A stretch of 57,352 bases of DNA from Coriobacteriia bacterium. Lineage in GTDB: Bacteria; Actinomycetota; Coriobacteriia; Anaerosomatales; SLCP01. The position numbers were made by a program, and so were the translations under genes. The notes below the pieces were generated by a model. The model was not told the DNA's origin. It saw nothing but the letters and a program-made list of their open reading frames with translations, and searched no databases. This document shows positions 1 to 57,352 of the stretch, piece after piece (within the stretch, counting starts at the first letter, position 1; each line of letters opens with the position of its first letter). The DNA is taken from NCBI GenBank assembly GCA_019429145.1, contig JAHYJI010000005.1:1-57352 (forward strand). Direction: 5' to 3'.

Positions 1-2
1 TG

Positions 3-797
3 CATCTGGCGGGTGCGTATCTGGACGCGAAGAACCGGGCCGCGGGCCTGACCGGTGACGACGGTCCGGCCGGGCAGACACCATCGCAACTCGAAGCGGC
101 GGCCGCACGCGTGCGGCAGGACGCTCCCGGCGTGCGCGCGCCCGGACCCGGCGAGCGGGCGCTCGATACGTACCGCACGCGCCTGCGGGCCGCGCTGAAG
201 GGCTCGAGCGTCGCGGGTGGCGACGAGCTTCTCGCCGACGTTGACGCGCTCGGTCCCGACCCCGGACGTGCTGAGGTGACCCGTGTTCGTTCGCTGGTTC
301 TCGCGGTCGAGTCGCTGGCGGCGGTACCCTCGCCTGTGAGCGTCCTCGCAGGTGCGCACCTTCTTGCGACCGACGTTGCCGCCTCGGCGCTGCCCGCAGG
401 AGCGGGAGCAGACGCAGTTCTCGCGGCAGCCGATGCGCAAAGCGCTCCCGAATCCGCCGTCGACGTCAGGGGGTTCGAGCGCTCGCCGGAGCTCGATTTC
501 GTCCCCGGAGAGGGTGCCCCGGGGGCTCTCCCCGAGCGAGTCCTGCGTCTCAACGCCCGTCCGGGTTCCCCGCCGTCGCTCACCTGGGCCGGGGAGGGGA
601 GCAGCGAGTCGGTCGCCCCTGAGGTATGGCTCGCCCACGAGCGTTTAGACGGTGTGCTCTACTGGCTGGCCGGGGAGGACGGACGGTTCGCCCTGACCGA
701 TGCGTCGCTGCGCGGATGGGCGTTCTCCCGAAGCGTTGCCGCTGTAGTGGACGCGTCACGGTGCGGGCGTCTCCTTGCGACGTTTGCGGCGGAGTGA
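3..797 (+). CDS. Unrecognised protein, 5' end outside window
   Basis: The reading frame is open from the window edge to a TGA at 795-797, giving at least 264 residues, so the start is probably upstream. The product is rich in Ala, Gly, Glu and Arg. It has a helical N-terminal part, a low-complexity middle and a more ordered C-terminal stretch around APEVWLAHERLDGVLYWLAG. I see no catalytic motif, signal peptide or membrane segment and do not recognise the family. Its stop codon lies just upstream of the uvrC start, so the two are probably co-transcribed. An internal GTG at 111 is possible as a start but has no ribosome-binding site. Confidence 0.55.
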   Translation, partial: HLAGAYLDAKNRAAGLTGDDGPAGQTPSQLEAAAARVRQDAPGVRAPGPGERALDTYRTRLRAALKGSSVAGGDELLADVDALGPDPGRAEVTRVRSLVLAVESLAAVPSPVSVLAGAHLLATDVAASALPAGAGADAVLAAADAQSAPESAVDVRGFERSPELDFVPGEGAPGALPERVLRLNARPGSPPSLTWAGEGSSESVAPEVWLAHERLDGVLYWLAGEDGRFALTDASLRGWAFSRSVAAVVDASRCGRLLATFAAE

Positions 798-802
798 TCC
801 AC

Positions 803-2677
803 GTGTCCCGCGATCAGACCTCGCTTGCCGAACAGGTCGCCGGCGTTCCCGACGAGCCGGGCGTCTATCTCTGGAAGGCGGAGTCGGGCCAGGTGCTCTA
901 CGTCGGTAAGGCGAAGTCCCTGCGCAAGCGCATGAAGCAGTACACGCTCGGCCAGGACGATCGCGAAAAGGTACCGCTCATGATGGCCCAGGTCTCCTCC
1001 TTCGATTACGTGGTGACCGACAACGAGGTCGAAAGCCTCATCCTCGAGAAGAACCTCATTCGCCAGTTCAACCCGCCGTTCAACGTTGACTACCGCGACG
1101 ACAAGTCGTATCCGTTCATCGCCGTCACCACCGCCGACCCGTTTCCGGCGATCAAGTTCACGCGAGAGAAACACCGGCCGGGAACGCGCTACTTCGGGCC
1201 CTACACCGATGCCCGTGCCGCGCGCGAGACCGTCGACGTCGTGCGCAGGATCTACCCGATCTGCAGCGCCCAGTGCGTCGAGTGGAAGCGCGTCAACACC
1301 AGACAGGGCGCTCCCAGCGGGAAGGCGTGTTTCGACTACAACGTCGGCAAGGGCCCGGGTCCGTGCGTCGGAGCGGTCACGCCCGAGCGCTACGCCGAGA
1401 ATGTGGGACACGTGCTGCGCTTCCTCGAGGGCCGTCACCGGGGTGTCGCAGACGAGCTCGAGGAGTGCATGCGCGCGGCGGCCGACGATCTCGATTACGA
1501 GCGCGCCGCGCGGTACCGCAACCGGCTCGACGCGGTACGCCGAATCGAGCAGAAGCAGACCGTCGTCTCGAGCCGCCCGCTCGAGATCGACGTGGTGGGA
1601 TTCTTCCGGGAGGAGACGATCGCCGGCGTGCACGTCTTCGTCGTGCGCGAAGGTCGCGTGCTCATCGGCAACGAGTTCGTGCTCGACAAGGGCCTCGACG
1701 TGCCGATCGCCGAGCTCGTGAAGGGGTTCATTCTCCGGTACTACGACGATGCCGGGCACGTACCTCGCGAGGTCGTGCTGCCCGAACTGCCTCAGAGTTC
1801 CGGGGCGGTCGAGGAGTGGCTGAGCGGGCTGCGGGGCACGAAGGTCCGTCTGGTCGTGCCGGTGCGCGGGGAGAAGCGCCGCCTCCTCGACATGGCCGAG
1901 ACAAACGCCCGCCACACGCTCATGCGCCACAAGGTGCGCACACGTTACGACGAGGAGCGCCTCAACACCGCGCTGCTCGAGCTGGAGAGTGCGCTGTCGC
2001 TTCCCTCGGCGCCGCTGCGCATCGAAAGCTACGACATCTCCACACTGCACGGGCGCCACTCGGTGGGCTCGATGGTGGTGTTCACCAACGGGCGCCCCGA
2101 CACCGGGGCGTACCGGCGCTTTCGCGTGCGGATGGACGAGGGGGAGTCGAACGACGTTGCGATGATGGCCGAGGTGCTGAGCAGGCGCTTCGCGACCGGG
2201 CGCAGCGGCGACGAGCGTTTCGCGTCGTCGTCTCCGGATCTGGTCATCGTCGATGGCGGCAAGGCGCAGCTCGCGGCGGCCACAGCCGCGCTGACACAGG
2301 CGGGTGCCGGAGACGTGTCGCTCGCGGCGCTGGCGAAGCGCGAGGAGGAGCTGTGGCTGCCGGGGTGGGAGGAGCCGGTAGTCCTGCCGGCAGGCTCGGC
2401 CTCGCTCTATCTCGTGAAGCGCATTCGCGACGAGGCACACCGCTTCGCGATCGCTTACCATCGCGAGCTGCGGGGCAAGGCGATGACCGCGAGCGTTCTC
2501 GACGACATCCCGGGTGTGGGCCCGAAGCGCAAGAAGCTGCTCCTGAAGGCTTTCGGGTCGGTCAAGCGGCTGCGCGAGGCCGACGTGGATGCGATAGCGG
2601 CCGTACCCGGGATTCCGCGAGAGGTTGCCGAGGAGATCGCAGCGGTGTTGCGCCAGTCCGCTGCACAGGGCGGATAG
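803..2677 (+). CDS. uvrC: UvrABC system protein C (excinuclease subunit)
   Basis: UvrC makes both incisions flanking a lesion in nucleotide excision repair, after UvrA/UvrB have loaded on damaged DNA. The 624-aa product has the usual family length. It shows an N-terminal GIY-YIG nuclease (about 14-95, with GVYLWK and VLYVGKAKSLRKRM), a UVR motif that binds UvrB (about 214-250), an RNase H-like nuclease domain (about 385-540, with IESYDIS and VDGGKAQL) and C-terminal helix-hairpin-helix repeats (DDIPGVGPKRKKLLL). The start chosen is GTG 803, because GGCGGAG at 787-793 lies nine bases upstream. GTG 794 is in frame but overlaps that site. It overlaps the upstream gene's frame closely and is likely in the same operon. 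Confidence 0.96.
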   Translation: MSRDQTSLAEQVAGVPDEPGVYLWKAESGQVLYVGKAKSLRKRMKQYTLGQDDREKVPLMMAQVSSFDYVVTDNEVESLILEKNLIRQFNPPFNVDYRDDKSYPFIAVTTADPFPAIKFTREKHRPGTRYFGPYTDARAARETVDVVRRIYPICSAQCVEWKRVNTRQGAPSGKACFDYNVGKGPGPCVGAVTPERYAENVGHVLRFLEGRHRGVADELEECMRAAADDLDYERAARYRNRLDAVRRIEQKQTVVSSRPLEIDVVGFFREETIAGVHVFVVREGRVLIGNEFVLDKGLDVPIAELVKGFILRYYDDAGHVPREVVLPELPQSSGAVEEWLSGLRGTKVRLVVPVRGEKRRLLDMAETNARHTLMRHKVRTRYDEERLNTALLELESALSLPSAPLRIESYDISTLHGRHSVGSMVVFTNGRPDTGAYRRFRVRMDEGESNDVAMMAEVLSRRFATGRSGDERFASSSPDLVIVDGGKAQLAAATAALTQAGAGDVSLAALAKREEELWLPGWEEPVVLPAGSASLYLVKRIRDEAHRFAIAYHRELRGKAMTASVLDDIPGVGPKRKKLLLKAFGSVKRLREADVDAIAAVPGIPREVAEEIAAVLRQSAAQGG

Positions 2678-2692
2678 CGCCTCGTCCGCGGG

Positions 2693-2698
2693 TATACT
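2693..2698 (+). promoter_or_regulatory. Possible -10 element TATACT before the YvlD-like gene
   Basis: TATACT lies between uvrC and the next start codon. No good -35 hexamer is visible at 16-18 bases. The same hexamer occurs before secG and tRNA-Leu. Confidence 0.3.
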
Positions 2699-2737
2699 GT
2701 GGTCACACCGACCGGTTTCAGCGAGGAGGATGCGAAG

Positions 2738-3085
2738 ATGAAGTTCGTCCTGCGTATGGTGGTGAGTGCCGCTGTCATCTTCGGCGTAGCGTATCTGTCA
2801 GGTGGCTGGCTGTTGAGCGTCGATAGCTTCGTTGCCGCGCTCTGGGCCGCCCTCGTGCTTGCCGTCGTCAACGCGTTCGTCCGGCCGGTCGTCAAGGTGC
2901 TCTCTCTGCCGATCACGCTCCTGACGCTGGGCCTGTTCGCGCTGATCGTCAACGCGGCGATGATCTATCTCGTCGCGTGGGTGGTCCCGGGCGTGGAAAC
3001 GACAGGTTTCTTCCAGACGGTGCTTGCGGCGATCGTCATCGCTATCGTCACCTCCCTGTTCACTGCAGCGATCGACAAGGACTGA
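2738..3085 (+). CDS. Small integral membrane protein, phage-holin-4/YvlD family
   Basis: The 115-aa product is almost entirely hydrophobic, with about four transmembrane helices. The sequence ALVLAVVNAFVRPVVKVLSLPITLLTLGLF carries the NAFVRPV and LPITLLTLG signature of the YvlD/phage-holin-4 family (motif positions about 45-70). Members are small inner-membrane proteins of unclear function, sometimes linked to envelope stress, and despite the name most are not phage genes. The start is ATG 2738, preceded by GCGAGGAGG; an upstream in-frame start at 2699 would ignore this site. A TATACT hexamer at 2693 suggests its own promoter. The next gene, rapZ, begins 20 bases after the stop. Confidence 0.8.
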   Translation: MKFVLRMVVSAAVIFGVAYLSGGWLLSVDSFVAALWAALVLAVVNAFVRPVVKVLSLPITLLTLGLFALIVNAAMIYLVAWVVPGVETTGFFQTVLAAIVIAIVTSLFTAAIDKD

Positions 3086-3105
3086 CCCCGAGGTGAGGAC
3101 GTCTG

Positions 3106-4035
3106 ATGCCCGAAGAACGCGCCGTTCCTTCTGATCCGAGTACGTCCGGTGAGAACGAGACGACCGAGCTGGTCGTCATTACCGGCATGTCCGGCGCCGG
3201 ACGCAGTCAGGCAATACACACCTTCGAGGACCTCGGCTACTTCTGCATCGACAACCTGCCGCCCGCATTCATCGGGCAGCTGGTCGACCTGACACGGTTG
3301 CCAGGCAGCCGCATTCGCCGCATCGCTGTCGTCAGTGACGTGCGGGCCGCGGAGTTCTTCGAGGAGCTCACGGGCGAGCTGCGCAAACTCGAAGTGGCAG
3401 GGGTGCCGTTCCGGCTCCTCTATCTCGAGGCCGACGACGAGGTGCTGGTGCGCCGGTTCAAGGAGACCCGCCGGTTGCACCCGCTCTGTGCCGAGGGCGA
3501 CTCAGTGCTCGACGCGATCGCGGCGGAGCGCCAGGCGCTCGCCGAGGTGCGCGAGCGAGCGGACTTCATCATCGACACGAGCGGCCTGAAGCCGGCCGCG
3601 CTACGAACGATCATCCGCGAGCGGTTCTTCACCGGGAGCGTGGCCGACACCCTAGCGGTCACCGTGATGTCCTTCGGGTTCAAGTACGGCGTCCCTACCG
3701 ATGCCGACATCGTGATGGACGTCCGCTTCCTCCCGAACCCCTTTTACCAGCGGGCCCTGAGGGAGCGCACCGGCCTCGATGAGCCCGTCCGGCGCTTCGT
3801 TCTCGACCGCGAGGAGACCGCCGAGTTCCTCGAGAAGTGGTTCGACCTTCTCCAGATGTTGACGCCGAGCTACCTGACCGAGGGCAAGACGCATCTGGTC
3901 GTTTCCCTGGGATGCACGGGCGGGATGCACCGGAGCGTGGCGCTTGCCGAGGAGACCGCACGGTTCCTGTCGACCCACGGCTTTCGCGTTGCGGTGACCC
4001 ATCGTGACATCGCGAAGGACCGGGAGGCCAGATGA
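3106..4035 (+). CDS. rapZ: RapZ/YvcJ-family RNase adapter, nucleotide-binding
   Basis: The 309-aa product has the P-loop GMSGAGRS at residues 27-34, followed by QAIHTFEDLGYFCIDNLPP, which is diagnostic of RapZ. The C-terminal SIGCTGG-like segment VVSLGCTGGMHRSVALAEE is the other conserved block. In enterobacteria RapZ senses glucosamine-6-phosphate and guides RNase E to small RNAs. In Gram-positives (YvcJ) it is a GTP/ATP-hydrolysing protein whose role is less clear. The start ATG has AGGTGAGG upstream. The stop overlaps the yvcK start by four bases (ATGA), so the two are translationally coupled, and whiA follows at once. This trio order is conserved in Gram-positive bacteria. Confidence 0.95.
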   Translation: MPEERAVPSDPSTSGENETTELVVITGMSGAGRSQAIHTFEDLGYFCIDNLPPAFIGQLVDLTRLPGSRIRRIAVVSDVRAAEFFEELTGELRKLEVAGVPFRLLYLEADDEVLVRRFKETRRLHPLCAEGDSVLDAIAAERQALAEVRERADFIIDTSGLKPAALRTIIRERFFTGSVADTLAVTVMSFGFKYGVPTDADIVMDVRFLPNPFYQRALRERTGLDEPVRRFVLDREETAEFLEKWFDLLQMLTPSYLTEGKTHLVVSLGCTGGMHRSVALAEETARFLSTHGFRVAVTHRDIAKDREAR

Positions 4036-5006
4036 GCGAGGGCTGTCGCCGCGGGGTCGCGATCGGGGGCGGCACGGGGTTGCCCGGAGTGCTCCGGTGT
4101 CTGGTCGAGCTCGGGTTCGAGACGACGGCGGTCGTCACGATGGCCGATGACGGAGGATCATCGGGGACGCTCAGGCGTGAACTGGGCATGTTGCCGCCGG
4201 GCGACATCAGGAACTGCCTCGTCGCCCTCGGGGACCCCGAGGGCGACCTCGGCCGCCTGTTCCAGTATCGCTTTCCTCACGGTGAGGGTCTTGCGGGGCA
4301 CGCTCTGGGCAACCTGATCATCGCTGCTCTCGCAGACATCACCGGCAGCTTCCCGGAGGCTATCGAGGAGGCCCAACGGATGCTCGGTGCCCGCGGTCGC
4401 GTGCTGCCCTCGACGCTCGCAGACGTCTCGCTGCATGCGGTGGACGCCGCGGGGTGCGTGGTCTCGGGCCAGGCCCGGATCGCCGTGAGCGACGGTCCCG
4501 TTACCGGGGTCCGGTTGGAGCCCTCCGCGCCGCCTGCCTACGATCCCGCCGTCCACGCGATCCTCGGAGCCGATGTCGTCGTGCTCGGTCCCGGCAGCCT
4601 GTTCACGAGCCTCGTTCCCAACCTGCTGGTGCCCGGCATTGCCGACGGGCTGCGCGCCGCTCCCGCGCAGGTCATCTACGTTTGCAACGTCGCGAACCAG
4701 CGAGGGGAGACGAGCGGCATGGACGCCGCGGACCACGTGCAGGTGCTCCTCGACCACGGGCTAGAGGGTTGCGTCGACGTGGCCATCGTCAACGATCCGG
4801 ACTGCTCACCGGGTCCTGTGGGCCGCTGCCTGTTGTGCGATGATGAGCACGAGCCGGTCGATGCTGTCGAGGTGGGACCTGCAGCGATCGACCGGATCGA
4901 GGCGATGGGGATCCGGGCGGTCGCCGCCGACGTGGTCGATCCTGTCGACGTTCGCCACCACTCGTATCACAAGCTGTGTCGCGTTCTCGGGAGGCTGGTC
5001 GGCTAG
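4032..5006 (+). CDS. yvcK: YvcK/CofD-like gluconeogenesis factor
   Basis: The 324-aa protein starts with the nucleotide-sugar-binding loop AIGGGTGLPGVL and has MADDGGSSGTLRRELG and PPGDIRNCLVAL, which are characteristic of the YvcK branch of the CofD-like fold. Family members bind UDP-sugars and are needed for growth on gluconeogenic carbon and for cell-wall precursor balance and shape. A real CofD (F420 synthesis) would lack the YvcK pattern and sit beside other F420 genes, so I favour YvcK. The ATG overlaps the rapZ stop. The stop codon directly abuts the whiA GTG start. Confidence 0.93.
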   Translation: MSEGCRRGVAIGGGTGLPGVLRCLVELGFETTAVVTMADDGGSSGTLRRELGMLPPGDIRNCLVALGDPEGDLGRLFQYRFPHGEGLAGHALGNLIIAALADITGSFPEAIEEAQRMLGARGRVLPSTLADVSLHAVDAAGCVVSGQARIAVSDGPVTGVRLEPSAPPAYDPAVHAILGADVVVLGPGSLFTSLVPNLLVPGIADGLRAAPAQVIYVCNVANQRGETSGMDAADHVQVLLDHGLEGCVDVAIVNDPDCSPGPVGRCLLCDDEHEPVDAVEVGPAAIDRIEAMGIRAVAADVVDPVDVRHHSYHKLCRVLGRLVG

Positions 5007-5948
5007 GTGTCCTTTACCGCCGAGGTCAAAGACGAACTCTCGCGCATCGAAGTGAAGCGACAGTGCTGCCTTAAGGCGGAGCTCGCGGCGCTCGTTCGTA
5101 TCGAGGGTACCTTGCACATCACCGGCAAGGAACGCTACCGGCTCGAGATCGCCACGGAGACCGCGCCGGTCGCGCGCAAGACCATCAAGCTGCTTCACGG
5201 TCTGTACGACCTCAAGACCGAGCTCACCGTGCGGCGGAGCGTGCTGCACAAGACGAACAACTATCTGATCACGGTGGTCAGTCAGCAGCGGTTGCCGCAA
5301 GCGCTCAACGAGCTCGGTATCCTCGAAGATGGTCTCGCGCTCACGTACGGCATCGCACCCCGGCTCGTGAAGCGTGACTGCTGTGCGATCTCCTATCTTC
5401 GCGGCGCGTTTCTCGGTGGAGGCTTCGTGGCCGACCCGCACGGTGACTTCCACTTCGAACTCACCGCCGAGACCGACGAGATGGCCGAGGACCTGCGAAC
5501 GCTCATGGCACGATTCGGCATCCACGCCAAGGTGACGCAGCGACGAGGTCTGCATGCGGTCTACCTCAAGGGCGCGGAGCCGATCGTGACCTTCCTCGCA
5601 CTCGCCGGGGCGCACCGGGCACTCCTTCGTACCGAGGACGTGCGGATCGTCAAGTCGATGCGCAACGATGTGAACCGCCTGGTCAATGCCGAGACAGCGA
5701 ACCTGCAGAAGTCCGCCGAGGCAGCGATGGTGCAGCTGGAAGCGATACGCACGCTCGAGGCGACGCGAGGCCTGGAGAGCCTGCCGCCTGCCCTGCGAGA
5801 ACTGGCAGCGCTCAGACTGGAGTTCCCCGAGGTCAGCTTGCGAGAGCTCGGCGAGCTGGCCGACCCGCCGCTCTCGAAGTCAGCCGTCTATCATAGGATC
5901 CGTCGCATCGAGGAACTGGCTTCACGCGGGGCTGCTGGGGAACACTAA
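5007..5948 (+). CDS. whiA: WhiA-family DNA-binding regulator
   Basis: The 313-aa protein has the WhiA architecture. An N-terminal degenerate LAGLIDADG homing-endonuclease-like region (about 1-210, with RIEGTLHITGKERYRLEI and YLRGAFLGGGFVADP) is followed by a C-terminal helix-turn-helix (about 270-310, LSKSAVYHRIRRIEELA). WhiA is a transcription regulator for sporulation septation in Streptomyces and affects division and chromosome segregation in Bacillus. It is found in Firmicutes and Actinobacteria, which with the high GC supports an actinobacterial origin. The start is GTG 5007, immediately after the yvcK stop, so translation is coupled. Confidence 0.95.
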   Translation: MSFTAEVKDELSRIEVKRQCCLKAELAALVRIEGTLHITGKERYRLEIATETAPVARKTIKLLHGLYDLKTELTVRRSVLHKTNNYLITVVSQQRLPQALNELGILEDGLALTYGIAPRLVKRDCCAISYLRGAFLGGGFVADPHGDFHFELTAETDEMAEDLRTLMARFGIHAKVTQRRGLHAVYLKGAEPIVTFLALAGAHRALLRTEDVRIVKSMRNDVNRLVNAETANLQKSAEAAMVQLEAIRTLEATRGLESLPPALRELAALRLEFPEVSLRELGELADPPLSKSAVYHRIRRIEELASRGAAGEH

Positions 5949-6047
5949 CCATAGGGAAGGTCGCGCTCGTCGCGCACTGTACGCGGCGGGCGTTCACAAG
6001 GGCGTCAGGCAGAGGGCCGGCGCCGGCCACTAGAGGAGGGATCCACT

Positions 6048-7052
6048 GTGTCGATCAAAGTCGGGATCAACGGTTTCGGACGCATAGGTCGTCTTGTGTT
6101 CCGGGCCAGTGCGAGCAACCCGGATATCGAGGTCGTCGCCGTCAACGATCTTACTGACGCGAAGACCCTTGCACACCTGCTCAAGTACGACTCCGTCCAT
6201 GGTCGCTTCGGTACGGACGTCGTGGCACACGACGACGCCTTCAGCGTCGACGGCACCACCGTCAAGGTGCTCTCGGAGCGCGATCCGGCCGCGCTGCCCT
6301 GGCGCGACCTCGGGGTCGAGATCGTCGTAGAGTCCACCGGCTTTTTCACCGACGCCAACAAGGCCCGCGCGCACATCGACGCAGGCGCCCGCAAGGTGCT
6401 CATCTCAGCACCTGCGAGCAACGAGGACATCACCGTGGTCATCGGCGTGAACGATGCCGACTACGATCCGGCGAGCCACCACATCGTGAGCAACGCCTCG
6501 TGCACGACGAACTGCCTTGCGCCCTTCGCCAAGGTTCTGCGCGACGAGTTCGGCCTGGTGCGCGGTTTCATGAACACCATCCACAGCTACACGAACGACC
6601 AGGTCACGCTCGATGCGCCGCACAAGGACCTCCGCCGTGCGCGTACCGCCGCCGCCTCGATCATCCCGACGAGTACCGGTGCCGCCAAGGCGATCGGCCT
6701 CGTCATGCCCGATATGAAGGGCAAGCTCGACGGCATGTCGATGCGCGTTCCGACTCCGGACGGTTCGGTCGTCGACCTCGTGGCAGAGCTCTCGCGTGAC
6801 GTCACCGTCGACGAGATCAACGCCGCGATGAAAGCGGCAGCCGACGGTCCGATGCGCGGCATCCTCGAGTACTGCACCGACCCGATCGTCTCGGTCGACG
6901 TGGTCGGCAACCCTGCGTCCTCGGTCTTCGACTCGCTGCAGACGATGGTGATGGGGGGTAGCGGCAACTTCGTGAAGTGCGTCTCCTGGTACGACAACGA
7001 GTGGGGCTACAGCAACCGCGTGGCGGACCTCGTTAAGATCATGGCCGGCTAG
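6048..7052 (+). CDS. gap: Glyceraldehyde-3-phosphate dehydrogenase
   Basis: This 334-aa enzyme oxidises glyceraldehyde-3-phosphate with NAD and phosphate to 1,3-bisphosphoglycerate. The Rossmann motif [10 protein letters not shown] is at residues 6-15, the catalytic cysteine is Cys152 in ASCTTNC, and [12 protein letters not shown] closes the catalytic domain. The GTG start at 6048 has GAGGAGGG seven bases upstream. It heads a run of five genes (gap-pgk-tpiA-gpmI-secG) read in one direction with short gaps or overlaps. The 99-base leader contains a GC-rich self-complementary 14-mer at 6015-6028 whose role is unknown. Confidence 0.97.
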
Positions 7053-7115
7053 CCTTCCGACCTGGATCGCCCGGTTCGCACGGCAGGCACGGCACCCGGA
7101 TCGTCAGGAGACTCG

Positions 7116-8303
7116 ATGTTTGCGAAGAAGACCGTCAAGGACGCGGACGTCCGCGGCAAGCGGGTGCTCGTGCGCGTCGACTTCAACGTACCCCTGAGCG
7201 AGGGCGCCGTTGCGGACGACACGAGGGTCCGGGCGGCTCTGCCGACCCTGCGATATCTGATCGACCACGGTGCGCGCGTCATCATCTTGAGCCACCTCGG
7301 CAGGCCCAAGGGCGAGCAGGACCCGCAGTTCTCCTTGAGACCGGTGCGCCGCGTGCTCCAGCGCCTTCTTGGCCGTAACGTGCTCTTCGTCGACGATATC
7401 GTGGGGCGGGAGGCGCGCGAGGCCGTCGAGCGGATGGTCGACGGTGAGATACTCATGCTCGAGAACGTGCGGTTCCACCCGGGGGAAAAAACCAACGACC
7501 CGGGCTTTGCGGCCCAACTCGCCTCTCTCGGCGACCTGTACGTCAACGACGCGTTCGGGGCGGCTCACCGGGCACACGCTTCCACCGCGGGCCTCGCCGG
7601 CCACTTGCCTGCGTATGCAGGCCTGCTGCTTGCCCGGGAGGTCGAGACGCTCAGCGGGATGCTTGCCGATCCCGAGCGGCCGTTCGTTGCGATCCTCGGT
7701 GGCAGCAAGGTCTCCGACAAGTTCGGGGTCATCGAGAGGCTGCTCGACGTCGTGGACACGCTCGTCATCGGCGGAGGCATGTGCTTCACGCTTCTCGTCG
7801 CCAAGGGAGTAGACGTCGGGCGCAGCCTCGTGGAGCAGGAGTGGGTCGAGCCGGCCAAGGCGATGCTCGATGCCGCCAAGGCCAAGGGCGTCGACCTGTT
7901 GTTGCCGGTCGACTTCGTAGCTGCCACCGACATCGTTGACGACGCTGATACGCGCGTGGTCGGCCGCGAGGAGATCCCGCCCGACATGATGGGCCTCGAC
8001 ATAGGTCCCACCAGTGTCGAGCTCTTCAAGGAGGCGATCGCATCGGCCCGCACGATCTTCTGGAACGGCCCCATGGGTGTCTTCGAGATGAAGCCGTTCG
8101 AGGCGGGCACTCGTGAGGTGGCCGTAGCTGTCGGACGCAACAGCCGTGCGGTTTCGGTCATCGGCGGGGGCGACTCCGTCGCAGCACTGAAGAAGTTCGG
8201 CCTCGAGGAGAGAGTGACGTTCGTCTCCACAGGCGGAGGCGCCTCGATGAAGCTGCTCGAGGGCGCGAGTCTCCCCGGACTCGACGTCCTTCTGGACAGG
8301 TAG
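7116..8303 (+). CDS. pgk: Phosphoglycerate kinase
   Basis: This is 395 aa, the standard monomeric length. The enzyme transfers phosphate from 1,3-bisphosphoglycerate to ADP. The N-terminal substrate-binding motif RVLVRVDFNVPL, the hinge and LGGSKVSDKFGVIERL, and the C-terminal nucleotide loop VIGGGDSVAA are all present. The ATG 7116 start has CAGGAG nine bases upstream. It lies 63 bases after gap and 12 bases before tpiA, so it sits in the glycolytic operon. Confidence 0.97.
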   Translation: MFAKKTVKDADVRGKRVLVRVDFNVPLSEGAVADDTRVRAALPTLRYLIDHGARVIILSHLGRPKGEQDPQFSLRPVRRVLQRLLGRNVLFVDDIVGREAREAVERMVDGEILMLENVRFHPGEKTNDPGFAAQLASLGDLYVNDAFGAAHRAHASTAGLAGHLPAYAGLLLAREVETLSGMLADPERPFVAILGGSKVSDKFGVIERLLDVVDTLVIGGGMCFTLLVAKGVDVGRSLVEQEWVEPAKAMLDAAKAKGVDLLLPVDFVAATDIVDDADTRVVGREEIPPDMMGLDIGPTSVELFKEAIASARTIFWNGPMGVFEMKPFEAGTREVAVAVGRNSRAVSVIGGGDSVAALKKFGLEERVTFVSTGGGASMKLLEGASLPGLDVLLDR

Positions 8304-8315
8304 GGAGGAGTACGT

Positions 8316-9083
8316 ATGGCACGTCGACCGATGGTCGCCGGCAACTGGAAGATGTACAAGACTGCAGGGGAGGGAGCGATCCTGACCCAGAACATCGATC
8401 CGCTGGTCGCGGACTTCTGGGAGGACGTCGAGGTCGTCGTCTGCCCGCCGTTCACCGCGCTCAAGAGCGTATCGACCGTCATCGAGCTCGACCGTCTCAA
8501 GATGGGGCTCGGAGCCCAGGACGTGCACTGGGAGGACGAGGGCGCGTTCACTGGCGCCATCGCTCCCCGGATGCTCGTCGACCTTCGCTGCGACTACGTC
8601 ATCGTCGGGCACTCCGAACGGCGAGAGTACTTCGGCGAGACCGACGAGACCGTCAACAAGAAGGCCCACGCTGTCTTCGCCGCCAACATGGTCCCGATCG
8701 TCTGCGTTGGAGAGTCGCTTGCGGTGCGTGAGGCCGAGGAGACCGAAGCGTTCGTGCGGGGGCAGGTCCGCGCCGCGGTCGAAGGGCTCTCTGCCGAGCA
8801 GGCCGCACGTCTCGTGATCGCCTACGAACCGGTCTGGGCCATCGGCACGGGCCGCACGCCCACCCCGGAGGGCGCCAACGATGTCTGCCGCTCGATCCGC
8901 GCGACGGTCGGTGCGGTCTTCGGCCAGCCGGCCGCGATCTCTGTGCGTGTGCTCTACGGCGGCTCGGTCAAACCGGAGAACGCCTCGATGTTCTTCGCCG
9001 AGCCTGACATCGACGGCGCGCTGGTCGGAGGCGCCGCGCTCGATGCTGCTTCCTTCGCGTCGATCGTACAGGCCGCCCGGTGA
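8316..9083 (+). CDS. tpiA: Triosephosphate isomerase
   Basis: This 255-aa TIM barrel interconverts dihydroxyacetone phosphate and glyceraldehyde-3-phosphate. The catalytic lysine lies in GNWKMYK (residues 9-15), the catalytic histidine in IVGHSERREYF, and the catalytic glutamate in AYEPVWAIGTG, followed by the phosphate-binding LYGGSVKPEN. The start ATG has GGGAGGAG eight bases upstream. Its TGA overlaps the gpmI GTG start, giving translational coupling. Confidence 0.97.
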   Translation: MARRPMVAGNWKMYKTAGEGAILTQNIDPLVADFWEDVEVVVCPPFTALKSVSTVIELDRLKMGLGAQDVHWEDEGAFTGAIAPRMLVDLRCDYVIVGHSERREYFGETDETVNKKAHAVFAANMVPIVCVGESLAVREAEETEAFVRGQVRAAVEGLSAEQAARLVIAYEPVWAIGTGRTPTPEGANDVCRSIRATVGAVFGQPAAISVRVLYGGSVKPENASMFFAEPDIDGALVGGAALDAASFASIVQAAR

Positions 9084-10618
9084 GCGAGGCGCGCCTTCCG
9101 CTCTGCCTCATCGTCATGGATGGCTACGGTCTGGCCGAGCCGGGTCCGGCCAACGCGATCACCTCTGCGCGCACGCCCGAACTCGACGCTCTGTTCGAGA
9201 CCTATCCGCACACGCGTCTCTGCGCGTCAGGCGAGGCGGTCGGTCTGCCCGCGGGCCAGATGGGCAACTCGGAGGTCGGGCACCTCAACATCGGTGCCGG
9301 CCGCGTCGTCTACCAGGAGCTCACCCGCATACACAAGGCCATCGAGGACGGTTCGTTCTTCGCCAACGAAGTCTTAGATGGTGCCGTGGACGCGGCTGTG
9401 GCCAACGGGAAAGCCGTCCACTTCATGGGGCTGCTCTCCGACGGAGGCGTTCACAGTCACCGCGACCACCTCTATGCGCTCCTGCGTCTCGCGAAGCGCA
9501 GGGGAGCGACGCGCGTATTCGTGCACTGCTTCCTCGACGGTCGCGACGTGCCGCCCGACTCGGGGCTCCGCTTCATCGAGGAGCTCGAGACCTTTCTGGC
9601 GGAGGAGCAGGCCGGACACATCGCCAGCGTCACGGGCCGCTACTATGCGATGGACCGCGACAACCGCTGGGAGCGGGTCGAGAGAGCGTGGCGGGCCCTC
9701 GTACTCGGGGAGGGCGTCAACGCTCCGGGAGCCGTCCAGGCGGTGGCGCACTCCTACGCCGAGGGGGTGACCGATGAGTTCGTCGTTCCGGCGGTCGTCG
9801 TTGATGATGGCGTTCCTGTCGGCCCCGTGCAGGACGGCGACGCCGTGGTGTTCTTCAACTTCCGGCCCGACCGTGCCCGGGAGATCACCCGCGCGTTGGT
9901 CGATCCCGGGTTCGCCGGGTTCGAGCGGCCGGTGGCCCCGCAAACGCACTTCGTGTGCCTGACCGAGTACGACCCCTCGATTCCGGCGCCGGTCGCGTTT
10001 CCAAAGGACCTGCCGTGCTGCGTGTTGGCCGACGTGCTGTCCGAGGCGGGCCTGCGCCAGCTGCACATCGCGGAGACCGAGAAGTACGCGCACGTCACCT
10101 TCTTCCTGAACGGGGGGGCCGAGAAGCCCAAGGAGGGCGAGGAGCGGATACTGATCCCGAGCCCGAGGGTGGCCACCTACGATCTCAAGCCCGAGATGAG
10201 TGCGATCGAGGTGACCGACGAGCTCGTCGGCGCCATCGGGGCGGGCCGGGCCGACGTCTACATCGTGAACTACGCGAACTGCGACATGGTCGGGCACACG
10301 GGCATCTTCGATGCCGCCGTCACCGCCGTCGAAGCAGTGGACGGCTGTATAGGACGCGTCGTCCGGGCGGTCCGAGAACGTGGAGGCGTCGCCCTGGTGA
10401 CCGCCGACCACGGGAACGCAGAGCAGATGACCGAGTCGGACGGGGTCAGTCCGTTCACCGCCCATACCCCTGCGGATGTGCCACTGATCGTGGTAGACGA
10501 GCAGGTCGCCGCGTTGGCCGAGGGCGGGATCCTCGCCGATGTCGCGCCGACGGTCGTGGCTCTGTTGGGGATCGAGTCGCCGCCGGAGTGGACGGGACGA
10601 AGCCTCCTGCTATACTAA
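9080..10618 (+). CDS. gpmI: Phosphoglycerate mutase, cofactor-independent
   Basis: This 512-aa metalloenzyme of the alkaline-phosphatase superfamily converts 3- to 2-phosphoglycerate using two Mn ions. VMDGYGL supplies an N-terminal metal ligand, MGNSEVGHLNIGAGR carries the serine nucleophile, and TADHGNAEQM near the C-terminus carries late metal ligands. The GTG 9080 start overlaps the tpiA stop by four bases. Use of the cofactor-independent mutase in this operon is common in Firmicutes and some deep Actinobacteria. Confidence 0.96.
   Translation: MSEARLPLCLIVMDGYGLAEPGPANAITSARTPELDALFETYPHTRLCASGEAVGLPAGQMGNSEVGHLNIGAGRVVYQELTRIHKAIEDGSFFANEVLDGAVDAAVANGKAVHFMGLLSDGGVHSHRDHLYALLRLAKRRGATRVFVHCFLDGRDVPPDSGLRFIEELETFLAEEQAGHIASVTGRYYAMDRDNRWERVERAWRALVLGEGVNAPGAVQAVAHSYAEGVTDEFVVPAVVVDDGVPVGPVQDGDAVVFFNFRPDRAREITRALVDPGFAGFERPVAPQTHFVCLTEYDPSIPAPVAFPKDLPCCVLADVLSEAGLRQLHIAETEKYAHVTFFLNGGAEKPKEGEERILIPSPRVATYDLKPEMSAIEVTDELVGAIGAGRADVYIVNYANCDMVGHTGIFDAAVTAVEAVDGCIGRVVRAVRERGGVALVTADHGNAEQMTESDGVSPFTAHTPADVPLIVVDEQVAALAEGGILADVAPTVVALLGIESPPEWTGRSLLLY
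10611..10616 (+). promoter_or_regulatory. Possible -10 element TATACT before secG
   Basis: TATACT overlaps the end of gpmI, about 50 bases before the secG start. No clear -35 element is seen. Confidence 0.25.
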
Positions 10619-10666
10619 AGGGCCGTGTGGCCGACCCGGCCCGGGATCACGTAAGGAGAATCGCTG

Positions 10667-10912
10667 GTGAACGTGTTTGTTGGCTTCCTTCTGCTGATAC
10701 ACGTGCTCGCGTCAGTCGGGCTCGTCGTACTCATCCTTCTGCACTCCGGCAAGGGGACGGGCGTCTCCTCGATGTTCTCGGGCATGATGTCACCGACCTC
10801 GACCGGTACCGGCATCATCGAGAAGAACCTCGACCGCTTCACCATCATCGCCGCGGGTACGTTTGCGGTGACCACACTGCTTCTCATGGTCACATACTCT
10901 CCCGGCGGTTAG
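10667..10912 (+). CDS. secG: SecG, Sec translocase subunit
   Basis: This 81-aa protein has two membrane helices (about 3-24 and 58-78) separated by the conserved cytosolic loop GTGVSSMFSG, as expected for SecG, the accessory subunit of the SecYEG protein-export channel. The GTG start has GTAAGGAG seven bases upstream. Placement at the end of a glycolytic operon is a recurrent arrangement in Gram-positive genomes. A rho-independent terminator follows 33 bases after the stop. Confidence 0.93.
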   Translation: MNVFVGFLLLIHVLASVGLVVLILLHSGKGTGVSSMFSGMMSPTSTGTGIIEKNLDRFTIIAAGTFAVTTLLLMVTYSPGG

Positions 10913-10945
10913 CGACTGCGAGGAATCACATCTGCGCGTATCTGA

Positions 10946-10977
10946 GGGCGGGACGTACTCATGTACCCGCCCTTTTT
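10946..10977 (+). terminator. Rho-independent terminator after secG
   Basis: GGGCGGG at 10946-10952 pairs with CCCGCCC at 10966-10972 and is followed by five T. An inner GTAC/GTAC pairing can extend the hairpin. It closes the gap-secG operon. Confidence 0.88.
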
Positions 10978-11172
10978 GCTGCGCATACGCCATTTCGCCT
11001 CGGGTCCGCGACACTTGCCATCGAGGGCGAACAGGTGGACACTTGATGCGTTGCCGCGTGCGGTTATGCGGCGTGCGCGACCACGGACGCTCCGGAAGAT
11101 GCGGGGAGGTCGCCCTCGTTGGTTCGGGGCTGTGGTCGATGCGACCGTTCGACGTTGGAAGGAGGCACTACG

Positions 11173-12828
11173 TTGTCAGAGAGATTGCGCAAGTCGATCG
11201 CGCTTCTCCTGGTCTTCGGACTCGCGTTCACAGTGCTCGGTTTGGCTGGGTGCGGCGGGGCCGACGAGGAGGAGCCGGAACCCGGCGAACCGGTAGCCGA
11301 GGGGCCATTTGAGGGTGGGACCTTCAACTTCTACATCTCCGAGCCCGCCTTCATCGATCCCGTCAACCTGCAGGAGTCGGAGGGCACCCAGGTCGGCCAG
11401 GCGCTCTTCGACAGCCTCGTGACCTTCGATCCGGTCTCCATGGAGGTCCAGTCGGCAGCAGCCGAGACGTGGGAATCGAACGACGACGCTACGGTGTGGA
11501 CGTTCAACCTCGTCGAGGGTGCGAAGTTCCACAACGGCCGCGACGTGACCGCTGAGGACTTCAAGTATGCGTGGGAGCGCATCGCGAACCCCGAGAACGA
11601 GTCCGAGATCTCGTATCACCTCTCGGCCGTCAAGGGCTTCGACGAGATGCAGGACGGTTCTGCAACCGAGCTCGAGGGCGTCGTCGCGGTCGATGACTAC
11701 ACGCTCGAGGTCACGCTGAACTACGCGTTTGCCGACTTCGAGTACGTCGTCGGCCACCCCGCACTCGCTCCCGTTCCGGCCGAGGAAGTAGAGGCCGGAG
11801 ACTTCGGCGAGATGCCGATCGGTAACGGTCCGTTCAAGATGAGCGAGCCGTGGGCGCACGATCAGTACATCAAGGTCGAGAAGTTCGACGATTACTACGG
11901 CGATGCACCCTACATCGACGGCGTCGAATTCAAGATCCTTGCCGACCAGGACACCGCTTTCCTGGAGTTCCAGGCCGGCAACGTCGACTTCGTGCCGATC
12001 CCCACCGGCCAGATCCAGTCGACCATCGACCAGTACGGTGAGAGCCCGGACGGCTACACCTCCAACCCGGGCGAGCAGGTCGTGCTCGGTGGCGAGCTTG
12101 CCGTGTACTACATGCTCATGAACAACACGGATGAAGTCCTGAGCGACCCGCTCGTTCGGCAGGCACTCTCGCTTGCCATCGATCGTCAGGCCATCTGCGA
12201 CACCGTGTTCGAGGGAACCCGTTCGCCTGCAACCGGTATCGTTCCGGAGGGCATCTTCGGCTTCCAGGATGATGCGTGGCCCTACTCGAAGTACGACGTC
12301 GAGGCGGCCAAGGCCAAGCTCGTTGAGGCCGGCTATCCCGATGGCGAGGGTCTGCCCACCATCACGCTTCAGTTCAACAGCGGATCGGGCCACGAGGACA
12401 TCATCCAGCTGATCCAGCAGGACTTCGCCGCCATCGGCGTCGAGGCCGACCTGGCCGGCATGGAGTGGGCTCAGTACCTCGACATGCTTTCCGAGGGTAC
12501 GTACCAGATGGGTCGTCTGGGCTGGATCGCCGACTACCCGATCATGGACAACTTCCTCTACCCGCTCTTCAAGTCCGGCAGTGCCGACAACTACGCGCTG
12601 TACGAGAACTCTGACGTCGACGCCCTCCTCGAAGAGGCACGCGTCACGACCGACGATGACGAGCGCGTCGCGGCATACCGCGAGATCGAGAAGATGATCG
12701 GTGAAGAGGCTGCTGTCGCCCCGGTCATGTTCTACCGTCACACCCGCGTTGCGTCCGATCGTGTGAACGACGGTGTCTACAGCGCCAACGGACTCTACGA
12801 TTTCCAGAGGGTCTGGCTGGAGCAGTAG
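11173..12828 (+). CDS. oppA: Oligopeptide ABC transporter, substrate-binding lipoprotein
   Basis: The 551-aa product has a lipoprotein signal: a basic N-terminus (RLRK), a hydrophobic stretch and the lipobox LAGC. It should be anchored to the outer face of the membrane after signal peptidase II cleavage. The rest is a class-C (SBP_bac_5) peptide-binding protein, with VWTFNLVEGAKFHNGRDVTA and LVRQALSLAIDRQAICDTV. The TTG start at 11173 has AAGGAGG at 11159-11165; an upstream GTG at 11119 would bury the signal peptide. It precedes oppBCDF, and a strong hairpin separates it from oppB, suggesting differential expression. Substrate specificity (peptide or other) cannot be read from sequence. Confidence 0.9.
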   Translation: MSERLRKSIALLLVFGLAFTVLGLAGCGGADEEEPEPGEPVAEGPFEGGTFNFYISEPAFIDPVNLQESEGTQVGQALFDSLVTFDPVSMEVQSAAAETWESNDDATVWTFNLVEGAKFHNGRDVTAEDFKYAWERIANPENESEISYHLSAVKGFDEMQDGSATELEGVVAVDDYTLEVTLNYAFADFEYVVGHPALAPVPAEEVEAGDFGEMPIGNGPFKMSEPWAHDQYIKVEKFDDYYGDAPYIDGVEFKILADQDTAFLEFQAGNVDFVPIPTGQIQSTIDQYGESPDGYTSNPGEQVVLGGELAVYYMLMNNTDEVLSDPLVRQALSLAIDRQAICDTVFEGTRSPATGIVPEGIFGFQDDAWPYSKYDVEAAKAKLVEAGYPDGEGLPTITLQFNSGSGHEDIIQLIQQDFAAIGVEADLAGMEWAQYLDMLSEGTYQMGRLGWIADYPIMDNFLYPLFKSGSADNYALYENSDVDALLEEARVTTDDDERVAAYREIEKMIGEEAAVAPVMFYRHTRVASDRVNDGVYSANGLYDFQRVWLEQ

Positions 12829-12860
12829 TACTGGATCAGAGCCTTACAGATGTGAAACAG

Positions 12861-12892
12861 GTGCCGGGACGCCCGTCCGGGCGTCCCGGCAC
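12861..12892 (+). promoter_or_regulatory. Perfect 14-bp hairpin between oppA and oppB
   Basis: The arms 12861-12874 and 12879-12892 are exact reverse complements with a four-base loop. There is no T-run after it, so it is more likely an mRNA-stabilising or attenuating hairpin than a full terminator. Such a hairpin would allow more binding protein than permease to be made. Confidence 0.75.
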
Positions 12893-12939
12893 CGCACCTC
12901 TGGCACCTATCCTCTGACCCGAGGGCGAAACGGATTCCG

Positions 12940-13917
12940 ATGTTCAAGTACGTAGTCCGGCGCGTGTTCCAGATGATCCCGGTGTTCATCGGCGTGACCC
13001 TGATCCTGTTCATCCTGCGGGCGCCGGGGGTGCTGCCGGGCGACCCGGTGCGCATGATCACCGGCGAGCGCGGCATGACCGATGCCCTGCGTCAGCAGAT
13101 CATCGAGAAGCACGGTCTCGACCAGCCGCTGCACCGACAGTACGTCATCTATCTCGGCAATCTCCTTCAGGGCGACCTCGGCGAGTCGTATCAGCGCGGT
13201 CGGGCCGTGACCGAGATCTTCGCCGACAAACTCCCTAACACCCTGCGGCTCGCGCTCGCCGCCATCGTCATCGAGGGGATCGTCGGCGTGACCGCGGGTA
13301 TCATCTCTGCGGTCCGACAATACTCATTCCTCGATGTCCTCGTAACGCTTTCAACATCCATACTCGTGTCGGTGCCGGTGTTCTGGCTCGGCATGCTGTT
13401 TCAGATCTTCTTCGGCATCAAGCTGAAAGAGTGGACAGGTGGTGCGTTCTACCTGCCCATCTCGCAGATGTCATCGGCCCAGTTCCCCGACTGGGCCCAC
13501 ATGATCCTTCCGGCCATAACCCTGGCCTCCGTCTCTACGGCGTACGTGGCGCGTATCATGCGCAGCCAGATGCTTGAGGCGATGGGGCAGGACTACATAC
13601 GGACCGCCGAAGCCAAGGGTCTCACGCGTCGCGCGGTCACCTTCCGCCATGCGCTGAAAAACGCGCTCATCCCCGTGGTCACCTTCGTGGGCATCGACTT
13701 CGGTGTGATGATGGGCGGCGCGATTCTTACCGAGACGGTCTTCAGCTGGCCCGGAGTGGGTCGCGAGATCTTCCTCGCCGTAGGACAGCGTGACTGGCCG
13801 ATCGTCATGGGTGGGGTCGTGATCATCGTGTTCCTCGTGATGATCATCAACCTGCTGGTCGACCTCAGTTACGCGCTCCTCGATCCTCGGATCAGGTACG
13901 GGGGTGGTCCGGAGTGA
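12940..13917 (+). CDS. oppB: Oligopeptide ABC transporter permease, OppB type
   Basis: This 325-aa polytopic membrane protein has about six transmembrane helices. The BPD_transp_1 EAA loop at EAMGQDYIRTAEAKGLTRRA contacts the ATPase subunits. The first helix, RVFQMIPVFIGVTLILFILR, is typical of OppB/DppB N-termini. The ATG 12940 start lacks an obvious ribosome-binding site; GAGGGCGAA lies upstream. The stop overlaps the oppC GTG (GTGA), so the two permeases are translationally coupled. Confidence 0.93.
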   Translation: MFKYVVRRVFQMIPVFIGVTLILFILRAPGVLPGDPVRMITGERGMTDALRQQIIEKHGLDQPLHRQYVIYLGNLLQGDLGESYQRGRAVTEIFADKLPNTLRLALAAIVIEGIVGVTAGIISAVRQYSFLDVLVTLSTSILVSVPVFWLGMLFQIFFGIKLKEWTGGAFYLPISQMSSAQFPDWAHMILPAITLASVSTAYVARIMRSQMLEAMGQDYIRTAEAKGLTRRAVTFRHALKNALIPVVTFVGIDFGVMMGGAILTETVFSWPGVGREIFLAVGQRDWPIVMGGVVIIVFLVMIINLLVDLSYALLDPRIRYGGGPE

Positions 13918-14900
13918 CCGACAGACACGGCGCCTCACCACCCCACGGGACCAACGGCCCGACAGATGTTGACGGCCACGAGGTCCGGCACGAAGGCACG
14001 ACGCTACCTACGCTCCCTGGCGGCCTGCACGAGACTACGACGAGCCGCACGCTCTGGGGCGATGCCTGGCGGCGTCTGCGCAGGAACAAGCTCGCCACCG
14101 CGGGGCTCATCTGGATCGCCCTCGTCGTGGCGATGACGATCACCGCCGATCTCTGGGTGCCTCCGACCTTCGGAGACCCCCTCTCGGTGAACACCACGCC
14201 CGGCGCCAACCTGCAGCCGCCCTCGCTCGAGCACCCCTTCGGAACCGACAAGCTCGGCCGCGACGTGTTCTCGCGGGTGGTCTACGGGGCCCGGGTGTCG
14301 CTCACCGTCGGCCTTCTCGCCGTCTCGATATCGCTCGTCATAGGCCTGCTGATGGGTGCGTTATCCGGATACTACAGCGGGCTTCTTGACGCTTTCGTGA
14401 TGCGAACCGCCGACGTGTTCTTCGCGTTCCCGTACATCCTCTTTGCGATCTCGCTGATCGCAGTACTCGGGCCGAGCTATCGCAACGTCTTCATCGCCAT
14501 CGGCATCCTCGGATGGCCGAGCATCGCGCGTGTGTTCAGGAGTTCGATCTTCTCGGTCAAGGAGAACGAGTACGTCGATGCGGCTCGCGCGATGGGTGCC
14601 TCGGACATGCGCATCATGTTCCGGCACATCATGCCCAATGCTATCGCCCCGATCATCGTCTACGGCACGATGAGCATCGGAGGCGCGATCATCACCGAGG
14701 CCGCACTTTCCTTCCTCGGGATGGGCGTACAGCCGCCGACACCGTCGTGGGGGCTGATGCTCTCTGACGCCAAGTCGCTGATGTTCGCGGCACCGTGGCT
14801 CACCATCTGGCCCGGCTTCGCGATCCTGACCACCGTGCTCGCGTTCGTCCTCATGGGGGACGGCATGCGCGACGCCCTCGACGTCAAGATGAAGGACTGA
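13914..14900 (+). CDS. oppC: Oligopeptide ABC transporter permease, OppC type
   Basis: The 328-aa second permease subunit has a long, hydrophilic N-terminal cytosolic tail (about 45 residues, rich in His, Thr and Pro). This is followed by LWGDAWRRLRRNKLATAGL, the conserved OppC_N segment, then about six helices. The EAA loop is DAARAMGASDMRIMFRHIMPNA. HPFGTDKLGRDVFSRVVYGAR is a hallmark of OppC/DppC proteins. The unusually long tail could mean that translation starts further in, but the GTG at 13914 couples to the oppB stop. Confidence 0.93.
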   Translation: MTDRHGASPPHGTNGPTDVDGHEVRHEGTTLPTLPGGLHETTTSRTLWGDAWRRLRRNKLATAGLIWIALVVAMTITADLWVPPTFGDPLSVNTTPGANLQPPSLEHPFGTDKLGRDVFSRVVYGARVSLTVGLLAVSISLVIGLLMGALSGYYSGLLDAFVMRTADVFFAFPYILFAISLIAVLGPSYRNVFIAIGILGWPSIARVFRSSIFSVKENEYVDAARAMGASDMRIMFRHIMPNAIAPIIVYGTMSIGGAIITEAALSFLGMGVQPPTPSWGLMLSDAKSLMFAAPWLTIWPGFAILTTVLAFVLMGDGMRDALDVKMKD

Positions 14901-14904
14901 CCCG

Positions 14905-15921
14905 ATGTCGGCACTCCTCGAGGTAAGAGACCTCGCCACCCAATTCACCACTCGCGACGGCATCGTTCGCGCCGTTGACGGCGTCTCGTTCACCCTCGAT
15001 TGCGGTGAGACTCTGGCCATCGTAGGGGAGTCCGGCTCCGGCAAGTCGGTGACGGCGCTTTCGATCATGCGGCTCATCCAGGAGCCGCAGGGCAAGGTCG
15101 TCTCCGGCCAGGTGCTCTTCAAGGGCGATGACATCCTCAAGCTGAGCGATTCGAAGGTGCGTGCGATCCGGGGCGACCGTATCGCGATGATCTTCCAGGA
15201 CCCGATGACCTCGCTGAACCCGGTCTTCAGGGTCGGGCGCCAGATCGGCGAGTCGCTCATCCTGCACAAAGGCATGAGCCGCAAGGAGGCGTTCGAGCGG
15301 GCGGTCGAGCTGCTCGACATGGTCGGCATCCCGCATCCCCGAGACCGTGCGAGGGACTACCCGCACCAGTTCTCGGGAGGCATGCGGCAGCGCGCGATGA
15401 TCGCCATGGCACTCGCGTGCGATCCCGACATCCTCATCGCCGATGAGCCCACGACGGCGCTCGACGTCACTATCCAGGCGCAGATCCTCGAGCTGATGAT
15501 CGAGATGCAGGAGCGCACCGGGGCCGCGATCATCATGATCACGCACGATCTCGGGGTGGTCGCGGACATGGCCGACGACGTCATGGTCATGTACGCGGGC
15601 AAGCAGGTCGAGTACGGGAAGGCCGATGGTGTCTTCTACACTCCAAGGCACCCCTACACCTGGGGCCTGCTCGACAGCCTTCCGCGTCACGACATCGACG
15701 AGAAGGGCGCCCTGCTCCCCATCACCGGCCAGCCCCCGAGCCTCATCAACGTCCCGGCGGGATGCGCGTTCCACCCTCGCTGTCCGTACGCCAAGGACGT
15801 CTGCACGACCGGGACGCCGGTTCTCACCGACGTCGGCGAGGGGCATCTCGCCGCATGCCACTTCTCGAATGATCCGGAGTTCCAACGCCGCGCTTCCCAG
15901 CACCCGGGAGAGGTGGCCTAG
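14905..15921 (+). CDS. oppD: Oligopeptide ABC transporter ATPase, OppD type
   Basis: This 338-aa ABC ATPase energises the permeases. Visible motifs are Walker [10 protein letters not shown]-loop [10 protein letters not shown], signature [15 protein letters not shown], Walker [12 protein letters not shown] and the switch histidine in ITHDLGV. The C-terminal oligopeptide-transporter extension has the Cys-rich [14 protein letters not shown]. It starts four bases after oppC and ends flush with the oppF GTG. Confidence 0.95.
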
Positions 15922-16977
15922 GTGAGCGAGCTGCTGCGCGTCGATAACCTCGTGAAGTACTTCCCGGTCGAACAGGGCGTACTCAGCAGTCGCCTCGGCC
16001 GCAAGGTGCACGCCGTCGACGACGTGTCGTTCAGCGTCAACTCCGGCGAGACGCTCGGACTGGTTGGCGAGTCGGGATGCGGGAAGTCAACGACCGGCCG
16101 GTGCGTCATCAGGCTCCTGGAGTCCACGTCAGGGTCGATCACATTCGACGGCGCCGACGTGAGAACCATGAAGCGCTCCGCACTGAAGGCCTTCCGCCGC
16201 GACGTCCAGATCATCTTCCAGGACCCCTACGCCTCGCTGAACCCCCGCATGACGATCGGCGAGATCGTGTGGGAGCCGCTCGTCGTGCACAACATCGGCG
16301 ACCGGACGACGCGCCGCACGCGCGTCAAGGAACTCCTTGAGGTCGTGGGGTTGAACCCCGAGCACATCAACCGCTACCCGCACGAGTTCTCCGGCGGCCA
16401 GCGCCAGCGTATCGGCATCGCGCGGGCGCTCGCTCTGCAGCCGAGGCTGATCGTCTGCGACGAGCCGGTGTCCGCACTCGACGTCTCGATCCAGGCGCAG
16501 GTCGTCAACTTGCTCGACGAGCTTCAGGACACCTTCGGGCTGACGTACCTCTTCATCGCACACGACCTGTCGGTGGTCCGTCACATCTCCGACCGCGTCG
16601 CGGTCATGTACCTCGGCAAGATCGTCGAGATGAGCGACTGGAAGGGCCTCTACGACCGGCCCCATCACCCGTACACGCAGTCGTTGCTCTCCGCCGTGCC
16701 CGTTCCCGACCCGGCCAAGCAGCGTACCCGCGAACGGATCATCCTCAAAGGTGACGTGCCGAGTCCGATCGAGCCGCCCACGGGGTGCCGTTTCCACACA
16801 CGCTGTCCGATCGCGCAGTTCCCGAAGTGCCGGGACGAGGAGCCACAGCTGCTGGAGGTCTCCACGGGACACGCAGCCGCGTGTCACTTCGCCAAGCCGT
16901 TCCCCATCGCGCTGGACTCCGTCTGCGGTCAGCCGGTGCCTTCCGCTGCCGTCGTGTCCGGGTCCGATGAGGCCTGA
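15922..16977 (+). CDS. oppF: Oligopeptide ABC transporter ATPase, OppF type
   Basis: This 351-aa partner ATPase of OppD has Walker [10 protein letters not shown], signature [15 protein letters not shown], Walker [11 protein letters not shown], switch IAHDLSV and the C-terminal [15 protein letters not shown] extension. The GTG start immediately follows the oppD stop. Its last codons overlap the start of the downstream PH-domain gene by 11 bases, so the transporter and the PH-domain proteins are probably one transcript. Confidence 0.95.
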
Positions 16978-17446
16978 CCCGACCGAGAGGATCGACGGCC
17001 GGGCGGTGACCGTCTGGCGTCTCGCCGGAGCGCTCGGCGCTCTGATCGTGGTTGCTGCAGCCGGCGTCGCGATCGGGTTGTCCGCGGCGGGCGTGCTTCC
17101 GGCCTTCGTGGCCGCGACAGCCGCGGCTGTCGCCATCGTCGCCTCTGTGCTGATCGTCGGCGTGGTGCCGAAGGTCCGCTGGCTGCGCTGGCGCTACGAG
17201 GTCAGCGAGAGCGAGGTCTACCTCCGCCACGGGCTGATCGTTCGCAAGCGCGTGTTGATACCGATGACGCGGGTACAGCACGTCGACACTACCGCCGGGC
17301 CGCTCCTGAGGGCGTTCGGCCTGTCCTCGGTCACGGTGGCCACGGCCGGCGGCGAACACGAGATCCCCGCGCTCTCGGACGAGGTCGCCGATCGCCTGCG
17401 CGATCGCATCGCGGCACTCGCCCGGGTGACCGAAGATGTGGTCTGA
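16967..17446 (+). CDS. Membrane protein with bacterial PH domain (YdbS-like)
   Basis: The 159-aa product has two N-terminal membrane helices (about 17-67). A bPH2 domain follows, with the signature [55 protein letters not shown]. YdbS/YdbT pairs occur in Gram-positive bacteria; the function is uncertain, and YdbST has been linked to resistance to exogenous antimicrobial peptides. The ATG 16967 start lies inside the oppF end; further-upstream starts would run far into oppF. It overlaps the next gene by 11 bases. Confidence 0.82.
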
Positions 17447-18932
17447 TCCCCGCAGAGCGCATCCGGCCGGCGTCCTCGTCACCTCCTTGCGGTACGTAGG
17501 CGCGCTCGTGGCTCCGGTCACGGGTGGATTCTTCGCGATCGCGGCTGTGTTGGAGGATGCACGCGCTGCGTTGGGCAGCTTCCTGATCGTTCTCGGCGTC
17601 ATCTTCGCCGGTGTTCTTGCGATCCTGCTCGCATGGGTGCACTGGTATCGCTTCACGTACCAGGTCGCCGATGACGGCTCGCTACGCGTGGAGCACGGGT
17701 TGCTCATCCGTAAGAGCACCCGGCTGTCTCCCGAGCGCGTCCAGTCCGTCGACACCAAGGCCAACCTGCTCTTTCGCGTGCTCGGACTGGTAACGGTCGA
17801 CATCCATACTGCCGGACGAGGGCAGGAGCCCGAGGTGTCCATCGCCGCGATGACCGAGGAGGATGCTCGCGATCTCGCAGCGGCGCTGCGGCCGGCGTCC
17901 CGTGGCCAGGCGGTCACCGAGGCCGCAGCCGATGCGGCGGAGGAGCCTCCGCAGGGTCCGAGGTGGCGTCTCACCGGAAGCGAGCTGGCTCTGGTGGCCG
18001 TCACGTCGAGCGCCGGACTCATCGCGCTCGCTGCGCTGGCGCCGCTCATCGCCGCGCTCGTGTCGATGCTCCCGGAGAGCGCGTTCGACGTTGAGATCGT
18101 CGCCCCGTCGGGCACGGTCATCGCGGCTGTGGCCGGGGGAGCGCTGGTGCTGCTCGTCGCCGCCTGGGTGGTGGGGAGTGTCGCGACGGCACTGCAGTTC
18201 TGGGACTTCCTCGTGGTCCGAAGCGGCGGTGAGGTCCGGGTCGAGCGGGGGCTGCTTCAGCGCAACACCCGAAACGTGCCGCTCGACCGGGTCCAGGCCG
18301 TCCGGTACACGGAAGGCCTGCTCCGTCAGGCGATCGGGCGGGTCACGGTGGGGGTCGACGCCGCCGGGATCGGTGCGGGGGGCGAACTCGGCCCGACGGT
18401 GCTCCACCCGCTGCTCACTGCGGCTGAAGCGCGGCGATTTGGAGAGGTGATGGTGCCGGGGCACTCTACGCCGGGAATACGCTCCGTACCCCGGCGCGCC
18501 CTGCGCCGCTACGTGTTCCGCTCGACGGTCCTTCCGTTGTTGCCGAGTCTGGTCGTCGCCTGGTTCGTGCCATACGGGTGGGCCGCGCTGACGATCCCGT
18601 GTGTTGCGGCGGCATGGGGAGTCTGGGTGTACCGCGATGCCGGATGGGGCGTGTCCGGCGAGGTGCTTGCCATCAGGTGGCGCAGTGTCGCCCGCACGAC
18701 CGCGCTCGTACGGCGCAGCCGGGTACAGTCCGTCTCGGTCAGCCAGCATCCGCTGCAGAAGATCGCCGGGCTTGCGACACTGTCCGTCCGCGTCGCTGCA
18801 AGTCCTGCAAACGCCACGTTCACCGTTCGCCACGTGGACGAGACGGACGCCCTGGGTGCGCTCGAGTGGGTCTCCGGGGGGACGCAGCGGCGGGGCGAGC
18901 CGGACCCCGGAGTGCCTATCGAGGCCGTGTAG
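17436..18932 (+). CDS. Large PH-domain membrane protein (YdbT-like)
   Basis: The 498-aa protein has repeated units of two membrane helices followed by a bPH2 domain. Three copies are visible at about 75-150 (DDGSLRVEHGLLIRKSTRLSPERVQSVDTK), 265-340 (GGEVRVERGLLQRNTRNVPLDRVQAVRYTE) and 415-480 (GEVLAIRWRSVARTTALVRRSRVQSVSVSQ). This is the YdbT arrangement. The preceding gene is the short YdbS-like partner, and the two likely form one membrane complex. The ATG overlaps the end of that gene. Confidence 0.82.
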   Translation: MWSDPRRAHPAGVLVTSLRYVGALVAPVTGGFFAIAAVLEDARAALGSFLIVLGVIFAGVLAILLAWVHWYRFTYQVADDGSLRVEHGLLIRKSTRLSPERVQSVDTKANLLFRVLGLVTVDIHTAGRGQEPEVSIAAMTEEDARDLAAALRPASRGQAVTEAAADAAEEPPQGPRWRLTGSELALVAVTSSAGLIALAALAPLIAALVSMLPESAFDVEIVAPSGTVIAAVAGGALVLLVAAWVVGSVATALQFWDFLVVRSGGEVRVERGLLQRNTRNVPLDRVQAVRYTEGLLRQAIGRVTVGVDAAGIGAGGELGPTVLHPLLTAAEARRFGEVMVPGHSTPGIRSVPRRALRRYVFRSTVLPLLPSLVVAWFVPYGWAALTIPCVAAAWGVWVYRDAGWGVSGEVLAIRWRSVARTTALVRRSRVQSVSVSQHPLQKIAGLATLSVRVAASPANATFTVRHVDETDALGALEWVSGGTQRRGEPDPGVPIEAV

Positions 18933-18952
18933 CGCGCCCGAAACGAGTACGC

Positions 18953-18958
18953 TATACT
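18953..18958 (+). promoter_or_regulatory. Probable -10 element of tRNA-Leu
   Basis: TATACT lies 31 bases before the mature tRNA 5' end. A matching -35 is not clear. Confidence 0.4.
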
Positions 18959-18988
18959 GTCGTCCGTCGCGCTCACGGGTGCGGAGAT

Positions 18989-19074
18989 GTCCGAGTGGCG
19001 GAATGGCAGACGCGCTAGGTTGAGGGCCTAGTGTCCCTAGGGACGTGCGAGTTCAACTCTCGCCTCGGACACCA
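18989..19074 (+). tRNA. tRNA-Leu (GAG anticodon)
   Basis: The acceptor arms GTCCGAG and CTCGGAC pair fully, with discriminator A and an encoded CCA. The anticodon stem CTAGG/CCTAG holds loop TTGAGGG, giving anticodon GAG. The long variable arm expected of a class II leucine tRNA is present, and the T-arm GCGAG/CTCGC encloses TTCAACT. Confidence 0.95.
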
Positions 19075-19084
19075 ACGAATGAAC

Positions 19085-19115
19085 AGCGGCCCTTCCCGAG
19101 TCGGGGAGGGCCGCT
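19085..19115. terminator. Hairpin between tRNA-Leu and the convergent UbiB-family gene
   Basis: A 13-bp stem (19085-19097 with 19103-19115, one G-T pair) with a five-base loop. It lies just after tRNA-Leu and just after the stop of the minus-strand gene, so it can serve both. The downstream T-run is weak. Confidence 0.65.
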
Positions 19116-19134
19116 TGCTGTGCTCGCCGTGCGC

Positions 19135-20808
19135 CTACTGGTCGTGTCGGCGCTGTCGCCAGCGGCGGAACACGATCGACAGGAAGAACCACACCCCCAC
19201 GCCTGCTGCGCACACGAGAGCGAACGCCGCGATAGCTTCGAGCCACCAGGCGAGCTCGGTAGGCGCAAGCAGCCAGGAGAAGCCGAGGACGAACGCCGAG
19301 ACCACCAGCGCGAACGCGAGCCGGTCGATCGCTTGCTCGATGCGGGCCATCAGCGGGTCGAACCCGCCCGGACGCACCGTCATCCGCAGGTCGCCGTCGG
19401 CAACGCGCTTGAGCGCCCGGTTGACGTTGTCGGGCAGGCCCTGCAACGCCTTCATCGTGCGGCGTACGGTGGCAGTGAGCCCCTTCGCCATCGTGGCGGG
19501 GTTGGTCTGCTCCTCGATGATCCGCTTTGCGAACGGCGTCACCGAGTCGACGAAGTGGAACTCGGGGTCCACGTTCGTGCCGAGAGACTGGATCGTCGCG
19601 AGCGTGGTGAGCAGTAGGGCGAACTCGGACTCGAGCGTGAGCCCGCGCCTCCCGATGAGCGACATGATCTCGAAGAGAAGCTCACGCGTGTCGACCTCGT
19701 TGAGCTGGAGGTTGTAGTACTTCCTGATGAGGTTCGTGACATCGCGCTTGAGCCCGACGGCATCGACGTCGGCGGTGCTCCGGCTCACCTCGAGCAGGAT
19801 GTCACCCGCGAGTTCGCCGTCCTGACCGATGATCGCGACGAGCAGGTCCGCCACGTGCGCCCGCGCCGAGGAGGTGAGCACGCCCGCTCGGCCGAAGTCC
19901 GTGAAGGCGACGCGGCCATCGTCCAGCGCGAACAGATTGCCCGGGTGCGGGTCGGCATGGTAGAAGCCGTGAATGAAGATCTGCTCGTAGTAGCATGAGA
20001 TGCCGCGCCCGGCGATCTCGTGGCGGTCCACTCCACGGGCATCGAGCTCGTCGAGCCGGTTGAAGGGGATGCCGTCAATCCGCTCGAGGGTGAGCACGGT
20101 TGCCGAGGTCAACTCCCAGTAGATGCGTGGGAAGTAGACGGTCTCGTCCCCCGCGAACGCCTCGCGGAGACGCTCGGCGTTCTCCGCCTCGTTGACGTAG
20201 TCGCACTCCTCGTGAAGGATGCGGGCGAACTCGTCCACGAGCGCCACCACGTCGAAGCGCCTTCCGACATCGGTCCTCCCGTGGATGCGCCGGGCCTGGG
20301 TGCGCAAGATGTCCAGATCGGCCTCGATGACATCACGGATGCCCGGTCGTTGCACCTTGACCGCGACGGGCGTACCGTCGTGGAGGACGGCCATGTGGAC
20401 CTGTCCGATGCTTGCCGCAGCGGCAGGGACTTCGTCAAACGCGGCGTACAACTCCTCGAGCGGCTGGCCGAAGGACGCCTCGACCTCCTCCCGGGCCTCG
20501 GCGAACGGGAACACCTCCATCTCGTCCTGGAGTCTCGCCAGCTCGTCGGCGAACGACTCGGGAATGAGGTCCCGCCGCACGGAGAGGATCTGGCCGATCT
20601 TGGCAAAGGTCGGGCCGAGGCGCTCCATCGTGCGTCGGACGCGCTGCTCGGGTGCGAGCGAGGTATCCTCGGGCGCGCGACGACGCATGAGCAGGGAGGT
20701 GATCCACGGCGCACGGACTCCGAGCTGGTCGAGGACGGTGCCAAAACCCTCTTCGACGAGCACCGTGATGATGCGACGGTAGCGCTCGCTACGGCTGATG
20801 GTGGACAT
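19135..20808 (-). CDS. ABC1/UbiB-family atypical kinase
   Basis: The 557-aa product has the UbiB/ABC1 kinase-like core. A KxGQ-type motif is seen at FAKIGQILSVR (about 70-80), VAVKVQRPGI supplies the nucleotide-binding lysine, and HADPHPGNLFAL plus FTDFG form the catalytic and metal-binding loops. Two C-terminal hydrophobic helices (about 505-550) suggest a membrane anchor. UbiB proteins support quinone synthesis or lipid handling by ATPase activity. The organism also carries UbiD/UbiA/UbiX-type quinone genes elsewhere in the window. Its start lies six bases from the end of the upstream sensor phosphatase gene, so the two minus-strand genes are an operon. Confidence 0.88.
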   Translation of the reverse strand: MSTISRSERYRRIITVLVEEGFGTVLDQLGVRAPWITSLLMRRRAPEDTSLAPEQRVRRTMERLGPTFAKIGQILSVRRDLIPESFADELARLQDEMEVFPFAEAREEVEASFGQPLEELYAAFDEVPAAAASIGQVHMAVLHDGTPVAVKVQRPGIRDVIEADLDILRTQARRIHGRTDVGRRFDVVALVDEFARILHEECDYVNEAENAERLREAFAGDETVYFPRIYWELTSATVLTLERIDGIPFNRLDELDARGVDRHEIAGRGISCYYEQIFIHGFYHADPHPGNLFALDDGRVAFTDFGRAGVLTSSARAHVADLLVAIIGQDGELAGDILLEVSRSTADVDAVGLKRDVTNLIRKYYNLQLNEVDTRELLFEIMSLIGRRGLTLESEFALLLTTLATIQSLGTNVDPEFHFVDSVTPFAKRIIEEQTNPATMAKGLTATVRRTMKALQGLPDNVNRALKRVADGDLRMTVRPGGFDPLMARIEQAIDRLAFALVVSAFVLGFSWLLAPTELAWWLEAIAAFALVCAAGVGVWFFLSIVFRRWRQRRHDQ

Positions 20809-20814
20809 GAGCGC

Positions 20815-23253
20815 TCACGACTCCCTCGATGTCGACCTCTCGACGCCCGTTGCCGGTCCAGTGTAGCGCAGGGCGATCACGGCGACGTCATCGCCGAGAG
20901 TCCCGCCGCAGTGGGCCTCGACGCTCTCTACCAGCGCATCGATCACCGCCGCCGGTCCGCCGCCCGCGCTGCGGGCGACCGCCTCCTTCACGCGCTCCTC
21001 GCCCAGGAAGCCGGAGCTGCTGCGCGCCTCGATGAGTCCGTCACTGAACGCAACGAGCAGGCTGCCCGGATCGAGTGGCATGCTGAAGCACTCAAAGGTT
21101 CCTCCGGGCACGACACCAAGTGGGGGAGAGCTCGTGATGGCGTCATCGGTACATCGCCCGCTCATGCACAGGACGGGCTGCGGATGTCCGGCACAGGCCA
21201 GTTCGAGCCGGCCTGTCGGCACGTGGATGGTTCCGTACAGCGCGGTGATGAAGCGGCTGTCACCGATTTGCGAGGCGATCGCATCGTTGGCCGCTCCGAG
21301 CACGGCGTCGGGACGCGGGTCCTGGTAGGCGTATGCGCGGATGGTGCTCTTCGCCATGGCGGTAAGCGTGGCCGCCTCGATGCCCTTGCCCGAGACGTCG
21401 CCGAGGACCAGTGCGACCCGGTCATCGGAGACCTCGAACACGTCGTAGAAGTCCCCTCCGATCCGTGCGAGTTCGGTTGCGCTGCGGTACACGTGTGCGA
21501 GTTCGAGCCCCGGAAGGGACGAGGGCATTGCCAGCAGGGCAGACTGTAGCGTGTCAGATATCATGCGCTGGGACGCGTAGAGACGCGCGTTCTCGATCGC
21601 GAGCGTGACAGAGGAGGAGAGCCTGCGGGCGAAATCGACCTCCAGGTCGGTGAAGCGATGGGGCGCCGAGTGGTAGTTCATGTAGATCACTCCGAGGTCT
21701 TGACCCCGGAAGCGCAGCGGGATCGTGGCCAGCGAGCGGATGCCCAGGATTCTCATCGTCTCGGGGCTCATGCGCTTGTGCGTGAACGCATCATCGACGA
21801 TCAGCGGGCCGCCGTCGTCGTCGGCAACGGGCACCGGCCGGTCGCCGGGAGCGTGTAGGGGGATCTTCTCGTGCGGGAACCGGTAGAGATGGCCCGGCCG
21901 CCACCGCTTCCCGTCTCGCATCAGGACGGCTGCGCTCTCTGCGCCGAGCGCGTCGCACCCTGCCTCGGCAGCGGCTCGCGTGATCTCTGCAACATCGGTC
22001 ATCGCGTTGATCGCGAGATCGAGCGCGCTCAGGGCCGCGGTGAGATCGCGAGATCTCCGGAGGTTCCCCTCACGCTCCTTGCGCTCGCTGATGTCTTCGA
22101 TCGTGGCGATGAAGTACTTCGGGGCGCCATCCGGACCGCGCATGAGCGTGCGGCTCACCTCGACCCAGGCGACCGTTCCGTCTCCTCGGATGTAGCGTTT
22201 CTCCAGGCGGTACTCACTGATATCGCCCTCCAGCAGACGCCTGATGAGCGCTATCTCGGCGGGCCGGTCCTCGGCATGGGTGATGTCCTCAGGCCGAATC
22301 TGCCTGAGTGCTTCGGGAGAGTGACCCGCGATCTCGGCAAGCCTGCGGTTGAAACGGAGCCAGCGGCCGTCCAGGGAGACGTGTGCGATGCCGATCGTGG
22401 CCTGTTCGAACGTCGACCGGAAGCGCACCTCGCTCTCCCTCAACTCCTCCGATGCCTGTTGGAGGTCGCCGAAGAGCACGTCGAGCGGGCGTGTGAGCGC
22501 GGTCTCGACGATAGCCCGGTACAGCAGGAAGAACGTGAGGACCTTGAGCATGTGGCCGATGAAGTTCCACGCTCCGAACGGGTCCGTGTACAACGTGAAA
22601 GCGATCTCGGCGGCGACGGCGGTCAGGATCACTCCCGAGAGCAACCAGACGACCTCGCGGGTGAATGTGTCCCGGTATCTCCAGACCGCCGCAAGACTCA
22701 GCAGCATTGCCGCGCTGATGAGGTACTCGCTCCATATCTTGAAGGGGGTGAGCCCCGCACCTTCGACGAAGGCGACAGGGAAGACGTCGAAGACGAACAC
22801 GCTTGCGAGCAGTACGCCTGTTGCGGCTGCGAAGAGCCAGAACGCGGCGACTGCCGAGATCTTGCGTCGCGCGAAAGCGGGGGCGATCAGGAGCCCGGCT
22901 GTCTGGAGGTAGCGCGCGATGAGCCACAACTGGGTCGGCAGATCCGCGTCAGCGTCCGGGAAGACTCCCATCCCCCGGTAGGCGAGCAGGTGCAGGGTGT
23001 CAACGCACGCGGCGAAGAAGAATGCTACCGCGAGCACCACGAGATACCCGGTGTCGAAGTAGCGACGGAGGTTCCAGGCGACCATGAAGGTGCCTGCGGC
23101 GACTGCGATCGCGAAGAGCTCGACCAGTGAGTGGAACAGAAGGTAGTCGTAGGTGAGCCTGACACCGAGCAGTCCGAGGAAGACCGCGATCACGAGCACG
23201 GCGTACCCGGCGACGCTCACCCGCTTCCCCTGGCTCTGCACGACCTGTGGCAT
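20815..23253 (-). CDS. MASE3-PAS-GAF sensor with PP2C/SpoIIE-type phosphatase
   Basis: The 812-aa protein has an N-terminal MASE3-like membrane sensor of about seven helices (1-250; YRGMGVFPDADADLPTQLW is typical). It continues with a PAS domain (about 270-390, ending in FIATIEDISERKERE), a GAF domain (about 405-560) and a C-terminal SpoIIE-type PP2C serine phosphatase (about 590-800). The metal ligands of the phosphatase are in GGDFYD, LGDVSGKG, SDGLIEAR and GDDVAVI. Such proteins dephosphorylate a STAS-domain antagonist to release a sigma factor or other partner. A STAS-HATPase fusion is encoded at 41.2 kb but is not adjacent. The ATG at 23253 has no strong ribosome-binding site. Confidence 0.88.
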   Translation of the reverse strand: MPQVVQSQGKRVSVAGYAVLVIAVFLGLLGVRLTYDYLLFHSLVELFAIAVAAGTFMVAWNLRRYFDTGYLVVLAVAFFFAACVDTLHLLAYRGMGVFPDADADLPTQLWLIARYLQTAGLLIAPAFARRKISAVAAFWLFAAATGVLLASVFVFDVFPVAFVEGAGLTPFKIWSEYLISAAMLLSLAAVWRYRDTFTREVVWLLSGVILTAVAAEIAFTLYTDPFGAWNFIGHMLKVLTFFLLYRAIVETALTRPLDVLFGDLQQASEELRESEVRFRSTFEQATIGIAHVSLDGRWLRFNRRLAEIAGHSPEALRQIRPEDITHAEDRPAEIALIRRLLEGDISEYRLEKRYIRGDGTVAWVEVSRTLMRGPDGAPKYFIATIEDISERKEREGNLRRSRDLTAALSALDLAINAMTDVAEITRAAAEAGCDALGAESAAVLMRDGKRWRPGHLYRFPHEKIPLHAPGDRPVPVADDDGGPLIVDDAFTHKRMSPETMRILGIRSLATIPLRFRGQDLGVIYMNYHSAPHRFTDLEVDFARRLSSSVTLAIENARLYASQRMISDTLQSALLAMPSSLPGLELAHVYRSATELARIGGDFYDVFEVSDDRVALVLGDVSGKGIEAATLTAMAKSTIRAYAYQDPRPDAVLGAANDAIASQIGDSRFITALYGTIHVPTGRLELACAGHPQPVLCMSGRCTDDAITSSPPLGVVPGGTFECFSMPLDPGSLLVAFSDGLIEARSSSGFLGEERVKEAVARSAGGGPAAVIDALVESVEAHCGGTLGDDVAVIALRYTGPATGVERSTSRES

Positions 23254-23386
23254 CTTACCGTCCCTGATGTGAGCGCGTTCGGGTTATCGTCGCACGGTGG
23301 GAGGCGGAGCGGCAACCGGGAGGAGAGCTGATTGAGCCTCCGCCATCGGCTATGCTGTGGACGACTCGACGAGAGGAGTGCGTCAC

Positions 23387-24100
23387 GTGCTCGTGTTCTG
23401 CGACATACCTGTTGGCGACGCCGGAGAGGTTTGCTGCTGTCGGTGCCGCGGCGGCGACGCGCCGCCACACACGAGTATCGCCGAGCTCAGCGAGCAGATC
23501 GATTCTGCGCTCCGTACTGTACCGGACGCCGGCGTTCTCCTTTCGGGTGTCGACTCGCTCGACCACGGCGAACTCGGCGACCTCGTGAAGCACGCTGCAC
23601 GGGCGGGTGCCTCCCGCATCGCCCTGCGCACGTCTGGCCGCGTGCTTGCCGACGCCGCCACGGCTCGGCAGCTCGTGCGCAGCGGCGTCCGGGTCGTAGA
23701 GGTGACCTTCCTCGGTTCTAGCGCGCAGGCGCACGATGCGCTCGCCACCACCCCGGGCGCGTTCGATACCGCGGCCGCCGGCATCGCCCACGTCCGTGCG
23801 GCTGCGGACGCACTCGGTATCCGGGTGGCCGTTCGCGGACGGGTGCGGGTATGCCGCCACAACCTCCAGGACCTTCCGGCAACGGTCATGCGCCTCGCAG
23901 AGATGGGCGTTGCCAGCATCTCGCTGGCTTGCGATCCCACCCTCGACCCCCGACGCTCCGTCGACTGGGTGCGTGCCGCGTGCGACACCGGGACCGTGAA
24001 TCGTGTCTGGGTTTCGGTGTCAGGTGTGGGCGATGGCGTGCTCGGGGACAGATCGCTGCACGCCACCGATCCGATCACCATCTGCGAGGTCCCGGCGTGA
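23387..24100 (+). CDS. Radical-SAM-like barrel without the usual cluster motif
   Basis: The 237-aa product looks like a radical SAM half-barrel. GASRIALRTSGRVLADAATARQLVRSGVRVVEVTFLG and AHDALATTPGAFDTAAAGIAHVRAAA parallel the strand-helix pattern of that superfamily, and CRHNLQDLPATVMRLAEMGV is a typical middle block. However, the N-terminal region holds VCCCRC instead of CxxxCxxC, so the iron-sulphur site is absent or altered. The GTG 23387 start has GAGAGGA nine bases upstream; GTG 23378 overlaps that site. It overlaps the intact radical SAM gene by four bases (GTGA), suggesting a two-subunit enzyme. The substrate is unknown. Confidence 0.6.
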   Translation: MLVFCDIPVGDAGEVCCCRCRGGDAPPHTSIAELSEQIDSALRTVPDAGVLLSGVDSLDHGELGDLVKHAARAGASRIALRTSGRVLADAATARQLVRSGVRVVEVTFLGSSAQAHDALATTPGAFDTAAAGIAHVRAAADALGIRVAVRGRVRVCRHNLQDLPATVMRLAEMGVASISLACDPTLDPRRSVDWVRAACDTGTVNRVWVSVSGVGDGVLGDRSLHATDPITICEVPA

Positions 24101-25368
24101 GCAGGGGGCCGCTCCAGAAGGTGGCGCTCGTCGGCCTCAACTCGGCAGGGTACCGCTCGCTTGCTTTGGGATACGTGCGCGCCTACGCGCAGGCGGACCC
24201 GCGCCTTTCGGGCAAGAGCGGCTTCATGACGCTCGATCTCGACGTCAACGTCGATCCCTGGTGGGTCGCGTACCGGGTGGCCGCACTCGAGCCGGACGTG
24301 GTCGGGTTCTCGGTGACCTGCTGGAACGCCCGGTCGGTCTACGATGCATGCCGCCTGTTGAAGCGAATCGTGCCGAACGCCTTCGTCGTCGTGGGTGGCC
24401 CTGAGGTCGCGCCCATCGCCGAGGAGGTTCTTGTGGACCAGCCCTCGATCGACGCGGTCGTGCGCGGAGAGGGGGAGGAGACTTTCGCCGAGCTTCTCTC
24501 CACGCTTCTCAAGGGCCGCTCGCCCTGGCGGGTCGAGGGCGTCACGGCCCGGCGAGACGGTGAGATCGTCTCCGGCTCCGACCGGGCGTTGATCGGGGAC
24601 CTGGACGCCATCCCTTCACCGTACCTGACGGGTGTGCTCGAACCGGTCGAGGGCACTGCGTATATCGAGACGTACCGGGGGTGCCCCCATCGGTGCGGGT
24701 ACTGCTTCGAGGGGAAGGGATTCGGACGCTTGCGGTCCTTCTCGAAGGAGCGCGTCCAGACCGAGATCGAGTTCCTCGCGAGCACCGCGGGGCTGCGGTC
24801 CTTCTCCTTCATCGACCCGGTGTTCAATCTCACAAGGGATCGCCTGGAGTGGCTCGCCGGGGTCATGGACCCGTACGCGCGACGGGGTGTGCGTCTGCAC
24901 ACCATCGAGGTCGACATCGAGCGAATCGGTCCGGACGAGGCTGCTCTGCTGCGCCGTGCGGGAGTCGCGTCGGTCGAGACCGGTCCCCAGAGCGTCGGCG
25001 AGAAGGCGCTCGCGCTCTGCCGCCGCACCTTCGACCGCGACCGGTTCGTCGCAGGCGTAGAGGCGCTGCGGGCCGAGGGTATCTCCGTGGAGTGCGACCT
25101 GATCATCGGTCTGCCCGGCGACACCGCTGCTGACGTGCTCGAAGGCATGCGCTTCGTCGCCGATCTGGACCCGGGAATGCTCCAGATGTCGACGCTGCAC
25201 GTGTTGCCCGGGACGGACCTGTGGCAACGTTCGGGGGAGGTCGGTCTGGCGTTCGACCCGGCTCCGCCGCACGAGGTCATCAGCACCGGGGAGATCGACT
25301 TCGCGGACCTGCGCCGCCTCGAAGTGATGGGCAACGCGGTCATGGACCACTACCGGGCGCGTCTCTAG
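24097..25368 (+). CDS. B12-binding-domain radical SAM enzyme
   Basis: The 423-aa product has an N-terminal cobalamin-binding-type Rossmann domain (about 1-145; VVGGPEVAPIAEEVL and VVRGEGEETFAEL are typical). The radical SAM core has CPHRCGYC (CxxxCxxC) at about 190-197 and IDPVFNLTRDRLEWL. These enzymes methylate or rearrange unactivated carbon or phosphorus positions using SAM and often cobalamin. It is coupled by a GTGA overlap to a degenerate radical-SAM-like gene and followed 18 bases later by an aminotransferase. The trio may act on one substrate; I cannot name it. Confidence 0.87.
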   Translation: MSRGPLQKVALVGLNSAGYRSLALGYVRAYAQADPRLSGKSGFMTLDLDVNVDPWWVAYRVAALEPDVVGFSVTCWNARSVYDACRLLKRIVPNAFVVVGGPEVAPIAEEVLVDQPSIDAVVRGEGEETFAELLSTLLKGRSPWRVEGVTARRDGEIVSGSDRALIGDLDAIPSPYLTGVLEPVEGTAYIETYRGCPHRCGYCFEGKGFGRLRSFSKERVQTEIEFLASTAGLRSFSFIDPVFNLTRDRLEWLAGVMDPYARRGVRLHTIEVDIERIGPDEAALLRRAGVASVETGPQSVGEKALALCRRTFDRDRFVAGVEALRAEGISVECDLIIGLPGDTAADVLEGMRFVADLDPGMLQMSTLHVLPGTDLWQRSGEVGLAFDPAPPHEVISTGEIDFADLRRLEVMGNAVMDHYRARL

Positions 25369-25386
25369 CGCGCTGTGAGGAGAGAG

Positions 25387-26565
25387 ATGGAGCCCACATC
25401 AGAACACGTGTCGAAGCGGGCGACGGCCATCCGGCCGTTCGTCGTCATGGATGTCGTTGCGCGGGCCAAGGAACTGGCCGCGATGGGCCACGACGTGGTG
25501 CGTCTGGAGATCGGAGACCCCGACCTGCCCACGCCGGCCGTCATCACACGTGCCGCCGAGGAGGCGATGGAGCAGGGGGACACCGGATACACGCAATCCG
25601 CCGGCCTGCCGACGCTCCGGCAAGCGATCTCGGCTCACTACAGCACGTCGTACGGCGTCACGGTCGACCCCGAGGACATCGTCGTCAGCCAGGGCACGTC
25701 ACCCGCGATGCTTCTCGTCTTCGGCGCTCTGCTCGACCCTGGCGATGAAGTGATCGTCTCCGACCCGTGCTATCCGGCGTATCCGAACTACGTGAACTTC
25801 CTCGGCGGCGTGCCGGTGCCGGTGCGGGTGCGTGCCGAGGAAGGCTTCCGCTTCCGCCCCGATGAGGTTCGCGCCGCGATCACGCCGCGTACCCGTGCGA
25901 TCATGGTGAACTCGCCATGCAACCCGACCGGGACCGTCCTGCCCGCCGAGGACCTGGCCGAGCTTGCTGCCATCGCCGAGGAGCACGACATCTGGATCGT
26001 AAGCGACGAGATCTACCACGGCCTCGATTTCTCCGGACGCAGCCGCTCGATCCTCGAGTTCACCGACCGGGCCTTCGTGCTCAACGGATTCTCGAAGGTC
26101 TACGCGATGACCGGTTGGCGACTCGGGTACCTCATCGCGCCGCGCCCGTTCGTGCGCCCGTGCGAAAAGATCCAGCAGAACTTCTTCCTCTGCGCGAACC
26201 ATTTCGTGCAGGTGGCCGGGACCGTGGCCCTCACCACAGCACAGGCCGAGGTGGCCCGCATGCGCGAGATATACGACGAGCGGCGCCGCTACCTGGTTCC
26301 CGCTCTGCGTGACATCGGGCTCACCGTGGCGTGCGAGCCCACCGGTGCCTTCTACGTGTTCGCCGACGCACGGTCGTGGGGAAGCGACTCGCTGGAGCTG
26401 TCGCGTCGCATCCTGGAAGAGGCGTTCGTCTCGACGGCCCCCGGCATCGACTTCGGCCCCGGCGGCGAAGGGTTCCTGCGCTTCAGCTACGCGACGTCCC
26501 TCGAGCGGCTTGCCGAGGGCGTGTCCAGGCTGGGAGCGTGGAGCCGTGAACACGCACAGGGCTGA
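25387..26565 (+). CDS. PLP-dependent aminotransferase, class I/II
   Basis: This 392-aa fold-type I aminotransferase has IGDPDLPTPAVI near the N-terminus, NSPCNPTG at the substrate loop, SDEIYHGLDF, the PLP lysine in NGFSKVYAMTGWRLGY, and the C-terminal LRFSYATS arginine that binds the substrate carboxylate. It is of the aspartate/alanine aminotransferase type (AAT-I), so the likely donor is glutamate or another amino acid, with the keto partner unknown. ATG 25387 is preceded by GAGGAG; an in-frame GTG at 25375 overlaps it. It follows the radical SAM pair closely. Confidence 0.9.
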   Translation: MEPTSEHVSKRATAIRPFVVMDVVARAKELAAMGHDVVRLEIGDPDLPTPAVITRAAEEAMEQGDTGYTQSAGLPTLRQAISAHYSTSYGVTVDPEDIVVSQGTSPAMLLVFGALLDPGDEVIVSDPCYPAYPNYVNFLGGVPVPVRVRAEEGFRFRPDEVRAAITPRTRAIMVNSPCNPTGTVLPAEDLAELAAIAEEHDIWIVSDEIYHGLDFSGRSRSILEFTDRAFVLNGFSKVYAMTGWRLGYLIAPRPFVRPCEKIQQNFFLCANHFVQVAGTVALTTAQAEVARMREIYDERRRYLVPALRDIGLTVACEPTGAFYVFADARSWGSDSLELSRRILEEAFVSTAPGIDFGPGGEGFLRFSYATSLERLAEGVSRLGAWSREHAQG

Positions 26566-26626
26566 GGGAGCGCCGTTCGCCGAGAAGCCCTCATGTTCGC
26601 CTTTCCGGCAGCCGACAGTTACACTA

Positions 26627-26641
26627 CGCGACGTTGTCGCG
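26627..26641. repeat. Inverted repeat upstream of the PHP-gene sigma-54 site
   Basis: CGCGAC at 26627-26632 and GTCGCG at 26636-26641 flank GTT. It lies 15 bases upstream of the GG-N10-GC element and could be an activator-binding site, though a chance GC-rich repeat is possible. Confidence 0.4.
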
Positions 26642-26656
26642 AACACGGCCCGGACG

Positions 26657-26673
26657 ACGGCACGGATATTGCA
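26657..26673 (+). promoter_or_regulatory. Candidate sigma-54 promoter before the PHP gene
   Basis: The sequence acGGCACGgataTTGCA matches the sigma-54 consensus TTGGCACGNNNNTTGCW at every fixed position except the first two T. GG and GC are ten bases apart. It lies in a 161-base intergenic region, 53 bases before the TTG start. rpoN is encoded 5.5 kb away. Confidence 0.7.
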
Positions 26674-26726
26674 CTAGCGGGTCGGACACCTCAAGGCGCC
26701 GACAGAATCCCTCGAGAGGGGACCTC

Positions 26727-27455
26727 TTGACTGATACGTGGAGCAAGGCCGACCTTCACATCCACAGCGACTTCAGTGACGGTCTGGCCACCATCCCCGA
26801 GATCATGCAGCACGTGCAGGACAACACCGATCTCTCTGTCATCGCCATCACCGACCACAACACCATCGAGGGCGCATTGCTCGCGAAATCACTCGAGCAC
26901 GAGTACGACCTCGAGGTCGTCGTGGGCGAGGAGATCTCGACGAAGTCGGGCCACGTGATCGGGCTCTTTCTCGAGGAGCATATCCCTGCCGGTATGACGG
27001 TCGCCGAGACCATCGCGGCTATCAGCGAGCAGGGCGGCGTCGCGATGATCCCTCACCCCTTCTCCGCACAGGGCGTCTTCGGCCCGTTCGGCGTCAAGGG
27101 GTTCGGCGCGGCACTGAACGAACTCGCATTCCAGGCCCTCGAAGTCTACAACTCGATGCCATTCCTCGTGTTCGCCAACCGCGTGGCGGCCAAGGTCTTC
27201 GCCGGGGGCCAGGGCATCGCGGCGACCGGCGGCTCGGACGCTCACGTCCTCCAGGGTATCGGCAAGGGTTACACGGTCTTCCGTGGCTCCACGACTGCGA
27301 ATCTGCGCTCGAGCATCGACGCGCTCGAGACGAGGGCCGAGACGGGCAAGGGCGGACTCGCGATCGCACTGCGTTACGCGTACACGTTCCCGCGCATCAG
27401 GCGCCAGCGAGAGTGGAACCGCGCGGTGTGCAAGCCGCAGCGCGTCAGCGCGTAG
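26727..27455 (+). CDS. PHP-domain metal-dependent phosphoesterase
   Basis: The 242-aa product has the PHP metal-ligand set: DLHIHSDFSDG near the N-terminus, ITDHNTIEGA, VVGEEIST, IPHPF and GGSDAH. Relatives such as YciV/TrpH hydrolyse 3',5'-bisphosphonucleotides or short RNA 5' ends, while others are histidinol phosphatases. The substrate here is not certain. The TTG 26727 start has GAGAGGGG upstream, and the reading frame further upstream includes the intergenic promoter region. It is separate from the aminotransferase and carries its own sigma-54-type promoter. Its 3' end overlaps the convergent minus-strand gene by 11 bases. Confidence 0.85.
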   Translation: MTDTWSKADLHIHSDFSDGLATIPEIMQHVQDNTDLSVIAITDHNTIEGALLAKSLEHEYDLEVVVGEEISTKSGHVIGLFLEEHIPAGMTVAETIAAISEQGGVAMIPHPFSAQGVFGPFGVKGFGAALNELAFQALEVYNSMPFLVFANRVAAKVFAGGQGIAATGGSDAHVLQGIGKGYTVFRGSTTANLRSSIDALETRAETGKGGLAIALRYAYTFPRIRRQREWNRAVCKPQRVSA

Positions 27456-28683
27456 CCGCCACACCGGTTCCCGGCGCGCCACCGGCCGCCTCTTCGATGC
27501 CTGCCGCCAGCACTTCAGCGAACACCGGGTCGTCGCCCCAGGGTGCGATATGCACTACGCGCACTTTCTCGGGCACGCGAGCATCTCGCGCCGCTGCCGG
27601 CAGATCGAGCAGCGTCTGCAGATCGGCGAAGGGGTGGCACGCCGGAACGACCAGGATGCGGTCGCATCCGAGAGCTGCGAGATGCCGCACCGTCTCGGTC
27701 ACACCCGGGTCGCGCCACTCGGCGGTGCACACCCGTACGCGGTCGCTCTTGAGCCCCTCCTCCACGAGGAAGAGCCGGACCCTGTTGGCGAACGAGTTCT
27801 CCTGGATGTCGAAGGATCGGTTGACGCGCTCGTACTCACCGGGCTGGCCATGGACGACGAGCGCCACACCCGTGATCTCCGGGTCCGAGCGGACCGCGAG
27901 GGTTCTTCGTGCAACGAGGCGTGCGAGCTCGTCCGAGGCCCAGAGCGAGCGGGTGGAGGAGACCGAGAGTCCCGGGACGGGCACATCAGCTCCCTGTCGC
28001 TCGGCGTTGGCCCGGTATCCCTCCGCGATGTAGGCGCCGGTGACGATCGCGGTGTCGAAGCCGGCCTCGCGTGCTGCGTGCAGTAACCCGTCGAGAGATG
28101 AGCCGTTCCCACAGCGCAACACAAGCGGCCCGGCGAAACGCATCCGGTCGAGACGTGTCTCGACACGTTCTGCGAGTCCCACGACCTGACCGTGCTCGGG
28201 ACTGCGCCCGCCCACCGCACGGTAGCGAGCTTTCTGAGCGGCATAGTGGAAGGGGTACACGCTGAGAGCGGGCTCGGGAAGACCCGCGTCGACGAGGTCG
28301 GCGATCTCTCTCGTCACCTCGCCGGGAGCGTACTCCTCCGCCTCCCCGTCGGCGAGCGCGATCACCAGTGTGCGCGGTGGCGTTGCGACAGGAGGCAGAA
28401 CCGGGAGTTCCTGCTTCGGGCGGACGTAGGCGAGCAGCGAGGCCACGAGGGCGAAGCCGCCCCCGATGGCGGCCATTGCGATGACGCTGGCGATCACAGC
28501 CACTGAGGGCTGGTCGTACACGGCGAGCAGGCGATTGCCGGCAAGCACGCTCAGAGCCATCGACGCGACACCGGCGACCATCACGAGACCCTCACGCCGA
28601 CGGGTGACCACGAGAAGTACGGCGAGAGCAGACCCCGCTCCCAGAGAACCGCCCACCAGCCCGACCCAGAGGAGCGGTGTCAT
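27445..28683 (-). CDS. Membrane-anchored protein with ferrochelatase-like domains
   Basis: The 412-aa product starts with three membrane helices (about 3-95). A soluble region follows that resembles chelatase-superfamily (ferrochelatase/CbiX) folds: VIALADGEAEEYAPGEVTREI starts one lobe, and ALVVHGQPGEYERVNRSFDIQE with VPACHPFADLQTLLD forms the second. The histidines in VVHGQ and CHPF are in places where such enzymes keep catalytic or metal ligands. I cannot tell whether it inserts a metal or only keeps the fold. The start is ATG 28683 with GGAGGGAAG upstream on the minus strand; the longer frame to 28767 would run through the trx operator. Confidence 0.6.
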   Translation of the reverse strand: MTPLLWVGLVGGSLGAGSALAVLLVVTRRREGLVMVAGVASMALSVLAGNRLLAVYDQPSVAVIASVIAMAAIGGGFALVASLLAYVRPKQELPVLPPVATPPRTLVIALADGEAEEYAPGEVTREIADLVDAGLPEPALSVYPFHYAAQKARYRAVGGRSPEHGQVVGLAERVETRLDRMRFAGPLVLRCGNGSSLDGLLHAAREAGFDTAIVTGAYIAEGYRANAERQGADVPVPGLSVSSTRSLWASDELARLVARRTLAVRSDPEITGVALVVHGQPGEYERVNRSFDIQENSFANRVRLFLVEEGLKSDRVRVCTAEWRDPGVTETVRHLAALGCDRILVVPACHPFADLQTLLDLPAAARDARVPEKVRVVHIAPWGDDPVFAEVLAAGIEEAAGGAPGTGVAATR

Positions 28684-28747
28684 CTTCTTCCCTCCGACTA
28701 CACCCCGACGAAGACGATGATACCCGAGCAGGACGGGGCGCGCCGTG

Positions 28748-28777
28748 TTGACCCTGGAATACCCCATGGGGTATAAT
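28748..28777 (+). promoter_or_regulatory. trx promoter with CsoR/CstR-type operator in its spacer
   Basis: TTGACC at 28748-28753 and a perfect TATAAT at 28772-28777 are 18 bases apart. The palindrome ATACCCC-AT-GGGGTAT (28759-28774) sits between them and overlaps the -10, so repressor binding would block RNA polymerase. The same palindrome occurs at two other sites in the window. Confidence 0.85.
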
Positions 28778-28815
28778 CACCTTCAGAGACAACGCTGGCT
28801 GTGAAGGGAAATGCT

Positions 28816-29142
28816 ATGTCAGAGAAGGTTATCGAGGTCACTGCCGCCCAGTTCGATTCGGAGGTGCTCGATGCGACCGTTCCGGTGGTCGTTGACTTCT
28901 GGGCTCCGTGGTGCGGACCCTGCCGAGTGGTGGCCCCCGAAGTCGAGAAGCTCGCAGAGCGGGCCGATGGCGCGGTGAAGTTCGTCAAGGTCAACATCGA
29001 TGAGAATCGCGATGTCGCCATGAAGTTCAACGTGATGAGCATACCGACGATTGCGAAGTTCGAGCGCGGATCGGTTGTGGCGCAGGCAGTCGGCGCCAAG
29101 GGAGCCGATGCGCTCTCGAAAGAGCTGGGTCTGGGGGTGTAG
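28816..29142 (+). CDS. trxA: Thioredoxin
   Basis: The 108-aa protein has the thioredoxin active site WCGPC at residues 32-36 and the cis-proline region SIPTIAKFERG. It reduces protein disulfides, or sulfur-bound thiols, in the cytosol. ATG 28816 is preceded by GAAGGGA seven bases upstream; an in-frame GTG at 28801 is not better placed. It is the first gene behind a repressible promoter and is followed within four bases by an FmdB-like gene and then a DUF302 gene. Confidence 0.95.
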   Translation: MSEKVIEVTAAQFDSEVLDATVPVVVDFWAPWCGPCRVVAPEVEKLAERADGAVKFVKVNIDENRDVAMKFNVMSIPTIAKFERGSVVAQAVGAKGADALSKELGLGV

Positions 29143-29145
29143 GAG

Positions 29146-29346
29146 TTGCCCTCCTACGACCTGAAGTGTCAGGATTGCGGTACGCGATTCGAGCGATTCT
29201 TCATGCGGTTGATCCGTACCGAGGATCGAGTGTGCCCGTCGTGTGGCTCCACTCGCGTGGTGACGGGACCCGGTGGAGGAGTGGTGGCGGTCGCTCGCAC
29301 GGTACGGAGTGACTCGGGTGCGTGCGGCTCAGGAGGATTCACCTGA
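29146..29346 (+). CDS. FmdB-type zinc-ribbon protein
   Basis: This 66-aa protein opens with MPSYDLKCQDCGTRFE and continues with CPSCG, giving the CxxC-CxxC zinc ribbon of the FmdB/putative regulatory family. The C-terminus is a Gly/Ser-rich tail ending in ACGSGG. The function is unknown; such ribbons often bind metal or nucleic acid. The TTG start at 29146 directly follows AGGAG, which is unusually close. It lies three bases after trxA and is probably co-translated. Confidence 0.75.
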   Translation: MPSYDLKCQDCGTRFERFFMRLIRTEDRVCPSCGSTRVVTGPGGGVVAVARTVRSDSGACGSGGFT

Positions 29347-29390
29347 GGGTGAGGATTCGCGCCCGGTCGGGCGCCAGCTGAGGGGGACCG

Positions 29391-29759
29391 GTGGATCACG
29401 CATACAAGCGAACGAGGACCGGGAGCTTCTCAGAGACCATCGAGGCCGTGGAGCACGCCGTGCGTGCCCGCGGCTTCGTCATCGAGAACAAGTACGACAT
29501 CGGAGGGACGGTGGTCGCCAAGGGATTTGCCATCCGGCCCCTGGTGATCATGGAGGTCAGCCCCGTCGAGGAGGTGGGGAGTCCGCTCTCGCTCGTGCTG
29601 CCGTGTCGCATCAACATCTACGAGGAGGACGGAGCCGTCGTCGTCGCGGCCCTTCGCCCGACGATCTTCGGTGCGATCTACCCGGAGCACCGGCTCGACG
29701 AGCTCGCAAGGGGTATCGAGGAGACGGTCATCGGCATCGTGGATGACGCGACCAGCTGA
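29391..29759 (+). CDS. DUF302-domain protein
   Basis: The 122-aa product has the DUF302 pattern: GSFSETIEAVEHAVRARGFVI, then a strand-rich middle (VVAKGFAIRPLVIMEVSP), then LPCRINIYEEDGAVVVAALRPTIFG. DUF302 proteins are often linked with sulfur metabolism and with CstR- or CsoR-controlled genes; the chemistry is unknown. GTG 29391 has GAGGGGG upstream. It is the third gene of the trx operon and converges with the repressor gene, with nine bases between the two stop codons. Confidence 0.8.
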   Translation: MDHAYKRTRTGSFSETIEAVEHAVRARGFVIENKYDIGGTVVAKGFAIRPLVIMEVSPVEEVGSPLSLVLPCRINIYEEDGAVVVAALRPTIFGAIYPEHRLDELARGIEETVIGIVDDATS

Positions 29760-29768
29760 GAGGCTGCC

Positions 29769-30065
29769 CTACTTCACGCACGATGAGTACTTGAGGAAGA
29801 CGCTGATCGCCTCGTCGATGAGCTCGTCGCGCGATCTCTCCTCATCGTCGATGAGGCAGCGTTTCATCGAGTGGCCGATGATGTGGAGCCCGACCTGGTT
29901 CAGCGCGGACTTCGCGGCCATGATCTGAGTGAGGACGTCTTCGCAGTCCTTTCCCGACTCGATCATGGACTGCAAGCCCCGGATCTGTCCCTCGAGGCGA
30001 CGGAGGCGGTTGAGGATGCGCGTGCGCTCCGCATCTGCGGCGAGCGGGCCTATGCTATCTGTCAT
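29769..30065 (-). CDS. CsoR-family repressor, CstR-like ligand pattern
   Basis: The 98-aa all-helical repressor has GQIRGLQSMIESGKDCEDVLTQI and KSALNQVGLHIIGHSMKRC. Aligned by eye to Mycobacterium CsoR, whose Cu(I) ligands are Cys36, His61 and Cys65, the equivalents are Cys41, Ser66 and Cys70. The middle ligand is therefore lost, with a His at the neighbouring position 65. A C-x-C pattern is what CstR persulfide sensors show, and GKDC also matches my memory of CstR. The start is ATG 30065, with GAGGTG six bases upstream; a GTG at 30074 overlaps that site. It is divergent from the CDF gene across a palindromic operator and likely represses its own promoter. Confidence 0.85.
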   Translation of the reverse strand: MTDSIGPLAADAERTRILNRLRRLEGQIRGLQSMIESGKDCEDVLTQIMAAKSALNQVGLHIIGHSMKRCLIDDEERSRDELIDEAISVFLKYSSCVK

Positions 30066-30092
30066 CGAGTTCACCTCGCACGGTGTGGGGTA

Positions 30093-30112
30093 TCATCACT
30101 CATCTGTGATGA
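30093..30112. repeat. Hairpin in the repressor leader
   Basis: TCATCAC at 30093-30099 pairs perfectly with GTGATGA at 30106-30112 around a six-base loop. It lies in the 5' leader of the CsoR-family gene. Confidence 0.5.
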
Positions 30113-30120
30113 ATCAGTAG

Positions 30121-30149
30121 AATATACCCCCCAGGGGTATATTGTGCAA
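30121..30149 (-). promoter_or_regulatory. Repressor promoter with 23-bp operator
   Basis: AATATACCCC (30121-30130) and GGGGTATATT (30134-30143) are perfect ten-base arms around CCA. On the minus strand TTGCAC (30149-30144) and TATATT (30126-30121) are 17 bases apart, placing the operator in the spacer of the repressor's own promoter. The divergent CDF gene starts 18 bases to the right and could be controlled from the same site. Confidence 0.82.
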
Positions 30150-30161
30150 GCGGGAGGTCAC

Positions 30162-31106
30162 GTGGGCTACTCCGCAGGACCCGGTGAGGGCGCTGCTCCG
30201 GATCGCAAGTCGCGCATCCGTCGCATCCTGGTCTTCATCCTTGCGCTGAACCTCGCCGTCGCCCTTGCGAAGCTGGGATGGGGCTACGTGGCGGGATCGG
30301 TGTCGATGGTCGCCGACGGTTTTCACTCTCTGTTCGATGGTGCCTCTAACATCATCGGTCTCGTGGGCCTTGCTCTGGCGGCACGGCCGGCCGACCGGGA
30401 CCATCCCTACGGCCACGGCAAGTACGAGACCTACGCCTCTGCTGCCATCGGCGCGATGCTTGCGTTCGCGGCGTACAGCGTGGGGAGCGCGGCGATCGGG
30501 AGGTTGCTCGAGGGCAGCCCCCCGCCGCGTGTCGATGCCATCGCGTTCGCCGTGATGATCGGTACGCTCGCCGTCAACATCGGCGTTACACTCTACGAGC
30601 GGGCGGTGGGCAAACGTCTGGGCAGCGAGATACTCATCGCCGATGCCAGCCACACCGGAAGCGACGCGCTCGTGAGCATCGGGGTGATCGCCGGATTGAT
30701 CGCGGTCCGTGCCGGGTATCCCATCGCCGACCCGCTCATCGCCCTTGTGGTCGCCGGGGTCATCGCGTACACGGCATTGCGCGTATTCAGACAGGCCACG
30801 GTCACTCTCTCAGACACGGCCCGCATAGACCCCAGACTCATCGCGAACGTGTGCATGGAGGTTCCGGGAGTGCTCGGGTGCCACCGCATCCGGACACGCG
30901 GCTCTGCAGCCGAGGTCTACGTCGATCTGCACATCCAGGTCGACCCGGCGGCGACCGTGACCACCGGGCATGCGGTGGCCGAGGCGGTGGAACGCGTGGT
31001 GTGCCACTCGTTCGAGCCGGTCGTCGATGTGGTCGCACACCTCGAACCCTACGACGCCTACCAGGTTGGCAAGACGGCCAAGGAGATAGATGCAGGACTC
31101 GCTTAA
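30162..31106 (+). CDS. Cation diffusion facilitator (CDF) transporter
   Basis: The 314-aa product has about six membrane helices with the CDF metal-site sequences SVSMVADGFHSLFDGASNIIG (HxxxD, helix 2) and IADASHTGSDALVS (HxxxD, helix 5), then a C-terminal cytosolic domain (about 215-300). Family members export Zn, Fe, Mn, Co or Ni by proton exchange. GTG 30162 has GGGAGGT upstream; GTG 30144 is in frame but touches the operator. Position next to the CsoR-family repressor suggests metal- or sulfur-dependent control. The downstream EamA gene overlaps its end by 17 bases. Confidence 0.9.
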   Translation: MGYSAGPGEGAAPDRKSRIRRILVFILALNLAVALAKLGWGYVAGSVSMVADGFHSLFDGASNIIGLVGLALAARPADRDHPYGHGKYETYASAAIGAMLAFAAYSVGSAAIGRLLEGSPPPRVDAIAFAVMIGTLAVNIGVTLYERAVGKRLGSEILIADASHTGSDALVSIGVIAGLIAVRAGYPIADPLIALVVAGVIAYTALRVFRQATVTLSDTARIDPRLIANVCMEVPGVLGCHRIRTRGSAAEVYVDLHIQVDPAATVTTGHAVAEAVERVVCHSFEPVVDVVAHLEPYDAYQVGKTAKEIDAGLA

Positions 31107-32085
31107 GCCAGTTCCTGACCAGAGTCACAGCTGGAAGGGTTACGCGCTCGCTACGGTTGCGGCGCTCTGTTGGGCCACGGGAGGATTGACTGCCAAGTGG
31201 CTCTTCACCGCCGAGGGACCGGATACCGCGGCGTGGCGCGTGCCGCCGCTCGGAATGACCATCGATCCCGTCGTGCTCTCGGGCGCGCGTGCATTCAGCG
31301 CCTTCGCGGTGCTGATCGTCTACCTGGTCGTGTCTCGGCGCTACGCACTACGCATCTCCCGGCGCGAACTGCCTTTCTTCGCGTTGTTCGGCGTGGTAGG
31401 GCTGGCCGGCGTGCACTTCACCTACTTCAAGGCGATCTCTCACACGAACGTCGCAACCGCTATCCTGCTCGAGTACCTCGCACCCGTGCTGGTGCTGATC
31501 GTTTCGGTCATCTTCCTCGGACAGCAGCTGACGTGGACGCTGCCCACCGGTGTCGGACTCTCGATCCTCGGGTGTGCGCTCGTTGTGGGTGCGATCGGAG
31601 GCGACGGGCTCGCGGTGAGCCCCGAGGGCATCGCGTGGGGGCTCGCCTCCGCGGTCTTCTTCGCCGCCTATTCGCTGATGGGCCGGTACGCCGCGAGACG
31701 CTTCTCGCCCTGGACGACGCTGGTGTACGGTCTTGGCTTCGCCTCGGTCTTCTGGATGCTCTACCTGCGTGGCCCGGCCGGAGTATCCGACGCGTTTGCG
31801 ACCCCGACATCCACCGCCGCGGTCCTATTCATCGCGGTGGCGAGCACGATCATCCCATTCGCGGCGTTCCTCAAGGCGCTTCACTACATCGACCCGACCC
31901 GTGCGACCATCGTCGCGACACTGGAGCCGGTGATCGCCGGGCTCGTCGCCTTCCTTGCGCTGGGGGAGACGTTCGGTCCGGTGCAGATTCTCGGAGGCGT
32001 GCTCGTGCTCGGCGCGATCATGCTCATCCAGGCACCGGGCAGGGCCGCTCCCGCTCAGCCGTTCGAAGTGCCTCCTGCCTCCTGA
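31090..32085 (+). CDS. EamA/DMT-family transporter
   Basis: This 331-aa protein has about ten transmembrane helices formed by two EamA repeats (about 15-150 and 175-310). ISHTNVATAILLEYLAPVLVLIVS and HYIDPTRATIVATLEPVIAGLVA are the conserved halves, with the Glu-Pro typical of this superfamily. Substrates are usually small metabolites or amino acids, exported or imported; none can be assigned. The ATG lies inside the CDF gene end, so the two are co-expressed. Confidence 0.88.
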   Translation: MQDSLKPVPDQSHSWKGYALATVAALCWATGGLTAKWLFTAEGPDTAAWRVPPLGMTIDPVVLSGARAFSAFAVLIVYLVVSRRYALRISRRELPFFALFGVVGLAGVHFTYFKAISHTNVATAILLEYLAPVLVLIVSVIFLGQQLTWTLPTGVGLSILGCALVVGAIGGDGLAVSPEGIAWGLASAVFFAAYSLMGRYAARRFSPWTTLVYGLGFASVFWMLYLRGPAGVSDAFATPTSTAAVLFIAVASTIIPFAAFLKALHYIDPTRATIVATLEPVIAGLVAFLALGETFGPVQILGGVLVLGAIMLIQAPGRAAPAQPFEVPPAS

Positions 32086-32121
32086 CCTCACGTAACCTCC
32101 ACGAAAGAACACCCGCTTCCG

Positions 32122-32138
32122 GTGGTATATTCTTTGCT
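32122..32138 (+). promoter_or_regulatory. Candidate sigma-54 promoter before rpoN
   Basis: gTGGTATATTCTTTGCT has TGG and TTGCT at the sigma-54 spacing (GG-N10-GC), but only A at position 6 agrees in the GGCACG part. It lies 50 bases before the rpoN start and suggests autoregulation. The overlapping TATATT could instead be a sigma-70 -10 box. Confidence 0.4.
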
Positions 32139-32188
32139 AGGCGCGCCGCCTTCTTCTGGCGGCCGATATGCACCGGGGAGGGTTCTCA

Positions 32189-33583
32189 GTGGAGCTCGGG
32201 CAGAGGACCGAACTCAGACAGAAGGTGACACTCTCGCCCCAGGTCTACCAGGGCCTGAGTATCCTCGCCATGCCCATCTTCGAGCTCCAGCAGCTGGTCG
32301 AGGCCGAGATGCTGGAGAACCCGCTTCTCGAGGTCGACGAGATCGAACCCGAGCCGGGCGAGGACGACGAGACGCGTCAGGAGAGCGCGGAGGAGGAGCG
32401 CGCCTGGGACGAGTGGCTCGACATGTACGACGAGCTCGACTCGGCGGAGTACAGTGGTCCGCGCGATCCCAACGAGGAGGCGGCCAACACCGAGGAGTTC
32501 GTCGGCGGCGCGGTGAGCTTCTCTGACTACCTCGAACAGCAGCTGGCGATGATGGAACTCAGCGACGAGGTGGACGCGGCCGCGCGTGCCGTGATCGGTT
32601 CGCTCGACGCCGACGGGTTCTTCAAGGGTGACTGTGCTGAGGTCGCCGCGCTCGTCGGTGTGACGACCGCGAACGCCGAGGAGGGCCTGCGCGTCGTGCA
32701 GCAGCTCGATCCTCCGGGCGTGGGTGCCCGTAGCCTGACCGAAGCGCTCGTCATCCAGATGGACTTCCTCGGCCTGGAGGACCCGCTGCTGGAGGCGATC
32801 ATCAACGGCCATCTCGACGACGTCGCCGCGAACCACTTCCGCAAGATCGCCCGGGCACTCAAGGCCACCGAACCGGAGGTCCGTGAAGCGGTCGCTGTGC
32901 TGCGCTCGCTGAATCCCCGGCCGGCCGGCGCCTACTCGCCCGGCCCCTCACCGGGCTACATCGTTCCCGACGTGACGATCCGTCGCTTCGACGACGAGTG
33001 GCTGATCATCCCGAACAGCGAGTCCGTGCCCACCCTGCGGGTCAGCCCGCGCTACCGGTCGATGCTGCGCTCGGGTTCGAACGCCGACGAGGACACCCGC
33101 CGCTATCTCAAGGACAAGATCCGTTCCGCGGAAAGCTTCATCAAGAACGTCGACCGTCGCAAAGACACCGTGAGCCGGATCACCGGCATCATCCTGGAGG
33201 TCCAGTCGGAGTTCTTCGAGGACGGTAAGGGTCCGCTTCGCCCGCTTCGCCTCGAGGACGTCGCGGTCGAGCTGGGCGTCCATCTCTCCACGGTCAGCCG
33301 GGGCGTGACCGGCAAGTACATGGCGACCCCGTACGGGCTCTTCGAGCTGAAGCACTTCTTCGCCGGCGGGTACCGGACCACCACCGGTATGGACATCGCG
33401 TCCACGAGCATCAAACAGAGACTGAAGGAGCTCGTGGCGGAGGAGGACGCGGAGAAGCCGCTCTCGGACCAGAAGCTCGCCGAGCTGCTCTCCGACGAGG
33501 GCGTGAGCGTCGCACGCCGTACGGTGGCCAAGTACCGCGAGGAGCTGCACATCGAACCTTCCTGGGCGAGGAGACGACGGTGA
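32189..33583 (+). CDS. rpoN: RNA polymerase sigma-54 factor
   Basis: This 464-aa protein has the three sigma-54 regions. Region I (about 1-45, ELRQKVTLSPQVYQGLSILAMPIFELQQLV, Gln/Leu-rich) is the activator-interacting part. Region II is acidic (about 45-95), and region III is the core- and DNA-binding region, with the helix-turn-helix VELGVHLSTVSRGVTGKYMATP and the RpoN box ARRTVAKYREEL near the C-terminus. Sigma-54 recognises -24/-12 promoters and needs an AAA+ activator. GTG 32189 has GGGGAGG six bases upstream; ATG 32168 is upstream of that site. The gene overlaps the sensor-kinase gene by four bases. Sigma-54 is uncommon in Actinobacteria. Confidence 0.97.
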   Translation: MELGQRTELRQKVTLSPQVYQGLSILAMPIFELQQLVEAEMLENPLLEVDEIEPEPGEDDETRQESAEEERAWDEWLDMYDELDSAEYSGPRDPNEEAANTEEFVGGAVSFSDYLEQQLAMMELSDEVDAAARAVIGSLDADGFFKGDCAEVAALVGVTTANAEEGLRVVQQLDPPGVGARSLTEALVIQMDFLGLEDPLLEAIINGHLDDVAANHFRKIARALKATEPEVREAVAVLRSLNPRPAGAYSPGPSPGYIVPDVTIRRFDDEWLIIPNSESVPTLRVSPRYRSMLRSGSNADEDTRRYLKDKIRSAESFIKNVDRRKDTVSRITGIILEVQSEFFEDGKGPLRPLRLEDVAVELGVHLSTVSRGVTGKYMATPYGLFELKHFFAGGYRTTTGMDIASTSIKQRLKELVAEEDAEKPLSDQKLAELLSDEGVSVARRTVAKYREELHIEPSWARRRR

Positions 33584-35099
33584 CCGAGCAGCCCAGGTCG
33601 GCCGAGGAGGCCGAGGCTCAGCGCAGGGCGGTGCGGCTGCGAGCGGTCGTCATCGTCGTTGCGATGCTCGCGGTGGTCACCACGCTGCACCTGTACACGA
33701 ATGTCGCCGGTGGTGCCGTCATGCTGCACCTGCTCTACCGGCGCCTCTACTACGTCCCGATCCTTTACGCGGCCTTCGTCTTCGGCAAGAAGGGCGGGTT
33801 GCTTACCGCGCTTGCCGCCTCGGTACCGTTCGCCATCAACGCCCAGATCACCCTCGGAGGATTCACCGGACGGACAATCGACAGCAGCCTCGAGGTATTC
33901 ATGTACTTCGCCATCGGCGTTCTCTTCGGCGCACTGCGGGACATGGAGGAGCGCAAGACGGCGGACCTCCGGCAGGTGAGCGCGCGGCTCGAGGAAGCGT
34001 ACAAGAAGCTCGAGGAGCGCGCCATCCAGCTCATCAACATCCAGGACTACACGCAGTCCATCCTCCGCTCGATCACATCCGGTGTACTCACCATCGGCCC
34101 TGATGGCTCGATCACCACAGCTAATCCCGCGGCCGAGCGCCTGCTCGGCATGTCGGAGTACGAGATGGTGCCCAAGAGCATCGGCGCGCTCTTTCGCGAC
34201 GACGGGGGACTGGAAGGTGACGTCAGGAAGGTGCTGTCCGGGCGCATCCCGCTCACCCTGCGGGAGGTCAGGATGGTGACCGACGCCGGTCACGACATCC
34301 ACGTTCAGGCCTCGACGTCGCGAATGCGCGCGGTCGGCGGGCGGATACTCGGGGCGGTCGTCACCATCGAGGACGTCTCGGAGGTCAAGGCGCTCACCGA
34401 GCAGCTCATAAGGGCCGACCGCCTTGCAGCGATGGGGGAGCTCACCGCCGGCGTGGCGCACGAGGTCCGCAACCCGCTCGGTGTCATACGCGCGAGCGTG
34501 CAGCTGCTCGAGGACGCGGACTGCGACGCCGAGCGCGTCCGTCAGGCCGGCGAGGTCATGAAGCAGGAGATCGACCGGCTCGACAAGGTGATCAAGGCGC
34601 TGTTGGACTTCGGCCGGCCGAGCAAGCCAACGATGCGGGCAACCGACGTCTCAAGCGTGCTCGGGGACGTCGTGCTCTTCACGAGTCGTTTCGCCGCGCA
34701 GTCCGATGTCACGATCTCCGAGGAGTACGCGCCCGATCTCCCTCGCGTCACGGCCGATCCGGACCAGCTGAAGCAGGTGTTCCTCAATCTGATCACCAAT
34801 GCGGTTCAGTCAATGGAGGAGATCGGCGGAGAGATCCTCCTCTCCGCGCACGAGCAGGGAGACTTCGTGGTGGTGACCCTCTGCGATACCGGCCCCGGCA
34901 TACCCGCCGAGGACCTGGGAAAGGTGTTCGATCCGTTCTACTCGACCCGAGACGCCGGGACCGGTCTCGGGCTCACCATCGTCCACCGCATCATCGATGA
35001 GCACGATGGGCATATCGAACTGGAGAGCAGTCCCGAGGGCACGACGATCCGGATCTCTCTCCCGACCGCATTCGACGACGAACCGATGGGGGGCGCTCG

Positions 35100-35103
<4 letters not shown>
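33580..35103 (+). CDS. NtrB/AtoS-type sensor histidine kinase
   Basis: This 507-aa kinase has about four N-terminal membrane helices (22-122), a short coiled coil, a PAS domain (about 150-270), a HisKA domain with phosphoacceptor His294 in GVAHEVRNPL, and a HATPase_c domain with N-box LITNAVQSM, G1 DTGPGIP and G2 GTGLGLTIV. The membrane part has little periplasmic loop, so the signal may be sensed within the membrane. It is translated with rpoN (GTGA overlap) and with the activator gene (four-base overlap), so it most likely phosphorylates that activator. Confidence 0.94.
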
Positions 35104-36449
<1,346 letters not shown>

Positions 36450-36460
36450 GCCACCGGCGC

Positions 36461-36477
36461 TTGGCATGGCTGTTGCA
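36461..36477 (+). promoter_or_regulatory. Strong candidate sigma-54 promoter
   Basis: TTGGCATGGCTGTTGCA agrees with TTGGCACGNNNNTTGCW at every fixed base except C7 (T here). It lies between the activator stop (36449) and the zinc-ribbon gene (ATG 36519), 41 bases before that start. Confidence 0.8.
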
Positions 36478-36518
36478 CCCTGCGTGACATCGCTGCGCAT
36501 CCACGCCGGGAGTGAAGT

Positions 36519-36863
36519 ATGGCGCGCGAACGGGACAGGAAAAGGACGGTTCTCGCCGGTCTGTCATTCGGCCTCTTGCTCCTGTTCTCCGTAGCCGCGC
36601 TCCTGCTTTCGCTCGTGCGGTCTGCGCCTGCGGCACCGGCATGGGGCTTGGCACTGATTGTGGGCACGCTGTGTGCCCTGGTGGCTCTGCTTCTGTTAGA
36701 GCCCGGATCGGAGTCCACCGATGCCGATCCCGTGGTATCGTCATGTGCCGCGTGCGGCAATCCCATGCTTGCCGAGTGGCGACTCTGCCCGCACTGCGGG
36801 CAGATGCTGGAATGCGACATGTCCGCACCGATGCAAGGAGATCGCACCCCATGGCTGACCTGA
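36519..36863 (+). CDS. Two-helix membrane protein with C-terminal zinc ribbon
   Basis: The 114-aa product has a basic N-terminus, two membrane helices (about 10-32 and 39-60), an acidic linker and a zinc ribbon: SSCAACGNPMLAEWRLCPHCGQ gives CxxC and CxxC (about 75-97). The function is unknown; the ribbon may bind zinc or copper at the membrane. It begins 41 bases after the strongest sigma-54 site in the window. The following HMA gene starts inside its last 13 bases. Confidence 0.65.
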   Translation: MARERDRKRTVLAGLSFGLLLLFSVAALLLSLVRSAPAAPAWGLALIVGTLCALVALLLLEPGSESTDADPVVSSCAACGNPMLAEWRLCPHCGQMLECDMSAPMQGDRTPWLT

Positions 36864-37075
36864 AGACCGTTCACCTGACGACGACGGGTATGCACTGCGG
36901 CTCGTGCGCGATGCTCATCGACATGACACTCGGGGACCTCGAGGGCGTCTCCGAGGTCAAGACCGACTACGCCTCCGGAGCCACGATGGTTACGTTCGAC
37001 CCCGAGAGGATCTCCGTGGACGATCTCGTTCAGTCCGTCCGATCTGCAGGGTACGAGGCTGCCGTTACGGCGTAG
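36851..37075 (+). CDS. Copper-chaperone-like heavy-metal-associated (HMA) protein
   Basis: The 74-aa ferredoxin-like protein has GMHCGSC (Cys16, Cys19), the copper-binding CxxC motif of CopZ/HMA proteins, followed by GDLEGVSEVKTDYASGATMVTFDPERI, the usual beta-alpha-beta pattern. It would carry Cu(I) in the cytosol. The start is ATG 36851, with AAGGAG ten bases upstream. It overlaps the zinc-ribbon gene and lies just upstream of a CsoR-type operator and ccdA, so it may be in a sigma-54 transcript and partly linked to ccdA. Confidence 0.85.
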   Translation: MADLKTVHLTTTGMHCGSCAMLIDMTLGDLEGVSEVKTDYASGATMVTFDPERISVDDLVQSVRSAGYEAAVTA

Positions 37076-37091
37076 CGGATCGCGCTCGACC

Positions 37092-37120
37092 TTGCCTCGG
37101 GATACCCCGTGGGGTATAAT
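37092..37120 (+). promoter_or_regulatory. ccdA promoter with CsoR/CstR-type operator in its spacer
   Basis: TTGCCT (37092-37097) and TATAAT (37115-37120) are 17 bases apart. The palindrome ATACCCC-GT-GGGGTAT (37102-37117) overlaps the -10, with the same geometry as the trx promoter. Confidence 0.85.
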
Positions 37121-37158
37121 GCGGCGTCGACGACCGCTTCGCCCCGGGAGGTAGATCG

Positions 37159-37875
37159 ATGGAGATGGGTTTCGCGCTTGCCTTCGCTGCAGGCGTCGTC
37201 TCGTTCCTGTCCCCGTGCGTGCTGCCTCTCATCCCCGGATACCTGTCATTCATGACCGGGATCGCGGTAGGCGACCTCGGTACGGGACGTGCGGCCCGAG
37301 CGGTGATCGGGCCCGCACTGCTCTTCGTGGCAGGATTCTCCGTCGTCTTTACTTCGCTTGGCGCATCCGCGTCGGTCCTGGGATCGTTTCTCGTCGACTA
37401 CCGCGTCGTTCTCGAGCGGGTGGCGGGTGTACTGGTCATCGGGTTCGGTATCCTCATGCTCGGGATCGTGAGGCTCCCGTGGCTCTACGGCGAGGCGCGG
37501 GTCGACATGGGCAAGGCACGTGCCTTCGGCCGGGGAGCGGCGTTTGTCATGGGTGCCGCGTTCGCATTCGGGTGGACGCCCTGTGTCGGACCGGTGCTCG
37601 GCTCGATACTGGCACTGGCGGGTACCACCGCCAGTGTTGGCCAGGGTGCCGCTCTGCTGTTGGTGTACTCCCTCGGTCTCGGTGTTCCGTTCATCGCCAC
37701 TGCGCTGCTTTTCGGAAGCGCGGGTCCGCTGCTTGCCCGCATCAACCGTCACTCCCTGGTCATCAACCGCGTCGCCGGCGTTCTCCTGATCGCCGTCGGC
37801 CTGCTTATCGTGACCGGCAGGCTCTCCGCGCTCGTTGCCGCGTTGAGCTCGGTGCTTCCCGAGGTGGCTCTCTAG
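37159..37875 (+). CDS. ccdA: CcdA-type thiol-disulfide transporter
   Basis: The 238-aa protein has six membrane helices with cysteines in SFLSPCVLPLIPGYLSFMTG (helix 1) and FGWTPCVGPVLGSILALAG (helix 4), the redox pair of CcdA/DsbD-beta proteins. CcdA moves reducing equivalents from cytosolic thioredoxin to extracytoplasmic proteins, for example in cytochrome c maturation. It sits behind its own operator-controlled promoter, matching thioredoxin at 28.8 kb, its likely electron donor. Confidence 0.93.
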   Translation: MEMGFALAFAAGVVSFLSPCVLPLIPGYLSFMTGIAVGDLGTGRAARAVIGPALLFVAGFSVVFTSLGASASVLGSFLVDYRVVLERVAGVLVIGFGILMLGIVRLPWLYGEARVDMGKARAFGRGAAFVMGAAFAFGWTPCVGPVLGSILALAGTTASVGQGAALLLVYSLGLGVPFIATALLFGSAGPLLARINRHSLVINRVAGVLLIAVGLLIVTGRLSALVAALSSVLPEVAL

Positions 37876-37949
37876 CAGTTGGTGGCCTGCCGCCCGTGCT
37901 TTACGATGGGTAGCGTCTGTGCGTCCATGCGACGACGGGTGAGGGCCGG

Positions 37950-40900
37950 ATGAGCAAACGAGGCGGCCGGAACGCGAGTCTGGCCACCAGCGTCGTACTG
38001 TTGACCTTCGTGCTGGCGATGACCGCCGTCAGCGTAGTCAGCCTGTCCGCGCTCGTCGGCGTCTACGATCTCGCGAACAGCCAGGTGGGCGCGAGGCACC
38101 AGGCCTACCTGCAGACGCTCGTCGGCGACATCGCCCTGCGTCTCGATCCCGCCGGACGTCTCGTGTCCCGCTCCCTCGCGGTGTCGATCGACCCCGCCAC
38201 CGGTGAGGTAAACCGGACCGCGCTCGCCGCGCAGTTCGACACCGGCGTGGAATACGTCGACCAGCTGCTTCTTGCCCGCAGCGACGGGAGTGTCGTCAGC
38301 GGCTATCCCACGTTTCGAACGCCTCGCAGTGTCGAGGGGTATCCGGTGCTCTCGATGGCCACTACCGAGACCCCCGTCTACTACTACGAGCGTCTGGAAG
38401 GCTCCCTCGATACGCGCTTGTGGGTCGCGCAGGCAGCCCCGGGCGATGCTGACCTCGTCATGCTCGCGCGAGTGAGACTGGGCTTCCTCAGACCGGTGAT
38501 AGACCGTTTCGCCGACCCTTCGATCGACCGGTGGGTGCTCCTCGTAGAGCGTGAGGGAGATGCCGTAGTCGCGAGCGTCGGCGCCTCCCGGCTCGTGCAG
38601 GAAAGCATCGTATACGAGGAGGAGGAGCCCGCGAGCGGCACCGTATCGGCGGTTGCCGAGGACGAGGCGGTCGTGTGGGGCCACTACGCTGACATAGACG
38701 ACCATCCCGGGCTGCCCTGGCGAGCGGTTATCGTCGAACCGCGCTCGGGGATGATCACCGCCACGTTGCTCGCACTCGGCCCTGCCGTCATGGCGCTTGT
38801 GGCGACCGGCGTCGTCACACTGGTGTTGGTCGGCATCTTCGCCCGGCGGCTCGTGTCACCCCTTACCCACCTCGAGGAACGTGCTCGCGAGGCGGTTACC
38901 GGGGCCTACGTCAGGCCGTTGCAGAGTGACCGTTCCGACGAGGTCGGCCGTCTGGCGGCGGCGTTCAACGCGATCGCGCTGCGCCTGAACGCGCTGCACG
39001 ACCTCTCTCAGTTGTTGGCGTCGTCGTCCCGCCTCGACCAGGTGCTCGACGGCATCATGTCTGCGATGGGGCACATCGTAGGAACGGCCACCGTAGCGGT
39101 CTTCCTTGTCGACGAGAACTCGGGCACGTTGGCGCTTGCACGCGCGCAGGATTCGTCCGCCGATCAGGCCCGGGGGGTCACGCTGGATTCGGATTCCTGG
39201 CTCGTCGATGCGCTTCACGCCGAGAACCCTCAGGTGCGCTCTGCAGCGGGCGATGAGATCGCGGAGCTCGTCCCTGCCGACTACGGACAGACGGTGACCG
39301 TGCTCGCGGCTCCTCTCACGGTTGGTACCGAGCCGCTCGGCGTGGTGCTCGTGATCGAGGACGGCGCCCGTACGTTCAGTGAGGCCGAGACGGAGATGGT
39401 GCGGACGTTCTCGGCGCAGGCGGCGGTGGCCGTCTACAACTCGCGTCTCTTCCAGTTCGAGACCCGCTCGCGCATGGAGGCCGAGGTGCTACGTGCCGTG
39501 GCTGAGCAGCTCTCCCGCCCACAGGAACTCGCCGCTGCTCTCAAGAGCGTGGAAGAGAGCACGGCGATACTCGTGGGTGCGTCGTCCACGATGATGGCGG
39601 TCTTCGACCGTTCGGGATTCGGGTTGCCGCCTGCTTCACATCCACTCGAAGAGGAAGCCGTGCTCTCGGCATGGGCCGAGCGTGAGTACGCAACGGGAAC
39701 CACCGCGGTCGTCGACACGGATTCAGGGGAGGGCGCGAGGCGTCTGCTTGCCGCTGCATTCGCCAGCAGTGCGCTGTTGGTCGCCATCGTCATCGACGAA
39801 GAGCCCCGCGCGGTCCTGGCGTTCCTGCGCGCCGGCGACAGGCCCTTCACTCTGCGTGAGCATCGTCTGGCAGCAGCCCTGGCGAGCCAGCTCGCGCTGG
39901 CGTTCGAGAGCGCGTACAACTTTGAGCGCGCTCGTACCCGGGCGGTGAATCTGGAGACCATCTTCCGGATCAGCCAGGCGGTCAGTTCCTCGCTTCAGAC
40001 CAAGGTAGTCCTCAACCGGGTCCTCGACGTCGTCCAGAAGATTTTCGCGGCCGATGCGGTATCGCTGATGACGTACGATGCTGCAACGGGTCTGGTATCG
40101 ACCGAGATGGCCCGCGGCATGATCTCCTCGGAGATGCTTCACTTCGAGGTCGAACCGGGCACCGATATCCCGGGCCAGGTCTTCTCGAGTGGCGAGCCCA
40201 CCCGTGCGGATGATGTGGTCCCGGGCGATGAGGGGCTTGCCGCACTTGCCGCCGAGCAAGGGCTCCACTCCATGCTCTCGGTTCCGCTCCTCGCTCGCGG
40301 GCGCAGCATCGGTGTGCTCACCGTGTTCTCGACGGAGTACGGCGCATTCAGCCACGAGGACATGGGCCTGCTCCACACGTTTGCGTCCCAGGCCGCACTG
40401 GCAATCGACACCGCCAAGCTCTACGGCAAGGAGCACCTGGTCGCGACGGTGTTACAAGCGTCGATCCTGCCCAAGACTCTGCCGGACTTCCCCGAGATAG
40501 AGTCGAGCAGCATCTATCTGCCCGCTGGAGTCGAGGCCGACATCGGTGGCGACTACTACGACCTGTTCAGGACACCCGACGGACGGATCCTCATGGTGAT
40601 GGGCGACGTCTGCGGCAAGGGGGTCGTGGCCGCCACGAAGACTTCGATGATCAAGTACACGGTGAGGGGTCTCGCGACGGCAGGACTGGCGCCGGACGAG
40701 ATCATCTCCGAGGTCAACAAGATGGTGTCCAGGAGCGGGGACACGAGCGACATCGTGACACTGTGGGTCGGCGCACTCGACGCCGGGAGCGGCACGCTTG
40801 CGTACGCGAACGGGGGTCATCCGGCGGCACTCGTGCGTCGAGCGTCAGACTCCTCGATCGTGCGATGCCCACCGACGGGAGCGCTCCTCGGCGCCACGGA

Positions 40901-41171
40901 AAGCGCGCACTACGACCTGGAGAGCGTGGATGTCGGACCAGGCGACCTCATCCTTCTGTACACGGATGGAGTGACCGAGGCCCGTCGTGGGAATACATTC
41001 TTCGGTGAGGGAAGGGTGCAGCGGGCGCTGCGCCAGGGCAGCGACGCCGGCGATGTGACACAACGTCTGCTGTCTCTCCTCGACAAGTTCGTGCCCGGCG
41101 CCATTCGGGATGATGCCGCGATACTCGCGGTCGGCGTCGTGGCCGAGCGTAGCGAAGATGCAACGGCATAG
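37950..41171 (+). CDS. Membrane sensor, HAMP-GAF(3)-SpoIIE-type phosphatase
   Basis: The 1073-aa protein has a first helix at about 10-34, an extracytoplasmic sensor of about 230 residues (cache-like), a second helix at about 269-296, HAMP (about 300-350), three GAF-like domains (about 350-500, 510-660 and 665-830) and a C-terminal SpoIIE/PP2C phosphatase (about 835-1065). The phosphatase carries GGDYYDLF, MGDVCGKG, LYTDGVTEAR and DDAAILAV. It probably dephosphorylates a STAS protein in response to an external signal. The next gene encodes a STAS-HATPase fusion and begins 18 bases later, making a complete partner-switch pair. Confidence 0.9.
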   Translation: MSKRGGRNASLATSVVLLTFVLAMTAVSVVSLSALVGVYDLANSQVGARHQAYLQTLVGDIALRLDPAGRLVSRSLAVSIDPATGEVNRTALAAQFDTGVEYVDQLLLARSDGSVVSGYPTFRTPRSVEGYPVLSMATTETPVYYYERLEGSLDTRLWVAQAAPGDADLVMLARVRLGFLRPVIDRFADPSIDRWVLLVEREGDAVVASVGASRLVQESIVYEEEEPASGTVSAVAEDEAVVWGHYADIDDHPGLPWRAVIVEPRSGMITATLLALGPAVMALVATGVVTLVLVGIFARRLVSPLTHLEERAREAVTGAYVRPLQSDRSDEVGRLAAAFNAIALRLNALHDLSQLLASSSRLDQVLDGIMSAMGHIVGTATVAVFLVDENSGTLALARAQDSSADQARGVTLDSDSWLVDALHAENPQVRSAAGDEIAELVPADYGQTVTVLAAPLTVGTEPLGVVLVIEDGARTFSEAETEMVRTFSAQAAVAVYNSRLFQFETRSRMEAEVLRAVAEQLSRPQELAAALKSVEESTAILVGASSTMMAVFDRSGFGLPPASHPLEEEAVLSAWAEREYATGTTAVVDTDSGEGARRLLAAAFASSALLVAIVIDEEPRAVLAFLRAGDRPFTLREHRLAAALASQLALAFESAYNFERARTRAVNLETIFRISQAVSSSLQTKVVLNRVLDVVQKIFAADAVSLMTYDAATGLVSTEMARGMISSEMLHFEVEPGTDIPGQVFSSGEPTRADDVVPGDEGLAALAAEQGLHSMLSVPLLARGRSIGVLTVFSTEYGAFSHEDMGLLHTFASQAALAIDTAKLYGKEHLVATVLQASILPKTLPDFPEIESSSIYLPAGVEADIGGDYYDLFRTPDGRILMVMGDVCGKGVVAATKTSMIKYTVRGLATAGLAPDEIISEVNKMVSRSGDTSDIVTLWVGALDAGSGTLAYANGGHPAALVRRASDSSIVRCPPTGALLGATESAHYDLESVDVGPGDLILLYTDGVTEARRGNTFFGEGRVQRALRQGSDAGDVTQRLLSLLDKFVPGAIRDDAAILAVGVVAERSEDATA

Positions 41172-41189
41172 CCAGCGGAGACGGTGTGC

Positions 41190-41975
41190 ATGGAACTTGA
41201 GATTGACCGGCATGAGGGACATCGCGCATGCGTGTTCCATCTCGCCGGTGACATAGACGTAGCAGTCGTCCCTGATCTTCGCGGTTCTCTCGATCAGGTC
41301 ATACAGACCGGCTGCGAGAACATCGTCCTGGACCTCGCCCGGGTAACGTACGCCGACAGCTCGGCGCTCGGCCTGCTGGTCTGGCTCGATCATCGTCTCC
41401 AGCCCCGCGAGGGCAAGGCGATCCTCGCCGGTGCGAATGACGACGTCGCTCGCATCTTCGAGCTCTCGGGGTTGTTGAGCGTCGCCGGATGTCTGGAGGA
41501 GCGCCAGGACGTCGAGAGCGCTGTGGCATGCTTCGACGTGGTCGGGACCGGTGCCGAGGCCGAGTGGTCGCAGATGCTGGAGATGCCTGCCGACGTGCAG
41601 GCGCTCGCGAGCGTGCGAGAGCAGGTGCACGACCTCGTAGGCACACTCGACTTCAACGAATCGGCCCTCTTCGACATCAAGGTCGCTGTCGGCGAGGCGC
41701 TCGCGAACGCGGTGCGTCATGGATCGCCGACAGACGGCCAGGCGGCCATACACGTCGCCGTCACGGCATATCCCGACCGCGTCGTGCTGCAGGTCACCGA
41801 TTCGGGCAGCGGCTTCGACGGAGACCACGTCTGCAGCGACGATCTCTATGCGGTGGGAGGTCGCGGCGTGATGTTCATGCGCGCGCTGATGGACCAGGTG
41901 TGCTTTGCTCCCCGCGAAGGGGGCGGGACCGAAGTGACCCTCGTGAAGCACCGTCCGCTCAGGCTGGTGGAGTAG
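41190..41975 (+). CDS. STAS antagonist fused to anti-sigma-type HATPase
   Basis: The 261-aa protein joins a STAS domain (about 1-100, with phosphorylatable Ser57/58 in YADSSALGLL) and a GHKL kinase domain of RsbW/SpoIIAB type (about 125-255; N-box GEALANAVRHG, G1 DSGSGF, G2 GGRGVMFMRAL). These are normally separate proteins, an antagonist and its kinase. ATG 41190 has GCGGAG nine bases upstream; GTG 41184 is too close. It follows a SpoIIE-type phosphatase and is probably its substrate or partner. Its sigma factor or other target is not encoded nearby. Confidence 0.88.
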   Translation: MELEIDRHEGHRACVFHLAGDIDVAVVPDLRGSLDQVIQTGCENIVLDLARVTYADSSALGLLVWLDHRLQPREGKAILAGANDDVARIFELSGLLSVAGCLEERQDVESAVACFDVVGTGAEAEWSQMLEMPADVQALASVREQVHDLVGTLDFNESALFDIKVAVGEALANAVRHGSPTDGQAAIHVAVTAYPDRVVLQVTDSGSGFDGDHVCSDDLYAVGGRGVMFMRALMDQVCFAPREGGGTEVTLVKHRPLRLVE

Positions 41976-42064
41976 GGGTCGCCGCATCAGATCCGGTCGG
42001 ACACGTGCGGCCGGAGGATTACGGCAGCGGACCGGCGAAGAGGAAGGTGTCCGGCCGGTGGCAG

Positions 42065-42081
42065 TTGGCGGTATGCTCGCT
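42065..42081 (+). promoter_or_regulatory. Weak sigma-54-like site before the nitroreductase
   Basis: TTGGCGGTATGCTCGCT has TTGGC and TxGCT at correct spacing, but the -12 box is TCGCT and the GCACG part differs. It is 38 bases before the start. Confidence 0.3.
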
Positions 42082-42119
42082 TCAGCGGCATCGGTGCGAA
42101 GCTAGGGAAGGTGCGCAGC

Positions 42120-42689
42120 ATGGACGTGTTCGAGGCTCTCGAGAAGCGCCACTCGGTGAGGTCGTTCAAGACCGATCCGGTCCCGGTCGAGATGATCGAG
42201 CGGATCATGCGCGCCGCGTCGCTCGCGCCTTCGGCGATGAACGAGCAGCCATGGCGCTTCTACGTCACCACCGGTGAGACACGACGTCGTGTCGGTGAGG
42301 CCATGGCGCAGGGCACGACGCATCTCGAAGAGTTCATCGACGTCATGGGTGCGGAGCTGCACGCAGAGGCGGTGAGGTGGTACTCGGAGCTGGGCAACGC
42401 ACCAGTGGTCATCGTCTGTACAATGCCGAAGGCCGCAGACGAGTTCTGGCGCATGAACAAGCATCTGTCGATCGGCGCCGCCATCGAGAACATCCTGCTC
42501 GCAGCAACCGCGCAGGGTCTGGGCGCGTGCAACATCACATTCTCGTTCTACGTCCGAGACGAGCTGGCAGCCACGCTCGAGATCCCCGAGGACCGCACGA
42601 TCATCGCGATCGTCGCGCTGGGATACCCCGATGAGGTGCAGCCGGCACCAGCGGCGCACAATCCCGATATCGCCGTCTTCCTCGACTGA
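42120..42689 (+). CDS. Nitroreductase-family flavoprotein
   Basis: The 189-aa product has FEALEKRHSVRSFKTDPVP (FMN phosphate-binding Arg and Ser) and MRAASLAPSAMNEQPWRFYVTTGE, both classic for the nitroreductase fold. It would be an FMN-dependent oxidoreductase using NAD(P)H on quinone, nitro or other acceptors. ATG 42120 has GGGAAGG upstream; GTG 42111 overlaps it. The next gene starts five bases after its stop. Confidence 0.88.
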   Translation: MDVFEALEKRHSVRSFKTDPVPVEMIERIMRAASLAPSAMNEQPWRFYVTTGETRRRVGEAMAQGTTHLEEFIDVMGAELHAEAVRWYSELGNAPVVIVCTMPKAADEFWRMNKHLSIGAAIENILLAATAQGLGACNITFSFYVRDELAATLEIPEDRTIIAIVALGYPDEVQPAPAAHNPDIAVFLD

Positions 42690-42694
42690 CTCCG

Positions 42695-43393
42695 ATGACG
42701 AAAGCCGTCTTCTTCGACGTCGGGAACACGCTGCTCTTCCCGTACCCCAGCGTGTCAGAGGTGTGCCGTCAGGTGCTGAGCGAAGCGGGGCACGTGCGCG
42801 ACATATCAGCCATCGACGAGTACATGCCGCTCGTGGACGCGTACTACGAGGACCGCTACCGGGAAGATGACACCTTCTGGACCGATGAGGGCGCCACGAA
42901 CGAGGTGTGGGTGGGGATGTACTCGCTCCTCGCCCGCAAACTCGGTCTCCACGAGGATGCCGAGGAGCTTGCCAGTCGCGTCTACGAGGAGTTCGGACGG
43001 GCGGACCGCTGGCGTGCCTACGATGACGTCGTCCCCGCACTGATGCGCCTCAAGGAGCGCGGACACCGCCTGGGCATCATCTCGAACTGGGACCGCCGGT
43101 TGAGCGGCGTGCTCGCCGGTCTCGGGATCGCGGAGCTACTCGACACCATCGTCTCCTCGGCCGAGGTCGGGCTGCACAAGCCCGATCCGCGCATCTTCGA
43201 GCTTGCGTGCCGGCGCGTGGGAGTCGAGCCCCGGGAGGCGGTCCACGTCGGCGACCACCACTACGCGGACGTGCTAGGAGCGTCGTCGGTGGGCATGACA
43301 CCGGTGCTCATCGATCGTCACGAGACGCCAGGGCCCGGCCGGGGCATCGAGACGCTCGATGCACTGGAGATGTTTCTGGGTTGGACGACGTGA
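42695..43393 (+). CDS. HAD-superfamily hydrolase
   Basis: The 232-aa product has motif I FFDVGNTLLF (Asp nucleophile, with Gly rather than Asp at +2), motif II IISNWD, motif III lysine in GLHKPDPRIFELACRRVG and motif IV VGDHHYADVLGA. A four-helix cap domain lies between motifs I and II. Loss of the second Asp of DxD occurs in some HAD groups and can change the activity from phosphatase to other hydrolase types. It is translated with the nitroreductase and followed 16 bases later by a phosphoesterase gene. The substrate is unknown. Confidence 0.87.
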   Translation: MTKAVFFDVGNTLLFPYPSVSEVCRQVLSEAGHVRDISAIDEYMPLVDAYYEDRYREDDTFWTDEGATNEVWVGMYSLLARKLGLHEDAEELASRVYEEFGRADRWRAYDDVVPALMRLKERGHRLGIISNWDRRLSGVLAGLGIAELLDTIVSSAEVGLHKPDPRIFELACRRVGVEPREAVHVGDHHYADVLGASSVGMTPVLIDRHETPGPGRGIETLDALEMFLGWTT

Positions 43394-43409
43394 CGAGGGA
43401 GGAGCCCGG

Positions 43410-45104
43410 ATGAGACGTTCCGTTGCGTGGATGGCGGGAGCACTTGCGCTGGCCGTGTGTGTGGCAGGAGCGTACGGTGCGTACCTGCTTGCGGGCTACT
43501 CGTGGGACCAGGTGGTGTCGTACGAGACGCCGTTCGGCGACTACGACCGGCCGTGGGCGCTCGACACTGTTCCCGCCGGGGTCGCCACCCCCGCTGATGC
43601 CCCGCGTGCTGTGCTGGTGATCGTCGATGGCTTGCGGGCGGACACGACCCAAGAGATGCCGGGCTACCAGACGCTGCGCCAGTACGGCGCGGAAGTGATC
43701 GCGGTCACGCCGCAGCCCTCCCTGTCCTATCCGACGTGGACGACGATCCTCTCCGGCGCATCGCCCGACATCTCCGGCGTGACCACCAACTGGTTCGAGG
43801 GAGCGGTCCCCGTCGAGACCCTGATCGACAGCGCGCTCGCTGCCGGGCTCACAGTCGCGGTATCGGCACCGGACGACTTCGTGACCCTCTACGGCGCAGA
43901 TCGTGCGCAGGCGACATACTTCGACGCGTGGGCGAAGGAGTACCTGTCGGATGTCTACGTCGACCGCGCCATCGAACTCGTGACACGGGCCGATCCGGCG
44001 TTGCTCGTCGTGCACCTGCCCGACGTGGACGAAGCGGGCCACGCCTACGGTGGGGAATCGCCGCAGTACACGGAGATGGCACAGCGGATCGACGGAGAGG
44101 TCCTGCGGCTCGTCCAGGCGCTGCAGGACGACCGCACGCTCTTCGTGGTGGCGGGCGATCACGGTCACATCGACGCAGGCGGCCACGGTGGGTGGGAGAG
44201 TGTCGTCAGGCAGGTGCCCGCACTGTTCATCGGGCAGGCATCGTCGTTGGAGCGGGAACCGATCTCGCAGACGGACATCGCCCCCACGATAGCCGCGTAC
44301 CTCGGCATTCCCGTTCCGGCGCACGCTGAGGGGAGCGTGCTGACCGAACTCCTCGTACCCGGAGCAGTGAGTCCGGGGGTTGATGACGAGCATGCTCTGC
44401 GGTTCGCGGAGATCTATCTCGCAGCCCTTGGTGCGCCTGAAGCTGTACCCGCTGCTGGAGCGAGCGCCGAGAGTGTCGCAGTGGCTCTGGACAACGCCCG
44501 GGCGGAAAGACTCGCAGCGGAGCGCAGGGACCGGTTGCCGACGGCGCTCGGACTGGGCGCAGCAGCGGTGATCGTACTGCTCGCACTCTTCACACTGTCG
44601 TGGCGGGCAGGTGTTGCGGCTGCCGTCGGAACGCTCGCGTACTACCTCGCGTACAACGGCCTCTACTTCATAGTCCACGGCTACCGCTGGTCGCTTTCCG
44701 CCTTCAACGACGAAGCGCTCGTTCAGCAGTTCTTCTATTTCCGCATGGCGGAGGCGGCCATCGCCGGGCTCGTGGCTGTGGCGGTGGCGGCCATCATCTA
44801 TCCGCTGCTGCACGCCGAGCCGAAGGGTCCGCGCGCTAGAGGGCATCTTGCGGGATGGCTGGCGCTCGGGCCGGCGACCGTCTTGGCGGTCATGGCCACG
44901 CTCGCTCTTCAGGTCGCCTGGTTCCTCTGGGCATACGGGGCCGAGGTGGTCTGGCGACTTCCCGACCTGAGATGGGGATTCAAGTACGACTTGGATCTCA
45001 TACAAGCAACGGCGGTAGGGGCAACCGCGCTCCTGGCACCGCTGGTAACGTACCTGATAGGCCGGTATCATCCGAGGACCCGCATCCGACCTGCCGGGAA
45101 GTAG
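43410..45104 (+). CDS. Membrane phosphodiesterase/phosphatase (alkaline phosphatase superfamily)
   Basis: The 564-aa protein has an N-terminal signal anchor (about 5-30), an extracytoplasmic catalytic domain (about 60-340) and a C-terminal part with about five membrane helices (about 395-555). The catalytic residues visible are VIVDGLRADT (metal), SLSYPTWTTILSG (Thr nucleophile), HLPDVDEAGHAYGG (metals) and VVAGDHGHIDAGGHGG (metals), the type I phosphodiesterase/nucleotide pyrophosphatase set. A catalytic domain fused to a polytopic tail suggests work on lipid-linked or teichoic-type phosphodiesters, which is inference. ATG 43410 has GAGGGAGGAG upstream. Confidence 0.82.
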   Translation: MRRSVAWMAGALALAVCVAGAYGAYLLAGYSWDQVVSYETPFGDYDRPWALDTVPAGVATPADAPRAVLVIVDGLRADTTQEMPGYQTLRQYGAEVIAVTPQPSLSYPTWTTILSGASPDISGVTTNWFEGAVPVETLIDSALAAGLTVAVSAPDDFVTLYGADRAQATYFDAWAKEYLSDVYVDRAIELVTRADPALLVVHLPDVDEAGHAYGGESPQYTEMAQRIDGEVLRLVQALQDDRTLFVVAGDHGHIDAGGHGGWESVVRQVPALFIGQASSLEREPISQTDIAPTIAAYLGIPVPAHAEGSVLTELLVPGAVSPGVDDEHALRFAEIYLAALGAPEAVPAAGASAESVAVALDNARAERLAAERRDRLPTALGLGAAAVIVLLALFTLSWRAGVAAAVGTLAYYLAYNGLYFIVHGYRWSLSAFNDEALVQQFFYFRMAEAAIAGLVAVAVAAIIYPLLHAEPKGPRARGHLAGWLALGPATVLAVMATLALQVAWFLWAYGAEVVWRLPDLRWGFKYDLDLIQATAVGATALLAPLVTYLIGRYHPRTRIRPAGK

Positions 45105-45110
45105 ACCACG

Positions 45111-46596
<1,486 letters not shown>

Positions 46597-46604
<8 letters not shown>

Positions 46605-47466
46605 CGCCGCCGAGAAGGCTCGCGTCTTCCTCGAGCTGGTCAAGTTCGAACACAGCATCTTCGCGCTTCCGTATGCGTACATCGGCGCACTCTACGGGGT
46701 GGGGGAGGGCTGGCCGAGCTGGCAGTCGCTGCTCTGGATCACGGTCGTCATGGTGGGCGCGCGGGCGTTCGCCTTCGTCGTGAACCGCGCGGCCGACAAG
46801 GAGATCGATGCACGCAACCCGCGCACGGCGGAGCGCGCCATCCCTGCCGGGCTGATCAAGGCGTGGGAGCTCTGGCTCTTCTCGGCCGTGATGCTCGCGG
46901 CCTACCTGTACGGAGTCTGGCAGCTCGATCCGATCGCGCGGCTACTGTGGCCGATCCCGCTCGCGGCGTTCGTCATCTACCCGTATACGAAACGCTTCAC
47001 CCCACTCTGCCACTACTGGCTCGGTCTGTGCCTCGGGCTCGCGCCTGTGGGCGGCTGGGTCGCGGTAGGAGGGCCTATCGGTGACCCCGCACCGTGGGTG
47101 CTCGGTGTGGCCGTCATGTTATGGACCGCCGGGTTCGACATCATCTACGCGACCCAGGACATCGAGTGCGATCGTCGCGATGGCGTGCATTCGATGCCGG
47201 CGGACTACGGTGTGGCAGCCGCCCTGCTTCAGACGCGTGTGGCGCACGCGGCGACCGTGCTCCTGCTCGCGGTGGGCGGGTTCCTCGCAGGTGCGGGCTG
47301 GCCGTACTTCGTTGGTGTCGCCATCGCGGCCGTGCAGCTCGGCTACGAGAACCTGATAATCGGGCCATCGGATCTCTCGCGCGTCAACGCGGCGTTCTTC
47401 ACGGTCAACGGCATCATCGCTATCGTGGTGTTCATGGGGGCGGTCGCCGACCGCCTGACAGCGTAG
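46597..47466 (+). CDS. mqnP: UbiA/MqnP-like prenyltransferase
   Basis: This 289-aa protein has about eight membrane helices. The two Asp motifs that bind prenyl diphosphate are NRAADKEID (about 67-75) and DIIYATQDIECDRRDG (about 180-195). It would attach a polyprenyl chain to the aromatic precursor before the UbiD decarboxylation. The TTG 46597 start lies inside the UbiD end, so the two are coupled. The DIIYATQDIE form is common in MqnP-like members. Confidence 0.87.
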
Positions 47467-47481
47467 GAAGAAAGGGGACCG

Positions 47482-48078
47482 ATGGGCCGCTACACCGTTG
47501 CGATCACTGGTGCGTCCGGCAGTGCGTACGGGATGCGGGTCGTAGAACGCCTGCTCGCCTCGGGTCACGAGGTGGCGCTCGTCATGACGCCCGCAGGTAC
47601 CGAGGTTGCCGCGTACGAGCTCGAGTTCGATCTCCCTGCCGAGGACTCGGCCAGAGCCCTCCTGCGCTTCCTGGAGCTGCCGAGTGACGCGCCCCTGCGC
47701 ATCGCATGCTGTGGCGACCTCTTCGATCCGCTCGCATCCGGATCTCACCGGACCGACGCGATGATCGTCGTGCCTGCCTCCATGGGGTTCTGTGCGAGCG
47801 TGGCGAACGGCCTCGCATCTAACCTGGCAGAGCGGGCGGCCGACGTGGCGCTCAAGGAGGGCCGGCCGCTTGTGATGGTGCCCCGAGAGACGCCGCTCTC
47901 CCTCGTTCACCTGCGTAACCTCACGACGCTTGCCGAGGCGGGTGCGATCATCGCGCCGGCGATGCCGGCCTTCTACCATCACCCGCAGACTCTCGATGAC
48001 CAGGTGAGTTTCGTCGTTGGCAAGGTGCTCGACGTCCTCGGGATCGAACACGATCTGTTTCCGCGGTGGGGAGCGTAG
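47482..48078 (+). CDS. ubiX: Flavin prenyltransferase UbiX
   Basis: The 198-aa flavoprotein has AITGASGSAYGMRVVERLLASGHEV at the N-terminus (FMN site), PASMGFCASVANGLASNLAERAADVALKEGRPL and VPRETPLSLVHLRNLTTLAEAGAIIAPAMPAFYHHP, the UbiX signature. It joins dimethylallyl phosphate to FMN, making the cofactor for the UbiD-family enzyme two genes upstream. ATG 47482 has GAAAGGGGA upstream. No clear terminator follows. Confidence 0.93.
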   Translation: MGRYTVAITGASGSAYGMRVVERLLASGHEVALVMTPAGTEVAAYELEFDLPAEDSARALLRFLELPSDAPLRIACCGDLFDPLASGSHRTDAMIVVPASMGFCASVANGLASNLAERAADVALKEGRPLVMVPRETPLSLVHLRNLTTLAEAGAIIAPAMPAFYHHPQTLDDQVSFVVGKVLDVLGIEHDLFPRWGA

Positions 48079-48127
48079 GGGGGTCTTCCTCGGCCTCAGG
48101 TTGACGGACGTGCCACCTCGGCGGAGA

Positions 48128-48211
48128 ATGTGTGTTCGTAAGGGTCAGAACCACCGCACCGCAGCAGTAGTAGCAGTAGTAGTCGCAGTCACAGTCGCAG
48201 CACGGAGGTAG
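48128..48211 (+). other. Possible Ala/Val-rich leader peptide with triplet repeat
   Basis: From ATG 48128 to TAG 48209 there are 27 codons. The first part is ordinary, and the second (48161-48202) is a run of GCA, GTA, GTC and ACA triplets coding for AAVVAVVVAVTVAA. It ends inside the ribosome-binding site of the next small gene. This could be a translated leader that controls that gene, or just a triplet-repeat tract. GGCGGAG lies almost against the ATG, so translation is uncertain. Confidence 0.35.
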
Positions 48212-48216
48212 CAGCC

Positions 48217-48369
48217 ATGACCCTGGCACAGGCGCGCAAGCGCTATCCGCTCGTGCCCGCCGAGATCGTGAAGTGGGCCGTCGATAACATCCCCGATCCG
48301 CGCGATGTCGAGCGCGGGCTGATGCGGCTCGAGAACTCCCGCCGCGTCGAGCTCAAGTACTCGGCATAG
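48217..48369 (+). CDS. 50-aa hypothetical protein
   Basis: A 50-aa open frame begins MTLAQARKRYPLVPAEIVKW, and the remainder is helical and charged, ending ELKYSA. CGGAGGT sits eight bases upstream of ATG 48217, the codon use matches the high-GC neighbours, and a terminator hairpin follows. I do not recognise the family. It has the size and charge of small regulators but no defined motif. Confidence 0.6.
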   Translation: MTLAQARKRYPLVPAEIVKWAVDNIPDPRDVERGLMRLENSRRVELKYSA

Positions 48370-48380
48370 CAGACACACAA

Positions 48381-48408
48381 GAAGGGCCGCCCACCGGGAC
48401 GGCCCTTC
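48381..48408. terminator. Hairpin between the 50-aa gene and tRNA-Cys
   Basis: GAAGGGCCG (48381-48389) pairs exactly with CGGCCCTTC (48400-48408). It lies between the ends of a plus- and a minus-strand gene and can serve both. T-runs are weak. Confidence 0.7.
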
Positions 48409-48416
48409 ATCGGTTC

Positions 48417-48490
48417 TGGAGGCGACGCCCGGATTCGAACCGGGGATAAGGGCTTTGCAGGCCCCTGCCTTGCCACTTGGCCACGTCGCC
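48417..48490 (-). tRNA. tRNA-Cys (GCA anticodon)
   Basis: Read on the minus strand, GGCGACG pairs with CGTCGCC, the anticodon loop CTGCAAA gives GCA, the T-arm contains GGTTCGAAT, the discriminator is U, and CCA is encoded. Confidence 0.95.
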
Positions 48491-48582
48491 GTATGCGGCG
48501 CTGAGCTGCGCCTGTTATGAATCGAAGGCCGGCCCCGTGGGCCGCGTTGAAGCCTCCCGGACCGACCTTCGGATCGAATCGA

Positions 48583-48657
48583 TGGAGCGGACGAAGGGAT
48601 TCGAACCCTCGACCCCCACCTTGGCAAGGTGGTGTTCTACCACTGAACTACGTCCGC
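48583..48657 (-). tRNA. tRNA-Gly (GCC anticodon)
   Basis: Read on the minus strand, GCGGACG pairs with CGTCCGC. The anticodon stem CACCT/AGGTG surrounds TGCCA, giving GCC. The T-arm GAGGGTTCGAATCCC and encoded CCA are present. Confidence 0.95.
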
Positions 48658-48826
48658 GCGCAAAGGGTAGTCTAGCAAGGGCACTACACCGTGGCAAGGA
48701 AGAATCCACGCTGGTTCTGATAGATGCCGAGGATATCGTGGTTCCTGGGCGTCCCAGCATTTTGGGGGTGGCGCGGACGGCTGGAGTTGGTACAATGTGC
48801 GTCGCTGCTCGATAGAGTGGCTGCAC

Positions 48827-48901
48827 GGGCGCTTAGCTCAGGGGGAGAGCACTTCCTTGACGCGGAAGGGGTCAGAGGTTCAAATCCTCTAGCGCCCACC
48901 A
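48827..48901 (+). tRNA. tRNA-Val (GAC anticodon)
   Basis: Acceptor GGGCGCT pairs with AGCGCCC. The anticodon stem CTTCC/GGAAG holds loop TTGACGC, giving GAC. The T-arm AGAGGTTCAAATCCTCT and encoded CCA are complete. Its last 13 bases are repeated at 52156-52168, marking it as an insertion target. Confidence 0.96.
48889..48901. repeat. Left attachment repeat inside tRNA-Val 3' end
   Basis: CTAGCGCCCACCA forms the 3' end of the tRNA. It is identical to 52156-52168. Direct repeats of a tRNA 3' end are typical of site-specific integration. Confidence 0.75.
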
Positions 48902-48910
48902 TGGATGAAG

Positions 48911-48956
48911 AAACGCCCCTTCGGGATCTCTGCGGAGATATTCGAAGGGGCGTTTT
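48911..48956. terminator. Bidirectional terminator after tRNA-Val
   Basis: AAACGCCCCTTCG (48911-48923) pairs with CGAAGGGGCGTTT (48943-48955), with T-rich ends on both strands and an inner ATCTC/GAGAT pairing. It can stop tRNA-Val and the minus-strand initiator-like gene, whose stop codon overlaps it. Confidence 0.85.
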
Positions 48957-49863
48957 AGCTGGCCCCGAGCGAGGCGAGCGCACCATAGAGGCGGCTGATG
49001 ATCCGACCTTCACTCTCGGCCCGGGCAGCGTGACGGATGCGCGGCTGGGGCTCAGAGGCCCCCCACAGCCCCGGCAGCACCTCCCAGCGCGGATCGAGCG
49101 GCCAGCGGCTCTTGTTGGCCCCTGACGGAACGCAGAGCTTGCACCACTCGACCCCATGGGCAAACAGCCCCGGCAGAATCTGAAAGGACTCACGGACCGT
49201 GTCCGCTGAGAGCTCTCTGAGCGCGTCGCGCCGGTACTGCACTTCGATGCGCCACACAGGAGCGTCCGGATCGTAGTGCTCCGCAGACTCCCACACCGTC
49301 GCATATGAGAGCTTCTTCTTGGCCTTGAGTTCAGCGTCCTTGCGGTAGATGCGAAAGACGGTATTGCGCGTGCCGAGCTTGTACGTGACCCCTTCGCCGT
49401 CTTTGTGGATGCTTCGGGCACTTGCCCGGCAGACGATGTTTTCGAAGTCACGGTCAGTGAACTCAAAGCCCTGGACATCGAGACACAGGTCCAGGCGCGA
49501 GAGGGTGTTTTCCCGATCCGCTCCAAGGGAGGCGGCAAGCTGTGCCGAACGCTCGTAGAGCTCCGTGTGGCCGTGTGTGGCAAGCGCTTGGGCGAGCAAG
49601 CGTACCGAGACCGGAGGGATACCGCTTGCGGCAACAGAGACCCGGAGGATGATGTCTGAGTCCTGTAGTACGAAGCGATACGTGCCGCTGCCCTTGGGAG
49701 TCACGAAGAACTCCTCACCGCCACCGTCGAAGGGCTGAGGACGGTCTAGAAGCTGTGCCCGGTCCTTGGCGGTCTGAAGGCGTGAGATCAGGCCATCGAC
49801 GAGCTCACCTTCAAAGGTCGCTTCCAGGGTATCCACACCGGCATAGAGGAGCCGAATACTCAC
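48955..49863 (-). CDS. Replication-initiator-like protein
   Basis: The 302-aa product has an N-terminal strand (GVDTLEATFEGEL), TLSRLDLCLDVQGFEFT in the middle, TYKLGTRNTVFRIYRKDAELKAKK and VWRIEVQYRRDALREL, the pattern seen in plasmid and phage Rep proteins (Rep_trans/replication initiation factor). These nick or open a replication origin. The GTG 49863 start overlaps the end of the 69-aa gene (GTGA), with AGAGGAC upstream. It lies in the small element bounded by the tRNA-Val repeats and ends in a bidirectional terminator. Homology is by motif pattern only. Confidence 0.55.
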   Translation of the reverse strand: MSIRLLYAGVDTLEATFEGELVDGLISRLQTAKDRAQLLDRPQPFDGGGEEFFVTPKGSGTYRFVLQDSDIILRVSVAASGIPPVSVRLLAQALATHGHTELYERSAQLAASLGADRENTLSRLDLCLDVQGFEFTDRDFENIVCRASARSIHKDGEGVTYKLGTRNTVFRIYRKDAELKAKKKLSYATVWESAEHYDPDAPVWRIEVQYRRDALRELSADTVRESFQILPGLFAHGVEWCKLCVPSGANKSRWPLDPRWEVLPGLWGASEPQPRIRHAARAESEGRIISRLYGALASLGAS

Positions 49864-50069
49864 GACTTGTCCTCTTGGGTGTAATTAGAATCCCCCATGT
49901 TATAAGCGCTGGGGGATTCGAGCCCTGCGGGCTCCGGGGCGAGGAGTCCGTCAGCGATCAGATCGATGAGCAGCACCGCGAGGGCGCGGGCCTCGGCCGC
50001 CTCCAGGGCGCATCCGCGCCGCTGGAGCTCGGCGCGAAGCTCCGCGCCCACCTCGTGCTTGCTGCTCAT
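49860..50069 (-). CDS. 69-aa element protein upstream of the initiator
   Basis: This 69-aa protein has a helical N-terminal half (EVGAELRAELQRRGCALEAAEARALAVLLIDLIADGLL) and a polar tail. ATG 50069 has GGAGGTG nine bases upstream on the minus strand, so it is a real gene. Its stop overlaps the GTG of the initiator-like gene, linking their translation. It may be a small regulator of replication, but no motif proves it. Its ribosome-binding site is in a strong hairpin. Confidence 0.6.
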   Translation of the reverse strand: MSSKHEVGAELRAELQRRGCALEAAEARALAVLLIDLIADGLLAPEPAGLESPSAYNMGDSNYTQEDKS

Positions 50070-50078
50070 GTGATCTCA

Positions 50079-50109
50079 CCTCCAAGACGGTCTCGTTCGG
50101 TCTTGGAGG
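50079..50109 (-). promoter_or_regulatory. Hairpin that can mask the element's ribosome-binding site
   Basis: CCTCCAAGAC (50079-50088 on plus) and GTCTTGGAGG (50100-50109) are perfect ten-base arms with an 11-base loop. On the minus-strand mRNA the GGAGG arm is the 69-aa gene's Shine-Dalgarno, so the stem would hide it. An operator at the DNA level is also possible. Confidence 0.65.
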
Positions 50110-50123
50110 GAGTATCTGTGTGG

Positions 50124-50864
50124 CTAGTCCGGTTTCGCGGACAGAGAATCGAGCACTTGTGTCCACTTATCGCGATATCGGCGGACAGCCCTGCCTACCG
50201 TGTGAGCCGCCTTGCGGACCTCTTCGGAGTAGTTTTCGGGCTCAGCCATAGCCTCGGGGAGTATCCCTGAGCGTAGATCGGCAAGCGCGATCTCGCGGTA
50301 GGAGCCGCGCTTCTCACCGAGGGCTTGGTATCTACGGAACCACTCAGCGTCGCGAAGCGCGTTCTCATGCTCGCCGATGTAATGCGCGAAAGTCCGGTCG
50401 CAGACACGCTGGAAGTCTTCGGTGATTGTGCCGGAGGTCAGCGGTGTCGCGATGGCTATGACTACCGGAAGCTCGAACTCGTCTTCCTCGTGAATCAGGG
50501 TCTGCACTCCGCCGGTGAGCATCGGCAGCATCGGGAACCCTTCGCCTCCGAGATCGGCGATGACTGCAGCGAGCATGTGGAGCGCAAAGTACTGCCGGAA
50601 GGCCGCACGCGCGTCGTCAGGAAGGGTGATGCCTTGCGCCGCGATGCCGTTGAGCAACTCGTCGAGATCGAGGCCGTCTTCTTTGAGGAGTTCCGCCACG
50701 CGGTCAGCGGCCCACTCGTGACTCTGGCCGGTAGCATTCATCTCGCGGACGACGGCCTGTGCCGCACGCCATGCAGGCGTGTCCTTGACGAGCTCGGTGA
50801 GCTCGAGCGCTGATTGTGTCCATGCGGGGAGGTCCATGAGAGCTAGGGTAGCACCCGCCAGCAT
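50124..50864 (-). CDS. Unknown element protein
   Basis: This product has up to 246 aa. ATG 50837 (237 aa, MDLPAWTQSALELTELVKDT) is the likelier start, but neither has a clear ribosome-binding site. It is mostly helical and acidic, with no signal peptide. AAFRQYFALHMLAAVIADLGGEG could be an amphipathic or weak membrane segment, and VVIAIATPLTSGTITEDFQRVCD is a second conserved-looking block. No known domain is recognised. It lies upstream of the initiator-like operon on the same strand. Confidence 0.45.
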   Translation of the reverse strand: MLAGATLALMDLPAWTQSALELTELVKDTPAWRAAQAVVREMNATGQSHEWAADRVAELLKEDGLDLDELLNGIAAQGITLPDDARAAFRQYFALHMLAAVIADLGGEGFPMLPMLTGGVQTLIHEEDEFELPVVIAIATPLTSGTITEDFQRVCDRTFAHYIGEHENALRDAEWFRRYQALGEKRGSYREIALADLRSGILPEAMAEPENYSEEVRKAAHTVGRAVRRYRDKWTQVLDSLSAKPD

Positions 50865-51007
50865 CGCACCCGACTACAGGCAGTCGGCGCGAGCTATGCC
50901 CTTCGGGCTCGCGCCGGCCTGATCACCTGTGGACGGCTGCTAGAGGCCAGTCCTCAGTGATTGTCTATACTGCGGGAGACAGCGCACGATCCATCAGGAG
51001 GACGTTC

Positions 51008-52126
51008 TTGTCTGCTCGGTCCAACTCCGCTCTGCATCACGGACCCAAGGCTTCGCTTCGAGTGCTCGCATGGAGAGTGCGCGAAGCGATGGTCGGGGCT
51101 TGGAAGCGGCATGACCGTACCCCCCTATACTGCAAGGCGCTTGCTGGTGAGTCCGACTACAACATCTGCGTGAATTCGGACATGACCGTATCGTGCAATT
51201 GCCAGGACTTCGACGGAACGGGTCGCATAGGTGATCTGCGATCGCATTCCCTTGCGGAGATATTCTCGGGTGAGACGGTCCAGGCTTTCCAGGAGTCCCT
51301 GGCGTCAAGAGAATTCCCCACAAGCGTGTGCCACGCATGTCCTGAACTGGCCCCAATCCCAGCCCACGAACTTGCCAGAGGACCCGCGCTCGGTCGAGTC
51401 CCGCGTAGGGGCATCATGGTGGAAAACACCGCGATGTGTAACCTCAGATGTGGACTCTGTCGTCGCAAGGAACTGCTGGCCCTCCGTCGTCAGCCCTCGC
51501 TGAGCCTCGAAGACGTCGCGCACGTGTCGAGAATGCTGGCCGAGTACGGCATCGAGCAGGTCGCATTCTTCAATCTGGGCGAACCGTTTCTCTCTCCAGA
51601 CATTCTTTCTGAGATCCGTCTCCTGCGGCGGCACAATCCAGCTCTCCGTATCCTGACTTCTACAAATGGCCTCTTGCTGGACAACGAGGCGAAGATTGAG
51701 GCCGCCCTTCTCACGGACTACGTCTACTTCTCCATTGACGGAGTCTCGCAAGATACCCTGGTGCGCTATCAGGTAGGGGGCAGCTTTGACAGGCAATACG
51801 GCAATATGAAAGCACTTGTGGAGCAGAGGAACCATCGAAAGGCCACTGACCGTACAGTACGAGTCCCGCTTGTCGAGTGGAAATACGTGTTCTTTCGCTG
51901 GAATGACCACCTGGACCACCTGACGCAGGCATGGGAACTGGCCCAGGAGGCCGGAGTCGATAGACTGACCTTTCACCCCGGGTCCGTAACCGAAGAGGCC
52001 GACCTCTCCAAGCGATCCCTGACCGACCCGTTCTTCCTTTCAGCGGGAGCTCGACTCGTTGATGGCGGGATGAGTATCGACCTTACCGCCTACTCGGCAG
52101 GGGACCTTCGGTTGGAGAGCTTGTAG
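51008..52126 (+). CDS. Radical SAM enzyme with N-terminal SPASM-like segment
   Basis: The 372-aa product has CNLRCGLC (CxxxCxxC) at about 143-150, SLEDVAHVSRMLAEYGIEQVAFFNLGEPFL and SIDGVSQDTLVRY, a normal radical SAM core. Before it lies a SPASM-like block: NICVNSDMTVSCNCQDFDG, IGDLRSHSLAEIFSGETVQ and CHACPEL, with Cys pairs placed as in the usual C-terminal SPASM domain. The order is therefore permuted. TTG 51008 has AGGAGGA five bases upstream; GTG 50957 is in frame but would ignore that site. Lower GC and codon use suggest transfer. The target is unknown; relatives modify peptides or sugars. Confidence 0.75.
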   Translation: MSARSNSALHHGPKASLRVLAWRVREAMVGAWKRHDRTPLYCKALAGESDYNICVNSDMTVSCNCQDFDGTGRIGDLRSHSLAEIFSGETVQAFQESLASREFPTSVCHACPELAPIPAHELARGPALGRVPRRGIMVENTAMCNLRCGLCRRKELLALRRQPSLSLEDVAHVSRMLAEYGIEQVAFFNLGEPFLSPDILSEIRLLRRHNPALRILTSTNGLLLDNEAKIEAALLTDYVYFSIDGVSQDTLVRYQVGGSFDRQYGNMKALVEQRNHRKATDRTVRVPLVEWKYVFFRWNDHLDHLTQAWELAQEAGVDRLTFHPGSVTEEADLSKRSLTDPFFLSAGARLVDGGMSIDLTAYSAGDLRLESL

Positions 52127-52155
52127 CCAGCCCTAGACCGTTCGAAGCGCGTCAA

Positions 52156-52168
52156 CTAGCGCCCACCA
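52156..52168. repeat. Right attachment repeat, copy of the tRNA-Val end
   Basis: CTAGCGCCCACCA repeats the 3' end of tRNA-Val at 48889-48901 in the same orientation. Upstream there is a T-loop-like GTTCGAA, but the rest of the tRNA is not present. Confidence 0.7.
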
Positions 52169-52175
52169 ATAGCAC

Positions 52176-52206
52176 AGGGCCCTGGACCATTGGTTCGGGG
52201 CCCTTT
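52176..52206. terminator. Terminator between element and URO-D-like gene
   Basis: AGGGCCC (52176-52182) pairs with GGGCCCT (52198-52204), followed by TTTC. It separates the plus-strand radical SAM gene from the minus-strand gene. Confidence 0.75.
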
Positions 52207-52211
52207 CACAT

Positions 52212-53141
52212 TCAGATACCCCGCGCACCGTCGACGAACGCCGCGAGTCGGCTGACGGGAATGCGCTCCGGCACTGCCGAGCCGGGCGTTGCGATGAATG
52301 GATGCCCTCGCATCTCCTCGGCCATCCTTGCTCCCTGATTCCGCAGCCACTCCTCGTCGCGGTCGAGTAGGCGCATCGAGTCGAGGTTCCCGAAGACCAC
52401 GGTGTGGGGAGAGAGCTTCTCTCGTGCGGTGGCCAGAGGGGTATCCGCCGTGATCGACATCCCGCTGGCACCCGCACGACTGACGGCATCGAGAACGTGC
52501 GTGGCCGGGCCGCTCACGTGCACCACCGGGTCTGCGCCCGCAGCGCGGCTGCGCGCGAGCAGTTGCCTCATCGCCGGTAGCCACAGAGCGCAGAGTGACT
52601 GGGGACTGGCGAGTGCCGCCAGAGGTTCTCCTATCCACAGGAGTGCAGGATGTGTCTCGAGCGTGGCTTCGGTCACTGCCAACGTTGCCTCGAGTCCGCG
52701 CTCGAGATGCGAGTATGCCGCGCTGCTGCCCGCGAGCGATTCTACGAAGGGTTCGAGTCCGACGATGGTCGCAGCCGTGGTCATGGGCCCCCACACCTGG
52801 GCAACGACCGGCAAGGAACTGGCCGCGAGTTCGCTCATCAGCGACCGGTAGCGCTCGACCGTGCGGGAACCTGCCCCTTCGAGCGGATGAGCCGCTGCCT
52901 CAAGCGGAAGCATCGCACCGAGAACGAAGGGGGACTCCCACGACCGGGCATGGTGAAGTGCGTACTCCGGGTTCGTCCAGGTGGATGGACCGGGTCCCGC
53001 GAACGGCGTCGCCGGAGGGCCGCCGGTGACGAAGACCATCTGCTGCGGCGCTGCACGAACCATGTCCAGTAAGCCCGCCCGCGCTGCGGGCCGGTCCTGT
53101 GCGCTGAAGTGTGGCTGAACTCCGGCTTCCTGCTGTTCCAT
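52212..53141 (-). CDS. Uroporphyrinogen decarboxylase-fold protein (MtaA/CmuA-like)
   Basis: The 309-aa product has the URO-D/MtaA barrel pattern: VVAQVWGPMTTAATIVG, PALLWIGEPLA, VVHVSGPATHVLDAVSRAG, MSITADTPLATAREKL, VVFGNLDSMRLL and GHPFIATPGSAVPERIPVSRLAAFVD. It lacks an N-terminal PGE-RVW heme-type start, which favours the methyltransferase-like MtaA/CmuA group (methyl transfer to corrinoid or CoM) over heme synthesis. It is alone on the minus strand, just outside the element. ATG 53141 has no strong ribosome-binding site. Confidence 0.75.
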   Translation of the reverse strand: MEQQEAGVQPHFSAQDRPAARAGLLDMVRAAPQQMVFVTGGPPATPFAGPGPSTWTNPEYALHHARSWESPFVLGAMLPLEAAAHPLEGAGSRTVERYRSLMSELAASSLPVVAQVWGPMTTAATIVGLEPFVESLAGSSAAYSHLERGLEATLAVTEATLETHPALLWIGEPLAALASPQSLCALWLPAMRQLLARSRAAGADPVVHVSGPATHVLDAVSRAGASGMSITADTPLATAREKLSPHTVVFGNLDSMRLLDRDEEWLRNQGARMAEEMRGHPFIATPGSAVPERIPVSRLAAFVDGARGI

Positions 53142-53248
53142 GGTTGGAGTGTACCCGTGGCACGTGCGCGAACCCCGTTACCATCATGGGTAGAAACCTG
53201 GTGAGGTCACACGCGCAGCGGCTCTGCGGAGACGAGGAAGGATGACAC

Positions 53249-53605
53249 ATGCTGTTGGCGAAGCGTTGGCGCATGCTCATCGTGTGCACGGTACTGATGG
53301 CACTCGTGGTCTTTGGTGCGGCGGCGTGCGGGTCGGACCAGCCGGACACGATAGCACCTGACACCCCCGGCACTGTCGAACCGGACGAACCCGATGGCGG
53401 CGAAGGAGCCGAGGTTCCCGCTACGGACGCTGATCGCACACTCGTCGAGGCGAAATGCTCGGGCTGCCATAATCTGGACCGGGTCTGGGCCGTCGATCAG
53501 GACCGTGCCGGGTGGGAGGCGACGGTCAGCAGGATGGAAGCGAACGGCCTGCAGGTCTCGGAGGACGAGCGCGCTGCGATCATCGAGTACCTGGCCAGCC
53601 AGTAG
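53249..53605 (+). CDS. Lipoprotein c-type cytochrome
   Basis: The 118-aa protein has a signal peptide with lipobox GAAAC (about 25-29), an acidic Pro-rich linker, then one heme motif CSGCH (CxxCH) in EAKCSGCHNLDRVW, with a Met in VSRMEANGL as a likely second ligand. It would carry electrons on the outer face of the membrane. GAGGAAGG lies seven bases upstream of ATG 53249. It is convergent with the lipid-kinase gene, nine bases apart. ccdA at 37 kb is a likely partner in its maturation. Confidence 0.88.
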   Translation: MLLAKRWRMLIVCTVLMALVVFGAAACGSDQPDTIAPDTPGTVEPDEPDGGEGAEVPATDADRTLVEAKCSGCHNLDRVWAVDQDRAGWEATVSRMEANGLQVSEDERAAIIEYLASQ

Positions 53606-53614
53606 CCTGTCGGG

Positions 53615-54505
53615 TCAGGGCAGTATCAGGCGCGTCGCGCCGGGCAGTACCCGTGCTCTGAGCGGGGTTGTCGCCGGAAGGACTTCTCCGTCGTACTGGA
53701 GCGAGAGATCCGGCTCTGCCTCGATCACCACTTCCTGTGCCGAGTGGACCTCGAGGCCTGCGGTGTGGTCGGGATTGGCCACGAAGCGATCGAAGAACGC
53801 ACCCCAGACGGTCGGGATCAGCCCCGGAACGTTCTTGGTCCTGACGACGACGACCTCGAACAGGCCGTCCGCCGGGTCGCTCCGGTGCGTGAGCGCCAGG
53901 TCGAACTGCAACCGTGCGACGTTCATCACCAGCACGGCGATTCCCTCGGAGTGCACGGTTCTGCCGTCGATGTGCAGTGTGAAGTGCGACACGGTCGGTG
54001 TCAGATTCTGGAGCGCGCCGACGAAGTAGGCGGCAGCACCGAGAGTCGGCTTCAGCCGGTCGGCCGCTTCCATGATCGCCGCATCGAATCCGGCACCGGC
54101 AGCTACGATGAAGCCCTGTCGGTGCTCTTCATCCGGACCGTAGGTGAACTCGCCCAGATCGATGTCCCTCAGTTGTCCGTCGAGCGTGATGTGCGCGAGT
54201 GCCTCGGGGTCTGCGGGCATCCGCATATTGAGAGCGAACACGTTTGCCGTGCCCGCAGGATACGCAAGCACGGGAATGCCGGAGTTGGCGAGCGTGTAGC
54301 ATATCGCCGAGACCGTTCCGTCGCCGCCGGCGGCCACTACGCGGTCGTGCTCCGCCGCATCTCGCAGCGCGCCAGCGACATCGCCACTCTGGTGCAGATC
54401 CCGCACGGTGACCTCGGCGCCACGCTCCACGAGGGCGCGGACGTACTCGTAGACGCCGGCATCGCCCTGGCCGGACTTGAGATTGACGACCAGCAGGATT
54501 CGCAT
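53615..54505 (-). CDS. Diacylglycerol/lipid kinase family (DagK/YegS)
   Basis: The 296-aa enzyme has VVAAGGDGTVSAI (nucleotide motif), YPAGTANVFALNM and GFIVAAGAGFDAAIM, the DagK/YegS/LCB5 pattern. It would phosphorylate diacylglycerol or a similar lipid to recycle membrane lipids. ATG 54505 has GGAGGATTG upstream on the minus strand. The substrate could also be a sphingoid-type base or a prenol. Confidence 0.88.
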   Translation of the reverse strand: MRILLVVNLKSGQGDAGVYEYVRALVERGAEVTVRDLHQSGDVAGALRDAAEHDRVVAAGGDGTVSAICYTLANSGIPVLAYPAGTANVFALNMRMPADPEALAHITLDGQLRDIDLGEFTYGPDEEHRQGFIVAAGAGFDAAIMEAADRLKPTLGAAAYFVGALQNLTPTVSHFTLHIDGRTVHSEGIAVLVMNVARLQFDLALTHRSDPADGLFEVVVVRTKNVPGLIPTVWGAFFDRFVANPDHTAGLEVHSAQEVVIEAEPDLSLQYDGEVLPATTPLRARVLPGATRLILP

Positions 54506-54618
54506 CTCAATCCTCCACCTTCAGTGCTACCGGTCAAGGTCTGTCCGGTGCGCATCATGTCACGCCTATACGGTATTGTGTGAACGGCGGATTTACCAGC
54601 ACCGACGGAAGGCGGCAC

Positions 54619-55803
54619 GTGTACGTCAGCGATAGCGAAGGGTTACAGGAGCTCGCCTCGCTCGTGAGGGGCGCGGAGTTCGTAGCGCTGGACACCGAGT
54701 TCATGCGAGAGCGTACGTACTATGCCCGTCTCTGTCTCGTGCAACTCGCCACCGACGACGTTGAGGCGATCGTCGACCCGCTGGCCGTTGAGGACTTGAC
54801 GCCGCTTCTGGACGTGCTGTCCGACACGCGTATGACGAAGGTCTTTCACGCGGGCCAGCAGGACCTGGAGATCATCTGCCGCATCGCCGGCACCGTGCCT
54901 GCGCCGGTCTTCGATACCCAGGTGGCCGCCACGCTCGCAGGCTTCCCGACCCAGGTGGGCTACGGTGCTCTGGTCAGCGAGATCGCCGGCGTGAAGCTCG
55001 ACAAGTCGGACACGTTCACCGATTGGTCCCGCAGGCCGCTCTCGTCGACACAGGTCGAGTACGCGCTCAACGATGTCAGGTATCTTCCCACCGTCTACCG
55101 GGAGCTTCGCTCGCGTCTGGAGGCCGAGGGACGGCTGTCATGGCTGGAGCCCGAGTTCGATCGCATGGTCGATCCGGCAACGTATGAGGTCGTTCCCGAG
55201 GAACTGTTCCGGCGCGTCAAGCGCATGTCCTCGCTGAAGGCGCGTCAACTCGGCGTCCTCATGAAGCTCACCGCATGGCGGGAGTATGAAGCACAGCGCC
55301 GTGACATCCCGCGCAAGTGGGTGCTCGGAGACGAGAGCCTGCTCGAGATAGCGCGCAGGTCACCGCAGGACCGGGAGGCACTTGCGTCCATCAGGGGTGT
55401 TGCTGACAAGCTCGCTAAAGGATCGTTCCCGGGTGTCCTGTCCGCGGTGGCCGAGGGCCTGGCGCTTTCACGTGAGGAGTTGCCGACACTCGAGCGCAAG
55501 CGGCGCCGTCCGCTCGATGTGGATGGCGCGGTAGACCTGATGGCCGCTCTGGTGCGGCTCCGGGCCAAAGAGCACGGGGTCGCTACTCCGCTGCTTGCCT
55601 CCCGCGGTGACCTCGAGCTGCTTGCAGGGGGCGAGCGTGACGACACGCCACTCCTGGAGGGGTGGCGCCGCTCGATCGTCGGCGATGAGCTCATCAGGAT
55701 GCTCGACGGGGAGCTTGCCCTCCGGCTCGCTGACGGTCGCGTGGTGGTCGACGAGTGCGGTACCACGGCCGAGTGTCCCGATTCCGGGGAGAGCAGTCCC
55801 TAA
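54619..55803 (+). CDS. rnd: Ribonuclease D
   Basis: The 394-aa product has a DEDDy 3'-5' exonuclease domain (about 10-175) with Asp/Glu in FVALDTEFMRE, KVFHAGQQDLE and Tyr/Asp in EYALNDVRYLP. An HRDC domain follows (about 215-290), with a second HRDC-like region near 315-385. It trims the 3' ends of tRNA precursors. The GTG 54619 start has GGAAGG upstream; GTG 54580 lacks one. The frame ends 74 bases before the YugP gene. Confidence 0.93.
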   Translation: MYVSDSEGLQELASLVRGAEFVALDTEFMRERTYYARLCLVQLATDDVEAIVDPLAVEDLTPLLDVLSDTRMTKVFHAGQQDLEIICRIAGTVPAPVFDTQVAATLAGFPTQVGYGALVSEIAGVKLDKSDTFTDWSRRPLSSTQVEYALNDVRYLPTVYRELRSRLEAEGRLSWLEPEFDRMVDPATYEVVPEELFRRVKRMSSLKARQLGVLMKLTAWREYEAQRRDIPRKWVLGDESLLEIARRSPQDREALASIRGVADKLAKGSFPGVLSAVAEGLALSREELPTLERKRRRPLDVDGAVDLMAALVRLRAKEHGVATPLLASRGDLELLAGGERDDTPLLEGWRRSIVGDELIRMLDGELALRLADGRVVVDECGTTAECPDSGESSP

Positions 55804-55810
55804 ACGAGCG

Positions 55811-55827
55811 CTGGCAAAGGGTTTGCA
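55811..55827 (+). promoter_or_regulatory. Strong candidate sigma-54 promoter before the YugP gene
   Basis: cTGGCAaagggtTTGCA matches the sigma-54 consensus at TGGCA and TTGCA with GG-N10-GC spacing. It lies in the intergenic region, 50 bases before ATG 55878. Confidence 0.75.
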
Positions 55828-55877
55828 CTCATTCAGCAACACGTTCCAATCTACGACCATGACAGACGGAGGATCAG

Positions 55878-56546
55878 ATGTTCGGTTCGTACTTGCCGAT
55901 TCTCATCATCGCGGTAGTCCTGGGGCTTGCGACTCAGGGCTTCGTCAACGCCTCGTACCGCCGCTACTCGCAGGTGGCCTTGGCGACAGGTAAGAGCGGT
56001 GCCGAGGTGGCTCGCTATATGCTCGACTCCGAGGGACTCGGTCACGTGGGCATCGAGATGGTGCCGGGTCACCTGACCGATCACTACGACCCGAAGCAGG
56101 ACGTCCTGCGCCTGTCCGAGGACGTGTATCGCGGCCGGACGGTTGCGGCAGCGGGAATCGCCGCCCACGAGGCGGGACACGCGGTCCAACACGCGCGCGG
56201 GTTCGTCTTCGCACGCGTGCGTGGAGCGCTCGTTCCGACGGCACAGCTCGGCTCGTCACTGGCATTCCCGCTGATACTCGGTGGGCTGTTCATCGGATTG
56301 TCGGGGCTCATCACGCTGGGTGTCATCATGTTCGCGGGTGCGGTGCTCTTCCAGATCGTGACCCTGCCGGTGGAGTTCGACGCGTCTCGTCGGGCAGTGG
56401 CCGCCCTCAGCATCGGCAACGCCCTTCCGGCCGAGCAGATGAGCGGCGCACGTACGGTGCTCACGGCCGCCGCACTGACCTATGTCGCGGCCACTCTCAT
56501 CGCGGTCCTGCAGCTGCTGTACTTCCTGGGTCTCTCGCGCCGCTAG
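55878..56546 (+). CDS. YugP-family membrane zinc metallopeptidase
   Basis: The 222-aa product has an N-terminal helix (5-24), the zinc motif HEAGH in GIAAHEAGHAVQHARG and two or three C-terminal helices (about 118-165 and 195-218). SEDVYRGRTVAAAGIAAHEAGHA is the YugP signature. The peptidase probably acts on membrane or exported proteins. ATG 55878 has ACGGAGG upstream. A strong sigma-54-type promoter precedes it, which would make this membrane peptidase a sigma-54 target. Confidence 0.9.
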   Translation: MFGSYLPILIIAVVLGLATQGFVNASYRRYSQVALATGKSGAEVARYMLDSEGLGHVGIEMVPGHLTDHYDPKQDVLRLSEDVYRGRTVAAAGIAAHEAGHAVQHARGFVFARVRGALVPTAQLGSSLAFPLILGGLFIGLSGLITLGVIMFAGAVLFQIVTLPVEFDASRRAVAALSIGNALPAEQMSGARTVLTAAALTYVAATLIAVLQLLYFLGLSRR

Positions 56547-56610
56547 CGCCGGAGGTGTCAGACCGGTCGGGTACCATCGTGAGTAGCGGCAGCGGCTGAG
56601 AGGGGAGCGG

Positions 56611-57352
56611 GTGCCTGAGGAACGAGCGGTCAGCGTCAGCGAGGCGATCGCACGCGCAAAGCGCGCCCTGGAGGGCGTGAGACTCCGGGTCGTCGGGGAG
56701 GTCTCGGAGTTCGCCGACAAGCCGGGCTACGCCGCGGCCTACTTCACGGTGTCTGACGGTGCTGCAGCACTGCCGTGTCTGATGTGGCGTGACCAGTACG
56801 CGGCCTCGGGGGTAATGCTGCGCTGCGGCATGCTCGTCGAGATGGAGGGGTACTTCTCCGCCTACGCGGCCAAGGGCAGGATGCAGTTCATCGTCAGGTC
56901 GATCTCGCTGGCTGGCGAGGGTCGCTTGCGCCTGCAAGTTGCCGAGCTCGCCCGCAAGCTCGAGGCCGAGGGGTTGATGCGTCCGGAGCGCAAGCGCGCA
57001 CTTCCGGCCTATCCCGCCCGGATCGGGGTGGTCACCTCACCCCGGGGCAAGGCGGTGCACGACGTTCTGCGCACGCTACGCCGGCGCTACCCGCTTGCCG
57101 AGGTTCTCCTCGCCGGAGTCCCGGTAGAGGGCGCAGAAGCGCCCTCGGCGATCGTAGAGGGCCTCGAAGTCGTTGCAGACGCTCGCCCCGATGTTGTCCT
57201 GCTCGTGCGCGGAGGCGGCTCCTACGAGGACCTCATGCCCTTCAACGACGAGCGCGTCGCCCGGGCTATCGCTGCGTGCCCCGTGCCGGTAGTCACCGGA
57301 ATCGGGCACGAGCCCGATACGTCGATCGCCGACATGGTCGCAGACGTCAGGG
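56611..57352 (+). CDS. xseA: Exodeoxyribonuclease VII large subunit, 3' end outside window
   Basis: At least 247 codons are seen. The N-terminal OB-fold domain (RLRVVGEVSEFADKPGYAAAYFTVSDGAAALPCLMW) and the catalytic-domain start (YPARIGVVTSPRGKAVHDVLRTLRRRYP, then VLLVRGGGSYEDLMPFNDERVARAIA and VVTGIGHEPDTSIADMVAD) identify XseA. It degrades single-stranded DNA with the small subunit XseB, likely just downstream. The GTG start has AGGGGAG a few bases upstream. The frame is open to the last base of the window. Confidence 0.94.
   Translation, partial: MPEERAVSVSEAIARAKRALEGVRLRVVGEVSEFADKPGYAAAYFTVSDGAAALPCLMWRDQYAASGVMLRCGMLVEMEGYFSAYAAKGRMQFIVRSISLAGEGRLRLQVAELARKLEAEGLMRPERKRALPAYPARIGVVTSPRGKAVHDVLRTLRRRYPLAEVLLAGVPVEGAEAPSAIVEGLEVVADARPDVVLLVRGGGSYEDLMPFNDERVARAIAACPVPVVTGIGHEPDTSIADMVADVR

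Follow-up and report, generated by a model that had tools for sequence, protein, structure and literature searches.

The analyzed window is the whole stretch of 57,352 nucleotides of the contig. A gene encoding a CsoR-family repressor of 98 aa (csoR) is located on its reverse strand (gene position 29769–30065). The protein matched PF02583 with 91.5 bits against a curated cut-off of 22.8, which assigns it to the CsoR/RcnR family, and a family search of the whole source genome found this single CsoR-family gene. Translation probably begins at the ATG at 30065, which an AGGTGA-type ribosome site precedes by six bases; this codon was favoured over the listed GTG at 30074 because the latter falls within the ribosome site, and residue numbers are counted from this ATG. 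Cys41, Ser66 and Cys70 occupy the family positions X, Y and Z, and Asp40 is found at position A, directly ahead of the X cysteine. Ser66 is four residues ahead of Cys70 and adjoins His65. The two cysteines, Ser66 and His65 had been pointed out in the preliminary description, and these residues proved to be conserved beyond chance.

A pattern search for TACCCC-N2/3-GGGGTA revealed three palindromes in the window, at positions 28760, 30125 and 37103. One of them forms the predicted operator ATACCCC-CCA-GGGGTAT (30124–30140) between csoR and the divergent gene of a cation diffusion facilitator (CDF) transporter (30162–31106, forward strand; PF01545, 144 bits; TIGR01297, 226 bits). The start of the CDF gene is at 30144 or, more likely, at 30162. 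The predicted csoR promoter (30121–30149, reverse strand) consists of TTGCAC (30149–30144) and TATATT (30126–30121) separated by a 17-base spacer with the operator. A comparable predicted site is found ahead of csoR in other loci of the clade.

The predicted operator ATACCCC-AT-GGGGTAT (28759–28774) overlaps TATAAT (28772–28777; −35 box TTGACC, 28748–28753) and precedes three genes on the forward strand. These encode a thioredoxin with the active site WCGPC (28816–29142; TIGR01068, 114.7 bits with a cut-off of 96.8), an FmdB-family zinc-ribbon protein (29146–29346; TIGR02605, 35.9 bits with a cut-off of 31.3) and a DUF302 protein (29391–29759; PF03625, 23.2 bits, barely above the cut-off of 23). 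The DUF302 gene is kept between trx and csoR in most loci of the clade. A Ferrochelatase/CbiX-like gene with weak PF00762/PF01903 matches (27448–28767, reverse strand) is a conserved divergent neighbour of trx, and it may share the control of the trx operator since the start of its longest ORF falls within this operator.

The predicted operator ATACCCC-GT-GGGGTAT (37102–37117) overlaps TATAAT (37115–37120; −35 box TTGCCT, 37092–37097) and is followed by the gene of a CcdA/DsbD-TM membrane thiol-electron carrier (37159–37875, forward strand; PF02683, 59.5 bits). A gene encoding an HMA-domain metal-binding protein (36851–37075, forward strand; PF00403, 50.6 bits) is located upstream of this operator, and it is therefore not driven from it. 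Profile matches thus confirmed the DUF302, thioredoxin, CcdA and HMA neighbours that had been named earlier, each as described. The suggestion that the HMA chaperone points to copper was not borne out, because the order HMA–operator–ccdA recurs in eight loci, and the HMA gene was rejected as a member of the regulon for the same reason.

A scan of genome contigs yielded 12 close csoR orthologues (61–85% identity over the matched part), mostly from Coriobacteriia, Actinomycetota or Actinobacteria, and further orthologues were obtained from a scan of 40 related genomes. Nearly all relatives contain one CsoR per genome. Tandem proteins with two CsoR domains in one frame were observed at three loci (L197 of genome G021, L198 of G009 and L101 of G017); both halves retain the X and Z cysteines and have Ser or Ala at Y.

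Conservation was evaluated for 44 distinct sequences of the order-level clade. Cysteine is present at both X and Z in 44/44 sequences, and these are the residues that CstR uses (PMC5146963). Position Y is occupied by Ser in 36 sequences and by Ala in the other 8, and position A is Asp or Glu in 39. Neither the His at Y nor the second-shell Tyr at A of copper CsoRs was found in any of the 44, so the clade is without both the first-shell and the second-shell copper features. At position 65, His is found in 35 sequences, Tyr in 8 and Gln in 1, whereas 7 of the 44 deviate at position 61. It had been proposed that His65 might substitute as a copper ligand; given its replacement by Tyr or Gln in 9/44 members, and the fact that position 66 can be Ala, it is no general substitute ligand, and copper sensing through His65 was rejected on conservation. 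Of the 58 relatives examined outside the clade, 40 combine Tyr at A with His at Y, both residues are missing in 16, and the remaining 2 contain the His only; the Tyr never occurs on its own. These counts agree with the published rule that Tyr at A is always accompanied by His at Y (PMC4235346).

The protein also differs from RcnR, which has His at Y and Z where Ser or Ala and Cys are found here, and from FrmR, defined by Pro2, the X cysteine and His at Y, since the window protein has Thr2 and no His at Y. Cysteine at X and Z with a residue other than His at Y, as in CstR, was found in all 44 sequences. In a tree of about 85 columns the window clade held together on a long stem (support 98/94); the CstR of E. 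faecalis was placed elsewhere, on a very long branch, and did not join it. At least four changes of the His/non-His label are needed on the starred branches, and with so few columns and such long branches the tree does not settle descent. The preliminary assignment to a CstR-like type is thus retained as to function, given the two cysteines, the lack of His at Y and of Tyr at A and the sulfur-related regulon, but not as to membership in the demonstrated CstR clade. The case for a protein that functions in the manner of CstR is therefore stronger than the case for a true CstR, and the best reading of the sequences is a CsoR/RcnR-family member that probably works like CstR and forms its own clade.

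The distribution of the sites was then compared with that of the repressor. A total of 71 copies of ATACCCC-N2-GGGGTAT were found in 41 related genomes, the source genome included, and none of its reversed control. Among the 30 genomes with at least 90% completeness and at most 5% contamination, CsoR was found in 28 and the site in 25; the only two without CsoR (G018 and G033) have no site. The genome pattern search found two more strong sites in the source genome, at C41 and C50. Sites at C32, C81 and C104 (loci L002, L007 and L008) and two N3 sites (L010 and L011) were omitted as likely chance. A weaker possible site, TACCCCGACGGGTA, with one weaker arm, is located upstream of a short-chain dehydrogenase (SDR) gene (L001:915-928).

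The catalogue comprised 112 distinct sites, including the N3 sites ahead of csoR. Of these, 90 lie between the −35 and −10 boxes of a promoter of the form TTGnnn-N16-19-TAnnnT whose −10 box falls on the right arm, while with shuffled flanks the number averaged 3.4 and never exceeded 11; because the pattern was picked after inspection of the window promoters and some loci come from near relatives, this count describes a consistent arrangement and not 112 independent events.

In the source genome the sites adjoin csoR and the CDF gene, the trx–fmdB–DUF302 genes, ccdA, an ACR3-like gene (L003) and a ferredoxin–DUF1462 pair (L004). Besides the csoR and trx sites, the tally across genomes includes ccdA (9 loci), ferredoxin and/or DUF1462 (20), rhodanese-thioredoxin (9), ACR3-like transporter (5), HmcB-like Fe-S protein (4), NAD synthase (2) and others (4). 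Family names are based on one profile-scanned member per group, the rest being assigned by tblastn or by reading translations. The rhodanese-thioredoxin loci all belong to relatives, and none was found at a site in the source genome. A cysteine synthase gene (TIGR01139, 395 bits) is divergent from one of the HmcB-like genes (L182). The palindrome ahead of the NAD synthase gene was observed in two related genomes (L106 and L190). Copper CsoRs are also expected to have their site upstream of copA/copZ, and no P-type ATPase was found downstream of, or otherwise adjoining, any catalogued site; the CopA matches near sites are the HMA domains upstream of the ccdA site in the eight loci mentioned above. 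The classical CstR targets SQR, persulfide dioxygenase and TauE were not seen adjoining the sites.

Two groups of these genes contain an in-frame TGA. In the DUF1462 ORFs (for example, L004:1774-2112) it is found at the same place in 19/19 loci, within GGUGPSW, and in the membrane-anchored rhodanese-thioredoxin ORFs (L116:1551-2200 and eight more loci) it is found in 9/9, within UPxC. The genome contains a tRNA-Sec match of 72.1 bits (gathering score 47). A hairpin of seven pairs just after the UGA of the rhodanese-thioredoxin genes is kept in 9/9 sequences, with two pairs changed on both sides, and slid versions fail; since it had been picked by eye from these very sequences before any counting, it is to be taken as a consistent feature and offers no independent test. 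Single-sequence folds after the UGA were not unusual in stability, and no orthologue with a Cys codon that would anchor the reading was found. The UGA is probably read as selenocysteine in both groups. DUF1462 is absent by name from the 2026 inventory of prokaryotic selenoproteins (PMC13188914).

The residue fingerprint, the sites, their position in promoters and the genes downstream can be read directly from the DNA. Since the copper-binding parts are lost and the site-bearing genes handle thiols and sulfur, reactive sulfur rather than copper is the most likely signal. We consider it probable that this two-cysteine repressor senses sulfane sulfur (persulfide or polysulfide) and controls dispersed genes whose products reduce and handle sulfane sulfur and disulfides. 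The regulon is the deciding evidence and supports sulfur more strongly than the fingerprint does. As to the balance of hints drawn up in the preliminary description, the sulfur side is upheld by the fingerprint (two invariant cysteines, with neither His at Y nor Tyr at A) and above all by the comparative regulon, and the copper hints are left unsupported.

The models for this assumption are CstR and ScCsoR. In CstR, the X and Z cysteines react with per- or polysulfide and cross-link the protomers, and the affinity for DNA drops (PMC5480029; PMC9918477). In ScCsoR of Streptomyces coelicolor, both cysteines are needed for sensing sulfane sulfur, persulfidation takes place at Cys37, and the operator has the form ATACC-n6-GGTAT (PMC7533328). 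From the residues and the regulon we infer the binding of the protein to the sites, its inducer and the chemistry of its cysteines as follows. Cys41 and Cys70' would form a redox pair across the protomer interface, and the reduced protein would occupy the predicted ATACCCC-N2/3-GGGGTAT in promoter spacers and block RNA polymerase. Reaction of the pair with sulfane sulfur, or the disulfide or polysulfide bridge that ensues, would release the repressor. The thioredoxin, CcdA, the ferredoxin with the DUF1462 probable selenoprotein and the ACR3-like transporter would then be derepressed, as would the rhodanese-thioredoxin probable selenoproteins and cysteine synthase in relatives.

Several observations count against sulfane sulfur, namely the divergent gene of a metal exporter (CDF), the lack of the classical CstR targets next to the sites, the separate placement from E. 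faecalis CstR in the tree, and the fact that thioredoxin and CcdA would also suit a general disulfide sensor. According to this latter explanation, O2, peroxide or nitroxyl would convert the cysteine pair to a plain disulfide, and the natural signal would be something other than sulfane sulfur. It draws on the disulfide-handling role of thioredoxin and CcdA, on the reaction of S. aureus CstR with HNO as well (PMC5480029), and on TTHA1953, a two-cysteine regulator of Thermus whose DNA binding is lost upon treatment with H2O2 and upon Cu(II)-driven oxidation, NaHS having no such effect (PMC10318464); TTHA1953 is thus a warning that a two-cysteine family member can answer oxidation and not NaHS. 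However, the rhodanese-thioredoxin, HmcB-like Fe-S protein and cysteine synthase in the regulons of relatives point to sulfur, and the characterised relatives in the probable order are anaerobes, the cultured Anaerosomatales (OPB41) reducing sulfur, thiosulfate or Fe(III) (PMC9686372). We therefore regard a disulfide-stress sensor as unlikely.

Much less probable is a sensor of another metal (Zn, Ni or Co) serving the CDF exporter: the CDF gene is divergent from csoR and the operator is common to both in most loci, but five loci (L016, L114, L136, L143 and L149) have no CDF match although csoR and the site remain, Z is Cys rather than the His of RcnR, and Y is not His. Sensing of copper(I), through Cys41/His65/Cys70 or a two-cysteine site, is the least probable, and only slightly behind: the HMA gene, two CPC-type ATPases in the genome and an operator of the copper CsoR type speak for it, and the substitutions at positions 65 and 66, the missing Tyr at A and the absence of P-type ATPases next to the catalogued sites speak against it. 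The operator itself is not decisive, since the copper-sensing CsoR of S. lividans uses ATATACCCCTNAGGGGTATAT (PMC3902906), and it was also rejected as evidence for sulfur because copper CsoRs share this operator type.

When the predicted sulfane-sulfur sensor is compared with known systems, CstR (S. aureus, E. faecalis; PDB 7mq1) shares the CsoR fold family, cysteines at X and Z, a non-His residue at Y (Asn in 7mq1), Asp ahead of the X cysteine and the control of sulfur genes. The window clade differs in its separate position on a long stem, in Ser or Ala at Y, and in its predicted regulon, in which reductive thiol genes and genes of probable selenoproteins are dispersed, whereas the targets of CstR are gathered in a single local cst operon for sulfurtransferases and sulfide oxidation. 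ScCsoR (SCO0620) and YrkD of B. licheniformis are similar in the operator type, autoregulation and a rhodanese gene in the circuit, and ScCsoR also in its two cysteines; however, their circuits oxidise sulfane sulfur by persulfide dioxygenase and SQR, neither of which was seen adjoining the sites here. TTHA1953 of Thermus thermophilus is likewise a two-cysteine CsoR-family repressor of dispersed sulfur genes, including the thioredoxin SoxW, but it governs the Sox oxidation pathway and has a DNA consensus unlike that of the copper CsoR type. Copper CsoRs (S. lividans, G. thermodenitrificans) share the family and the operator type, but contain Tyr-Cys...His...Cys, of which the Tyr and the His are missing in the window clade. 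A protein may thus be misjudged from the name "copper-sensing repressor" or from an operator of the copper type.

Known sulfur sensors of the CsoR family mostly control the oxidation of sulfide and sulfane sulfur. If the proposed reading is true, the conserved regulon, with its thioredoxin, CcdA and probable selenoproteins, would be the reductive equivalent of such control in anaerobes, and the sites would provide a list of candidate sulfane-sulfur enzymes, including the uncharacterised DUF302, DUF1462 and FmdB proteins. We lean, with some reserve, towards the broader view that an independently evolved two-cysteine CsoR runs a genome-wide reductive response to sulfane sulfur in this uncultured-rich anaerobic order of Actinomycetota, and that its effectors may include two kinds of selenoproteins, a DUF1462-domain protein in which a GGU motif is conserved and a rhodanese-thioredoxin that is anchored in the membrane and contains UPxC.

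Follow-up and report, generated by a model that had tools for sequence, protein, structure and literature searches.

A probable decayed, cis-mobilizable-like element at a tRNA-Val gene of a Coriobacteriia bacterium, from a little-known family whose serine integrases target tRNA genes

The Element at the 3' End of the tRNA-Val Gene

The DNA studied here, called the window, is a stretch of 57,352 nucleotides of contig JAHYJI010000005.1 from the Coriobacteriia bacterium assembly GCA_019429145.1, a draft in 143 contigs that is 98.5% complete. It carries a tRNA-Val (GAC) gene on the forward strand (48,827–48,901; found by ARAGORN, Rfam RF00005 66.6 bits), which is the integration target. The last 13 bp of this gene (CTAGCGCCCACCA, 48,889–48,901, forward strand) occur again, exactly, at 52,156–52,168, and no third mismatch-free copy is present in the window. 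Chance alone would yield about 0.0017 exact copies, in line with the value of about 0.002 given in the original prediction. The two copies set the bounds of an element of about 3.3 kb (48,902–52,168; unit size 3.27 kb) containing a rolling-circle-initiator-like gene (rep), a 69-aa ORF, a 246-aa ORF and a radical SAM gene.

In a genome of the same genus, G003, the site is empty. BLAST matches between the two genomes, with 92–93% identity at the locus, end at window position 48,901 and restart at 52,156. In G003, they overlap by exactly 13 bp (G003:C11:117914-117926), the repeat being present there as a single copy with synteny on both sides. The exact repeat and this clean empty site confirm that an integrated element lies at the tRNA-Val 3' end. 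Two observations had been named beforehand as speaking against insertion, the lack of an empty site anywhere and an identical gene content in many unrelated relatives. Neither was made, as the genus includes an empty site and the content of the site varies between relatives.

The rep gene (48,955–49,863, minus strand) encodes a protein of 302 aa, characterized by profile and predicted fold. It has lost the last ~47 residues found in its relatives and has kept its core motifs. Its match to Rep_trans (E 1.9e-4) scores 21.5 bits against a Pfam cut-off of 29.6, and five of six relatives also match this family weakly. A sequence search of the PDB returned nothing meaningful. However, the structural model (mean pLDDT 79) has the fold of rolling-circle initiators, as judged from its similarity to the solved initiator 4cij (Foldseek E 9.5e-11, TM 0.52). 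The small ORF next to it (69 aa; 49,860–50,069, minus strand) is conserved in G005 and G007, and its 3' end holds an origin-like inverted repeat (49,888–49,919) that reads GAATCCCCCAGCGCTTATAACATGGGGGATTC on the minus strand. A hairpin with an invariant TATAACATGGG is found just upstream of rep at seven of eight loci, G063 included, with compensatory changes in the stem. The origin-like motif also occurs in 18 viral contigs; none of them carries this rep, and these occurrences were taken as chance. ORF3 (246 aa; 50,124–50,864, minus strand) belongs to no Pfam family and is distantly conserved in the intact relatives described below.

The cargo gene (50,957–52,126, forward strand) encodes a SPASM/radical SAM protein of 389 aa (Pfam Radical_SAM 3.9e-15). 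Its GC content, 58.1% vs. 65.9% for the rest of the window, is low, as originally noted. An identity as viperin was considered and not adopted: the PADLOC matches were weak, and the NCBIfam cut-offs were not reached. No copy of the gene was found in viral contigs.

Intact Relatives Encode a Large Serine Recombinase

The set of relatives contains one genome per species, nearly all of them drafts. Profile and protein searches among 400 genomes of the class found relatives of rep only within the order, where seven further genomes carry one. In five of these (G007, G032, G054, G060, and G041), rep adjoins a tRNA-Val gene, and the space between the two holds the gene of a ~490-aa recombinase, which is antisense to the tRNA gene and extends into it with its 3' end. 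The domains of this protein, PF00239 (4.7e-24), PF07508 (2.2e-19), and the zinc ribbon PF13408 (3.6e-9), are those of a large serine recombinase. The intact layout is therefore tRNA, antisense serine integrase, rep, small ORF with the origin-like hairpin, ORF3, cargo and right arm. No FtsK/SpoIIIE-type translocase, the hallmark used for AICEs, was detected among the element ORFs or the main G007 ORFs scanned. In viral contigs, the integrase has only distant serine recombinases as relatives, and a scan with the rep profile found none.

The comparison with G007 shows what the window element has lost. The first ~60 bp past the tRNA are the 3' end of the integrase gene. This left arm (48,875–48,961, minus strand) retains the last ~28 codons (QLKRPFEYLRRDPEGAFLHPWWALEDLNL; integrase profile positions ~462–490 of 490), with the stop codon inside the tRNA gene, and 57 of 60 bases are identical to those of the intact element. 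The window aligns with G007 through rep, skips 1,529 bp and resumes in the final integrase codons. At this deletion junction (48,961–48,962, placed by BLAST), the 3' part of rep is fused to the integrase tail, the two G007 matches having one base in common at 48,962. Hence, rep lacks its last ~47 residues, and about 94% of the integrase has been lost.

The original prediction described the element as being without integrase. This is correct insofar as the interval contains no recombinase; since the end of the integrase gene remains, fused to rep, "without integrase" has to be read as "integrase deleted." The tail and the junction indicate an integrase-deleted derivative and not a class of elements that never had a recombinase. 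An integrase acting on the same site from elsewhere in the genome had also been proposed as a search target. Beyond the tail, no serine integrase of this type was found in the window's assembly, a draft in which a copy could lie in a gap. The integrase of its own that characterizes an IME is thus present in the intact relatives and absent from the window. As to the order of events, either an intact element was inserted and later suffered the deletion, or an already integrase-less unit was inserted.

The Two Arms

The right copy of the 13-bp repeat closes the right arm (52,140–52,168, forward strand). At their right ends, the units have in common a motif of 29 nt that finishes in the tRNA repeat, with the consensus GTTCGAAGCNCNTCNA...GCCCACCA. 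When at least 14 of the 16 scored positions are required, 465 kb contain 16 matches in the orientation of the elements and none on the reverse strand. All 16 positions are intact in the window and in several other integrase-less units. The reverse complement of the arm encodes a conserved peptide, WWALVDALRTV* in the window and WWA(I/L)(V/L)DALRT or a near variant in about 12 of 18 units, often with an immediate stop. In the integrated form, the integrase ends in WWAIxDLNL, which is encoded by the complement of the host tRNA. We infer that the right-arm peptide is the integrase C-terminus of the circular form. An intact element would circularize by recombination between its two arms; the integrase would then end in WWA(I/L)xDALRT, taken from the right arm, and would recover its WWAIxDLNL end from the tRNA complement upon integration. 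With a C-terminus supplied by one or the other, the integrase gene would stay open in both states.

The left arm also contains a hairpin (48,911–48,955, forward strand; fold z -7). Among 33 left arms, two-sided changes affect 11 of 18 pairs, a value reached by none of 500 shuffles, and the signal is lost when the pairing register is slid. A simple terminator scan, owing to the rules it applies to loops and T-runs, did not pick up this hairpin, and folding and covariation were used instead. The simplest reading is that the hairpin is probably a transcription terminator for the tRNA; alternatively, it may be a palindrome that binds the recombinase. The tRNA's own terminator (52,176–52,204, forward strand; fold z -5), found directly 3' of the tRNA at the empty site of G003, now stands behind the right repeat, where the insertion moved it. 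The left-arm terminator would replace it.

Integrase-Less Units Across the Order

We surveyed 69 genomes of the order with a 33-aa integrase-tail query, followed by reading of the regions. Nine intact integrases were found vs. 35 truncated tails without integrase. The start points of these tails are bimodal, with 27 of 35 in the last ~55 codons, eight at codons 259–412 and none before codon 259. The P value calculated for this distribution is 1e-23; as it takes the breakpoints to be uniform and independent, it serves as a rough guide only. Several of the truncated tails belong to closed units that have both arms and carry as little as one gene. Units having both arms include the second unit of G054 (1.28 kb), which encodes one DUF2510 protein and stands in tandem behind an intact element, a 1.04 kb unit at G038:C22, and a 4.1 kb unit at G007:C7 with antitoxin and nucleotidyltransferase genes. 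A further unit of this kind, of 0.62 kb in G016, encodes one small monooxygenase-like protein and adjoins a tRNA 3' fragment, the whole tRNA not being detected. Where units stand in tandem, each left arm directly follows the right arm of the preceding unit. In G007, G054, G032, and G037, intact integrases are present together with units that lack one. Tail-only sites with no recognizable right arm are also common (for example in G002, and at several other loci).

A particular case is G013, from another family of the order, in which a unit of 1,370 bp (1.37 kb) at a tRNA-Ala gene consists of a left arm, a radical SAM gene and a right arm, without rep or integrase. The radical SAM gene and right arm have 79% DNA identity to window positions 50,891–52,168; between these genomes, the core genes adjacent to the window site have 72% identity. 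A second left arm in G013 is 95% identical over 73 bp. The radical SAM gene occurs in only three of the 400 class genomes, one being G039, where a 53% relative has neither arms nor a tRNA nearby. These comparisons support a horizontal movement of the cargo together with the right arm, whether or not an integrase was present at the time. Altogether, the sequences suggest that integrase-less cargo units are common across the order, and they might be moved by integrases made elsewhere.

Origin and Possible Mobility of the Window Element

We regard the window element as a decayed, cis-mobilizable-like descendant of a little-known family whose serine integrases target tRNA genes. Very probably, it entered the 3' end of tRNA-Val by means of the large serine recombinase of its own family and no longer has that gene. 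If the left arm carries the tRNA terminator, this would explain why deletions end just short of it. In the family, rep would nick the hairpin origin, so that the circle is copied or transferred. The window element would not excise by itself; with both arms retained, it could in principle move, either through an incoming related integrase or, in the manner of CIMEs, through accretion with an intact element that occupies the same tRNA. Mobilization in trans, suggested in the original prediction, is a plausible hypothesis, and the repeated occurrence in the order of two-arm units without an integrase agrees with its spirit. Against the proposed origin of the element, the core motifs of rep and the arms are better conserved than expected for an old relic, and an integrase could lie in a gap of the draft assembly.

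Several other explanations bear on how the element arrived or on what it is now. The idea that rep itself, the sole nuclease-like protein in the window element, drove the insertion as a rolling-circle-type nuclease with an integrase never needed is hardly credible, since rep stands with a serine integrase in every intact relative and the window still carries the end of the integrase gene. A chance repeat or an assembly artefact, which a draft in 143 contigs could invite, is equally improbable given the expected number of chance copies and the empty site of G003 with its synteny on both sides. The chances are about even, on the other hand, that the element is dead and that its tail is kept solely as a tRNA terminator. 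The truncated rep, the absent integrase, the frequency of tail-only sites lacking the right arm (as in G002) and the strong constraint on the hairpin all fit such an immobile relic; yet all 16 scored positions of the right arm, which is of no use to the tRNA, are preserved in the window and in several other integrase-less units. Conversely, two-arm units lacking an integrase may form a standing non-autonomous class, mobilized in trans, in the manner of cassettes, by the serine integrases of intact relatives. We hold this to be rather unlikely, although the excess of tails over intact integrases (35 vs. nine), the bimodal breakpoints, the one-gene or few-gene two-arm units of G054, G013, G016, G038, and G007, and the residence of intact integrases beside integrase-less units in several genomes are in its favor. 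So are the rarity of the radical SAM gene and its presence with the same right arm, integrase-less, at the tRNA-Ala of another family. However, stepwise deletion halting at the tRNA terminator predicts the same cluster of breakpoints, the window's assembly has no integrase, and the other genes differ between the two radical SAM units, so that each may have lost its integrase independently. A generalization of this proposal, in which tRNA 3' ends throughout the order serve as insertion sites for small, mostly integrase-less cassettes, is in our view unlikely. A tRNA-reading serine integrase would insert and reinsert them in trans, its C-terminus switching at each integration between the version coded by the element and that coded by the tRNA. 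Such a cassette would consist of the left arm, serving as tRNA terminator and as the C-terminus of the integrase, the right arm, and a cargo of one or a few genes between them.

The mode of transfer is a separate question. The family may consist of satellites of filamentous phages (inoviruses) and not of elements mobilized by conjugation, rep and the origin allowing a helper inovirus to package the circle. For the satellite hypothesis, which the original prediction also raised, G063 provides one supporting hint. It contains a prophage resembling an inovirus, with P-loop genes of Zot-like type and coat-like and pIII-like genes, that has a rep of the same family and the same TATAACATGGGG hairpin; helper-inovirus packaging is therefore as conceivable as helper conjugation. 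The fold search with rep also matches inovirus Reps, and one inovirus, phiRSM1, relies on a serine recombinase that acts at a tRNA-Ser gene (PMC3218068). Nevertheless, Rep_trans/MobT proteins are equally typical of conjugation-mobilized IMEs and plasmids (PMC5704250), phage structural genes were not seen within the elements, the G063 rep is just ~30% identical, and the Zot match falls below the Pfam cut-off. We see the satellite proposal as possible but somewhat doubtful.

Relationships With Known Systems

By definition, CIMEs keep their attachment sites and have lost their recombination genes, and classical CIMEs measure 1.2–13 kb (PMC7563491). The window element corresponds to this definition, with its two 13-bp copies, its two arms and the loss of recombination genes except for the integrase tail. 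Like the CIMEs and decayed IMEs of, for example, Streptococcus salivarius (PMC7563491), the present units are derived by deletion, keep attachment sites and occur in tandem with intact elements. In contrast to CIMEs, their parent relies on a serine integrase that recognizes the 3' ends of tRNA genes, the window element keeps part of rep and an origin-like hairpin as the remnant of a mobilization module, and units with a single gene are found repeatedly within an order.

Dehalococcoides ssrA islands (DsiB; PMC3146451) also have a serine recombinase beside attL at the 3' end of a tRNA-like gene and form tandem islands with direct repeats in which the integration module is often missing (it is present in 16 of 31 islands; PMC3146451). 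They differ in their tmRNA target, their 20-bp repeat and a module with DsiA, ParB-like and Mom-like genes, and a Rep_trans gene is not described for them. Serine recombinases that integrate in tRNA genes have been called rare (PMC3218068). Mycobacterium AICEs at tRNA-Leu and phiRSM1 at tRNA-Ser share this property (PMC3218068), but AICEs encode an FtsK-type translocase and phiRSM1 is a complete filamentous phage. With MobT/Rep_trans IMEs (PMC5704250), the family has in common a relative of rolling-circle initiators as candidate mobilization or replication protein and no conjugation apparatus. However, the tRNA-targeting examples in PMC5704250 use tyrosine integrases. In the literature searched, which covers part of the field, we found no description of the parent element family.

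Integrase-less islands are hard to detect with gene-based tools. Here, both arms, the 29-nt right-arm signature and the left-arm hairpin can be read from the sequence, so the units are directly searchable and the question of their mobility is testable. Finally, the arms suggest how such an element spares its tRNA target, by bringing a terminator, and how it keeps its integrase gene open in both the integrated and the circular state.

Remnants and Boundaries of Related Elements

At the tRNA-Val site that carries the element of the window, decay has gone further in another genome of the same genus (G002:C24). Only the integrase tail with its hairpin is found there beside the tRNA gene (L021 4229-4312), and the right repeat is absent from this site. 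In G013, a genome of another family, two left arms are arranged in tandem on contig C74 (L130 1486-1565 and 2856-2934). Both share about 20 nt past the integrase tail, a sequence likeness hinting at descent from one integrase-less ancestor.

The related element of G005:C68 has an intact right arm; at the contig edge, its rolling-circle initiator-like gene (rep) runs out into an apparent insertion-sequence end (L015 1-100). In G060:C1, an intact relative at tRNA-Val, the right repeat measures 20 bp (L018 14059-14078). The right arm typical of these elements is missing from it, and the outer boundary may therefore be part of a different insertion.

Cargo, Targets, and a Prophage of the Same Order

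The intact G007:C8 element carries a type IV restriction enzyme as cargo (L014 11785-13551; PADLOC mREase_IV, 1.2e-63). Within the order of the window, G063:C37 harbors an inovirus-like prophage (L043 4523-9411) encoding rep, accompanied by a TATAACATGGGG hairpin, together with SSB-like, coat-like transmembrane, pIII-like secreted and Zot-like P-loop proteins. Finally, the same integrase clade also occupies tRNA-Ile and tRNA-Ala (L073 5415-6982 and L074 3808-5320); hence, target choice varies inside the clade.
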